The notes under the pieces: model-generated | Database searches by the model: none | The model's input: only the letters and a program-made list of their open reading frames with translations | What the model was told of the DNA's origin: nothing | Position numbers and translations under genes: made by a program | Virus record (IMG/VR): IMGVR_UViG_3300037076_000473 | Location: 1-41,353 of that record | From: a virus | Length of the DNA stretch: 41,353 nt | Direction: 5' to 3' (one strand) | Shown: in pieces, positions 1 to 41,353 of the stretch | Numbering within the stretch: position 1 is the stretch's first letter | Layout: each line of letters begins with the position of its first letter

Positions 1-603
1 TCATCCTTTCCCGATCAGGCGTACGAAATCATCGTAGGAACTGAACCCTGCCAGCATCTTCCCATTACAGAGGTGGGTCGGCACGGCATTTATCCGCATC
101 TCTCTTGCCCGTTGCCAGTCGGCATCAACCGATGACGCAAAGCTCCGTTCCGAGAGAACCGTCCGCGCTTCATCCACCGGAAGTCCAACGGACCCGGTAA
201 TCCGAATCAGTTCGTCACTCAGCGCAATGTTACTCCCATCGACAAAATAAGCCCGGTAGACGGCGCGGCGGAACGGATCGCCCGTACCCCGCGATTCTGC
301 CCATTTCCCTAATTCCTGGGCTAATCTGCTGTTGCAGGTGCGTGTCCGTATCGCCAGCGGAAGTCCCTCAGCAGCGGCCACTTTGGCCAGCCTTGCCTGC
401 ATAGCCGCGATATCAGCCTCACGTCCGGCAAAGAGTTCAGAAAGTTCCATCCCTTCTACGGGTGTTTCCGGATGGAGGGGAAAGACACTCCAGTGCAGTT
501 CAATCCCATATTCCTGCTGCAGTCGATCGGTACGCACGGTACCGAGGTAACACCAGGGTCAGATATAGTCGAAGAAGACTTCTACAACGGGAGTCGTGTC
601 CAT
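1..603 (-). CDS. FrnE/DsbA-family thiol oxidoreductase, probable selenoprotein (TGA = Sec at codon 15)
   Basis: Host gene. DsbA/FrnE proteins are thioredoxin-fold thiol-disulfide oxidoreductases with an N-terminal CPWC active site. Reading from the ATG at 603-601 gives MDTTPVVEVFFDYI, then TGA (561-559), then PWCYLGTVRTDRLQQ, and continues open to the stop at 3-1. The TGA sits exactly where the family has the first active-site Cys, so the motif reads U-P-W-C. The rest matches the family, including a late cis-Pro loop (INAVPTHLCNGK). A hairpin fitting a bacterial SECIS element follows the TGA. The start is supported by a GAGGTG six bases upstream and by the conserved beta-strand ahead of the motif. 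A caller that stops at TGA would give only a truncated GTG-started ORF (537-1). No signal peptide is seen, so the protein is probably cytoplasmic. The alternative is a nonsense mutation of Cys. Confidence 0.88.
527..545 (-). promoter_or_regulatory. SECIS-like hairpin after the in-frame TGA
   Basis: On the minus strand TCGGTAC (545-539) pairs perfectly with GTACCGA (533-527), giving a 7-bp stem with the 5-base loop CGTGC. The first loop G (537) lies 21 bases after the TGA. Bacterial SECIS elements recognised by SelB are short hairpins inside the coding region with a G in a small apical loop roughly 16-37 bases after the UGA, so position and shape fit. SelB binding itself is inference. Confidence 0.75.
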
Positions 604-718
604 GACGCACCTCGCAAGACTTTGTTATTTAAAACGGTAGTGACCAGGATCAGATCGCAGACCTCTTGTGTATGCATTCTAAAGAATTTATCAGTTTATG
701 GAAATACTAAAGGGCCGT

Positions 719-747
719 TTAATACGACCAAATAGTATCCGAGTCAA
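719..747 (-). promoter_or_regulatory. Sigma70-type promoter of the selenoprotein gene
   Basis: On the minus strand there is TTGACT (747-742), a 17-base spacer, and TATTAA (724-719), a near-consensus promoter pointing at the gene starting at 603. Transcription would begin near 711, leaving a leader of about 107 bases. The proposed prophage end at ~770 lies only about 22 bases upstream of the -35, so the insertion would leave the core promoter intact but remove any distal host control. Confidence 0.6.
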
Positions 748-771
748 GTAGGTAAGCAATGGTCTCAGATG

Positions 772-940
772 TGACGGGACACATGGTATACGAAGTGGCC
801 GGGATATGACGGGATAAGATGGATTATCGTGGGATCGTTGAATTGATGCGGGTTTAAGGTTAAAAAAACGGCCCGCACCGATTCAACAAGTGGACAGATG
901 GGATTTTCTAATAAACAGACATTGGACACATGGTTTATGA
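772..940. repeat. Left-end transposase-binding-like sites (four related copies)
   Basis: The non-coding stretch between host promoter and moron gene holds related sequences. GGACACATGGTATACGA lies at 777-793 and GGACACATGGTTTATGA at 924-940. A shorter copy, GGACAGATGG, is at 892-901, and a diverged one, TGACGGGATAAGATGG, is at 807-822 (compare TGACGGGACACATGG from 772). Mu has three A-protein sites at its left end, one at the terminus and two about 110 and 150 bases in. The copies at 777, 892 and 924 reproduce that spacing if the end is near 770. Role as A-binding sites is inference. Confidence 0.55.
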
Positions 941-942
941 AA

Positions 943-1464
943 TTATTTAAGAATAGCCAGTGCCTTGGTGATGAGCGGCTTCATTTTTTCTAACTGACTA
1001 ATTTCAGTAATTTTTGTTGAATTGCGTGCAGTAACTAACAGTTTTAAATCATCAAACTTCACCTTAGAGGTTTCCTTGCTAAAAAAAGACATCTCAAAAA
1101 AATCCTTCACAGAAAAATGAACCTCAGTATAATTTGTTAATGGCTTTTTATCCCAACCCTTACTCTCAAAAATCATATAATCAATGGCCTTTAAAAAATC
1201 TTCTACATCACTAACTTCCAACCATACTGTAGCGGAATGACCATTGAAGCTTGGTACGGTTATATTTAAGCCTTTAGCCGTAACTCTATTATATTGATCA
1301 GTGATAATAACCGCCTTAAATTCGATATTATCAACATCACCCAGGTCCACAAATTCCTTTTTAAATATTATTCCGTTTTTAAGTGAAACCGCTGGAGTTG
1401 AATCAGCAACACAGACAGAAATACAGGACAAAACCATAATAACAACCAATAGATACTTCTTCAT
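943..1464 (-). CDS. Secreted hypothetical protein, coupled to the repressor (moron)
   Basis: 173-residue protein I do not recognise. It begins MKKYLLVVIMVLSCISVCVADS, a typical secretion signal; cleavage after VCVA is likely, and the Cys in VLSC is only a poor lipobox. The mature part is rich in Lys, Phe and beta-prone segments, without Cys. The start at 1464 overlaps the repressor stop as TAATG and has GGAGG upstream, so it is co-transcribed and translationally coupled with the repressor and should be made in lysogens. It is much more AT-rich than the phage genes, which suggests separate acquisition. Location between left end and repressor is typical of lysogenic-conversion genes. A role in surface change or superinfection exclusion is only a guess. 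Confidence 0.75.
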   Translation of the reverse strand: MKKYLLVVIMVLSCISVCVADSTPAVSLKNGIIFKKEFVDLGDVDNIEFKAVIITDQYNRVTAKGLNITVPSFNGHSATVWLEVSDVEDFLKAIDYMIFESKGWDKKPLTNYTEVHFSVKDFFEMSFFSKETSKVKFDDLKLLVTARNSTKITEISQLEKMKPLITKALAILK

Positions 1465-2156
1465 TACATCCTCCTTCCGCACCACACCACGCGGCCGATT
1501 ACGTTTAACAACTCCAACCCCTCACTGGGCACCGTTTCAGGCTCATAAGCAGCAGAATTATCGCTCTTTACAACCACGCTACCGTCCAGTTTGCGCTGGA
1601 TCCTCTTCACCAGCAGCTCACCACCCAGCTGCAGCACATAAACCGAATTATCCTTCACACCTCTATGGCTCATATCAATCAGGATCAGGTCACCCTCTGA
1701 CAGCGTGGGCTCCATACTATCACCGATCACGTTGATCAGCGCCAGGGATGATACCGGCACGCCCAGGGCGTTGTATACCCAGTCCGCTCGGAACGACAGA
1801 TGATCAACCACCTGCTCGCTATGGATCACGGCACCACCGCCAGCGCTGGCCGCTACCTTGTATCGCGGTACCTGGACAAACCCTTCCGCCAGTTCCCCGC
1901 CAATATCCGCCGTTTTAAGCCCGTCCGCCAACGGATAGGCGGTATCTCCCCGCTTCATCTCCCCATCACCGGTCAACAGCCAATTAGCATTAAAACCGGC
2001 CTTTACAAGCGCTTCAAACACCTTCCCACCAGGCACACTTTTCCCCAGCTCGTAGTCTTGCCATGACCTGAAGCTGATACCAAGCTGATCGGCTAGTTTT
2101 TTCTGTTCAAACCCCATAGATTCGCGGGCTGTCTTTAGTCGTTCGGCCAGGGACAT
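1464..2156 (-). CDS. Phage repressor, HTH plus S24 (LexA-like) peptidase domain
   Basis: 230-residue repressor maintaining lysogeny. Residues 1-65 form an XRE-type helix-turn-helix (MSLAERLKTARESMGFEQKK, then LADQLGISFRSWQDYE). The C-terminal half is an S24 domain with serine in GDSMEP (S147) and lysine in LLVKR (K184). Their 37-residue spacing equals that of LexA S119/K156. An Ala-Gly pair (A105-G106, in ASAGGG) precedes the catalytic domain as a possible self-cleavage site. Start at 2156 is chosen because GGAGGAG lies just upstream; an upstream in-frame ATG at 2210 lies within the operators. It probably binds the AACTCTGAC sites at 2171-2301 and represses both early and its own transcription. 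RecA-stimulated autocleavage, and thus SOS induction, is inferred from the family. Confidence 0.92.
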   Translation of the reverse strand: MSLAERLKTARESMGFEQKKLADQLGISFRSWQDYELGKSVPGGKVFEALVKAGFNANWLLTGDGEMKRGDTAYPLADGLKTADIGGELAEGFVQVPRYKVAASAGGGAVIHSEQVVDHLSFRADWVYNALGVPVSSLALINVIGDSMEPTLSEGDLILIDMSHRGVKDNSVYVLQLGGELLVKRIQRKLDGSVVVKSDNSAAYEPETVPSEGLELLNVIGRVVWCGRRM

Positions 2157-2170
2157 TACACCACTCCTCC

Positions 2171-2301
2171 GCGTCAGAGTTAAATCATCGAACTCTGACC
2201 GTTGTCGCAATTTAACTCTGACGCGTCAGAGTTATGCAACGCATTAAAATATAAACAAAAAACATTATAATGTGCAGTGGCTTAAAAAAAAGAACTCTGA
2301 C
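2171..2301. promoter_or_regulatory. Operator array: five copies of AACTCTGAC
   Basis: Five copies of the 9-mer lie between repressor and early genes. On plus they are 2191-2199, 2214-2222 and 2293-2301; inverted they are 2173-2181 and 2225-2233. The pair at 2213-2234 forms a perfect 22-bp palindrome. Most copies extend to TAACTCTGACGC. The copy at 2173 abuts the repressor ribosome-binding site, suggesting autorepression; the one at 2293 lies 14 bases upstream of the early -35. The natural reading is the binding sites of the S24 repressor, possibly shared with the Ner-like protein. Confidence 0.82.
2210..2239 (-). promoter_or_regulatory. Candidate repressor promoter
   Basis: On the minus strand there is TTGCAT (2239-2234), an 18-base spacer and TTAAAT (2215-2210). 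The 22-bp operator palindrome fills the spacer, which would give direct autorepression. The boxes are only moderately close to consensus, so this is a candidate. Confidence 0.35.
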
Positions 2302-2315
2302 GCACATTTTTATTA

Positions 2316-2344
2316 TTGACTTGCACAGAATGATTCTGTATTTA
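2316..2344 (+). promoter_or_regulatory. Early lytic promoter
   Basis: TTGACT (2316-2321), a 17-base spacer and TATTTA (2339-2344) point rightward at the early operon starting at 2398. It lies next to the operator copy at 2293-2301, so repressor binding would block it or act with the upstream palindrome. Confidence 0.65.
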
Positions 2345-2397
2345 TGGTCTAGCTTCGCATTGAAATTTAGACCCACCAGCCAAAAAAAGAGGCGACC

Positions 2398-2724
2398 ATG
2401 AACTACCTCAAACAATTGATCGACCTACGCGACCTAACCTGCCAGGACATCGCCACCGCCACCGGCTTTGGATACCACTCGATCCAGAAAAATATCAAAG
2501 GTGCCAGGCGCAACACATCGATCCGCAATGCCATTGCCGGCTTCCTTGATCTCGATCCAGCCAGGACCTGGGGAAAAGGATCGGTCATCTACTTGCGCCG
2601 CCTGGTAGCCATAGAAGCCAACCAGGTAGCCCAGGAAAAAGCCGAAGTCACCCGCACGGAATTCCTCAAAAGGTACTCCGACAGCGCAACATTACCCGCA
2701 AAACGTAAAGTGGTCAACGTCTAA
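2398..2724 (+). CDS. Ner-like HTH regulator, first early gene
   Basis: 108-residue DNA-binding protein. The helix-turn-helix spans about residues 13-40 (LTCQDIATATGFGYHSIQKN), followed by NAIAGFLDLDPARTWG, a pattern typical of phage regulators in the Ner/Nlp neighbourhood. In Mu, Ner is the first gene of the early operon and turns down both repressor and early transcription. Position directly after the early promoter and opposite the repressor supports the same job here. An AGAGGCG precedes the ATG. The C-terminal 35 residues are charged with no recognisable domain. Confidence 0.72.
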   Translation: MNYLKQLIDLRDLTCQDIATATGFGYHSIQKNIKGARRNTSIRNAIAGFLDLDPARTWGKGSVIYLRRLVAIEANQVAQEKAEVTRTEFLKRYSDSATLPAKRKVVNV

Positions 2725-2725
2725 C

Positions 2726-3220
2726 ATGACGAAAAAAACAGACACAATCCCGGCCGGGCAATTGAGTTTGTTCGAGGCCGCCGTCAGGGCCGAACTGGCC
2801 GCTCAAACCGAACCGTTGCCCGGCAGCCTCAACATCAAATTCCCGGTGATCGCATCACTCACCTCGGCCTTGCGCCACTCCGGCAAATCCCGCGAGCAGA
2901 TCGCCGATGAAATGACCGTCTACCTCGGCGAAGAGATCACCGTCCACATGATCAACGCCTGGGTCTGCCAGTCCAAGGAAAATCACCGTTTTCCCCTCGA
3001 ATATTTGCCCGCCTTCCGCAAAGCCACTAACAACCTGGAAGCGCTCAATGTCACATCACGCGCCTGTGGCGCCTTCACCCTGCGCGGACCGGACGCGCTG
3101 CGAGCCGATATCCGCAAGCTGGATGAACAAAAACAGGCCAACAAAGAAAAAGACCGGGCACTGGAAGCAGAGAAGAAGCGGCTGGAGACACTATTACAGG
3201 AAGTGGAGGCACGCGCATGA
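2726..3220 (+). CDS. Early phage protein with C-terminal coiled coil
   Basis: 164 residues, function unknown. Residues 40-100 contain a segment SGKSREQIADEMTVYLGEEI resembling a helical DNA-binding fold of the kind seen in proteins just upstream of Mu-type transposases. Residues 125-164 are a Lys/Glu-rich coiled coil. It follows the Ner-like gene by one base and overlaps the transposase start as ATGA, so all three are translated together. A role assisting or regulating transposition is inferred from position only. Confidence 0.7.
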   Translation: MTKKTDTIPAGQLSLFEAAVRAELAAQTEPLPGSLNIKFPVIASLTSALRHSGKSREQIADEMTVYLGEEITVHMINAWVCQSKENHRFPLEYLPAFRKATNNLEALNVTSRACGAFTLRGPDALRADIRKLDEQKQANKEKDRALEAEKKRLETLLQEVEARA

Positions 3221-5415
3221 GCATCAAGGGCCACTACACCGCCAAAGAGCTGGAAGGCCTGCCAGGCTTGCCGGAAACAGAAAGCGCCATTATCCGCCTT
3301 GCCAAACGCGAAAACTGGCCCTTCCAAAAGCGCGCAGGTCGCGGCGGTGGCCGTGAATACTCCCTGTTTTCACTCCCTGCAGAGACCCGCCAGGCCCTGG
3401 CCAAGCAAAACACAAAGGTAAGCATCGCCTCCCCGGCCGTTCAATCGGCCGCCAACCAGATCCAGCTCTCTGCAGAGGAACAGGAAAAACAGCGCCAGGC
3501 CGCCCGCGCCCAGTCCCTGGCCACCTTCAAGTCCCTGCCTCCCTGGCAGCGCCGTGGCGCAGACGCCAAGCTGGCCATCATCCACGCCTGCAGCTTCTAT
3601 GTCACCGGCAGCGGCCTGGGCCGCACCGCCGGGCAGGACGCCTTCTGCTACGAATACAACATGGGCCGGATCTACGTGCACGAGATGGTCCGGGCCGAGA
3701 TCCGCCAGATCCACCCAGGGACATTGCGCAGCTGGATCCGCGAAGAGTACGAATTCGGCGCCATGGGCCTGGTCGACATGTACGGCAACCGCAAGGGGCA
3801 GTCCAAGATCGAAACCAGCCCGGTCCTGAAGGCCGCCATAGACAGCCTGCTGGACAGCAAACCGCACATCAAGAGCTGCCACATCAACGAATTCATCCAG
3901 GCCCACTGTCTGGATCAGCCGCGCATCAGTACCAAAAGCATCGAGCGCTACCGCACCCAGCGAGCCTCGGCCGACCCCCAGCGCACCCTGCTGGCCACCA
4001 ACCCCGACAAATTCAAGAGCCACATGCAGCCCGCCTTCGGCAGCCGCAGCGAGGGCATCATCAACCTCAACCAGCTCTGGGAATTCGACGCCACCCCCGC
4101 CGACGTCATGCTGGTCGACGGCCGCCACAGCGTCCTGGGCATGATCGACGTCTACAGCCGCCGCATGAAGCTGCTCGTATCCAAAACCAGCCGCACCGTC
4201 ATGGTCAATACCCTCATGCGTCGCGGCCTGATGGACTTCGGCGTACCCGACGCCATCAAAACCGACAACGGCCAGGATTACACCTCCGAGCACTTCGAGC
4301 GCGTCCTGGGCGACCTGGAGATCTATCACGACCTGTGCGACCCCTTCAGCGGCGATCAGAAACCGCACATCGAGCGCGGCCTAGGCTCCTTCTCGCACGA
4401 CCTGGTCGAGCTGCTGCCCGGCTACATCGGCCACAACGTTGCCGATCGCAAGGATATCGAGAGCCGCAAGACCTTCGCCCAGCGCCTGAAAGACCCGGAT
4501 CACGTCATCGAGGTCAACATGACCGCCGCCGACTTCCAGGCATTCTGCGACAACTGGTGCACCGCCTACCATCAGCGCATCCACTCCACCCTGGGCAGAT
4601 CACCCGGCACCATGGCCAACGAATGGCCCGGCCAGATCCGCGCCATCAGCGAAGAGCGGGCCCTGGACGTCCTCCTGGCCACCGCACCGCGTCACGGCGG
4701 CCTGCGCGCCGCCACCAAGCGCGGCGTCAAGGTCGAGCGCTACTGGTACATCGACCCCGCCCTGGTCTCCTGGATCGGCAAGGGCCGCATACTGCAGGTT
4801 CTCCACGAGCCCGAAGACCTGGGCCGGGTCATCATCCAGGGGCCGAACGAATTCGGCGTCTACGAGCATATCTGCGTCGCCGTCTGTACCGAGATCCTGG
4901 GCATATCCCGCGCCGAGCTGGCCAGGGCCACCAACGAAGCCTGGAAATTGCACACCGCCGAGCTGCGCGCCGACCTCAAGCGCAGCAAGAACGTGCTCAA
5001 GAACGCCCCGGCCGCCGACATCATCATGGCCGCCCGGATGCAGGACGCCGGCAAGGTAGTAGCGCTGCCGCGCCCCACCATCGAATACAGCACACCTGGC
5101 CTGGTTGCTGCCAAAGCAGCCACCGACGTCCTGGACAACATACAACCGGCCGCCCCGGTCGCCTCCCCCGAAGTACAGGCCATGAAAGAGCGCCTGAAAG
5201 GTGAGATGGAGCGGGACAAAGCGCTCGGCATCGCCACCATCCAGGTTGAATCGCGCAAAGCCAGGTACGAGCGCATGAAGCGCCTGCGCCAGACCTTGAC
5301 CGACGGCGAGGATATCTTGCCTGAAGAATATATAGCCCTGCGTGGATACGAAATGACCAGTGAGCACAAAGCAATGAAGGGATTGGAAGAAGAAGCGCAG
5401 CAGGCAGTCAAGTAG
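3217..5415 (+). CDS. A: Mu-type DDE transposase A
   Basis: 732-residue transposase that cuts and joins phage ends to target DNA for integration and replicative transposition. The N-terminal part (about 1-60) is the Mu winged-helix enhancer-binding domain, followed by end-binding helical domains. The integrase core shows D291 (WEFDATPAD), D350 (KTDNGQDY) and E386 (KPHIERG), with 35 residues between the last two, the classic DD35E. A beta-barrel region follows (about 505-560, RGVKVERYWYIDPALVSWIG), then a charged C-terminal tail that in Mu contacts B and ClpX. Length is somewhat above MuA (663). Start ATG overlaps the preceding stop. Likely substrates are the sites at 772-940. Confidence 0.97.
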   Translation: MSIKGHYTAKELEGLPGLPETESAIIRLAKRENWPFQKRAGRGGGREYSLFSLPAETRQALAKQNTKVSIASPAVQSAANQIQLSAEEQEKQRQAARAQSLATFKSLPPWQRRGADAKLAIIHACSFYVTGSGLGRTAGQDAFCYEYNMGRIYVHEMVRAEIRQIHPGTLRSWIREEYEFGAMGLVDMYGNRKGQSKIETSPVLKAAIDSLLDSKPHIKSCHINEFIQAHCLDQPRISTKSIERYRTQRASADPQRTLLATNPDKFKSHMQPAFGSRSEGIINLNQLWEFDATPADVMLVDGRHSVLGMIDVYSRRMKLLVSKTSRTVMVNTLMRRGLMDFGVPDAIKTDNGQDYTSEHFERVLGDLEIYHDLCDPFSGDQKPHIERGLGSFSHDLVELLPGYIGHNVADRKDIESRKTFAQRLKDPDHVIEVNMTAADFQAFCDNWCTAYHQRIHSTLGRSPGTMANEWPGQIRAISEERALDVLLATAPRHGGLRAATKRGVKVERYWYIDPALVSWIGKGRILQVLHEPEDLGRVIIQGPNEFGVYEHICVAVCTEILGISRAELARATNEAWKLHTAELRADLKRSKNVLKNAPAADIIMAARMQDAGKVVALPRPTIEYSTPGLVAAKAATDVLDNIQPAAPVASPEVQAMKERLKGEMERDKALGIATIQVESRKARYERMKRLRQTLTDGEDILPEEYIALRGYEMTSEHKAMKGLEEEAQQAVK

Positions 5416-5427
5416 GGGTTTAAACGC

Positions 5428-5460
5428 GAAAAGGACGGGACTCGCGACCCCGACCTTTTC
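5428..5460 (+). other. Hairpin between A and B
   Basis: GAAAAGG (5428-5434) pairs with CCTTTTC (5454-5460), and CGGG (5436-5439) with CCCG (5449-5452), separated by an A-A mismatch, with a 9-base loop. It is followed by AAAAAAA, not a T tract, so it is not a classic terminator for plus-strand transcripts. It may tune the ratio of A to B or protect mRNA ends. Confidence 0.5.
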
Positions 5461-5487
5461 AAAAAAACAATCAATGGAGGCTTAAAA

Positions 5488-6237
5488 ATGTCACAAACCG
5501 CCCAACCTGTCAAGGGCTCCGTAGCCCACCTCAACAACGTAGCCCTGGCAGCCGTCTGCATGCAGCGGCTCCTGGAGGCATCCAGCCACCTGCCAAGGAT
5601 CGGCGTCCTCTACGGCAAATCCGGCCTCGGCAAGTCGTTCGCCGCCTGTTACCTGGTCAACCGCTACAACGCCTACCGCATCGAATGCAAAAGCGTCTGG
5701 AACCGCAAAACTGTCCTCGAGGAGATCCTCCAGCGCATGGGAATCATGCCGGGCAAAACTATGCCGGTCATGCTCAACCAGGTCTGTGCCCAGCTGCAGA
5801 TCAGCGGCCGGCCGCTGATCATCGATGAGATGGATCACCTGGTCGACAAAAGCGCCGTAGAGGTTGTCCGGGACATCTTCGACGGCAGCCAGGCCCCCAT
5901 CCTGCTGATCGGAGAGGAAAACATACCCGGCAAGCTGGAGCGCTGGGAGCGCGTGCACAGCCGGGTCCTGGACTGGACCGCCGCGCAGAAGCTCGACCTG
6001 GAAGACGCCCAGACACTGGCCGATTTTTACTGCCGGGGCATCGCCGTCGAGCCGGATCTGCTGGCGCAGATCCACAGGATGTCAGACGGATCAGCCCGGC
6101 GCATCTGCGTCAACCTGGAGCTGATCGAAGAGATCGCCCGCCGCTCCGGCCTCACCAGCATCAACCTGGACGCCCTGAAAACCTCCGGCCAGACTCTTTA
6201 TACCGGCCGCTCGCCGGTCAAAGGTGGCAGCAAATGA
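5488..6237 (+). CDS. B: Transposition ATPase B (AAA+, target selection)
   Basis: 249-residue AAA+ ATPase. MuB binds DNA as ATP-dependent filaments, brings target DNA to the transpososome and stimulates A. The Walker A motif GKSGLGKS is at residues 43-50 and Walker B LIIDEMD has D113/E114. The C-terminal part (DGSARRICVNLELIEEIARR) has the usual helical lid. It lacks a separate N-terminal HTH extension as in Mu B (312 aa), so it is the shorter variant. GGAGG precedes the ATG; the stop overlaps the next start as ATGA. Confidence 0.95.
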   Translation: MSQTAQPVKGSVAHLNNVALAAVCMQRLLEASSHLPRIGVLYGKSGLGKSFAACYLVNRYNAYRIECKSVWNRKTVLEEILQRMGIMPGKTMPVMLNQVCAQLQISGRPLIIDEMDHLVDKSAVEVVRDIFDGSQAPILLIGEENIPGKLERWERVHSRVLDWTAAQKLDLEDAQTLADFYCRGIAVEPDLLAQIHRMSDGSARRICVNLELIEEIARRSGLTSINLDALKTSGQTLYTGRSPVKGGSK

Positions 6238-6824
6238 GCCGTAAGCCCATCGACAAACAGCAACCCTCGGAGTGCCGGCAGGCCATCTGGGACTGGATCC
6301 GGATCCGCGAGGGAATATACGGCCCGCTGGCCGTGTTCAAGCTACACGACATCGACGTAAAACTCGAATGGGTCAGCATCCGCGACTATCTCGTCGGCCT
6401 GGTCAAGGCCGGCTACCTGGTCGCCACCAAAAGCGGCACCAGCAAGGATCCGGTCCTCTACACCTTGGTCAAAGACACCGGCGTCGACGCCCCCAGGGTG
6501 CGCAAGGACGGCAAGCCGGTCACCCAGGGGCAGGGCCGTCTGCAGATGTGGAACGCCATGCAGGTAATCAAGGAATTCAGCCCCCGCGACCTGGCCTTCA
6601 ACGCCAGCACCGAGCTGCACACCGTAGCCGAATCAGAGGCAAAGACCTATTGCGCGGCCCTCTGCGCAGCCGGGTACCTGGTTGGGCGCGCCGCCGGCCG
6701 CTACATGCTGGTCAACGCCATGTGGACAGGCCCGCACCCGCCCCAGATCCAGCGCACCAAACAGGTCTACGATCCCAACCTGCGCCGGGTCGTCTGGGCA
6801 CGGATCGAAGGGGGCGCCGAATGA
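6234..6824 (+). CDS. Early protein with tandem winged-helix-like repeats
   Basis: 196 residues, not assigned to a named family. Two similar halves each look like a winged helix: one ends LVGLVKAGYLVATKSGT (about 57-73), the other ends YCAALCAAGYLVGRAAG (about 140-156). Such a duplicated DNA-binding fold directly after B suggests a transposition or replication accessory factor. It overlaps B by ATGA and its own end overlaps the next gene. Function is inference. Confidence 0.7.
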   Translation: MSRKPIDKQQPSECRQAIWDWIRIREGIYGPLAVFKLHDIDVKLEWVSIRDYLVGLVKAGYLVATKSGTSKDPVLYTLVKDTGVDAPRVRKDGKPVTQGQGRLQMWNAMQVIKEFSPRDLAFNASTELHTVAESEAKTYCAALCAAGYLVGRAAGRYMLVNAMWTGPHPPQIQRTKQVYDPNLRRVVWARIEGGAE

Positions 6825-7174
6825 GCCCGGCCTACACCCCTGAATATGTCCTCCCCATCCTGGAGCGGGCCATCGCCGAGCGCAACGACGGCAACAGCTC
6901 CGGTGGAGCGGCCAGGGTTGCCGTCGAGCTGGAAACATCCGACAGCCTGATCAGCCAGCTGCGGGCCGGCACCTACCCGAAACCGGAAAAGCGCTGGTAC
7001 CCGCTCATAATCGAAACCTATGGCAATGAAACCGTGGACTGCCCCGAACTGGGCGAGATCACCCTGGCCGAATGCTCCGGGCACAGGAAGCGCGGCCCCA
7101 CGACCGACAGCTATTACGCCCGCATGTACCGGGCCTGCAAGGGATGCAAACACAACAATAAAGGAGGTCATTAA
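6821..7174 (+). CDS. Small HTH protein with Cys-rich tail
   Basis: 117 residues. The N-terminal half (GGAARVAVELETSDSLISQL) looks like a HTH domain. The C-terminal part carries four cysteines ending in YRACKGCKHNN, which could bind a metal. The start is the ATG overlapping the previous stop; the longer upstream ORF in this frame is a shadow of the preceding gene. The ACxGCKH motif recurs in the protein at 9315. Specific function unknown. Confidence 0.7.
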   Translation: MSPAYTPEYVLPILERAIAERNDGNSSGGAARVAVELETSDSLISQLRAGTYPKPEKRWYPLIIETYGNETVDCPELGEITLAECSGHRKRGPTTDSYYARMYRACKGCKHNNKGGH

Positions 7175-7176
7175 CC

Positions 7177-7335
7177 ATGCTTAAACGACTCTTAAACAGA
7201 ATCCATGCCGAACTGTTGATCAAGGCCTTGCTGGGTGTCCGGACAGAGACCCTGGCGCAGATGGTCCATATCGAATGGACCAGGTTCCGGATGCGCTGCC
7301 GCGCCGTCAACCGCGCCGTGGACATGTCGCTATGA
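7177..7335 (+). CDS. Small basic hypothetical protein
   Basis: 52 residues (starts MLKRLLNRIHAELLIKALLG), Arg-rich and probably helical. AAGGAGG lies eight bases upstream of the ATG, an excellent site, and the stop overlaps the next start as ATGA. No recognisable family. Confidence 0.6.
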   Translation: MLKRLLNRIHAELLIKALLGVRTETLAQMVHIEWTRFRMRCRAVNRAVDMSL

Positions 7336-7508
7336 GCGACGATCGCCTCCAGCTCAACGAGCACAGCGAACTGCGCGGCCTCGGCCCCTCCTGGGCCTGC
7401 CAATCCTTTGGTACCGCCGGGCATAATTATTACGAATGCCCGGACTGCCAGGGGAACTATCAGAACTGGCTGTCGCGCATCTACAAACCCCGGCAGGTAT
7501 CGGTATGA
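7332..7508 (+). CDS. Small Cys-pair (zinc-ribbon-like) protein
   Basis: 58 residues with WACQSF and, further on, YYECPDCQGNYQNW. The CPDC knuckle could form a small zinc site, although a second full CxxC is missing. It overlaps both neighbours by ATGA, which fixes the start. Function unknown. Confidence 0.6.
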   Translation: MSDDRLQLNEHSELRGLGPSWACQSFGTAGHNYYECPDCQGNYQNWLSRIYKPRQVSV

Positions 7509-7711
7509 GCGCCCGCGCCTGGATAGCTGTCTGCCTCTCCCTGGTCCTGGGATACCTGGTCGGGTGGACCGCCCGTGGCAACTCGACCAATGACCGCTTC
7601 ATCAGAAGCTCGATCGCCCGCATGGACGCCGAGACGCGCTACTACAACGACAAAACGGATCAGATGATCCGTGAAAACGAAAAGACAATCAAAGGAGCAA
7701 AAACGCCATGA
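7505..7711 (+). CDS. Small single-pass membrane protein
   Basis: 68 residues. Residues 3-22 (ARAWIAVCLSLVLGYLVGW) form one transmembrane helix, followed by a charged, probably coiled-coil tail of about 45 residues. Start overlaps the previous stop as ATGA and the end overlaps the next gene. It could act at the host membrane early in infection; function unknown. Confidence 0.65.
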   Translation: MSARAWIAVCLSLVLGYLVGWTARGNSTNDRFIRSSIARMDAETRYYNDKTDQMIRENEKTIKGAKTP

Positions 7712-8550
7712 ACTTCTACAGCTACTCGCACGATACCAATATGCAGTTTCACCCCACCGGAGCGGAGGCCAGGGCAGCGGCCGATAAAGCCATGCGCCGG
7801 TTCATCCACAACGGGATCACAGACCCCGATATCCTGGGTGTCATCTCCTGGGGAGAGATCACCGAACGCGCCGTACCCACGGGAGAGGCCGGGTTCGCCC
7901 TCAAGAACCAGCTGCGCCTGACTTATGAAAACGAGCACCCCCAGGTGGTCGACGGCCGCATGGAAGACGCCGACGGATCCCTGGTCCTGGTCAGCAGGAT
8001 CCACGAGACCGACCTCATGTACCACGACCTGGTGCTCTCCATCGCCGCAATCTGGCTGAGCCTCTCCGGCAAGATCCAGCGTTTCAAGCAGTACAACTTC
8101 CAGGACGTCACCGCCGCCCTGGGGCTCCTGTTCGAGAAGTACCAGGTCGAGCGCGGCGGCCGCCAGGGCAACATGCAGTTCTTCACCTTTGACCGCAAGT
8201 TCAAGCTCTCCATCGCTATCCAGAAGAAGATCGACTTCGGCCCCGAGCTGCAGGCCGCCGAGGCCAAGCTGAACCAGGCCCTGGAGGAGATGACCAGCAC
8301 CGAATCCGACAACGCCGCCGATCTCAAGACCATCGTCACCGGGGCCTTCACCCTGGTCGACGGCAAGTTGCGCGTCTCCGAGGTGCTCCGGCTGCGCACC
8401 TTCAACGTCCGCAACCCGACCTGGAACGAGGCCATGCAGATCATCGACGCCGCCATCGTCGTCATCTCCAGCAAGAAGCAGATCAGACTCTACGAGCGAA
8501 ACGAGCAGGGCGAATACATCGCCATCCCGCTCGATATCGCGGCGCTGTAG
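7708..8550 (+). CDS. DUF3164 protein with fused N-terminal small phage domain
   Basis: 280 residues. From about residue 80 to the end it matches DUF3164, a conserved early protein of Mu-type phages: MEDADGSLVLVSRIHETDL, then LSLSGKIQRFKQYNFQD, RQGNMQFFTFDRKFKLSIA and the closing IRLYERNEQGEYIAIPLD. The first ~70 residues (MNFYSYSHDTNMQFHPTGAE, then AADKAM and ISWGEITERAV) resemble a small stand-alone phage protein with the pattern YSY..D..FH.T.EEAR. The fusion looks real because the frame is open throughout with no internal start site. DUF3164 function is not established. Confidence 0.85.
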   Translation: MNFYSYSHDTNMQFHPTGAEARAAADKAMRRFIHNGITDPDILGVISWGEITERAVPTGEAGFALKNQLRLTYENEHPQVVDGRMEDADGSLVLVSRIHETDLMYHDLVLSIAAIWLSLSGKIQRFKQYNFQDVTAALGLLFEKYQVERGGRQGNMQFFTFDRKFKLSIAIQKKIDFGPELQAAEAKLNQALEEMTSTESDNAADLKTIVTGAFTLVDGKLRVSEVLRLRTFNVRNPTWNEAMQIIDAAIVVISSKKQIRLYERNEQGEYIAIPLDIAAL

Positions 8551-8560
8551 GGGGACTGTC

Positions 8561-8788
8561 ATGCGAAAACTGATTACCTTCGTAGACAGCGGGCAGGACT
8601 TCCTGGAGTGGACCATAGACGAACAAGGGGTGGTTGTGGATTGTCGGCCGTACCAGGCGGCCATCTGGTTGGGGACAATAGTATTAAACCAGAAAATAGA
8701 GGCCGGTTGCGTGCTTGAAATCGAATGCCGCGATGGCCGGATCACCAACCTGATCCATCGCGTTGAATCTGTAGAGGAGATGATGTGA
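8561..8788 (+). CDS. Hypothetical small protein
   Basis: 75 residues beginning MRKLITFVDSGQDFLEWTID, predicted alpha/beta, with no recognised family. A GGGGGA stretch lies upstream. Its stop overlaps the next gene as TGATG, and GAGGAG near its end serves as that gene's ribosome-binding site. Confidence 0.65.
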   Translation: MRKLITFVDSGQDFLEWTIDEQGVVVDCRPYQAAIWLGTIVLNQKIEAGCVLEIECRDGRITNLIHRVESVEEMM

Positions 8789-9111
8789 TGGCACTCAATG
8801 AAACCGAACAGAAGCGATACGACGACTATAGATCCCAGCTGGAAAAGCTCGAGGCGGGCGCATTAGCAAACGAACTGGCCATGATATTCGTTTTTGTGAC
8901 GCATATGCCGATCCAGAAAATCATTGACCAGGCCAAAGAGAACACCCGGATCATCAGGCACAACAAGCGGGTGACACTCAAGAACAAGAAGCACGCCCGG
9001 CTGAAGGAACTGGTTAAAAAACGCCGGTGGAACAAAATCGAGCTGAAAGAAATTGTAAAGCTATGCAGAGACCTGGGGATCGAGATCCCGGAGGGGGCAA
9101 CGCCATGCTGA
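8788..9111 (+). CDS. Basic helical hypothetical protein
   Basis: 107 residues, strongly Lys/Arg-rich in the middle (KRVTLKNKKHARLKELVKKR), mostly helical. The ATG at 8788 is preferred over the GTG at 8785 because it overlaps the preceding stop and is well spaced from GAGGAG. Nucleic-acid binding is plausible; no family recognised. Confidence 0.65.
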   Translation: MALNETEQKRYDDYRSQLEKLEAGALANELAMIFVFVTHMPIQKIIDQAKENTRIIRHNKRVTLKNKKHARLKELVKKRRWNKIELKEIVKLCRDLGIEIPEGATPC

Positions 9112-9272
9112 TGAAAGAGAAAGAGATCGAAGGGATCGAGACTGTCGGTGATCTACGAGCCGCGACGGCCAGCTGCCCGGCGGATATGGCCATCGGAGAC
9201 ATCTTCCGGGACGGCCTCCACCTGGTCCTTCGCGAGGACGATCCGGAAGGGCCGTATATCGAAGTCAATTAG
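9105..9272 (+). CDS. Small acidic hypothetical protein
   Basis: 55 residues (MLMKEKEIEGIETVGDLRAA), acidic, ending in a beta-rich segment LHLVLREDDPEGPYIEVN. GGAGG lies about nine bases upstream; the start overlaps the end of the previous gene. No recognised family. Confidence 0.6.
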   Translation: MLMKEKEIEGIETVGDLRAATASCPADMAIGDIFRDGLHLVLREDDPEGPYIEVN

Positions 9273-9314
9273 CAGCACCGAGCATAGCTCGTAAATCAGA
9301 TGGAGGTAACAGAC

Positions 9315-9590
9315 ATGACGTGGAGTGCGAGAATCACAAAGGCTGACGGGACCACAGGCGATGATGGCAAGGGAGGGCAGTTTTACCAGGCATGCCAGGG
9401 ATGCAAGCACGGGCAGGTCGACGCGGAGAAGCGCACGGTGCCGTGCTATCTGCCCAAAGTCAGCGGGGTCGTAGGATCTCTGCTGACAAGTGTTGATGTC
9501 GACGCCAATGGCCACATGGCCAGCGGCAGTGCTGATCTCAAATGCAATGGATTTGAGCCAAAGCCGGAACCTGAAGTCGTAGATGCTTGA
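9315..9590 (+). CDS. Small Cys-rich protein
   Basis: 91 residues. Cysteines sit in QFYQACQGCKHGQV, in VPCYL and in LKCNGFEP, an arrangement that could bind zinc or an iron-sulfur cluster. GGAGG at 9302-9306 supports the ATG at 9315 over the in-frame ATG at 9300. It shares the ACxGCKH motif with the protein at 6821. Function unknown. Confidence 0.65.
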   Translation: MTWSARITKADGTTGDDGKGGQFYQACQGCKHGQVDAEKRTVPCYLPKVSGVVGSLLTSVDVDANGHMASGSADLKCNGFEPKPEPEVVDA

Positions 9591-9610
9591 TCGTTGAACC
9601 GAGGGCCAGC

Positions 9611-9651
9611 ACTCCCCCTCCTTCCTCCAAGGAGGGGGTTGGGGGGTGGTG
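9611..9651. repeat. REP-like palindrome, copy 1 (intergenic)
   Basis: CCCCCTCCTT (9614-9623) pairs perfectly with AAGGAGGGGG (9629-9638) around the loop CCTCC and is followed by TTGGGGGGTGGTGG. A sister copy lies inside the gene at 15525. Similar C/G-rich palindromes with a GGGGGGTGGT tail are dispersed in Geobacter-type genomes, from general memory. As RNA it would also form a strong hairpin between two early genes. Confidence 0.75.
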
Positions 9652-9687
9652 GCCTTCCATTGAGCGATTAACATTCGAGGAACCCGC

Positions 9688-9981
9688 GTGCAAAAAGACA
9701 CCAAAAAAACAGAAAAGCGGCAAAAACGCACGCACATGAGCGGAGCCGAATTGAAACAGATCCGGAAGGCGATGCGCTTCGAGCCGCGCGACATGCGGGC
9801 CACCCTGGCGCTGCCGGGCAAAAAGCCCATCCCGCGCCGCACCTACCAGGATTACGAAGCCGGAAAACGCGGCATCCCGGCCGACCTCGCCGCGCGGATC
9901 CGCGAGCTGTTCAAACGCGATCGGGAATTCATGGCTGGCATTCCCAACCGCGTCGACGCGGCTGAAAGAGGGGAAGGGTGA
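9688..9981 (+). CDS. Small XRE-like DNA-binding protein
   Basis: 97 residues. MSGAELKQIRKAMRFEPRDM followed by RRTYQDYEAGKRGIPADLAA resembles the XRE helix-turn-helix. The GTG start at 9688 is chosen because GAGGA lies about eight bases upstream; the in-frame ATG at 9736 has no such site and would remove only a basic tail. Probably an early regulator. Confidence 0.65.
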   Translation: MQKDTKKTEKRQKRTHMSGAELKQIRKAMRFEPRDMRATLALPGKKPIPRRTYQDYEAGKRGIPADLAARIRELFKRDREFMAGIPNRVDAAERGEG

Positions 9982-10370
9982 TGACCAAAGAAGAGTGGGA
10001 CCAGGTAGACCGCTCCATGCAATCCCCCTACGGCCAGATATCGCTGTTATGCGACGCCTTCAGGATCACCATCGAGACCGGCATCTATAAACGGAAACTT
10101 TCCAGCATCATCTATGTCAATGGTCATTTCAAGGGTGCCTGGATGCTGGCGGATTGCGAAGAGCGCCGCCGTTTCTTCCGACCGATCAAACGCCTGGTCT
10201 GGAAAAAGAGGATCACGAAAGGCTTCAGCAAAAAATTGTTGAAGAGCCTGAACATCGACCCTACTGAAACCAGAATCGCCTTTTCAGCCGAGTGGTCCTC
10301 CTTCCGTTCCCTTAAGGCCCACCTGATCAAAAACAACACCAGCATCGAGCTGGCACCGGAGGCCCCATGA
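9981..10370 (+). CDS. Hypothetical early protein
   Basis: 129 residues, basic, mixed alpha/beta (DAFRITIETGIYKRKLSSII, later RRFFRPIKRLVWKKRITKGF). It begins with a TGATG overlap after GAGGGGAAGGG and ends with an ATGA overlap, so it belongs to the tightly packed early operon. Similar proteins occur in transposable phages, but I know no function. Confidence 0.65.
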   Translation: MTKEEWDQVDRSMQSPYGQISLLCDAFRITIETGIYKRKLSSIIYVNGHFKGAWMLADCEERRRFFRPIKRLVWKKRITKGFSKKLLKSLNIDPTETRIAFSAEWSSFRSLKAHLIKNNTSIELAPEAP

Positions 10371-10645
10371 AACGCACCGGACAGATCCATTTCGCCAAAT
10401 ACGAAGAGAGCCCGCGCCTGCAGCGGGTTCTCCGGTACATGCTTCACGGCCAGCCGCGCACCGGCCTGGACATCATCCTCGGTGCCCAGGTAACAGCCGT
10501 CAGCGCTGCCGCCGATGAACTGCGGGAAAACGGGTTCTTTCTGGACTGTATCAAACAGAATAATCCGTCGATCTACCAGCTCTTCAACGTCGAGCAGGCA
10601 AAGCGGCTGTCTGACAATCTGCTCGGCCTCGATCAGGCGGCCTGA
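10367..10645 (+). CDS. Winged-helix-like small protein
   Basis: 92 residues. RLQRVLRYMLHGQPRTGLDI, followed by AQVTAVSAAADELRENGFFL, is the helix-turn-helix and wing pattern of small phage regulators in which a conserved block senses the last strand. ATGA overlap with the previous gene fixes the start. DNA binding is inferred from pattern. Confidence 0.6.
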   Translation: MKRTGQIHFAKYEESPRLQRVLRYMLHGQPRTGLDIILGAQVTAVSAAADELRENGFFLDCIKQNNPSIYQLFNVEQAKRLSDNLLGLDQAA

Positions 10646-10646
10646 G

Positions 10647-11078
10647 ATGAACATCGAACTAGGCACCTGCAGCCGCCTCTGCGCCCGGATCAGCAAAGCA
10701 CAGTGCGGCATGAACAAGAAGCGCGGCACCTTCGCCTGCAGCGGCTGCACAGGGCTGGTGGATCTGCAGGCCGTGGAATACGTGCCACCGGTACAGGAGC
10801 CGGCCGTTGTCGTGCCCTTGATCCCCGCGCAACCGACCGCCAAAAAGGCCGTAGAAGCGCCTTCGGCAACCAAACCCGGTCATAGGGGGGGGGCATCGCC
10901 AAAACCGCCTCAGCGGGCACCTGCGCGGCGCAATGATGCAGCCTTTGAGGCCCTTTCTCCAGAGATCCTGGAGCGGACGCTGCGCCTCACGCTGCAGCTG
11001 ATCGAACTGAAACGAAACGGGAAAGGTAGACATCACGCATGGGTCGCAAGAAAGAACAGCCGCGCTACAACATACTGA
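10647..11078 (+). CDS. Cys-rich protein with an internal G9 tract
   Basis: 143 residues. The N-terminal part carries CSRLCARISKAQCG and FACSGCTGL, suggesting a zinc-binding domain (about 8-45). A Pro/Ala-rich linker follows, then a helical segment FEALSPEILERTLRLTLQLI. Nine consecutive G (10885-10893) encode the Gly-Gly part of HRGGAS at the domain junction, so slippage would remove the C-terminal helix. The gene overlaps the next by 40 bases. Function unknown. Confidence 0.65.
   Translation: MNIELGTCSRLCARISKAQCGMNKKRGTFACSGCTGLVDLQAVEYVPPVQEPAVVVPLIPAQPTAKKAVEAPSATKPGHRGGASPKPPQRAPARRNDAAFEALSPEILERTLRLTLQLIELKRNGKGRHHAWVARKNSRATTY
10885..10893 (+). repeat. Homopolymer G9 inside coding sequence
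   Basis: Run of nine G in the linker region of the gene at 10647. Poly-G tracts this long are rare by chance in coding DNA and are typical slippage sites. Confidence 0.9.
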
Positions 11079-11239
11079 CCCTGCGGGTTGGCGATTACAC
11101 CCTGGTCGAGCTGCAAAAGCAGCTGAATGGCGCCAGCGTCAGTTCTTACATCAACGCGGCCCTGGAGGAAAAGCTGGTACGTGATCGGCAATATTCACTG
11201 GATGAATATTTGAGGGAGAACGCTCCTGATGCCGATTGA
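11039..11239 (+). CDS. Small protein, possibly ribbon-helix-helix
   Basis: 66 residues. RYNILTLRVGDYTLVELQKQ followed by GASVSSYINAALEEKL has the strand-helix-helix order of ribbon-helix-helix DNA-binding proteins, but the match is loose. It overlaps both neighbours. Confidence 0.6.
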   Translation: MGRKKEQPRYNILTLRVGDYTLVELQKQLNGASVSSYINAALEEKLVRDRQYSLDEYLRENAPDAD

Positions 11240-11435
11240 CGATTACGACTTCCAGGAGAGGGTCGCCATCATGGAGACCGAAGGCAAGATGTCGCATGCC
11301 GATGCGCTGCGCCTGGCAACCGAACGGCCCTGGGACAAAGACCCGTACTGGGGCATGCCCCGGCCCCAGCAGCAGACATTGATCGAGACGGAAGGCGATC
11401 GCTTCTTCAGCGAGATGAACGCGAGGTACCGATGA
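11229..11435 (+). CDS. Small hypothetical protein
   Basis: 68 residues (MPIDDYDFQERVAIMETEGK), acidic, helical. GAGGGAG lies about nine bases upstream, and its stop overlaps the next short ORF as ATGA. No recognised family. Confidence 0.6.
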   Translation: MPIDDYDFQERVAIMETEGKMSHADALRLATERPWDKDPYWGMPRPQQQTLIETEGDRFFSEMNARYR

Positions 11436-11512
11436 TGGACAAGATAGACGAAAGCACCTGGCTGCAGCAGCGCCTGCCTTTGCCGAATTTAAGGGGGGGG
11501 GGGTATGTCTAG
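11432..11512 (+). CDS. Short coupled ORF ending after a G11 tract
   Basis: 26 codons (MMDKIDESTWLQQRLPLPNL, then RGGGYV and stop). It starts with an ATGA overlap with the preceding gene, so it is likely translated, but is too short to be a usual domain. It runs through eleven G (11493-11503). With ten G the frame would continue directly into the 11505 zinc-ribbon ORF, giving one 88-residue protein. It may therefore be the 5' part of that gene, split by homopolymer slippage. Confidence 0.45.
   Translation: MMDKIDESTWLQQRLPLPNLRGGGYV
11493..11503 (+). repeat. Homopolymer G11 one base before a start codon
   Basis: Run of eleven G with one base between it and the ATG at 11505. It is inside the short ORF 11432-11512 and sets whether that ORF joins the next one in frame. 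Confidence 0.9.
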
Positions 11513-11699
11513 TGGACGCCTCTGGAAGTGCGCTATCTGCGGCACAGTCGCCCCCTGGGGCGATACCTGGCAGCACTGGGGGTCCATCGCCACCCTTGAA
11601 GATTGGGGCGTCCAAGGCGTCGTTGTTACCTGCTCGTCAGCCTGCAGAAACAAAGCGAAGCCGGCGCAGATCCTCCGGGAGCGTGGGATAAGGATATGA
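11505..11699 (+). CDS. Zinc-ribbon-like small protein
   Basis: 64 residues with WKCAICGT at residues 7-14 and TCSSAC at 42-47, two CxxC-type knuckles about 30 apart, typical of a small zinc ribbon. The ATG lies directly after the G11 tract with no properly spaced ribosome-binding site, so the true start may be at 11432 in a version with ten G. The end overlaps the next gene as ATGA. Confidence 0.65.
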   Translation: MSSGRLWKCAICGTVAPWGDTWQHWGSIATLEDWGVQGVVVTCSSACRNKAKPAQILRERGIRI

Positions 11700-11896
11700 A
11701 ACCACCATACTACAGCCTGACAGCCGCCTGCATCAGACACGGAGAGTTTACCGTCCAGCGCAAGCCAAGTCCAAAGGCCGGTCAGCACTGTGAATCAGGC
11801 GGTGTGCATCCGCCGCACTCCCTGTCGATCGTTTGCGTACACCCTGGATGTGGGTGGCAGTTCAAGGTTATCAAAGCCGATTTGATAACGGCTTAA
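11696..11896 (+). CDS. Small C/H-rich protein
   Basis: 66 residues. ACIRHGEF near the start and VCVHPGCGWQFKV near the end, with a further Cys between, suggest a compact zinc fold. ATGA overlap fixes the start. Function unknown. Confidence 0.62.
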   Translation: MKPPYYSLTAACIRHGEFTVQRKPSPKAGQHCESGGVHPPHSLSIVCVHPGCGWQFKVIKADLITA

Positions 11897-11909
11897 AGAG
11901 GAATTTAAC

Positions 11910-12425
11910 ATGGCCTTTAAACCCTATAAAAACCGCACCGACGCAGAGCAGTGGGACATCGACCGCCCGCGCATCCACGCCCTGAAAAACAAGGTCATGA
12001 CCGTTCAACAAGGGTTCGACGATGACAACTATCGCGACCTGATCAGCGACGTCAGCAAGGGCCGCGCCGACTCATCCAGGGATCTCGCTCCCCGCGAGCG
12101 GCTGGAACTGATTGACCGGCTCTCCCTGCTGGCCGGAGAAGAACCACGTAAACCATGGCAACCCAGGGACAAGCGCAGCTTTCCCGGCCGGCCGAAAAAT
12201 ATGAACCAACCCGGCCAGTCGCGCGATGAACAGCTGGGCAAGATCGAGGCGCTGTTGACCGTCGGCAAGAAATCATGGGCATATGCCGACGCCATCGCCA
12301 AGGCCGTCTGCAAGGTCGACAAGGTTTCGTGGGTGGCAGATAGCGACCTCTACAAGATCATCACCGCCCTGCGCCTTCAGGCCAAGCGCCAGGGATGGGA
12401 CCTCTCCGGAGAGAAAAAACGATGA
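11910..12425 (+). CDS. gemA: GemA-like protein (Mu gp16, DUF1018)
   Basis: 171 residues. The core matches GemA: IHALKNKVM, then FDDDNYRDLISDVSKG, then LAPRERLELIDRL, and a later DEQLGKIEALLTVG. GemA in Mu affects host gene expression and DNA supercoiling; its molecular action is poorly known. As in Mu it lies directly before mor, with ATGA overlap. AGAGGA precedes the ATG. Confidence 0.85.
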   Translation: MAFKPYKNRTDAEQWDIDRPRIHALKNKVMTVQQGFDDDNYRDLISDVSKGRADSSRDLAPRERLELIDRLSLLAGEEPRKPWQPRDKRSFPGRPKNMNQPGQSRDEQLGKIEALLTVGKKSWAYADAIAKAVCKVDKVSWVADSDLYKIITALRLQAKRQGWDLSGEKKR

Positions 12426-12949
12426 AACGCGTCGACCTGGACATATACCGGGAATACTACCAGAAATCACCCCTTGCGGATATCTGGGACAAGATCTCCA
12501 ACGCCCTGGAGGATCACGGCGTTGAAAAGATCGTGGCCGAGTACGCCAGCCTGCGGATCACCGAATGGATCCGCACGACCTGGGGCGGGCTGATCCTGGT
12601 CGAGCGTCATGGCGGCGATCCGAGGGAGCACAGCCGATTTGATCTGCTGCGCGATCACGCACTCATCGTGCTGGCCGAGGTAGTGCCGGAGATGGTGAAC
12701 CACGGGGTTGCGACCGCCGAAATCGTCAGGGTTGTCAGGGTGGATTACAAGGGCAAATACATCACCCGCTGCAAAAAACTCGACCAGCTGCAGCGGGACA
12801 TCGACATCTTCAACCGTGGCAACACAGCTGCCCAGATGGAGCAGCTGGCCATCAAAAACAATATCAGCGTGATCAGGGTCTACCAGGTCAATGCGGCTCT
12901 CGTAAAAAGCAAGGATAAGCGTGAGCAGCAGTTGCTGCCGTTCGGATAA
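12422..12949 (+). CDS. mor: Mor-family middle/late transcription activator
   Basis: 175 residues. Mor proteins bind as dimers to promoters lacking a good -35 and recruit RNA polymerase. The N-terminal dimerisation region includes WIRTTWGGLILVERHGG, matching the conserved Trp-Gly strand of Mor. The C-terminal HTH is IFNRGNTAAQMEQLAIKNNI followed by VIRVYQV. Mu Mor is about 129 residues, so this one is longer. No separate C activator was found, so this protein may drive all late transcription. Its target promoter should lie downstream, perhaps in 12950-13266 or 14008-14207. Confidence 0.85.
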   Translation: MKRVDLDIYREYYQKSPLADIWDKISNALEDHGVEKIVAEYASLRITEWIRTTWGGLILVERHGGDPREHSRFDLLRDHALIVLAEVVPEMVNHGVATAEIVRVVRVDYKGKYITRCKKLDQLQRDIDIFNRGNTAAQMEQLAIKNNISVIRVYQVNAALVKSKDKREQQLLPFG

Positions 12950-12960
12950 GGAGGGAATTT

Positions 12961-13224
12961 ATGGATGTACATCAAGCGACTAAGGTTTTAGCTACTCCAC
13001 TTCAGTTCGGCAACATCGAACAGATTGAGGCCAGCAGGTTGTTGTATCCCCCCCTTGTAGATGCCGAGGGAAAGAAGCGGTATCGCATTGATATCTCAGT
13101 TTCTTACGATGAAACCATATACGTCTACGCTGTTAATGAATCAGCAGCCAGGTGCCAGGCGCTAGAACAATTTGATGTGAGTGATTGCGAGGCGGATTTT
13201 ACTGTAAGAGAAGTTGGGCCATAG
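12961..13224 (+). CDS. Hypothetical protein
   Basis: 87 residues (MDVHQATKVLATPLQFGNIE), with a beta-rich middle YRIDISVSYDETIYVYAVNE that recalls small phage proteins of unknown role. AAGGAGGG lies seven bases before the ATG. Base composition is more AT-rich than its neighbours. Its stop codon is inside a perfect hairpin. Confidence 0.65.
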   Translation: MDVHQATKVLATPLQFGNIEQIEASRLLYPPLVDAEGKKRYRIDISVSYDETIYVYAVNESAARCQALEQFDVSDCEADFTVREVGP

Positions 13225-13244
13225 GCCCAAGCGCCTTCAGGCGC
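13214..13244 (+). other. Two tandem hairpins at the early/late boundary
   Basis: TTGGGCC (13214-13220) pairs with GGCCCAA (13224-13230) around ATA. Directly after, GCGCC pairs with GGCGC (13231-13244) around TTCA. The first hairpin contains the stop codon of the upstream gene. No T tract follows, so intrinsic termination is unlikely unless helped; a role in mRNA decay or processing is possible. Confidence 0.55.
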
Positions 13245-13266
13245 GTAACCAACAAAAGGAGAATTT

Positions 13267-14007
13267 ATGACAACAAAACGCCGCTACAACTGGAAACCGG
13301 ACCTCCCTGACCACCGGGACTTTGTGTACCAACTGGCCAGCATTACCCTGCCGTCAAAGGTAGACCTACGCCCCTTGTGCTCGCCGGTCGAAGACCAGGG
13401 CAACTTGGGGAGCTGCACCGGAAATGCCCTGGTAGGTGCCATGGAGGTGCTTGAGAACATCGAGAAGGCATCCTTTGTCGATCTTTCCCGCCTGTTCGTC
13501 TACTACAACGAGCGCGCCATGGAAGGCACCATCCGCCAGGACGCCGGCGCCGTCATCAGGGATGGGGTAAAGACGCTGGTCAAAAGCGGCGTCTGCACCG
13601 AAAAGCTCTGGCCCTACAACATCGCCAAGTTCAAGAACAAGCCCACCAAGCCCTGTTTCACGGATGGCCTCACCCGCACGGTTTCCATGTACTCCAGGTT
13701 GAATACCACCACTGATATGCGCAACTGCCTGGCGGCCGGTTTCCCGTTTGTCTTCGGCTTTTCGGTGTACGATTCCTTCGAGAGCGATGCGGTAGCAAAA
13801 ACCGGGGTCGTGCCGATGCCGGGCAAGAGTGAGCAGCTCCTCGGCGGTCATGCCGTCCTGGCGGTTGGCTATGATGACACCACCCAGCACTTCATCGTCC
13901 GCAATTCCTGGGGCGCGGGCTGGGGTGATAAGGGCTATTTCACGATCCCCTACGCCTACCTGGCGGGCCGCAATCTATCCGACGACTTCTGGACGATCAG
14001 AAAATAA
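13267..14007 (+). CDS. Papain-like cysteine protease (family C1)
   Basis: 246 residues. The catalytic set is visible: Q44 (VEDQGN, oxyanion hole), C50 (LGSCTGNAL), H195 (GGHAVLAVGYDD) and N213 (RNSWGAGWGDKGYF). There is no signal peptide and only a short N-terminal leader (PDLPDHRDFVYQ) instead of a full inhibitory propeptide, as in bacterial cytoplasmic C1 enzymes. AAAGGAGAA precedes the ATG. It stands alone between mor and the lysis genes and is followed by a terminator-like hairpin, so it may be a self-contained cargo gene. Target unknown: host proteins, virion maturation or peptide bridges are all possible. Confidence 0.9.
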   Translation: MTTKRRYNWKPDLPDHRDFVYQLASITLPSKVDLRPLCSPVEDQGNLGSCTGNALVGAMEVLENIEKASFVDLSRLFVYYNERAMEGTIRQDAGAVIRDGVKTLVKSGVCTEKLWPYNIAKFKNKPTKPCFTDGLTRTVSMYSRLNTTTDMRNCLAAGFPFVFGFSVYDSFESDAVAKTGVVPMPGKSEQLLGGHAVLAVGYDDTTQHFIVRNSWGAGWGDKGYFTIPYAYLAGRNLSDDFWTIRK

Positions 14008-14054
14008 CAGATTGACATAGCAGCTCCATCGCGATACAAGTCGCAAATATCATC

Positions 14055-14089
14055 AAGCCCCTTTCCATCCCGGAGAGGGGCTTTCTATT
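14055..14089 (+). terminator. Rho-independent-like terminator after the protease gene
   Basis: AAGCCCCT (14055-14062) pairs with AGGGGCTT (14076-14083) around a 13-base loop, followed by TCTATTT. The T tract is imperfect. It would end transcription from the protease gene before the lysis genes. Confidence 0.65.
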
Positions 14090-14157
14090 TAAAGCCGCTT
14101 TAAACCATCCCGCCACACCCATCCATTAGTATTCCCCCAGCAAGCAGTCCAATCCCC

Positions 14158-14192
14158 AAGATCTCCGAGGCTTTCAAAACCTCGGAGATCTT
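14158..14192. other. Perfect 13-bp hairpin before the endolysin
   Basis: AAGATCTCCGAGG (14158-14170) pairs perfectly with CCTCGGAGATCTT (14180-14192) around a 9-base loop. There is no T tract on either side, so it may be a protein-binding dyad or an RNA element controlling the lysis genes. The stretch 14093-14157 ahead of it may hold the late promoter; TAGTAT is a possible -10, but no site can be fixed. Confidence 0.6.
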
Positions 14193-14207
14193 CATAGGAA
14201 ATCGCCC

Positions 14208-14873
14208 ATGGTTTTCTCATCTCTCATCCCTCATCCCTCAACGGCCTCAAGGTGCATTCTCACCCTGCTTCTCTTTGTCCTGTCCGCCTGCGAGCCGGTC
14301 TTTGCCGCCGAATTCGGCCCCATTTACCGGAATACAATCAAGCCCCATGAGGGCGGTTTCACCGCAAACCGCAATGATCCGGGCAACTGGACCGGGGGTA
14401 AAGTCGGCAAGGGCAAGCTGCTCGGCACCAACCGGGGCATCGCGGCCAATACCTACGGACTGGAATTATTGCGCAAGGGCAAGACCATCAAAGGGCTCAC
14501 CGACGCGGAATGTGAAACGCTCTACAAACGGGACTACTTCGATTCCAAGGCCCTGTCTGCCCTCAAGTCGCAGGGGATTGCGGATGAACTATGCGATGAG
14601 ATTGTCAACATGGGCGAAGGTGGCGGCCGGGCGCTGTTGGCCAAACAGTTCCAGGAGATCGGGTGGGCCACCGGTAAGGCCCCTCCCGTGATGCCGGAAT
14701 TTTCTTGGCGCACCATGGAATGGATCAACCGGTACACGGAGAACAGATCCAACCGGATCGCGTTCTATAACGGCATCCGCATGAAGCGGGTCAAGTTCTA
14801 CGTCAACCTGGTTCATCGCAAACCGAAGATGGCCCAGTTCTTTCGATCATGGATAGACAGGACGGTGGACTGA
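14208..14873 (+). CDS. GH108 endolysin (N-acetylmuramidase) with signal/lipobox-like N-terminus
   Basis: 221 residues. The mature part matches glycosyl hydrolase 108 muramidases: KPHEGGFTANRNDPGNWTGG with the catalytic Glu in EGG (E48), then GTNRGIAANTYG and a C-terminal peptidoglycan-binding helical region (EFSWRTMEWINRY). It cleaves the glycan backbone of the host wall. Residues 16-33 are hydrophobic and end LLFVLSACEPVFAA; LSAC (C28) is a perfect lipobox, while VFAA could serve signal peptidase I or a SAR anchor. Export by the host Sec system is thus likely. The first 14 residues are encoded by a CTCATC-type dispersed repeat, so the start could have been shifted upstream by an insertion. 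Confidence 0.9.
   Translation: MVFSSLIPHPSTASRCILTLLLFVLSACEPVFAAEFGPIYRNTIKPHEGGFTANRNDPGNWTGGKVGKGKLLGTNRGIAANTYGLELLRKGKTIKGLTDAECETLYKRDYFDSKALSALKSQGIADELCDEIVNMGEGGGRALLAKQFQEIGWATGKAPPVMPEFSWRTMEWINRYTENRSNRIAFYNGIRMKRVKFYVNLVHRKPKMAQFFRSWIDRTVD
14214..14242. repeat. CTCATC-type dispersed repeat, copy 1
   Basis: TCTCATCTCTCATCCCTCAT continuing to CCCTCAACGG is a tandem of ~7-base units. Related units, including CCCTCAACGG, recur at 24545-24607. Here it encodes the first residues of the endolysin. Confidence 0.6.
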
Positions 14874-14874
14874 C

Positions 14875-15276
14875 ATGATCTCTTCTCTGATCGGCTTAAT
14901 CGGCAGCACTCCCTGGGGCATCTCGGCGCTGTTGTATGTTGCAGCCGGGTTGCTGGTCACCAGCCTCGGCCTGGGCGTAGAGGTAAAGATCCAGGCCGCC
15001 CACCTCGACGCGGCCAAGGCGCGGCAGGAGTCTCTGGGCGACAAAATCGCTACACAGAACCGGGCCATAAGCACCTGGAAGTCTGCCGCCGAGATACAGG
15101 CCCACCGGGCCGTGGAAGCGTCACAGCGGGCCGAGAAGGTCCGGGTTGTCACCACCGAGCGCATCCGCACCATCACCCTGCTGCCGGTACCCGTCGCCTG
15201 CCCCGAAGCGGTGCAGTGGGGCGCTGATCAGGCCATCAAGTTCAACAAACACTGGGAGGGCCAGAATGAAGAATAG
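14875..15276 (+). CDS. i-spanin (Rz-like)
   Basis: 133 residues. Residues 15-37 (GISALLYVAAGLLVTSLGLG) form an N-terminal membrane anchor. The following periplasmic part (LDAAKARQESLGDKIATQNR and on) is a long coiled coil, and the tail contains VPVACPEAVQWGAD. I-spanins pair with outer-membrane o-spanins to fuse the membranes in the last lysis step. It starts one base after the endolysin stop, and the o-spanin overlaps its end. Confidence 0.82.
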   Translation: MISSLIGLIGSTPWGISALLYVAAGLLVTSLGLGVEVKIQAAHLDAAKARQESLGDKIATQNRAISTWKSAAEIQAHRAVEASQRAEKVRVVTTERIRTITLLPVPVACPEAVQWGADQAIKFNKHWEGQNEE

Positions 15277-15535
15277 CATCGTTGCAATTTGCCTGGCCCT
15301 GCTCCTGTCCGGATGTTCCACCCTGCCGGCCACGGTCGAGGTGCCGATCCCCGTACCCTGCACGCCGCCGCCCCAGGTAACCCGCCCGCACCTGGCCGTG
15401 GGCAGACTGCGGCCCGACTCGCCTGCTGCAGACGTGGTCAAAGCCTATGAGACCACCCTGGAGGAGCTGGCTGGCTACGCGCTCTACCTTGAAACCCTGT
15501 TGAACGGGTATCGCGGAGCCGGAAATGCCCGATGA
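15266..15535 (+). CDS. o-spanin (Rz1-like lipoprotein)
   Basis: 89 residues. MKNSIVAICLALLLSGCS is a lipoprotein signal with a perfect lipobox LSGC (C17). A Pro-rich segment follows (VPIPVPCTPPPQVTRP), typical of Rz1. It overlaps the end of the i-spanin gene by 11 bases in another frame, the usual overlapped spanin layout. It sits in the outer membrane and contacts the i-spanin tail. Confidence 0.85.
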   Translation: MKNSIVAICLALLLSGCSTLPATVEVPIPVPCTPPPQVTRPHLAVGRLRPDSPAADVVKAYETTLEELAGYALYLETLLNGYRGAGNAR

Positions 15536-15770
15536 GATGGCCCGCACCCAGGAAGTCTGCGATCGGCTCCTGGAGGATGACCTGGCCGAACACTTCCGGA
15601 GGCAAAGAGGGACCTCCCCTCCTGTGTTAGGAGGGGCCGGGGGTGGTACGGTTTGCATAGACTGCGATATCGAGATCCCTGAAAAGCGCCGCCTGGCAGT
15701 TCCCGATTGTACCCGCTGCGTATCATGCCAGGGCGATTATGAAATTCATGACCATTGGAGGGCACTGTAG
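15525..15770 (+). CDS. TraR/DksA-like zinc finger with in-frame palindrome insertion
   Basis: 81 residues. The C-terminal zinc finger CIDCDIEIPEKRRLAVPDCT followed by RCVSC is the TraR/DksA C4 finger; such small phage proteins bind in the RNA polymerase secondary channel or the finger may have other use. Between the N-terminal helix (CDRLLEDDLAEHFRRQR) and the finger lie about 14 residues (GTSPPVLGGAGGGT) encoded by a REP-like palindrome. The gene stays open. Normal relatives place the finger directly after a short linker. The start overlaps the o-spanin end; ATG at 15537 is an alternative. Confidence 0.85.
   Translation: MPDEMARTQEVCDRLLEDDLAEHFRRQRGTSPPVLGGAGGGTVCIDCDIEIPEKRRLAVPDCTRCVSCQGDYEIHDHWRAL
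15611..15649. repeat. REP-like palindrome, copy 2 (inside coding sequence)
   Basis: CCCCTCCT (15616-15623) pairs with AGGAGGGG (15629-15636) around GTGTT and is followed by CCGGGGGTGGTA. Same architecture as copy 1 at 9611-9651. It sits in frame within the TraR-like gene. Confidence 0.78.
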
Positions 15771-16286
15771 ATGACCATAACCGTAACCTGGCCGATGATC
15801 GGCTTTATCACGACGCTGATCGGCATCTGGAGCGGATTCCTGATCGGCCTGATCCGCTGGTCGCTGAAGCGCAATCTGGCCGCCTTCGAGGAGAAGCTTG
15901 CCGGCACAGCCACCCAAACAGCAAAAGCCACCCAGGATCTAGCCGCGCATAAAGTGGAGACACAGGAAAGAATCTCCGCGCTCTCGGCAAAACTGAAGAA
16001 TATCCCGACGGGCTGCAGCAGCCACCTGCATATGGATGCCAGGGTTGACGGCCACAACGACCGGCTGGCCCAGCATAAAGAATTGATCGTCAAAATTGAG
16101 GGGGAGTTCAAGTCCCTGCCGAAAAAGCGCGATTTGGACGCCGTCCACGACCAGGTCAACATCGTCAAGTCACAGATAGCCGATGTTCGCACTGACGTCG
16201 GCAAGATCGCAGGCGCCCTGCCGGGCCTCACCAATATTACCGAAATGATGAACAAGTTCTTGCTGCTGCATGGAGGGGGAAAATAA
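15771..16286 (+). CDS. DUF2730 protein (Mu gp25-like)
   Basis: 171 residues. Residues 8-30 are a transmembrane helix (MIGFITTLIGIWSGFLIGLI) followed by a long coiled coil (RISALSAKLKNIPTGCSSHL and on to about 150). Position before the winged-helix and DUF3486 genes equals gp25 of Mu. Function is not established; as a membrane protein beside the lysis cassette it could also contribute to lysis. It starts directly after the preceding stop. Confidence 0.8.
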   Translation: MTITVTWPMIGFITTLIGIWSGFLIGLIRWSLKRNLAAFEEKLAGTATQTAKATQDLAAHKVETQERISALSAKLKNIPTGCSSHLHMDARVDGHNDRLAQHKELIVKIEGEFKSLPKKRDLDAVHDQVNIVKSQIADVRTDVGKIAGALPGLTNITEMMNKFLLLHGGGK

Positions 16287-16591
16287 TGCTGCCTTACGTC
16301 GATGTCGTCACCGCAAACATCCGCCTGATCATGCTGCGCGAGCTGGAGCAGACCAACGGCTACACCAGCAACGACAGCGTGCTGCAGATGGTGCTGGGCA
16401 AGTGGGGCCAAACCGTCAGCCGCGATCGTGTCCGGACCGAGCTGGCCTGGCTGGCGGATCAGGGTTTGATCACGCAGGTCCCCCTGGGTGAATCAGGCTC
16501 GGTGCGTGTCACCCTGACCGAGCGCGGCCTGGATGTCGCCACCGGCGCCGCCACCGTTCCGGGCGTCCAGCGCCCAGGGCCGAGGTGTTGA
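16286..16591 (+). CDS. Winged-helix protein (Mu gp26-like, ArsR-like fold)
   Basis: 101 residues. IRLIMLRELEQTNGYTSNDS, GQTVSRDRVRTELAWLADQG and VRVTLTERGLDVATG make a winged helix, the pattern of the VpaChn25-type phage proteins found at this place in Mu-like phages. TAATG overlap at the start. Function unknown, possibly packaging-related DNA recognition. Confidence 0.8.
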   Translation: MLPYVDVVTANIRLIMLRELEQTNGYTSNDSVLQMVLGKWGQTVSRDRVRTELAWLADQGLITQVPLGESGSVRVTLTERGLDVATGAATVPGVQRPGPRC

Positions 16592-16593
16592 TC

Positions 16594-17178
16594 GTGTCCA
16601 CGCCATCGACCATCGACAAGCTGCCGCCCGAGATCAAGATCCAGCTCCGCGAGTGGCTCCAGGATCCGCGGATCACCCAGGAACAGGCCACCGATCGCAC
16701 TAACGAGCTGCTGATCGAACTGGACCTTCCGGAGCGCGTCACCAAGTCATCGGTCAACCGGGCCGCCATGCGCTGGAAAAAAGTGGATGGCCGTATCCGG
16801 CAGCAGCGCGAAGTCAGCGAGATGTTCATCGCCAAGGTCGGGGCCGCGCCCCAGGGGCAGTCCGGACTGATGATCAACGAGATCCTGCGGACACTGGCCT
16901 ACGATCTGACCGAAAAGCTGATCGATATCGACCTGGAGGATGAAGAGACCAACCTGCCTGCCGTCATCGAGCAGGTCAAGGCACTGTCGTTGACCATGCA
17001 GCGCTTGGAGTCGGCAGCCACCAACAACGTCAAGAGGGATAACGAGATCCGCAAACAGGAGCGGGAGAAGGCCCTCCAGGATGCAGTAAAAACCGTGGAG
17101 ACCAGCGCCAAACAGGCTGGTATTTCCGATGAAACTATCCAGATCATCAGACGTGACGTACTGAGGATGGCCAATTGA
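16594..17178 (+). CDS. Small terminase-like protein (DUF3486, Mu gp27)
   Basis: 194 residues. The N-terminal LPPEIKIQLREWLQDPRITQ and VTKSSVNRAAMRWKKVDGRI match DUF3486, the presumed small terminase subunit of Mu-like phages, which would recognise the packaging site. The rest is helical and coiled. GTG at 16594 is preferred because GAGGTG lies about eight bases upstream; GTG at 16585 would overlap that site. The stop overlaps the next start. Confidence 0.85.
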   Translation: MSTPSTIDKLPPEIKIQLREWLQDPRITQEQATDRTNELLIELDLPERVTKSSVNRAAMRWKKVDGRIRQQREVSEMFIAKVGAAPQGQSGLMINEILRTLAYDLTEKLIDIDLEDEETNLPAVIEQVKALSLTMQRLESAATNNVKRDNEIRKQEREKALQDAVKTVETSAKQAGISDETIQIIRRDVLRMAN

Positions 17179-18617
17179 AACAAGGCAACGCCAGGATACT
17201 GCCGCCCAATCCGGACGGCCTTTTTCTGCCCTATCAGGAGCGCTGGATTAACGATACCAGCCGACTGAAGCTGATGGAAAAATCCCGGCAGATCGGCCTG
17301 TCCTGGAGCACGGCCTATCCGGCGGTCGAGCGGACCGCGAAACAAGGGTCCAAATGGGACCAGTGGGTATCCAGCCGCGATGAGATCCAGGCCCGGCTGT
17401 TCCTGGAAGATTGCAAGATGTGGGCACAGGTCTTTTCCCTGGCCGCCGATGATCTGGGTGAGGTGGTCATTGACGCCAAAAAGAAGCTGACCGCCCTGGT
17501 ACTGTCTTTTGCCTCGGGAAAGCGGATCTACTCCATGAGCAGCAACCCGGATGCACAGGCAGGCAAACGTGGTGGCCGTATCCTGGATGAATTTGCCTTG
17601 TTGAATGATCCCCGGCAGATGTGGTCAATCGCCTACCCCGGTCTGACCTGGGGCGGATTCATGGAAGTCATCTCCACCCACCGTGGCAGTAAGAATTTCT
17701 TTAACCTGCTGATCCGCGAGATCCTGGAGAAAAACAATCCCAAGAAGATCAGCCTGCACCGGGTCACCCTTCAGGATGCCCTGGACCAGGGTTTTCTCTA
17801 CAAATTACAGCAGGCGCTGCCGCAAGACGCTGAGCAGCAGGCAATGGATGAAAAGGAGTATTTCGATTTCATCAAGGCCGGTTGCGCCGACGAGGAGTCG
17901 TTCCAACAGGAATACATGTGTGTGCCGGGTGATGATGATACCGCTTTCCTGGAATACGATCTGATTGCCGGCTGCGAATATCCGGCTGCCGAAAAGTGGG
18001 AAATAGAGCTTCCGGAGCGTCCCACCGGCAACCTCTATGCCGGGCTGGATATCGGCCGCAAGAAAGACCTGACCGTCCTCTGGGTGCTGGAGCTTTTGGG
18101 AGATGTGCTCTACACCCGCATGGTCATTACCCTCAAGAATATGAGCAAGCCCGACCAGGAAAAGGTGCTCTGGCCCTGGATGAAGATACTCAACCGCTGC
18201 TGCCTGGATTATACCGGCCTGGGAATCGGCTGGGGCGATGACGCCCAGAAGCAGTTTGGGGAATACCGGGTGGAATGCGTCACCTTCACCCCAAAGGTCA
18301 AAGAGGCCATGGCCTACCCGGTGCGCGGCAAGATGGAAGACAAGAAACTGCGTATACCGTTTGACCCGGAGGTCCGCGCGGATCTGCGAGCCGTCACCAA
18401 GGAAACAACCGCTGCCGGCAACATACGTTTCACCGCCGAACGGAGTGAAAACGGCCATGCCGACCGCTTCTGGGCGCTGGCGCTGGCAATACATGCAGTA
18501 GGTAACACCGGCCCTATTAAATACAGCTATGACAGCGTCAAGAAGTCCGATAATGCCGATCTGTTTGGGCGCATCAGTACCAACCACGGCGTAGGCCGGC
18601 AGGAAGGCTGCTGGTAA
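17175..18617 (+). CDS. Large terminase (Mu gp28-like)
   Basis: 480 residues. ATP-driven packaging motor with a nuclease domain. The ATPase has a deviant Walker A, EKSRQIGLSWS (about 35-45), and Walker B ILDE (D138/E139). The RNase H-like nuclease begins YAGLDIGRKKDL (D292) and ends near DRFWALALAIHA. The TTG start overlaps the preceding stop as TTGA and reads MKQGNARILP, giving the conserved FLPYQERW segment near residue 17. Confidence 0.95.
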   Translation: MKQGNARILPPNPDGLFLPYQERWINDTSRLKLMEKSRQIGLSWSTAYPAVERTAKQGSKWDQWVSSRDEIQARLFLEDCKMWAQVFSLAADDLGEVVIDAKKKLTALVLSFASGKRIYSMSSNPDAQAGKRGGRILDEFALLNDPRQMWSIAYPGLTWGGFMEVISTHRGSKNFFNLLIREILEKNNPKKISLHRVTLQDALDQGFLYKLQQALPQDAEQQAMDEKEYFDFIKAGCADEESFQQEYMCVPGDDDTAFLEYDLIAGCEYPAAEKWEIELPERPTGNLYAGLDIGRKKDLTVLWVLELLGDVLYTRMVITLKNMSKPDQEKVLWPWMKILNRCCLDYTGLGIGWGDDAQKQFGEYRVECVTFTPKVKEAMAYPVRGKMEDKKLRIPFDPEVRADLRAVTKETTAAGNIRFTAERSENGHADRFWALALAIHAVGNTGPIKYSYDSVKKSDNADLFGRISTNHGVGRQEGCW

Positions 18618-18817
18618 TGGCCAGCAAGCGTTGCCTTCGCCGCAAACAATGCGGCCGGAAGCAGCGTTTTGAATCACGTGTACTGGCTATGGATGCTATG
18701 CATTCACTCATTCGATCCGGAAAGACACGTGGCGGGTTCCTTCACATCTACCGCTGTACATTCTGCTGCGGCTTTCATTTCGGACACGCCATAGGACAAC
18801 AACAAGGAGCCAGGTGA
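18617..18817 (+). CDS. Small zinc-ribbon-like protein between terminase and portal
   Basis: 66 residues: KRCLRRKQCGRKQRF near the start and YRCTFCCGFHFGHA near the end, Cys/His knuckles fitting a zinc ribbon. The basic N-terminus suggests nucleic-acid binding. It overlaps the terminase stop (TAATG) and the portal start. Function unknown. Confidence 0.72.
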   Translation: MASKRCLRRKQCGRKQRFESRVLAMDAMHSLIRSGKTRGGFLHIYRCTFCCGFHFGHAIGQQQGAR

Positions 18818-20403
18818 TGGCAGACGTAACCCTGTACGACGCATATAACCGCCCGATCAACAAGACCGTCCTGGACAAGGAACTGGCCGCGCCCTCCCTG
18901 ACCGGTATCCGTTCGGTCTGGAATTACAGTTATGTCACCGGCGGGCTGACCCCGGCCCGCCTGGCCACCCTGCTCAAAAACGCCACCGAAGGTCAGGCCG
19001 ATGAATTCCTGTCCCTGGGCGAGGAGATGGAAGAAAAGGATCTCCATTACGCCTCTGTCCTGGGTACCCGCAAGCGTGCCGTGGCCCGGCTGCCGATCGT
19101 GATCGAATCGGTTACCGATAAACCCGAGGATGTTGCCCTGGCCGATGAGATCCGGACACTGTTCAAACATCCCAATGCCAAGGGCATGGTAGAGGATTGC
19201 CTGGATGCCCTGGGCAAGGGGTACAGCGTCAACGAGATCATGTGGGACAAGTCAAAAACGCCTTGGATGCCGGGCCGCTTCGAATGGCGGGATCCGCGCT
19301 TCTTCCACTACGACCTGGTCACCCGGCGCGAACTGCGCCTGAAGGATGAAGCGGACCTGATGAACGGCATTCCCCTGGAGCCGTACAAGTTCATCGTCCA
19401 CACCCCGCGCCTGAAGACCGGCATACCGATCCGGGGCGGCCTGGCCCGCCTGGCAGCCTGGACCTATATCTTCAAAAACTACGCCGTCAAGGATTGGATG
19501 GCGTTTTGTGAAGTCTTCGGCATGCCGCTGCGCCTGGGCAAGTACCGCCCAGGGGAGACGGAAGACAACATCGCCATCCTGCGCTCGGCCGTGGCCAACC
19601 TGGGCAGCGATGCTGCCGCCGTGATCCCGGAGGGGATGCTGATTGAATTCATTGAATCGGCCAAGTCCACCGGCGGGCAGGAGCTGTTTGAAAAGCTGGC
19701 CACCTGGCTCGACAAACAGATGAGCAAGGCCATCCTGGGCCAGACCATGACCGCCGATGACGGTTCATCCAAGGCACAGGCCGCCGTGCATAACGACGTG
19801 CGCGAGGATATCCGCGATGCCGATGCCGAGCAGCTGGCCGAGACCCTGGGCCGTGACCTGGTCAGGCCGTACATCGATCTGAACCATGGCCCTCGCGACG
19901 AATACCCGCGGGTCTGCTTCCGCGAGGCCGAGCGGGCCGATATCCCGGTCATGTCCGAAGCACTGGGGATACTGGTGCCTCTGGGGCTGAGGGTGGAGAT
20001 GAGCGAGGTGCGCGATAAGCTCGGTTTCAGCGACCCGGCCAAGGATGCCGAATGCCTGGCGCCAGCTGCCGTACCGCCCCCAGTCCCGATGGATCTAACG
20101 GCACCAATCGTCCCGGATGGTAAAAAACCGGTGGTCGCCACCAATTCCGAGCAAACCGCTCCCGCGATTGATCCGTCCAACCTGCTGGCCACTAAACTGG
20201 GACAGGATGCCATGACCTTCACGGATCCCTGGGTTGAGAAGCTGCGTCAACTAACCGAGTCAGCCACCAGCCTGGAGGATCTGCGCGATCGCATCATAAC
20301 CGCCTATGGTGATATGGACCCGGCCGACCTGGGCGGCATCATCGCCCAGGCCACGGGACTGGCTGATTGCGCCGGGCGCTCTGAAGTCCAGGATGGGATG
20401 TAG
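18817..20403 (+). CDS. Portal protein (DUF935, Mu gp29-like)
   Basis: 528 residues. Forms the head vertex ring for DNA passage. Family features include FEWRDPRFFHYD, HTPRLKTGIPIRGGLARLAA and FCEVFGMPLRLGKYRPGETE, then SKAILGQTMTADDGSSKAQA. The C-terminal 90 residues are variable and Pro-rich. ATG at 18817 has AAGGAG upstream and overlaps the previous stop. Confidence 0.95.
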   Translation: MADVTLYDAYNRPINKTVLDKELAAPSLTGIRSVWNYSYVTGGLTPARLATLLKNATEGQADEFLSLGEEMEEKDLHYASVLGTRKRAVARLPIVIESVTDKPEDVALADEIRTLFKHPNAKGMVEDCLDALGKGYSVNEIMWDKSKTPWMPGRFEWRDPRFFHYDLVTRRELRLKDEADLMNGIPLEPYKFIVHTPRLKTGIPIRGGLARLAAWTYIFKNYAVKDWMAFCEVFGMPLRLGKYRPGETEDNIAILRSAVANLGSDAAAVIPEGMLIEFIESAKSTGGQELFEKLATWLDKQMSKAILGQTMTADDGSSKAQAAVHNDVREDIRDADAEQLAETLGRDLVRPYIDLNHGPRDEYPRVCFREAERADIPVMSEALGILVPLGLRVEMSEVRDKLGFSDPAKDAECLAPAAVPPPVPMDLTAPIVPDGKKPVVATNSEQTAPAIDPSNLLATKLGQDAMTFTDPWVEKLRQLTESATSLEDLRDRIITAYGDMDPADLGGIIAQATGLADCAGRSEVQDGM

Positions 20404-20406
20404 CCG

Positions 20407-21174
20407 ATGACCGACGAAGAATATCAAAGCGTTTTTGATCTGCCCTTTGCAGAGGCTTCGCAGTTCTTCCAGGCCAAGCTCGATATTCCCACGGCCGTCT
20501 GGGATGACCTCTGGAAAGAGCAGCACGCCAAGGGCTTCATGGTGGCGGGCGCGCAAAAGGCCGACCTGCTGGCCGACTTCCGGACCGCCGTGCAATCGGC
20601 CATCGATGGCAAACTGACCCTGGCTGATTTTCAGGGGCAGTTCGACAGCATCGTCGCCAAGCATGGCTGGAGCTACAACGGCAGCCGCAACTGGCGATCC
20701 GAGCTGATCTACAACACCAACGTGCGCACCTCCTACATGGCCGGCCGCTGGCAGCAGCTGACCGATGTGCCCGCCGGCGAGGTTGTCTACCTGGTCTACC
20801 GGCATGCCGACGGCGTGCGCCACCCGCGTCCCTGGCACGTAGCCTGGAACGGAATCACCCTGCCGGCGGACGATCCCTGGTGGGCTACTAATTTCCCGCC
20901 CAACGGATGGGGCTGCCACTGCACCGTCTATCGGGCTACGGCCGAAGAGTACCGGGCAGCGGTGGCTGCCGGCAACATCCCGGCCGCTGATCATATTATC
21001 GATCCCAAGACCGGCGCACCCGTGGGCATCGACAAGGGCTGGGATTACAACGTCGGGCAGGCCGGGCAGCAGCATGACTACGAAGTGCTGCGAGACAAGA
21101 TCATTTCCCTGCCGCCGGATATCGGCGACCGGCTGCGGGCCGAGATGGCCGCCAAAGGGATCGAGGTCGCCTGA
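20407..21174 (+). CDS. MuF-like head morphogenesis protein (Mu gp30, F)
   Basis: 255 residues. The SPP1 gp7/MuF minor head protein is defined by IYNTNVRTSYMAGRW and HPRPWHVAWNGITLPADDPW, then NFPPNGWGCHCTVYR, all present. Mu F is longer (about 430), so a C-terminal extension is absent. It binds the portal and is a minor capsid component. No good ribosome-binding site is visible and only three bases separate it from the portal gene, so coupling is likely. Confidence 0.93.
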   Translation: MTDEEYQSVFDLPFAEASQFFQAKLDIPTAVWDDLWKEQHAKGFMVAGAQKADLLADFRTAVQSAIDGKLTLADFQGQFDSIVAKHGWSYNGSRNWRSELIYNTNVRTSYMAGRWQQLTDVPAGEVVYLVYRHADGVRHPRPWHVAWNGITLPADDPWWATNFPPNGWGCHCTVYRATAEEYRAAVAAGNIPAADHIIDPKTGAPVGIDKGWDYNVGQAGQQHDYEVLRDKIISLPPDIGDRLRAEMAAKGIEVA

Positions 21175-21740
21175 TGGCCAACGAGTTCGTCAGAATTTAC
21201 CTGGATGACCGCGAGGCGAACCAGCTCCTCACGAGCATCCGGACTCGTTATGAAAACCTGCATGACTGTCTCAACCGGATCGGTGATGAATACATCAAGC
21301 GGGTCGATAACCGCTTCGAGACCGAGACGGATCCGGACGGTAACAAGTGGCTGCCGACCAAGGTGCTCTCCAATTACCTGGGATTCGTCGGTACCCGCAA
21401 GGGCTACAAGCGCCACCAGGCATACACACAGGACGGCCGCTGGCGGGCCGCCTTCACCCGCTACCTGGACAACAAGAAGATCCTCTATATGACCGGGGCG
21501 CTGCGCGGGGATATCCACTACCAGGCGGACGACACCAGTCTGACCATCGGCACCAGCGGCCGCATCCCCTATGCCGGCATCCAGCAGTTCGGCGGCCTGG
21601 CCGGCCGGGGCCGCAAGGTCCGCATACCGGCCCGACCCTACCTGGCCCGCAATACGGCCGATGGAATGGAGCTGGGGGATGGCGATCGCAACATGGTGGT
21701 CGGGAAGCTCACGACCTACCTGAATACGGGCAAAGCGTAA
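21174..21740 (+). CDS. G: Phage virion morphogenesis protein (Mu gpG, gp31)
   Basis: 188 residues. Matches the virion morphogenesis / tail completion family: RNTADGMELGDGDRNMVVGK at the end, YAGIQQFGG (about 138-146) and DPDGNKWLPTK in the middle. In Mu, G is needed for head completion and tail joining. The start overlaps the MuF stop (TGATGG). Confidence 0.88.
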   Translation: MANEFVRIYLDDREANQLLTSIRTRYENLHDCLNRIGDEYIKRVDNRFETETDPDGNKWLPTKVLSNYLGFVGTRKGYKRHQAYTQDGRWRAAFTRYLDNKKILYMTGALRGDIHYQADDTSLTIGTSGRIPYAGIQQFGGLAGRGRKVRIPARPYLARNTADGMELGDGDRNMVVGKLTTYLNTGKA

Positions 21741-21975
21741 ACGCGCAAATTTGCCCCGTGAGGGGCGACCGGGGTGGTCAGGCGGTCAACATACCGAGCC
21801 AATGCCACTCACCCCCGCACGCGCGGAGTTAAAGACGTGTTTAAGACGGTTCCATTTTGCCTCGCGCGTGAGGTTTGGCCCGGATAAAAAAAGTGGGGCA
21901 GATAGCAGGAATTAAACCGGCTTTAAATGTATCCCATAAAGGCGACTGGTACAGTCGCCAACCAGGAGACAACGA
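21741..21975. other. Central non-coding gap between G and I, candidate strong gyrase site region
   Basis: 235 bases without a credible gene. Structures are GCCCC/GGGGC (21753-21766), an 8-base inverted repeat CACGCGCG / CGCGCGTG (21818-21825 and 21863-21870) and a perfect GGCGACTG/CAGTCGCC hairpin (21941-21959). In Mu the strong gyrase site lies between G and I near the genome centre. Here the gap is in the same place, close to the midpoint of the ~770 to ~41 kb prophage. No gyrase-site sequence match can be claimed. Confidence 0.45.
21941..21959 (+). other. Perfect 8-bp hairpin upstream of the protease gene
   Basis: GGCGACTG (21941-21948), loop GTA, CAGTCGCC (21952-21959). It lies just upstream of the AGGAGA ribosome-binding site, so it could affect translation of the protease or act as an mRNA 5' stabiliser. 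Confidence 0.6.
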
Positions 21976-23004
21976 ATGCGGATATTGGTAGTAGACAACA
22001 GCGGGCTGGCAACGGCCCTGAACAGCATGGCGGCCGATCACGGGATCGTGGCGCTCAATTTCGAGTTGACCTCGACGGGCGTAACACCACCGTCCGAGTT
22101 GATGCTGATCCCGCCGGGCAAACGTGTCGTAGGTCGCGATGGCCGCTCCTGGAACAACCCCGATCCCCAGGGCGTGGTCAGCTTCTTCCAGGAGCGCGGT
22201 CTCAGGATCCCCATCGACCTGGAGCACGCCACCGAGCTGAAAGCCCCCAAGGGTGAGCCGGCCCCGGCCGTGGCCTGGTGTACGGCCCTGGAGGCGCGCC
22301 CGGATGGATCGATCTGGACAAAAACCGACTGGACGCCCAAGGGCACCGAGATGGTACTGAACAAGGAGTACTCCTATTATTCCCCGGCCATCGTCTTCGA
22401 CAAGGCCACCATGAATATCGTCGGCATCAAGAGTGTCGGCTTGACCAATACACCCAATTTCACCATTCCCGCCCTTAACCGCGAAGACAGACAAAAGGAG
22501 GCATCACCCATGGAGCTTGAACAGATGTTGGCAGCACTCGGACTGCCGGCGGGCACAACCTTCGCCGCCGCGCTCAATCACATTGCCCAGATGAAGGCCA
22601 ATCAGGCAACCGCCCTCAACTCGGCCAATTCCCCGTCCCTGGACAAGTTCGTTCCCAAGGCCGACTACGAGCTGGCGCTGAACCGCGCCAACGACGCCGA
22701 AGCCAAACTCAAAACCCAGGCCACCGAAGCACTGGAGACCGCCATCAACAGCGAGGTCACCGCCGCCCTGGCCGCCGGCAAGATCACCCCGGCCACCAAG
22801 GAGTACCACGTTGCCCAGTGTCGCCAGGAAGGCGGCCTGGAGCGCTTCAAGGCCTTCGTTGGCGCAGCTCCGGTCGTAGCTGACGCCAGCAACCTGGACA
22901 GGAAAGATCCCTCTTCCACGGATACGGCCCTCAACGCCGAGCAGATCAAAGTCGCTGAGATGTTCGGTAACAGCGTCGAGGACATCGCCAAATACGGGAA
23001 ATAA
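21976..23004 (+). CDS. I: Head maturation protease (Mu I), with nested scaffold
   Basis: 342 residues. Mu I is a serine protease that cleaves the scaffold during head assembly. Likely catalytic residues are H84 (IDLEHATEL) and S136 (YSYYSPAIVFD). The C-terminal half (from about 179) is the helical scaffold portion, ending in EQIKVAEMFGNSVEDIAKYG. AGGAGA lies upstream of the ATG. The nested scaffold start at 22510 is described separately. Confidence 0.93.
   Translation: MRILVVDNSGLATALNSMAADHGIVALNFELTSTGVTPPSELMLIPPGKRVVGRDGRSWNNPDPQGVVSFFQERGLRIPIDLEHATELKAPKGEPAPAVAWCTALEARPDGSIWTKTDWTPKGTEMVLNKEYSYYSPAIVFDKATMNIVGIKSVGLTNTPNFTIPALNREDRQKEASPMELEQMLAALGLPAGTTFAAALNHIAQMKANQATALNSANSPSLDKFVPKADYELALNRANDAEAKLKTQATEALETAINSEVTAALAAGKITPATKEYHVAQCRQEGGLERFKAFVGAAPVVADASNLDRKDPSSTDTALNAEQIKVAEMFGNSVEDIAKYGK
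22510..23004 (+). CDS. Z: Nested scaffold protein (Mu Z-like), internal start in I
   Basis: 164 residues, in the same frame as I from codon 179 (MELEQMLAALGLPAGTTFAA). AAGGAGG at 22495-22501 is a near-perfect ribosome-binding site eight bases before the ATG, unusual inside a gene. Mu, lambda and others make their scaffold from such an internal start, giving extra copies of the C-terminal half. The sequence is helical and charged as expected. Confidence 0.85.
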   Translation: MELEQMLAALGLPAGTTFAAALNHIAQMKANQATALNSANSPSLDKFVPKADYELALNRANDAEAKLKTQATEALETAINSEVTAALAAGKITPATKEYHVAQCRQEGGLERFKAFVGAAPVVADASNLDRKDPSSTDTALNAEQIKVAEMFGNSVEDIAKYGK

Positions 23005-23047
23005 TCAATCACCACTCAACTCTCATCATGTTTAAGGAGGTTTTACC

Positions 23048-23443
23048 ATGACGTTGACCGCAGACAGAAACACCCCCTTCAAGGACGGGGAATTGGTTGT
23101 AGTACCCGTGGCCACCGGCAAGAAGATCTTCGCCGGATCTCTTGTGGCAGCCAATGCAACCGGATTTGCAACCCCTGGAGCCACAGCCACCACCCTGAAC
23201 TACCTGGGCCGCTCCGAAGCATGTGTCGATAACAGCGCCGGGGCTGATGGCGCGCTCACCGTTACGGTGCGCCGCAAGAAGGCTTTCAAATGGAAGAACA
23301 GCGGTACGGATGCCGTTGTCCAGGCCGACCTGGGCAAAACCTGCTACATCGAGGACGATCAGACCGTCAGCCACACCGCCACCGGCAAGTCCATCGCCGG
23401 CAAGGTGATCCAGCTCGACTCAGACGGCGTTTGGGTAGAGTAA
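23048..23443 (+). CDS. Putative head decoration protein (DUF2190-like)
   Basis: 131 residues, small beta-rich protein. ADRNTPFKDGELVVVPVATG, then KIFAGSLVAANATGFATPGA and GRSEACVDNSAG fit the capsid-decorating proteins placed between scaffold and major capsid in B3-type phages. AAGGAGG precedes the ATG. Confidence 0.78.
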   Translation: MTLTADRNTPFKDGELVVVPVATGKKIFAGSLVAANATGFATPGATATTLNYLGRSEACVDNSAGADGALTVTVRRKKAFKWKNSGTDAVVQADLGKTCYIEDDQTVSHTATGKSIAGKVIQLDSDGVWVE

Positions 23444-23476
23444 CCATCACATCAAATTCCCCAGGAGGAATAAGCA

Positions 23477-24538
23477 ATGAAAAACCTGTTTTCTAAAGTC
23501 TCAATCCTTTTCAGCTGGGTGGTCCTGCTGATGCTGGCAGTAATCCTCTGCCCCCATGGCGCTCTGGCGAACGTGAAGCCCGCTGCCGGCGGCATGCTAT
23601 TCGTCGGTATCGGGGGCATGATCGTCAATGCCAGCACCCTCAACAACATCTTCGTCAACCTCAAGACAACCTTCAACCGGTGCTTCGATGCGACGCCTAC
23701 CACCTGGAACAAGATCGCCATGCTGGTCCCGTCCGGTACGAAGACCAATGACTACAAGTGGCTGGCCAATTTCCCGCGCATGAAGAAGTGGTTTGGCGAA
23801 AAGGCCGTCAAGGCGCTGGCCGCCTTCAACTACACCGTCACCAATGATGATTTCGAGGCGACGGTCGAAGTCGACCGCAATGACATCGACGATGACGAGC
23901 TCGGCATCTATGCCCCCCAGGCCGAGATGGCCGGCTACTCCGCCAAGCAGCTGCCGGATGAGATCGTCTATGACCTGGCCAACGGTGTCTTCACCAAAAC
24001 CTGCTTCGACGGCCAGTACATGGTCGATGTCGATCACCCGGTCACGGATGCGAACGGCGTGGTGCAGAGCGTTTCCAACAAGGGCACGGCCAAGCTGGTC
24101 TGTACGACCCAGGCGGGCGCCATCGCTTCCCTGGGTGCGTCCCGCACCGCCATGAAGAAGTTCACCGATGACGAAGGGCGCCCATTGAACATCAAGCCGA
24201 ATCTCCTGCTGGTGCCGCCGGCCTTGGAGGACATAGCCAATGTCCTGATGAACAATGACCGCCTGGATGACGGCAAGGCCAATCCCTACAAGGGCACCAT
24301 GGAAGTTCTCTGCGATGCACGTCTGACCTCGGATACCGCCTGGTTCCTGCTCGACACCAGCAAGCCGATCAAGCCGTTCATCTACCAGGAGCGCAAGAAG
24401 CCGGTCTTTGTCCAGCAGATCGATCCCCAGGCCGAGGACGTCTTCATGCGCAAGAAATTCAAGTTCGGCGCCGAAGCACGGGCGGCCGGCGGCTACGGTT
24501 TCTGGCAGCTGATCTACGGTAGCGACGGATCAGTCTAA
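23477..24538 (+). CDS. T: Major capsid protein (Mu gpT-like) with N-terminal signal-peptide-like extension
   Basis: 353 residues. From residue 48 (MIVNASTLNNIFVNLKTTFN) it matches gpT: NKIAMLVPSGTKTNDYKWLA, FPRMKKWFGEKAVKAL and DDDELGIYAPQAEMAGYSAK. Residues 1-47 are extra. They look like a Sec signal: basic MKNLFSK, hydrophobic WVVLLMLAVILCPHG, then GALA as a cleavage site. AGGAGG lies at ideal distance from the ATG at 23477, whereas the ATG at 23618 has only GGGGG directly against it. The long start is thus favoured. Whether the extension is made, cleaved or removed is unknown. Confidence 0.93.
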   Translation: MKNLFSKVSILFSWVVLLMLAVILCPHGALANVKPAAGGMLFVGIGGMIVNASTLNNIFVNLKTTFNRCFDATPTTWNKIAMLVPSGTKTNDYKWLANFPRMKKWFGEKAVKALAAFNYTVTNDDFEATVEVDRNDIDDDELGIYAPQAEMAGYSAKQLPDEIVYDLANGVFTKTCFDGQYMVDVDHPVTDANGVVQSVSNKGTAKLVCTTQAGAIASLGASRTAMKKFTDDEGRPLNIKPNLLLVPPALEDIANVLMNNDRLDDGKANPYKGTMEVLCDARLTSDTAWFLLDTSKPIKPFIYQERKKPVFVQQIDPQAEDVFMRKKFKFGAEARAAGGYGFWQLIYGSDGSV

Positions 24539-24544
24539 ACCCGG

Positions 24545-24607
24545 ATGAGGGTTGAGAGATGAGCGATGAGCTTCTCTCAGCCCTCAACGGTTTATCTCAT
24601 CTCTCAA
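24545..24607 (+). repeat. CTCATC-type repeat forming two competing hairpins
   Basis: GAGGGTTGAGAGA (24547-24559) pairs with TCTCTCAGCCCTC (24573-24585), one G-T pair, 13 bp. Alternatively TTGAGAGATGAG (24552-24563) pairs perfectly with CTCATCTCTCAA (24596-24607), 12 bp. The two stems share bases 24552-24559 and exclude each other. The second one abuts the AAGGAG ribosome-binding site of the next gene. The units resemble the repeat at 14214. Confidence 0.6.
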
Positions 24608-24619
24608 TAAGGAGTTCAT

Positions 24620-24784
24620 ATGATTCGCATTACCTCATCCATAGACGGCTTCCGCCGCGCCGGCATCGCCCATACGAGGGTACCGGCCGAATATGCCGAT
24701 GACGCCTTTACCAAGGAGCAAATGAAACAGCTGCAGGCCGAGCCGGTTCTCCTGGTAGAGATCGTTCCCGAAAAGAAGAAATAA
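24620..24784 (+). CDS. Small HI1506/Mu gp35-like protein
   Basis: 54 residues: ITSSIDGFRRAGIAHTRVPA then MKQLQAEPVLLVEIVPEKKK. The pattern S..DGFRR.GI.H and L.AEP.L.VE matches the small gp35/HI1506 family found after the major capsid gene in Mu-like phages. Function unknown. AAGGAG lies eight bases upstream. Confidence 0.8.
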   Translation: MIRITSSIDGFRRAGIAHTRVPAEYADDAFTKEQMKQLQAEPVLLVEIVPEKKK

Positions 24785-24787
24785 CCC

Positions 24788-25222
24788 ATGTCCTACTGCG
24801 TCCTGGCTGACATCGAAAAGAAACGCATCCCCACCGATACGCTGATCCAGCTGACCGATGACGGCAACCTGGGCGTGATCGATGAGGATATGGTCAACGG
24901 TTGCATCCAGGATGCCACGGTACTGGTGGAGGGGTACTTGCGCGGCAGGTACACCCTCCCGCTTTCCCCGGTACCTGACCTGGCCGTTACCATCACCGCC
25001 GATCTGGCGGTCTATGGCATCTACGCCACCAAGCCGCAGTTCGATATCCCCAAGAGTGTCCAGGATCGCCGCGATACGGCCCTCAATCTGCTGGCCCGCA
25101 TCCAGGACGGCCGGATGCCGCTCTTTGATACTGTTCCGGACGCAACACCAACGAGTAATAGAGTTGTATCTTTCTCCGGTCCGGAACGAATCATGAGCCG
25201 CGACACGCTCAAGGACTTCTGA
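24788..25222 (+). CDS. DUF1320 protein (Mu gp36-like), head-tail connector
   Basis: 144 residues. MSYCVLADIEKKRIPTDTLI and VNGCIQDATVLVEGYLRGRY are typical of the DUF1320/gp36 family, related to head-tail adaptor proteins. The position after gp35 fits. The next gene starts with a TGATG overlap. Confidence 0.88.
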   Translation: MSYCVLADIEKKRIPTDTLIQLTDDGNLGVIDEDMVNGCIQDATVLVEGYLRGRYTLPLSPVPDLAVTITADLAVYGIYATKPQFDIPKSVQDRRDTALNLLARIQDGRMPLFDTVPDATPTSNRVVSFSGPERIMSRDTLKDF

Positions 25223-25662
25223 TGCTGACCGAACTGCAGAACGACATGCTGGACGCCCTGGACAGGATCACCGCCTTCAAGGAGCGCGGGGTCTGGCAGG
25301 GCAACCTGGAGGATCTGCTCAAACAGCCCCAGAAGACACCCTCCGCCCACGTGGCCCTGGCATCCGGGCTGTTCAGCCCGCCGGTCACCACCCCGGCCAA
25401 GGATTCCATGGCGACGCTCGGCTGGGATGTGATCGTCATCTACCAGTGTCTGAAGGACCGCAAGATATCCACCACCCAGGGTTACGGCCTGATCGAGGCC
25501 GTGGTCAAGCCGGTTTCCAAAGATCCCGAGATAGTCGGCGGGCTCACCGGCCTGAAGACCCAGGGTGGCATGCTCTGGCCGGTTTCGCTGGACCTGCTCG
25601 ATACGGTAAACGGCATCAGCGCTTACGCCATCAGATTCGAAATTAAACGAGAGATCAAGTAG
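25222..25662 (+). CDS. Mu gp37-like protein
   Basis: 146 residues. Matches the gp37/DUF1834-type proteins: MLTELQNDMLDALDRITAFK, WDVIVIYQCLKDRK and YGLIEAVVKPV, ending ISAYAIRFEIKREIK. It is probably a tail terminator or head-tail joining component, by gene order. The start is coupled to the gp36 stop. Confidence 0.82.
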   Translation: MLTELQNDMLDALDRITAFKERGVWQGNLEDLLKQPQKTPSAHVALASGLFSPPVTTPAKDSMATLGWDVIVIYQCLKDRKISTTQGYGLIEAVVKPVSKDPEIVGGLTGLKTQGGMLWPVSLDLLDTVNGISAYAIRFEIKREIK

Positions 25663-25725
25663 CCCTGGTCCCCAGGATAAGTGCGGTAACGAAATAAATT
25701 TCTACCTTACTAAAGGAGGCATCAC

Positions 25726-27123
25726 ATGTCTTATTCAGGTTTAACCCGTGGGCTGTCAAAGGTCCGCGAAGTCAACTTCGGCCTTACGCCGGCGGTGCCG
25801 GTCATGAAGGAAGTCCGCGCCCTCAAGAATTACGACTTCGGCGTGGATCCCGGCACCATCGACAGCGCCGAGAAAAAACCCGATCGCATGACGCGTAAGT
25901 CGCGTCCCGGCAACAAGAAGGGCCAGTTCACGCTTCCCTTCCAGCTCTCCTACGGCGACTTCGACGATCTCTTCGAGGAAGTCCTGGGCGGTACCTGGGC
26001 ACCGCTGGCCACCGTTACCACGGCCATCACCGTGGCGGCTGCCGGCAAGACCTTTTCCCGCGCTGCAGGATCGTTCCTGACCGACGGTTATGTTGTCGGC
26101 CAGCAGATCATTACCAGCGGTTTCACCACCCCCGGCAACAACGGCAGCTTCATCATCAGTGCCGTCACGGCCCTGGTGGTCACCTGCAGCACCGCCGCAG
26201 GGCTGGCGGATGAGTCCGGGGCCGCCGCTACCATCAAGACCGCCATCGACAGGCTGCGCGTCGGCAACCTGTTCCGCAGTTCCACCTTCGAGGACTTCAA
26301 TCCGGATGCCAACCTGTTCGAGCAATACAACGGCTGTGTGACCGGCGGGTTCGACCTGGATATTTCCCCCGAGAAGATCGTTACCGGTACCTTCAAGGGC
26401 CTGGCCCGCGATTGCGTCCTGGCCGGCATGGCCAACGCGGCCATTGCGATCAACTCGGGCGGCAAGACCTTCACCTGCGCTTCCGGCGGGTTCCTGCTCC
26501 CGGCTGCGCCGTTCCTGGTGGGGATGAACATGATCACCAGCGGTTTCACCAACCCTGCCAACAACGGCACCTTTCTGATCAGCGCCGTGGCCGACACCGT
26601 CATCACCTGCGCCACCGCCGCCGGTCTGGTGACCGAAGCGGCCGGAGCCGGCAAGAGTATCGCCCTGGCCTCCCTGGGAGTCCCCACCCCGGCCGGTACC
26701 GATGATCCCTTTGCCTCCTATGAGGGTGACATCAGCGAAGGCTCGATCGACCAGGCTGAGGCCACCGGTGTCAAGATCAGCTTCGATAACGGCATGAAGG
26801 CCACCTATACCATCCTGACCCCCGGCGCGGCGGCAGCAGCCAGTATCAAGCCCGACACCGACATCAAGCTGACCGGCGATCTTTCAGTGTTCTTCGAGAA
26901 CCAGGAGTTCAAGAAGAAGTACCTGGCCGGCGTCGAATCATCGGTCAACTTTCTCCTGGGTACCGGCCTGCCGGGCGGCAAGTCCATGCGCTTCATCATG
27001 AACGCCATCCAGTACACCGGCAACAAGCGCACTACCGACAGCACCATCGTTGAGACCGGCACCTTCAAGGCCAACTACCACACCGCCACGGCCACCTGCA
27101 TCGAGATTCAACGCATCCCGTAA
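25726..27123 (+). CDS. Tail tube protein with duplicated inserted domain
   Basis: 465 residues, the major tail subunit of a non-contractile tail. Ends (MSYSGLTRGLSKVREVNFGL; C-term GNKRTTDSTIVETGTFKANY) match B3-type tube proteins. Two homologous inserts of ~62 residues lie inside: GKTFSRAAGSFLTDGYVVGQ and on (26038-26226), and GKTFTCASGGFLLPAAPFLV and on (26455-26650). Both contain ITSGFT.P.NNG.F.ISAV and TCATAAGL-like strands. Such beta domains usually decorate the tube surface. AAAGGAGG precedes the ATG. Confidence 0.88.
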   Translation: MSYSGLTRGLSKVREVNFGLTPAVPVMKEVRALKNYDFGVDPGTIDSAEKKPDRMTRKSRPGNKKGQFTLPFQLSYGDFDDLFEEVLGGTWAPLATVTTAITVAAAGKTFSRAAGSFLTDGYVVGQQIITSGFTTPGNNGSFIISAVTALVVTCSTAAGLADESGAAATIKTAIDRLRVGNLFRSSTFEDFNPDANLFEQYNGCVTGGFDLDISPEKIVTGTFKGLARDCVLAGMANAAIAINSGGKTFTCASGGFLLPAAPFLVGMNMITSGFTNPANNGTFLISAVADTVITCATAAGLVTEAAGAGKSIALASLGVPTPAGTDDPFASYEGDISEGSIDQAEATGVKISFDNGMKATYTILTPGAAAAASIKPDTDIKLTGDLSVFFENQEFKKKYLAGVESSVNFLLGTGLPGGKSMRFIMNAIQYTGNKRTTDSTIVETGTFKANYHTATATCIEIQRIP

Positions 27124-27198
27124 GGGATTGGCGGGGCCTCTGACTCCTATGGAGGCCGGAGGCCCGGCCAGTCTCCTTACCGCCTTCTTTACTTATCC

Positions 27199-27213
27199 GG
27201 GGGTATTGCCCCC
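27199..27213 (+). other. Short GC hairpin before the tail chaperone
   Basis: GGGGG (27199-27203) and CCCCC (27209-27213) around TATTG, in the 114-base gap after the tube gene. Without a T tract it may attenuate the very abundant tube mRNA. Confidence 0.4.
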
Positions 27214-27237
27214 ATACACCACACAAGGAGATTTGTT

Positions 27238-27702
27238 ATGGATTTGAAGTCACTCAACACAGGAGTAGCGGCAAACAAGGGCCGGGCTGTAGCTTTGCTG
27301 CATCCGGCGACACAGGTATCTATCGGAAAACGATTTTACGTCCTGGGCAGCGATTCCAAGGAGTTTAAGCGTATCCAGCGCAAACAGCAGGCTGATCTCC
27401 TGGAAAAGCAGAAAAAGAACAGGCGCGGCATGTATTTCCCGACCCCCGAAGAAACCGAAGCCAACAACCTGGAGTTGCTGGTCGCACTGACTACCGGCTG
27501 GGATGAGGATGTAGTGGACGCCGAGGGTAAGGTCACCGGTGTCCGCAAGGAGATCGAACTAAATGAGGGTGATTTTATTCCCTTCAGCCCCGAAGCTGCC
27601 GCTGAGATTTACAGCGACCTCGGCTTCTCCTGGATCCGCGAGCAGATCGACAGCGAAATCGGTGACAGACGCGATTTTTTGCCGAGTGCGAAGAGGCCCT
27701 AA
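27238..27702 (+). CDS. Tail assembly chaperone G (unshifted product)
   Basis: 154 residues. MDLKSLNTGVAANKGRAVAL, then FYVLGSDSKEFKRIQRKQQA and a helical core; position between tube protein and tape measure is that of lambda gpG. It is thought to coat the tape measure during tail assembly. Near its 3' end the codons GAT TTT TTG form a slippery site giving the longer GT product. AAGGAG lies upstream. Confidence 0.85.
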   Translation: MDLKSLNTGVAANKGRAVALLHPATQVSIGKRFYVLGSDSKEFKRIQRKQQADLLEKQKKNRRGMYFPTPEETEANNLELLVALTTGWDEDVVDAEGKVTGVRKEIELNEGDFIPFSPEAAAEIYSDLGFSWIREQIDSEIGDRRDFLPSAKRP

Positions 27703-28070
27703 GCGAGCACATCGCCGAATATGCCGAGTGGCAGTTCCGCAACAACGAAGAAAAGGATGACGGCAGCACGGTCTCGGCCCATCTCCGCCAGGCCCGGAAA
27801 CGGAGCAAGACGGCTGCCAAGGTCCTGGAGGAAGAGCCGAAGCTTTACCCGACGGTACAACATATCTGGAGCTGGTTTCTGCAGCTCTCGGCCACAAGAG
27901 GGGGCGGGTTCGGTCCCGCCCCCATCACGTTTCAGGAGATCGCCGCTTGGGCCGCGCTGATGGAAACCGAGCCCACTCCCTGGGAGATAGAGCAGGTCAA
28001 GCGGCTGGACGGGATCTGGTTCAAGGTGCAGTCAGAAAAGGACAAGAAGGATAAACCGGATAAGAAGTAA
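27238..28070 (+). CDS. Tail assembly chaperone GT, -1 frameshift product
   Basis: About 277 residues. Zero frame is read to the slippery T TTT TTG (27675-27681), then the -1 frame continues as AECEEALSEHIAEYAEWQFR through HIWSWFLQLSATRGGGFGPA and ITFQEIAAWAALMETEP to the stop at 28068-28070. The -1 frame has no usable ATG before this domain and is open to the tape measure gene. In lambda and most long-tailed phages G and GT are made by exactly this programmed shift. GT recruits tube subunits to the G-coated tape measure. Confidence 0.9.
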
Positions 28071-28096
28071 TTAACTGCAGGTTTAAGGTGGATTTA

Positions 28097-31000
28097 ATGG
28101 CAGGTTTGGCGGCCTTAAAATTAGTCCTGGAAGTGGACGGCCAGGGGAAGGTTACCGGGGCGCTGAAGCAGGTGGAGGACGCAACGGCTTCCGTGGGTAC
28201 TACCACCAAGACCGTTGAGACCTCCATCGGCAGCTTTGCCGTAACCGCCACCACCGCCACCGAGAAGATGGCCAGGGATACGACCAGCGCCACCGACCGC
28301 ATGGCCCAGGGCACCCAGACGGCCACCGGACAGATGTCCTCTTCGCTCGGCGATCTCGGCTCGGCGATCCGGGGCGTTGCTGCTGCCTATGCCTCCTGGG
28401 AGATCTTCCAAAAAGCCAAGGAAACGGTCATGTTTGCCGCCAACGTGGAGCAGGCCGATCGGGCTCTCTCCGTCATCGCCAATACCATGGGGCGCACATC
28501 CGAAGAGGCCATGAAGTACCGCGACTCCCTGCGGGATCTCGGCATTACCACCAATTCATCCACCAACGCCGTTGCGCAATTCATGAAAGCCGGACTGCCC
28601 CTGGATCAGCTCAACAAACTGGGCCGGGCCGCCCAGGGCGCCGCCATCAGCTACCAGATGATGACCGGCGAAACGATCTCTTCATCCCAGGCCCTGGACA
28701 AGATGATCCGCGCCCTGGTGACCGGCAACGTGGTCGAGCTGCATACCCTGGGCATCAATGTGATGCAGCGCGATGTATTGCGGGAAAACAAACTGGCCAC
28801 CGGAGAAGCCGCCACCGCTGTCGACAGCCACCAGCGTCACCTGCTGATGTTCAATGAAGTCCTGGAAAAGACCCAGCCCTTGATGCTGCTGTATGAGAAG
28901 TCGATGGATCTGGCTTCCAAACAGATCTCCTCCTCGAAGCGCCCGGTGGAAGAATTGAGGCTGGCCCTGGGCAACCTGTTCCTCCCGGAGTTGACAGTGT
29001 CCGCCACGTTATTTTATCAGACCGTATCGGGCGGCATGAAGTGGGTGCGCAGCCATACCGAGGAGCTGGACGCGGCAAAAATGGTGATCAAGGATTTTAC
29101 CCAGGGGCTGCTCTATGCCGTGGGGTTCATCACGGCCTACACAGCCACCATGATCCTGGCCACCGCCGCCACGGGCGGATTCGCGGCCGGGGCCGGGATC
29201 TTTTCCGGAGTGCTGGCCCTGTTGAAAACCAACCTGAGTCTGACCGGCGCGCAAGCCACTATAACGGCCACACAGGTGGGCCTGTTCGGGGAATCTGTCG
29301 CCACCGCCTCCAGTGTTGCCACCGTTGGCCTGCTCTCTGTCAAGACGGTCTTCGGAGTGCTGAGCGCCTTCATGCTGGGTTGGGAGATCGGCAAGGCCCT
29401 CAGTGACAAGTTCGAGATCGTGCGCAAGGCCGGCGTTTACATGGTGCATGGCCTGATGACGGGCTGGGACCTGGCCGCCGAGGCCTACGAGCGATTCAAG
29501 GCCACAGTCAACCCCTTTGGTGATGAAGAGAAACAGCAGGCACAGCTGCAGTCCATCACCGCCAAGTATGCCGCTATCAAACGGACCCGCGATGAGGCCC
29601 TGGCCGGCACCCTGGCCGATGCCGTAAACGGCACGGCAACTTCCCAGGCCAAACCCTACCAGAACGACCAGGCCGCCATTGCCGACGGGATCAAGCGCGA
29701 ACAGGATCGCCTGGCCAAAGAGGCTGCTGCAGCACGGGCAGCCGCCGCAGTGGAGGCCGCCAAGGATCTGAAGGCCGCCCAGCAAGAGGCCGATCACCTG
29801 GTCACGGCCTTTAACCAGTGGCAGCTGAATGCCGTAAAATCCGACAAAGCCACCGATGAACTGGCCAGCAAGATCGCCGCGCTCAACCTGGAATACAAAC
29901 AGTTGCAAAATACCATCGGGCAAACCACTAAGGCAGGCATGGCCGAGGCCTTGAAACAGGGTGTCGATCTGAAACAGCTGGCCGGGTACCGCGATCAGAT
30001 CGAGGCCAATCTGCGACTGGAAGATGCCACAAAAAAAGCCAAGAAAGCCGATGCCGAATATTGGCAAGGCCTGACTGCCAACTGGCACGAAGGAAAAAAA
30101 GAAATCGACCAGGTTGAACAGGCCATTAAACAGGTCTTTACCCTGAGCAAAAAAGGCGATGAGGGACCTCTGCATAACTTTGCCGACGATGTCCACAAAG
30201 CCACCTTGGCGTTTACCCAGGCCGGTGATGCCTTCGGGGTCACTGCCGAGGTCTACGTCTCCGCCATTGAGGGCGCGGTCGCCAAGCTGACCGGCATTTC
30301 ACTCAAGGAACTCAATTTTCAAAACAAAGACCTGGCCGCCAGCCAGGTTGGTGTCGATGCGTCCACCGGGGTGGTCACGGACCCATACGCCCAGCAGACG
30401 GCCATGATGGCGGCCCGTTATCAGAAAGAATTTGATCTGATCGATGAGCGGACCAACAAGATCAAAGAGGCCATGGCGGCCGAAGCTGCCCTGGGCGTGC
30501 CGAGTCTGACCGTTTATTCCGCCCTGCAGAAGCAGATGCTGGCCAGCACGACCACCCGCACGCTGAAGGAAAAACAGCAGACCATCGACCAGAATAAGCT
30601 GGATGACGAGTCCTTTAGATCCCGTCTCTCCCTGGTCGGTCAGTACACCGGTCTGGCTGGCCAGATGTTTAGCGAACTGGCCAGTACCCAGGATCAAACC
30701 AGTCGCAAGGGATTCGAGACGGCCAAGTTGTACAGTCTGGGCGCAGCCATCATGTCCACCGCCACGGCCATCATAGCGCAGATCGCCAGTCCGGATGGCT
30801 GGACACCTGCCGCCTGGGCCAGATCCATCGCGGCCGGAGTGCTGGGTGTCATGCAGATCACCAAGATCGCATCCACCACCTTCGGCGGCGGGGCCTCTGC
30901 TCCTACCATGCCCTCCGGCAGCTTCGGCAGTGGCGGCGCCACCGGCTCCGGGGCAGGTGCCGGCGTAAACGCCCCCTACATGACCACCAAAGAAGCCCAA

Positions 31001-33751
31001 AACTCGACCCAGCTGGATAAAATAGCCGGCAGCATGGACAATGCCGCCCTGGCCCTGGGTCGCGCAGCAGACAGCTTTCTGAGCGTCAGCGAGATGTTCA
31101 AGTCTACCGTCATTACGATGCTGATGCAGATCGCTCCTGGCCGGTTTACCGATACCAGCAAAGCCGATCTGACCACCTCCAGCGGCAATATCATGAACTT
31201 CCTCAATCTGGATAAGGCCTCCGTGGGTGCCTTCTTCAAGATGGATGTGGGCACCCTCTGGAACCAGACCATGGCCGGGCTGTTCGGCGGGGATAAGGCC
31301 GTTTCCGGAGGGGGCCTCACCGGCAGCATGACCGGCGGCCAGTTCGACACCGGTTCTTTCACCCAGTACCACAAGAACGGCGGCCTCTTCGGCTCCAGTT
31401 GGGACCAGACTGAGTATGGCAACAACGTCGATCCGGCCTTTGCCAAGGGGATGCAGCAGTTCTTCGCCGGCCTGAAAAATGACCTGATGACCGGCGGCGC
31501 CGCCTTCGGCATCAGCGCCGGGTCCACAGAGGCCGGGTTCGCCAATGCCAATATGCCCCTGATGAAAGTGGATACCGCCGGCAAGAAGCCGGAAGATATC
31601 CAGAAGGAATGGGAAGCGGTCATGCAGGCCGCTGCGGATGCCCTGGCCAAAACCATGCCGGGGCTGGCGGCACTCAGCCTGGGCGGGGAGAATGCCTCCG
31701 ATACGCTTCGCCGCCTGTCCAGCGCCGTGATGAATAGCAACGACAACCTGGCCCTGATGGGAGCGCGGCTGATCCCCACCACGGGTGCCATCAATGACCT
31801 GGCCTACAACCTGGAGACCCTGATGGGCGGGGCGGACGCCTTCAAACAAAAAACCCAGGATTACCTGACCGCCATCCTTACCCCTCTGCAGCGGGAGACT
31901 GCCACGGCCGCCCAGGCCCAGCGCCAGGTCAATCTGGCCTTCCAGGAGCTGAATATCGCCGTCCCCCAGACACGGGCCGAGTTTGCCGCCCTGGTGGATG
32001 GACTGAATACCTCCTCGGAAGAAGGCGCCAGAACCTTCGCCACCCTGATGGACGTGGCCACCGCCTTCGGTACCGTACAGGACCAGGCCGCCAAACTGGC
32101 CGAGACTACCCGGACGTACAACAATGATCTGACCGCCCGCCAGCTCGTACTGGATCTCGGCAATTCCGACCTGTTCAGCCTGCGCATCAAACAGGAGGAT
32201 GAGCTGAAGCAGGCCATCCTGGACGGCATGGATACCACCCGTCTGCAGATAATCCAGAACGAGGAATGGGCAGCGGCGGTTAATAAGGCCACCGGTGTGG
32301 TCACTAGCTCCATCTCCCAGATCGTGGACGCAGCCAAAACAGCCGCAATGAGCATGGTCGACGCGCAGATCGCGATCGCCAACAGCATGAAGACGATCAT
32401 GACCGGCCCGCTGGCCAACCTCTCTCCGGAGGCGCTCTACAATCAGGCCCAGGCCAAGTTTGCCGCGCTGCAGGCCGGACCGCATGACCTGGCCTACATG
32501 CAGGCATTGCCCCAGGCCGCCACCGATCTGTTGAATGCCTCCAAGGCATACAATGCCAGCGGCAAGGGCTACCAGGACGACCTGGCCAAGACCCTCGAAG
32601 CCATGAACGCGGCCCTGGGGTTGTCTGGCGATCCGACCCTTAGTGGAGTGGAAACTCAGCTCAAGGTGTTACAGGATATCAGGACGGCCCTGACTGACGG
32701 AGCCCTTATTACAGCCCTTGGCCCTACTGGCGTGTTGGCTGAGCTCCTGGGGGCGTACAATACCGAAACTGCAGCAGCCTTGCAGAGAGGCAAGGAAGAG
32801 GCCGCCGCCCAGACCCAGGCCAAGCTGAACGATGCCCTGGCAGCTGTCGCAGCGGACAACGCCCTGCACTCCCCGGAGAAGATCGCGGCCCTGACCGCCT
32901 CCAAGGCCCTGGCTCAAAGAGACGTGGATTTGTCAAAAAACAAGGAATCCACCATAAGCACGTCCATCGACGTGTACGCCAATATGATCAACGCCGGCCA
33001 GACCTTCCAGGGTTGGACCATGAAGCAGATGACCGACGGGATCACCACCCTGCGGGCCAATCTTACTACCCAGCAGGCGATCACGGCGGGGTATAACTCC
33101 ACCCTTGCCGGACTCCAGACGCAGCTGGATTTTGCAAAAGCGGCCTCTCTCCTGCTGCCCGGCCTGATGACCAATGTGGATAACCTGACCGCCCAGCTGG
33201 CCAAGATCATAGCGTCCTACATTATCCCTACGGGTACCGGGACCGGCACCGGTGGTGGAGAAACGGGTACCGGTACTGGCACCGGCGGCGGAGGAACGGG
33301 TACCGGCACTGGTACCGGCGGAGGCACGGGGTCTTCAGAGTATGATAGAGGCTCCTACTGGTATAACAATGGCTTTTCAAGCCAGGCCGCCATGATGGCC
33401 GCCCGCGGCTGGAGTGAAGACGACTACTGGGAGAATATTGGCGGGTCTGGATACTCCTATGCAAAAGGCTCGGCCTTTATTCCTTTCGACCAGACCGCCG
33501 ACATCCATTACGGAGAGGCCGTTGTCGATTACCCCTCCATGAGCGTTCTGCGTAAATACGGGATCCCCATCACCAATGCTGCCGCCGACAACAAGGACTT
33601 GGTGGACGAGGTCAAGGGCTTGAGAGCAGAGGTAAAGGCCCTGGTCAAGGTAAACCAGGCTGGGCACCTGAGAAACGCGGCCGCCAATGAGAGAACGGCG
33701 GACGCCACAGAGAGCACTCAAAAAATCAAACGGTTCGCCGGCACGGCCTGA
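28097..33751 (+). CDS. Tape measure protein (1884 aa)
   Basis: Sets tail length and forms a channel for DNA entry. Family signs are extreme length, helical/coiled-coil composition, a TMP N-domain (about 100-260, DRALSVIANTMGRTSEEAMK) and central hydrophobic stretches (AVGFITAYTATMILATAATG, about 345-380, and FGVLSAFMLGWEIGKAL). The C-terminus has a Gly/Thr-rich linker (33231-33330, repeats of GTGTG) before a conserved-looking end YDRGSYWYNNGFSSQAAMMA and FIPFDQTADIHYGEAVVDYP. At ~0.15 nm per residue it predicts a tail near 280 nm. ATG at 28097 with AAGGTGG upstream is preferred over GTG at 28088. Confidence 0.96.
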   Translation: MAGLAALKLVLEVDGQGKVTGALKQVEDATASVGTTTKTVETSIGSFAVTATTATEKMARDTTSATDRMAQGTQTATGQMSSSLGDLGSAIRGVAAAYASWEIFQKAKETVMFAANVEQADRALSVIANTMGRTSEEAMKYRDSLRDLGITTNSSTNAVAQFMKAGLPLDQLNKLGRAAQGAAISYQMMTGETISSSQALDKMIRALVTGNVVELHTLGINVMQRDVLRENKLATGEAATAVDSHQRHLLMFNEVLEKTQPLMLLYEKSMDLASKQISSSKRPVEELRLALGNLFLPELTVSATLFYQTVSGGMKWVRSHTEELDAAKMVIKDFTQGLLYAVGFITAYTATMILATAATGGFAAGAGIFSGVLALLKTNLSLTGAQATITATQVGLFGESVATASSVATVGLLSVKTVFGVLSAFMLGWEIGKALSDKFEIVRKAGVYMVHGLMTGWDLAAEAYERFKATVNPFGDEEKQQAQLQSITAKYAAIKRTRDEALAGTLADAVNGTATSQAKPYQNDQAAIADGIKREQDRLAKEAAAARAAAAVEAAKDLKAAQQEADHLVTAFNQWQLNAVKSDKATDELASKIAALNLEYKQLQNTIGQTTKAGMAEALKQGVDLKQLAGYRDQIEANLRLEDATKKAKKADAEYWQGLTANWHEGKKEIDQVEQAIKQVFTLSKKGDEGPLHNFADDVHKATLAFTQAGDAFGVTAEVYVSAIEGAVAKLTGISLKELNFQNKDLAASQVGVDASTGVVTDPYAQQTAMMAARYQKEFDLIDERTNKIKEAMAAEAALGVPSLTVYSALQKQMLASTTTRTLKEKQQTIDQNKLDDESFRSRLSLVGQYTGLAGQMFSELASTQDQTSRKGFETAKLYSLGAAIMSTATAIIAQIASPDGWTPAAWARSIAAGVLGVMQITKIASTTFGGGASAPTMPSGSFGSGGATGSGAGAGVNAPYMTTKEAQNSTQLDKIAGSMDNAALALGRAADSFLSVSEMFKSTVITMLMQIAPGRFTDTSKADLTTSSGNIMNFLNLDKASVGAFFKMDVGTLWNQTMAGLFGGDKAVSGGGLTGSMTGGQFDTGSFTQYHKNGGLFGSSWDQTEYGNNVDPAFAKGMQQFFAGLKNDLMTGGAAFGISAGSTEAGFANANMPLMKVDTAGKKPEDIQKEWEAVMQAAADALAKTMPGLAALSLGGENASDTLRRLSSAVMNSNDNLALMGARLIPTTGAINDLAYNLETLMGGADAFKQKTQDYLTAILTPLQRETATAAQAQRQVNLAFQELNIAVPQTRAEFAALVDGLNTSSEEGARTFATLMDVATAFGTVQDQAAKLAETTRTYNNDLTARQLVLDLGNSDLFSLRIKQEDELKQAILDGMDTTRLQIIQNEEWAAAVNKATGVVTSSISQIVDAAKTAAMSMVDAQIAIANSMKTIMTGPLANLSPEALYNQAQAKFAALQAGPHDLAYMQALPQAATDLLNASKAYNASGKGYQDDLAKTLEAMNAALGLSGDPTLSGVETQLKVLQDIRTALTDGALITALGPTGVLAELLGAYNTETAAALQRGKEEAAAQTQAKLNDALAAVAADNALHSPEKIAALTASKALAQRDVDLSKNKESTISTSIDVYANMINAGQTFQGWTMKQMTDGITTLRANLTTQQAITAGYNSTLAGLQTQLDFAKAASLLLPGLMTNVDNLTAQLAKIIASYIIPTGTGTGTGGGETGTGTGTGGGGTGTGTGTGGGTGSSEYDRGSYWYNNGFSSQAAMMAARGWSEDDYWENIGGSGYSYAKGSAFIPFDQTADIHYGEAVVDYPSMSVLRKYGIPITNAAADNKDLVDEVKGLRAEVKALVKVNQAGHLRNAAANERTADATESTQKIKRFAGTA
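33231..33330 (+). repeat. GGTACCGG-type low-complexity repeat in the tape measure gene
   Basis: Tandem variants of ACCGGTACTGGCACC-like sequence encode GTGTG/GGG blocks, three longer units of about 33 bases. It encodes a flexible linker near the C-terminus and could change length by slippage or recombination. Confidence 0.7.
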
Positions 33752-36102
33752 TGGATGGGTACACCGTAGATATCACCGCCTACACCGGGGAGGGCACAGA
33801 GGTATTCCGGTACGCCACCGGGGGATTTGTCACCAAGCCGACGGATTCTCCCGCCAACACCTTTTATGAAGGCCGGCTGCTGAATCCCGGCAGCCTGAAG
33901 ATAATGATGTTCGCTGACGGCAAAACAATGGGGCAGTCCCAGATCGGGCATGGCGAGGTTGTCCTGGCCAACGGGGATGGGAAACTGGATGACTGGTTTG
34001 ATTACGGATTTGACGGGAGGTCGATTGTGATACGGAAATGGCTGGCAGGGGTAGTGGTGCTGACGATGGGATGCTCGATGGAACAACCCGTTTCCAACGG
34101 GGGCGGCGAGATCTCGATCAGGATCAAAGACACCCAGATTGCGTTCACTGCCCCGCTGCAGTCGAACAAGTATGCCGGGACCAATACCCTGCCAAACGGC
34201 GTGGAAGGCACCGCCGATATCCAGGGCAAGCCGAAGCCGATAGCGCTTGGAGAGGTCCACAATGCAACGCCGGTGCTGGTCAATACCTCCAAGCTGATCT
34301 ACCAGGGCCACGAATCCGCGCTGCATGCTATCCCCGCCGTCTATGACAAGGGCGTGGCTCTTACCGTTGGCACCGCATACAGCACACAGGCCGCGCTGGA
34401 GGCAGCGCAACCCCTACCCGGCACGTATGATACCTGGCTGGCTGGCGGTTGTTTCCGCCTCGGGTCCTCGCCCTTCGGCGCCGTTACCTGTGACCTGGTC
34501 GAGGGCGCCACGGCGGCAGATCGGACGGCCGCGCAGGTCAGCAAGCGGATCGCCTTGCGGGCCACCCCGTCGATCAGCTATGTGGCACAGTCTTTCACCG
34601 ATCTCGATACCCTCAACAGCGCCGTGGTGGGCTATTACGCCAGCTCCGAAACCACCATCGGCACCGCGCTGGACGAGGTGCTGGACGGCATCGGTGCCTG
34701 GTACGGTTTCGATGCCGGCAATAACCTGAACGTGGGCAGACTGGATGCCCCCAGCGGTACCCCGGTGGCCACCCTGACCACGGCCGAGATCCTGGATATC
34801 CAGCGCCTTGCAACCCAGGACGAGGGACGCGGCCTGCCGGTCTGGAAGGTCAACCTCAACTATGACAAGAACTACACGGTGCAGGCTGCGGACAGTCTTG
34901 CAGGGGTAGCATCGAGTGCGTGGGTCGGGACTACTCTCCCGTCAAGTGCCCCCTGGAACTCGATAGCATTTGGCAATGGGATGTTCGTGGCAGTGGCACA
35001 GGACGGGGTTGCCGCATCCTCCCCTGACGGTATCAACTGGACCCAGAGGTCGCTCCCGGCGGGAAACGTGAGCTGGTCGGTTTGCTACGGCACCGGCCTG
35101 TTTGTGGCGGTGGCGGCCAACAGTACCATGGCTGCCACATCACCCGATGGTATAACCTGGACGCAACGGGTGTTGCCCGGAAATCCAGGGTGGTCTGCTG
35201 TTGCATACGGCAACGGAATGTTTGTGGCCGTGGCTACTCCGGGCATGGCCGCGGCGTCTTCCCCGGATGGAATTACGTGGACAGTCCGATCGCTGCCCGC
35301 CTCCGGTTTTTGGAGCAGTGTCACCTACGGCAATGGCCTGTTTGTGGCGGTTTCAAACGGGAACAACTTCTGTGCAACCTCCCCTGACGGGATCACCTGG
35401 ACATACCGCACCATGCCCGCATCCGGCTATTGGAGTGCCGTGGCCTATGGCAATGGCCTATTTGTGGCAGTCAGCCTGAATACCCTGGCCGCAACCTCCC
35501 CTGACGGGATCACCTGGACGCAACGGACAGTGCCGACGAATGTCAGCTGGAGCAGCCTGGCCTATGGGAGCGGCACCTTTCTTGCCGTTGCCAACGGCAC
35601 AAATATCGCCATAGCCTCCATAGATGGGATCACCTGGCAGCAGCAGGCCCTGGTGAACACACAAGATCGGAATACCCTGGCCTACGGCAACGGGTCATTT
35701 GTCATCCTGGACAAGAATGCGAATACCGGGGCCATATACCGTGTGACTCTCGACTCTCTACGTCTCGGCTACGTGATCAACCAGTACCGGACCGTTAACG
35801 ACTTCGATGCAAGCATCCTGGTGCCGCACCCCGGAGCGACAGAGCTGAACCTGAATTCCTTGATGGTCTATCCCGCAGATGCCCAACCGGAAGCTACCCG
35901 CCAGCTCACCCTTCGCAAGGTCCGCCGTGATTACCTGGCCGTGCCGCTCAAGCGCCGGGCCTTGTCGAGCATGCCGGGTTGCGGCAAAGTCCTCCGGATC
36001 GTCTATCCCCGCTACGGCTACAACGCCGGCAAATTATTCATCGTCATCGGCTATGAGCAGCACCTGGACAGCGACGATCTGACGCTGTACCTCTGGGGTT
36101 AA
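33751..36102 (+). CDS. Tail-tip protein with inserted seven-repeat beta-propeller
   Basis: 783 residues. Residues 1-390 and 680-783 look like a B3-type tail protein found right after the tape measure. Between KVNLNYDKNYTVQAADSLAG and LGYVINQYRTVNDFDASILV lies a block with W.S.AYGNG.FVAV....ATSPDGITWT repeats. Conserved Trp (or its equivalent) is at about 402, 442, 481, 521, 561, 600 and 640, i.e. seven units of ~40 residues, as expected for a seven-bladed propeller. Such propellers bind sugars or proteins, so this may be a receptor-contact module. It overlaps the tape measure stop (TGATGG). Confidence 0.85.
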   Translation: MDGYTVDITAYTGEGTEVFRYATGGFVTKPTDSPANTFYEGRLLNPGSLKIMMFADGKTMGQSQIGHGEVVLANGDGKLDDWFDYGFDGRSIVIRKWLAGVVVLTMGCSMEQPVSNGGGEISIRIKDTQIAFTAPLQSNKYAGTNTLPNGVEGTADIQGKPKPIALGEVHNATPVLVNTSKLIYQGHESALHAIPAVYDKGVALTVGTAYSTQAALEAAQPLPGTYDTWLAGGCFRLGSSPFGAVTCDLVEGATAADRTAAQVSKRIALRATPSISYVAQSFTDLDTLNSAVVGYYASSETTIGTALDEVLDGIGAWYGFDAGNNLNVGRLDAPSGTPVATLTTAEILDIQRLATQDEGRGLPVWKVNLNYDKNYTVQAADSLAGVASSAWVGTTLPSSAPWNSIAFGNGMFVAVAQDGVAASSPDGINWTQRSLPAGNVSWSVCYGTGLFVAVAANSTMAATSPDGITWTQRVLPGNPGWSAVAYGNGMFVAVATPGMAAASSPDGITWTVRSLPASGFWSSVTYGNGLFVAVSNGNNFCATSPDGITWTYRTMPASGYWSAVAYGNGLFVAVSLNTLAATSPDGITWTQRTVPTNVSWSSLAYGSGTFLAVANGTNIAIASIDGITWQQQALVNTQDRNTLAYGNGSFVILDKNANTGAIYRVTLDSLRLGYVINQYRTVNDFDASILVPHPGATELNLNSLMVYPADAQPEATRQLTLRKVRRDYLAVPLKRRALSSMPGCGKVLRIVYPRYGYNAGKLFIVIGYEQHLDSDDLTLYLWG
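34954..35770 (+). repeat. Seven ~120-base repeats coding for propeller blades
   Basis: Blade starts are at 34954, 35074, 35191, 35311, 35431, 35548 and 35668. Common codons encode YGNGLFVAV and SPDGITWT. The middle five are most alike in DNA, suggesting recent expansion or gene conversion; the first and last are more diverged. Confidence 0.85.
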
Positions 36103-36104
36103 TT

Positions 36105-36971
36105 GTGCTTTTTGCCTATCCGGACCGCCTCATACCTTCAGCCGTAGTCACCCCCGTTGTATCCGGCGGATCGTGGCTGTCCGGCCTGCCCCTGGCGAAC
36201 CTCCAGGATGCGGACCTGTCGAAGGTGGCCCGGTCGACCAATCTGGACTCCGCCTCGACCCTGGTCAATATCGACCTGGGCACTGATCGCGGCATCCGGG
36301 TCTGGTCGCTCCTGCGCCACAACCTGAGCCTGACCGCCACCCTGCGCCTGACCGCCTGGGGTGAATCAAGCCATACCACCCTGCTGCACGATACCGGCAC
36401 CATCCCCGCCTGGCTGACCTTCTACCCGCCCGACTCGCTCCCCTGGGGGCATCCGGATCTATGGAACGGCCTGATCAACATCGAGGACCGCGCCGGGTAC
36501 ATGTTCGATTTCATCCGCGCCTTCAGCGACCAGGTGATTGCCCGGTACTGGCAGCTGGTGATCGTGGACACGGCCAACCCTGACGGGTATGTCGAGCTGG
36601 GCCGCTGCATCCTGGCGCCCGCTTGGGAGCCGCCCAGTGATATGAATTACGGCGCCACCGTGGGCTGGGAGAGCAACGCCACTACCGCCCAGACGCGCAG
36701 CGGGAAGCGCTGGATCGATGAAACTGCCCAGTGGCGCACGGCCACCTGCACACTGGCTGGCATGACCCCCGGTCAGGCCATGTCGTGTGTCCTGGACATG
36801 CAGCGCCGCCTGGGCAAGTCCGGAGAGGCACTCTTCGTCTTCGACCCGACCGACGAATACCAGGCCATGTGGCAGCGCTCGTTTCTCTGCACCATGGTCG
36901 AGTTGAGTCCGATCGAGTATCCCTATTTTGACGCCAACACCGCCGCGTTCAAATTGCAGGAGGTGCTATGA
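36105..36971 (+). CDS. Tail protein (B3-like, after the tape measure)
   Basis: 288 residues, beta-rich. FAYPDRLIPSAVVTPVVSGG and the end LSPIEYPYFDANTAAFKLQE resemble tail-tip proteins of transposable siphophages in this position. No catalytic motif seen. The GTG at 36105 is the only sensible start, two bases after the upstream stop, with GGGG just before. Its end overlaps the next gene as ATGA. Confidence 0.8.
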   Translation: MLFAYPDRLIPSAVVTPVVSGGSWLSGLPLANLQDADLSKVARSTNLDSASTLVNIDLGTDRGIRVWSLLRHNLSLTATLRLTAWGESSHTTLLHDTGTIPAWLTFYPPDSLPWGHPDLWNGLINIEDRAGYMFDFIRAFSDQVIARYWQLVIVDTANPDGYVELGRCILAPAWEPPSDMNYGATVGWESNATTAQTRSGKRWIDETAQWRTATCTLAGMTPGQAMSCVLDMQRRLGKSGEALFVFDPTDEYQAMWQRSFLCTMVELSPIEYPYFDANTAAFKLQEVL

Positions 36972-38152
36972 GCATCACACTGAACGGGCGCACCTACAAT
37001 GCCGAGGATTTCAAGGGCTACGGGTATGTCAGCCGCTTTCCGGAGCAGCTCTTCGCGGACCTTCTGGCGGAGCTGGCTGCCCAGGTGGGAAACGTAACGG
37101 CGGTAACACCCGCCCAGCGTGCGGCAGCCGGAGAGCGTATCTATATTTCCGGTGTGCTGGATGGCGAAGTATTCGACTCTGCCACGCTTGCCGCCATATC
37201 CGCTCTTGAGTTGCTTGGCTGGCCGCGTTCTGCAATTCGCGTTGAAATCACTGTCGGAGCGGTTGTCCAGATTATATCCGCAGATTTCATGTTATCTCTG
37301 TCCACCATCGCTCTCGCTGAACTTGTCGGCATCATCTCGGCTGTCGGCATGGCAAGCACATCAACTATCTCTGATACATTCTTGATGTTGGATGCCTCAA
37401 TTAACACTGACCCCATGTTGTCGGATTCAACAATAGATATAGCAACCCTTATAGGTATGCTAGCACCGGATAACATAACTTCCGTATCCACCATTAATGA
37501 TGTTGCAATGGTCGGTCTACTAGCACCAAGCGGCATGGTGAGTGCGTCAAGCATCGGAGATGCAGTTATCGTCTCGGCGGGTGGAATTACCGATGATTTC
37601 AACCGAGCAAACGGAGTATTAACCTCTCCGTGGTCGCTCCCAGGCGGCACATACGTTGGTCAAACTTCTCACATGCCGCAAATTACTGGCAACGCCATTA
37701 ACAGCCTTGCAACATATTGGTCAGTTGCCCACTACCAAACTACGACAGCTAATAATCAGTTTGCCCAAGCTATTGTTTCGCAAATTCAGGGGGCAGGATA
37801 TGCAGTGGGTGTGCGAGTCCGATGCCAAACAGCATCGTCATGGGATTGCTACTATGTGACTATTACCAACCTAACGGGAACGGTAAATGTAACACTGGCA
37901 AAACTCGTGACAGGTAGTGTTACCGCGCTTTCAAGCTATGGGACTGGAGCACTGGCGGTAACAACTGTTGCAGGATTCCCGATGACTGTAAAACTAACAG
38001 CCGTGGGCACTACTATTTCGGCATATATCAATGGAGTGCTTGTAAGCCAAGGCACAGATTCTTCTCTCGCGGCAGGATACGCCGGAATTTGGATAGACCC
38101 GACAAACACTACCGCTGGAATTCTAGATGATTTTACAAAAGGCGACCTCTAG
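36968..38152 (+). CDS. Tail-tip/fibre protein with 20-residue repeats and lectin-like C-domain
   Basis: 394 residues. The N-terminus (MSITLNGRTYNAEDFKGYGY) is phage-tail-like. Residues 108-202 hold about five units with the pattern S.STI......G.LAP.., mostly 20 long. Residues ~208-392 (DDFNRANGVLTSPWSLPGG and on to the end GYAGIWIDPTNTTAGILDDF) resemble a concanavalin/laminin-G-like jelly roll often used for sugar binding. DNA from ~37250 on is clearly more AT-rich, suggesting an exchanged cassette. Receptor binding is inference. Confidence 0.8.
   Translation: MSITLNGRTYNAEDFKGYGYVSRFPEQLFADLLAELAAQVGNVTAVTPAQRAAAGERIYISGVLDGEVFDSATLAAISALELLGWPRSAIRVEITVGAVVQIISADFMLSLSTIALAELVGIISAVGMASTSTISDTFLMLDASINTDPMLSDSTIDIATLIGMLAPDNITSVSTINDVAMVGLLAPSGMVSASSIGDAVIVSAGGITDDFNRANGVLTSPWSLPGGTYVGQTSHMPQITGNAINSLATYWSVAHYQTTTANNQFAQAIVSQIQGAGYAVGVRVRCQTASSWDCYYVTITNLTGTVNVTLAKLVTGSVTALSSYGTGALAVTTVAGFPMTVKLTAVGTTISAYINGVLVSQGTDSSLAAGYAGIWIDPTNTTAGILDDFTKGDL
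37289..37573 (+). repeat. 20-residue tandem repeat block, copy set 1
   Basis: Encodes units such as MLSDSTIDIATLIGMLAPDN and ITSVSTINDVAMVGLLAPSG. One unit is 22 residues. The same unit type occurs in the next gene at 39286-39570. Confidence 0.75.
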
Positions 38153-38184
38153 CAAATTGAGAGAAACTATGCCAAAGTCCATCT

Positions 38185-39684
38185 ATGAAAAATCTCATAT
38201 ATTTAACTGCAATGTTGCTGATTTCGGGCTGTTCGTTCTTGCCTGTACGGGGTGCTGCAATGCAGACCATATCTGCTAACTCTGCTAACATAACCCGTAT
38301 TGGCCGCTGGTCAAACACCACGGTCGGTGCCACGCCTGTTATTGCCAACATATCAGGCGGCAATCGGATAAGGTTTCGGTTTACCGGCGTGTCGGTTGGG
38401 GTCACTTTTGATACAACACCTAGCTATCTTGATTTAACTGGCGACACATCCGGCGATCCTGTTTATGGAACTGTAGGGAATCCGATAACCTATTATCCAG
38501 AATACGAATACCGCATTGATGGTGGCGCATGGGTAAGAAATACAGTACAGACCAATATCAGTGTGTCGGGGCTTTCTACCGGTATTCATACCTTTGAACT
38601 ATGGTCGGCTGGTCTTAACATATTCTGCAATAAGTGGAATACTCTGGCAGGCATCAGAGTGTCGGGTATCACCATAGCAGACTTAGCGACAATAAGCCCT
38701 TGGCCTACCTATTTACCTAAAATGCTGGTAATAGGTGACTCCATCGGCGAAGGGATGCTGGCAATATACGGCACTCCATACACAGGCAACCAACCAAGCA
38801 CACACTCAGGTCGACAAGATTTTGCAGGGCAGTTGTCTGACCTTATAGGTGTTGAATTATGGACTCACGCTTTTGGTGGGTCTGCATTTAGCAATACTGG
38901 CCCAGGGCAAATCCCGCCGACAGCTACCAATTACCTGTACAAATCTAACGGAATTGCAAAAGATGACCCTGATTTTTTAATCGTGATGATAGAGGCAACA
39001 AACAACGGGAGCGCGGATTCTGCACATCTGGCCTCGCTTATCTCACAAATAAAAAGTGACCAACCGGCTGCGACAATATTTGTTTTAGATAAACTTTATC
39101 CTAACCCTGCAAGTCAATCATGGGTGCAGACAACGGCGTCGGCGGCTGGCGTGCAATATATCGACCCATCTGCATGGTCATATTCTCGCACAGGTTCATC
39201 GCACCCCGATTTAGCAGGCAGCACGTCTATTGCCAACTATTTGCAGCCTGTGATTGCCCCGTTTGTGCCAATAGTTGCATCGCTTCTGCAATCAGAGTCA
39301 ACGCTGCCAGACGTTACTTTGGTGGGAACAGTTGAACCACAGGCTGCGGCGTCCACGTCAACCCTTGTCACGGCAACAATAACCGGCAATCTGGCACCGA
39401 GCGCAGCACAATCAGCATCAACAATCGGGCAAGCTGACTTAACGGGCGTGATGGCACCATCGGCCATGTTATCATTGTCCGACCTGTCACAGATAGAAAT
39501 GATGGGCATCATTACACCCGAACCTATCTACTCAACCTCAACCATTGCTGGATTAACTATCGTAGAAGTCAATTCAGGCGGCGGGTCGATACGTTCGCCG
39601 GATGGCGGGGCAATCCGCATTTACTCCGCAGATGGCTACGAAATAGACACTTACCGCTATGTCAATGAGGCGTGGCAGAAATAA
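38185..39684 (+). CDS. SGNH/GDSL esterase-like tail protein with lipobox and 20-residue repeats
   Basis: 499 residues. Residues 1-16 (MKNLIYLTAMLLISGC) are a lipoprotein signal. Residues 30-165 are a beta domain resembling the jelly roll of CE2 carbohydrate esterases. Residues 178-355 are SGNH: S186 in VIGDSIGEG, Asn at 273/274 (EATNNG) and H340 in SSHPD. The usual Asp three before His is Gly337, as in dyad CE2 enzymes. Residues 368-462 are five 20-residue units like those in the upstream protein. Probable role is deacetylation of a surface glycan. No clear ribosome-binding site precedes the ATG. Confidence 0.8.
   Translation: MKNLIYLTAMLLISGCSFLPVRGAAMQTISANSANITRIGRWSNTTVGATPVIANISGGNRIRFRFTGVSVGVTFDTTPSYLDLTGDTSGDPVYGTVGNPITYYPEYEYRIDGGAWVRNTVQTNISVSGLSTGIHTFELWSAGLNIFCNKWNTLAGIRVSGITIADLATISPWPTYLPKMLVIGDSIGEGMLAIYGTPYTGNQPSTHSGRQDFAGQLSDLIGVELWTHAFGGSAFSNTGPGQIPPTATNYLYKSNGIAKDDPDFLIVMIEATNNGSADSAHLASLISQIKSDQPAATIFVLDKLYPNPASQSWVQTTASAAGVQYIDPSAWSYSRTGSSHPDLAGSTSIANYLQPVIAPFVPIVASLLQSESTLPDVTLVGTVEPQAAASTSTLVTATITGNLAPSAAQSASTIGQADLTGVMAPSAMLSLSDLSQIEMMGIITPEPIYSTSTIAGLTIVEVNSGGGSIRSPDGGAIRIYSADGYEIDTYRYVNEAWQK
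39286..39570 (+). repeat. 20-residue tandem repeat block, copy set 2
   Basis: Units AASTSTLVTATITGNLAPSA, AQSASTIGQADLTGVMAPSA and MLSLSDLSQIEMMGIITPEP, each exactly 20 residues, flanked by one more on each side. Same pattern as 37289-37573. Confidence 0.8.
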
Positions 39685-39696
39685 GGAGATAAGATC

Positions 39697-40098
39697 ATGG
39701 GAAAACTCGTTCACGCAGATGTATTGGATGCAGCGCTCAAGAAAGTATCCGGCGCGGCACTCACCCTTAACGCTACCAATACGACCATCACCTTTTGCAG
39801 CTCCCAGCCCGCAGCATTTGCAAATATCGCCGCCGCAAAACTCTGCTCTAAAACCGGACTAACCGCCGCATCGTACACAATTGGGGCTGGAACAGGCACT
39901 AACAGGAAAGTAACCTGCCCTGCCGCCAACCTGACCGGCATGGTGGCAACAGCAGGAGCACCCACAAATGCACTATGGGCAGTTATTGATGATGGCACGA
40001 CCTTATTGGCCTGCACCGCAGTGACCCCGTTCAGCGTCACCAGTGGCGGGACATACAACGCTAACGATGTTGTTTACGAGATTGCCCAGCCGACCTGA
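39697..40098 (+). CDS. Small tail-fibre-associated protein
   Basis: 133 residues. MGKLVHADVLDAALKKVSGA, a middle of beta strands and the ending VVYEIAQPT match a small phage tail protein that usually begins MGKLVHADVLD and ends EIADPT. AAGGAG lies nine bases before the ATG. Role unknown, probably the tail tip. Confidence 0.8.
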   Translation: MGKLVHADVLDAALKKVSGAALTLNATNTTITFCSSQPAAFANIAAAKLCSKTGLTAASYTIGAGTGTNRKVTCPAANLTGMVATAGAPTNALWAVIDDGTTLLACTAVTPFSVTSGGTYNANDVVYEIAQPT

Positions 40099-40429
40099 TG
40101 AACCCCGCCCCGGCCTGACAACCGGGGCGATCACCCAATCGGGCACGGCACAGGCAGGGGCGGCAGCGACCATTACGCTTGCGGCTGGCGCATCTGCTAC
40201 CGACAGCATTTACAACGGTTATGGGGTTCGTATTATTTCTGGCCCAGGAGCGGGCCAAGACAGGATCATCAGCGGTTATGTGGGATCCACCAAGGTGGCT
40301 ACTCTCAGCGCAGCCTGGACAACCCAGCCCACGAGCGCCAGCACCTATGAGGTGTTCGGATTTGCGGTAACGAACGGAGCATCCTATAACACCAACGCAT
40401 TCTCGACGGAGTTCGGTGCACCGGCATAA
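40043..40429 (+). CDS. Tail module ORF without a clear start
   Basis: The certain part is ~40100-40429: GLTTGAITQSGTAQAGAAAT, then DSIYNGYGVRIISGPGAGQD and ISGYVGSTKVATLSAAWTTQ. This is a beta-rich module often found at the ends of phage tail proteins. Possible starts GTG 40043 and ATG 40067 both lie inside the preceding gene and lack ribosome-binding sites. Joining to the upstream protein by a +1 shift at ACC TGA would give EIAQPT-DEPRPGLTTG. An old indel or weak reinitiation are other options. Confidence 0.55.
   Translation: MAGHTTLTMLFTRLPSRPDEPRPGLTTGAITQSGTAQAGAAATITLAAGASATDSIYNGYGVRIISGPGAGQDRIISGYVGSTKVATLSAAWTTQPTSASTYEVFGFAVTNGASYNTNAFSTEFGAPA
40107..40128 (+). other. Hairpin at the junction of the two fibre ORFs
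   Basis: GCCCCGG and CCGGGGC flank an 8-base loop containing CCTGACAA, directly after the stop of the gene at 39697. Could slow ribosomes at the junction. Confidence 0.45.
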
Positions 40430-40449
40430 AGTTTAAACCAGAGAGGGAG

Positions 40450-40481
40450 CGGCCGACCGGTAGCGTCAACTACCGATCGGC
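40450..40481 (+). terminator. Strong hairpin after the tail genes
   Basis: GGCCGA-C-CGGTAG (40450-40462) pairs with CTACCG-A-TCGGCC (40469-40481), one mismatch, 6-base loop. It lacks a T tract, so termination may need Rho or the hairpin may only protect mRNA. The rest of 40430-40585 is non-coding. Confidence 0.45.
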
Positions 40482-40585
40482 CCTCAACACACAGAACTAG
40501 CCTGTGAGCCAAGCGAAGGCTCCCCCACCCCGTACGAGGCGGAGCGAGCCTAGCACAAAACCCCGAAAACTAAAAGGGCTCACAC

Positions 40586-41353
40586 ATGAGACATTATCCG
40601 ATTCTTGCTTGGCCGGGCGGCAAGCGCCGTCTGGCCAAGGTTTTACTCCCCATCATCGCCAGCCGTCCGCATACCTGTTATGTGGAGGAGTTTGCCGGTG
40701 GGGGATCCATGTTCTTTCTCAGGCAGCCGGCAGAGGTGGAGGTTTTAAACGACCTTAATGGTGAGGTTATCAACCTGTACCGGGTCGTTAAAAACCACCT
40801 GGATGAATTCATCAGGCAGTTCCGTTTTGCCGTGGCCAGCAGGGAGCTGTTCGAGCTTAACAAAGATACGCCGCCCCATGTTCTGACCGACGTGCAGCGG
40901 GCCGCTCGTTTCCTTTATGTGCAGAAGCTGTCATTCGGCGGCAAGGTCAGTTCCAACTCTTTCGGCACTTCACCCAGCTCGCCGCCCAGGTTCAACATCC
41001 TCCGCCTCGAGGAGGATCTCAGCCAGGCGCATCTCCGGCTGTCAAGGGTATGGATCGAACACCTTGGTTGGCAGGAGTGTCTGCAGAAGTGGGACCGTGA
41101 TTATACGTTGCACTTCATGGATCCACCATACTGGGAAACAGAGGGCTACGGCGTACCATTTCCCCTGGAGGAGTACGGCAAAATTGCCGAGTCGATGAGG
41201 GCCATGAAGGGCGCTGCAATCCTCACAATTAACGATCACCCGGAAATGCGGCGGATATTCAAGGGATTTAAGATGGCAACTGTCGAGATTAACTACACAA
41301 TAGGCGGGGCAGGCAAGGGTCAAAAGAGGCGAGAGCTGATCTTTCAAAACTGA
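40586..41353 (+). CDS. DNA adenine methyltransferase (D12/Dam class)
   Basis: 255 residues, complete. N6-adenine methyltransferases of the D12 class use S-adenosylmethionine. Motifs are WPGGKRRLA (residues 9-17), FAGGGSMFF (36-44), NDLNGEVINLYR and catalytic DPPY (179-182). An AAAGGG lies about eight bases before the ATG. It sits near the right end, where Mu carries mom; protection of phage DNA against host restriction is a likely role, by analogy. Recognition sequence cannot be told. Confidence 0.94.
   Translation: MRHYPILAWPGGKRRLAKVLLPIIASRPHTCYVEEFAGGGSMFFLRQPAEVEVLNDLNGEVINLYRVVKNHLDEFIRQFRFAVASRELFELNKDTPPHVLTDVQRAARFLYVQKLSFGGKVSSNSFGTSPSSPPRFNILRLEEDLSQAHLRLSRVWIEHLGWQECLQKWDRDYTLHFMDPPYWETEGYGVPFPLEEYGKIAESMRAMKGAAILTINDHPEMRRIFKGFKMATVEINYTIGGAGKGQKRRELIFQN

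Follow-up and report, generated by a model that had tools for sequence, protein, structure and literature searches.

The first 603 nucleotides of the window, by which we mean the whole 41,353-nucleotide stretch analysed here (IMG/VR virus record IMGVR_UViG_3300037076_000473), hold a reverse-strand gene that reads MDTTPVVEVFFDYI-TGA-PWCYLGTVR... and forms a single 200-residue frame if the TGA at codon 15 is decoded (Table 1). The first stop after codon 15 in this FrnE-like frame is the TGA at its end, and the frame is closed by a TAA 24 nt before the ATG, with no other start codon between this TAA and the TGA at codon 15. The list of open reading frames made with translation table 11 holds just a 178-residue frame here, and because its GTG start lies 8 codons past the TGA, the active site is missing from it, as was foreseen in the original prediction that standard gene calling would lose this part of the protein.

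Table 1. Features of the window, in window coordinates.
Feature	Position	Strand	Basis or remark
FrnE/DsbA-like gene, very probable selenoprotein, 200 aa	1–603	−	ATG at 603, TGA stop at 3–1; Pfam, alignment, predicted model
Predicted selenocysteine (Sec) codon TGA (U15), first residue of the UxxC (U-P-W-C) redox motif	559–561	−	Frame, aligned relatives
TGT codon, Cys18 of UPWC, predicted resolving residue	550–552	−	Frame, alignment
Pro175, invariant in the alignment	79–81	−	Alignment, predicted model
Putative bacterial SECIS hairpin	527–545	−	5' arm 545–539, loop CGUGC 538–534, 3' arm 533–527
Probable ribosome-binding site GAGGTG	608–613	−	By eye
Truncated ORF that a standard caller would annotate, 178 aa	1–537	−	GTG start; table-11 ORF list
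Mu-like prophage	770–41353		Left end at about 770 (TGTGAC...), right end outside the window
S24-type repressor	1464–2210	−	
MuA-like transposase	3217–5415		
AAA protein, MuB position	5488–6237		
D12-class adenine methyltransferase	40586–41353		Record stops after it

The location of this gene at the edge of a prophage, in a record catalogued as a virus, would favour reading frnE as cargo of the Mu-like phage instead of as a host gene. However, homology between the window and a related phage (L090) starts only at the TGTGAC at 770, outside the gene; sequence to the left of this point is unrelated, and L090 does not carry frnE. With this boundary, about 167 nt separate the frnE start codon from the left end of the prophage, which lies upstream of it. 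The close relatives that we fetched all lie in bacterial genomes, a scan of viral contigs with the protein returned no relatives, and a tblastn search against plasmids and phages gave distant matches alone, with at most 36% identity among the matches listed. We consider phage cargo highly improbable, and these sequence comparisons support frnE as part of the host flank of the prophage, in keeping with the host origin originally predicted. The host is probably a bacterium of the class that holds the Geobacteraceae, and the prophage may have separated frnE from its promoter. Among 20 frnE loci, no gene neighbours were shared beyond small groups, so gene context offers no functional inference.

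The read-through protein matched the DSBA domain (PF01323) across residues 6–197 with 115.8 bits against a cut-off of 25.6 (2.7e-33), and Deinococcus radiodurans FrnE aligned with it from residue 7, placing its CPWCY opposite U-PWCY. Both of the claims made earlier about this site, that the TGA stands where the first Cys of a CPWC motif belongs and that homologous sequence continues on either side of it, thus hold. The nearest solved structures by sequence were D. radiodurans FrnE (1e-18) and then Streptomyces coelicolor SCO1869, and these same two proteins made up the top six PDB matches of an AlphaFold2 model built from 23 aligned sequences (mean pLDDT 95.6), the best being FrnE 5cp1 with a TM-score of 0.91. 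Conservation extends along the protein downstream of the TGA, with Cys18 and Pro175 invariant, and residues 1–22, which take in the first strand and UPWCY, are as conserved as the remainder. We take Pro175 to be the cis-proline that is expected to face the active site of a thioredoxin fold, the cis form being assigned from knowledge of the fold. The UGA falls at the first Cys of the motif, where Cys homologues (L002, L003, L056 and 5cnw) align, so that the protein combines PF01323 with a UxxC arrangement. It also combines the predicted FrnE fold with the CP(W/F)C motif of that subfamily, in the form UPWC, with predicted Sec in place of the first Cys.

FrnE proteins are predicted cytoplasmic thiol oxidoreductases, and the D. 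radiodurans enzyme is a disulfide reductase whose C-terminal CxxxxC motif helps to regenerate the active site (PMC8945050). The window protein resembles D. radiodurans FrnE (DR_0659; PDB 5cnw and 5cp1) in predicted fold, in the position of the CPWC motif and in predicted cytoplasmic location, whereas the latter has Cys at motif position 1, is longer and carries the C-terminal CxxxxC, which we did not find in the window protein, ending as it does at residue 200. Since some FrnE proteins lack this motif (PMC8945050), its absence does not exclude membership of the subfamily. The window protein has no signal peptide and no N-terminal extension ahead of the first strand, which makes a cytoplasmic location likely. 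The predicted model suggests that the product is probably a cytoplasmic thioredoxin-fold oxidoreductase with a helical insert.

We detected the TGA well beyond the window. A contig scan of genomes recovered a gammaproteobacterial MAG copy (L001, 46% identity) with TGA at the same codon, as well as two Geobacteraceae MAGs with TGC at that position. In profile searches, 17 of the 48 Geobacteraceae-family genomes contained relatives, as did 73 of the 277 from the class to which the Geobacteraceae MAG G003 and its family belong, and 119 of the 201 from the family of L001. One in-frame TGA was present in 75 of the 80 copies found in the class of G003, and a high-scoring copy that likewise holds one occurred in about 50 genomes of the L001 family. 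Among fetched loci from the Geobacteraceae class and the L001 family, where the codon-15 position itself was checked, the TGA aligned with codon 15 in 62 distinct sequences, the window included; in unfetched copies it is presumed to lie at the same position. Alignment with FrnE homologues, which had been proposed as a check, gave Cys or predicted Sec at codon 15, the Cys versions being TGC in L002 and L003 and TGT in L056. The existence of these Cys versions could be taken to mean that codon 15 of the window is truly TGC or TGT and was misread, or that the gene is a recent nonsense mutant or pseudogene. The outcome named in advance as damaging to the prediction was TGC or TGT in related strains with the TGA confined to the window, and it did not occur. 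Instead, TGA recurs at the same codon in dozens of assemblies made independently, in which frame and protein are intact apart from it, so it is not a read error, and the hairpin described below is under selection. We give an error or a pseudogene almost no credence.

A candidate bacterial SECIS hairpin begins shortly after the UGA, with a 7-bp stem, a 5-nt loop with G at loop position 2, a spacing of 20 nt from the UGA and a folding energy of −9.5 kcal/mol for the folded window piece. The bSECISearch model, as summarised in PMC13188914, describes a loop of 3–9 nt, a stem of 4–16 bp, G at loop position 1 or 2, a distance of 16–37 nt from the UGA and an MFE of −7.5 or lower, and the window hairpin lies inside this model on loop, stem, G position, spacing and MFE, so that the SECIS check suggested with the original prediction came out in its favour. 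The stems of gammaproteobacterial relatives, in contrast, contain a G-U pair and reach −5.9 kcal/mol over the folded piece, weaker than the −7.5 limit. A search of the whole window against Rfam at the gathering cut-off gave no match, a result that is uninformative for SECIS elements.

The stem covaries: across 25 distinct sequences, 99.4% of cells were paired and three of the seven pairs had changed on both sides, while every slid control fell far below this level of pairing. Pair 19/33 was AU in 29 and GC in 24 of 54 sequences. Where codon 21 is GGT, it pairs with ACC at codon 25, and where it is AGT, it pairs with ACT or ATT, showing that the silent third base of codon 25 follows its stem partner. 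When the window sequence was recoded synonymously, seven pairs were reached in 108 of 20,000 recodings. The hairpin is under selection beyond the protein sequence. These observations bear on the reading in which the TGA is a real stop and translation restarts at the nearby GTG 537 to yield a protein without an active site. The closeness of that GTG fits a restart, but a hairpin placed for SelB would then serve no purpose, residues 1–22 would have no reason to be conserved like the rest, and the thioredoxin fold of the predicted model would lose its first strand, all of which makes a restart exceedingly unlikely.

Machinery for Sec insertion, which had been proposed as a check and was searched for in relatives as SelA, SelB and tRNA-Sec, was widespread among them. 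Of the 48 genomes of the Geobacteraceae family, 43 had SelB and 42 had tRNA-Sec above the cut-off; SelB reached it in every genome of this family with a main-clade TGA copy, and a full-scoring tRNA-Sec was not found in three of these (G002, G003 and G004). In each of three genomes of the family (G009, G030 and G040), selB and tRNA-Sec were both found twice, with selB above the cut-off and tRNA-Sec at full length. Among 16 chosen relatives, we detected SelA in 15, SelB in 14 and tRNA-Sec in 15. SelA, SelB and tRNA-Sec were not found in G127, which has a TGA copy (L046, G127:C34:75748-76332), and this assembly is perhaps incomplete. The relatives that carry SelA, SelB and tRNA-Sec suggest that the window host may have Sec machinery of its own. 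Recoding of another kind, in which a near-cognate or suppressor tRNA would insert Trp or Cys at the UGA, or the genetic code would assign UGA to Trp, found no support in this analysis and is hardly credible, given that TGA is the normal stop of the window gene and of many homologous genes, that the alternative at codon 15 within the clade is Cys and never Trp, and that relatives have tRNA-Sec and SelB.

Taken as a Sec codon, the UGA would be decoded through SelB, which with Sec-tRNA-Sec is expected, from the machinery and the SECIS element, to bind the hairpin just 3' of the UGA and so to allow selenocysteine at codon 15. By analogy with FrnE and thioredoxin chemistry, Sec15 would act as a low-pKa nucleophile exchanging with substrate disulfides and Cys18 would resolve it. 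The reaction would probably run towards disulfide reduction or repair, with a likely role in thiol redox balance. We are highly confident that the host chromosome encodes here an FrnE-type protein that belongs to the DsbA-like (UxxC) selenoproteins, with a predicted SelB-decoded Sec15 as its nucleophile.

DsbA-like UxxC selenoproteins (COG2761) were first described in 2005 from the Sargasso Sea selenoproteome (PMC1088965), were listed in 2006 in Desulfovibrio, Anaeromyxobacter and Desulfotomaculum (PMC1794560) and were counted in 41 organisms in 2016 (PMC5029168); the family (form 1; COG2761 / PF01323) is also listed in PMC13188914, PMC9312934 and PMC5029168. Literature searches with the name FrnE together with selenoprotein or selenocysteine gave nothing relevant, the family being published as DsbA-like, COG2761. 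The window protein has in common with it the Pfam family, predicted Sec as the first residue of UxxC and a downstream bSECIS element, a likeness to the published family (reference NIP15863.1) that is drawn from PF01323, motif and bSECIS, with COG2761 being the published assignment. The window gene is a well-supported further member of a selenoprotein family known since 2005, and it leaves the current understanding of selenoproteins unchanged. The redox enzyme that it encodes loses its active site in standard gene calling, and in its clade the Sec form is the rule. For annotators, it adds a family backed by covariation and present in relatives of the Geobacteraceae and in a gammaproteobacterial lineage; for biochemists, it offers closely matched Sec/Cys pairs such as L062 and L056.

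In a maximum-likelihood tree of 68 proteins, the window protein fell within Sec sequences from the Geobacteraceae class, and the Cys sequences were nested inside the Sec clade. Two Geobacteraceae genomes carry both Sec and Cys paralogues (L002/L009 with L025, and L003/L008 with L026, L025 and L026 being the Sec copies). L056 (TGT) groups with L062 (TGA), and both have the same hairpin; as close kin differing at codon 15 (G447 and G434, respectively), they point either to a recent exchange between Sec and Cys or to a wrong base in one of the assemblies. Stem pairs remaining in Cys copies number 7 of 7 in L003, 6 of 7 in L056 and only 5 of 7 in L002, a pattern that would fit a hairpin decaying slowly once Cys has replaced Sec. 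A distant FrnE with 29% identity (L024:1558-2070, reverse strand) likewise has TGA at this residue, in the motif U-PFC, and a hairpin of its own, GGCUGGC-GGA-GCCAGCC, and its relative L023 has TGC. We see an even chance that Sec is ancestral and dominant in this clade, as one subfamily of FrnE, that Cys copies (L002/L003 and L056) arose repeatedly with some SECIS-like hairpins kept, and that Sec in the L024 clade is independent. If so, these genes would offer a natural series in which to study how Cys replaces Sec. Separately, one genome holds a second frnE copy (G435:C19:35185-35781) in which the match contains one TAG besides one TGA, and this paralogue may be decaying.
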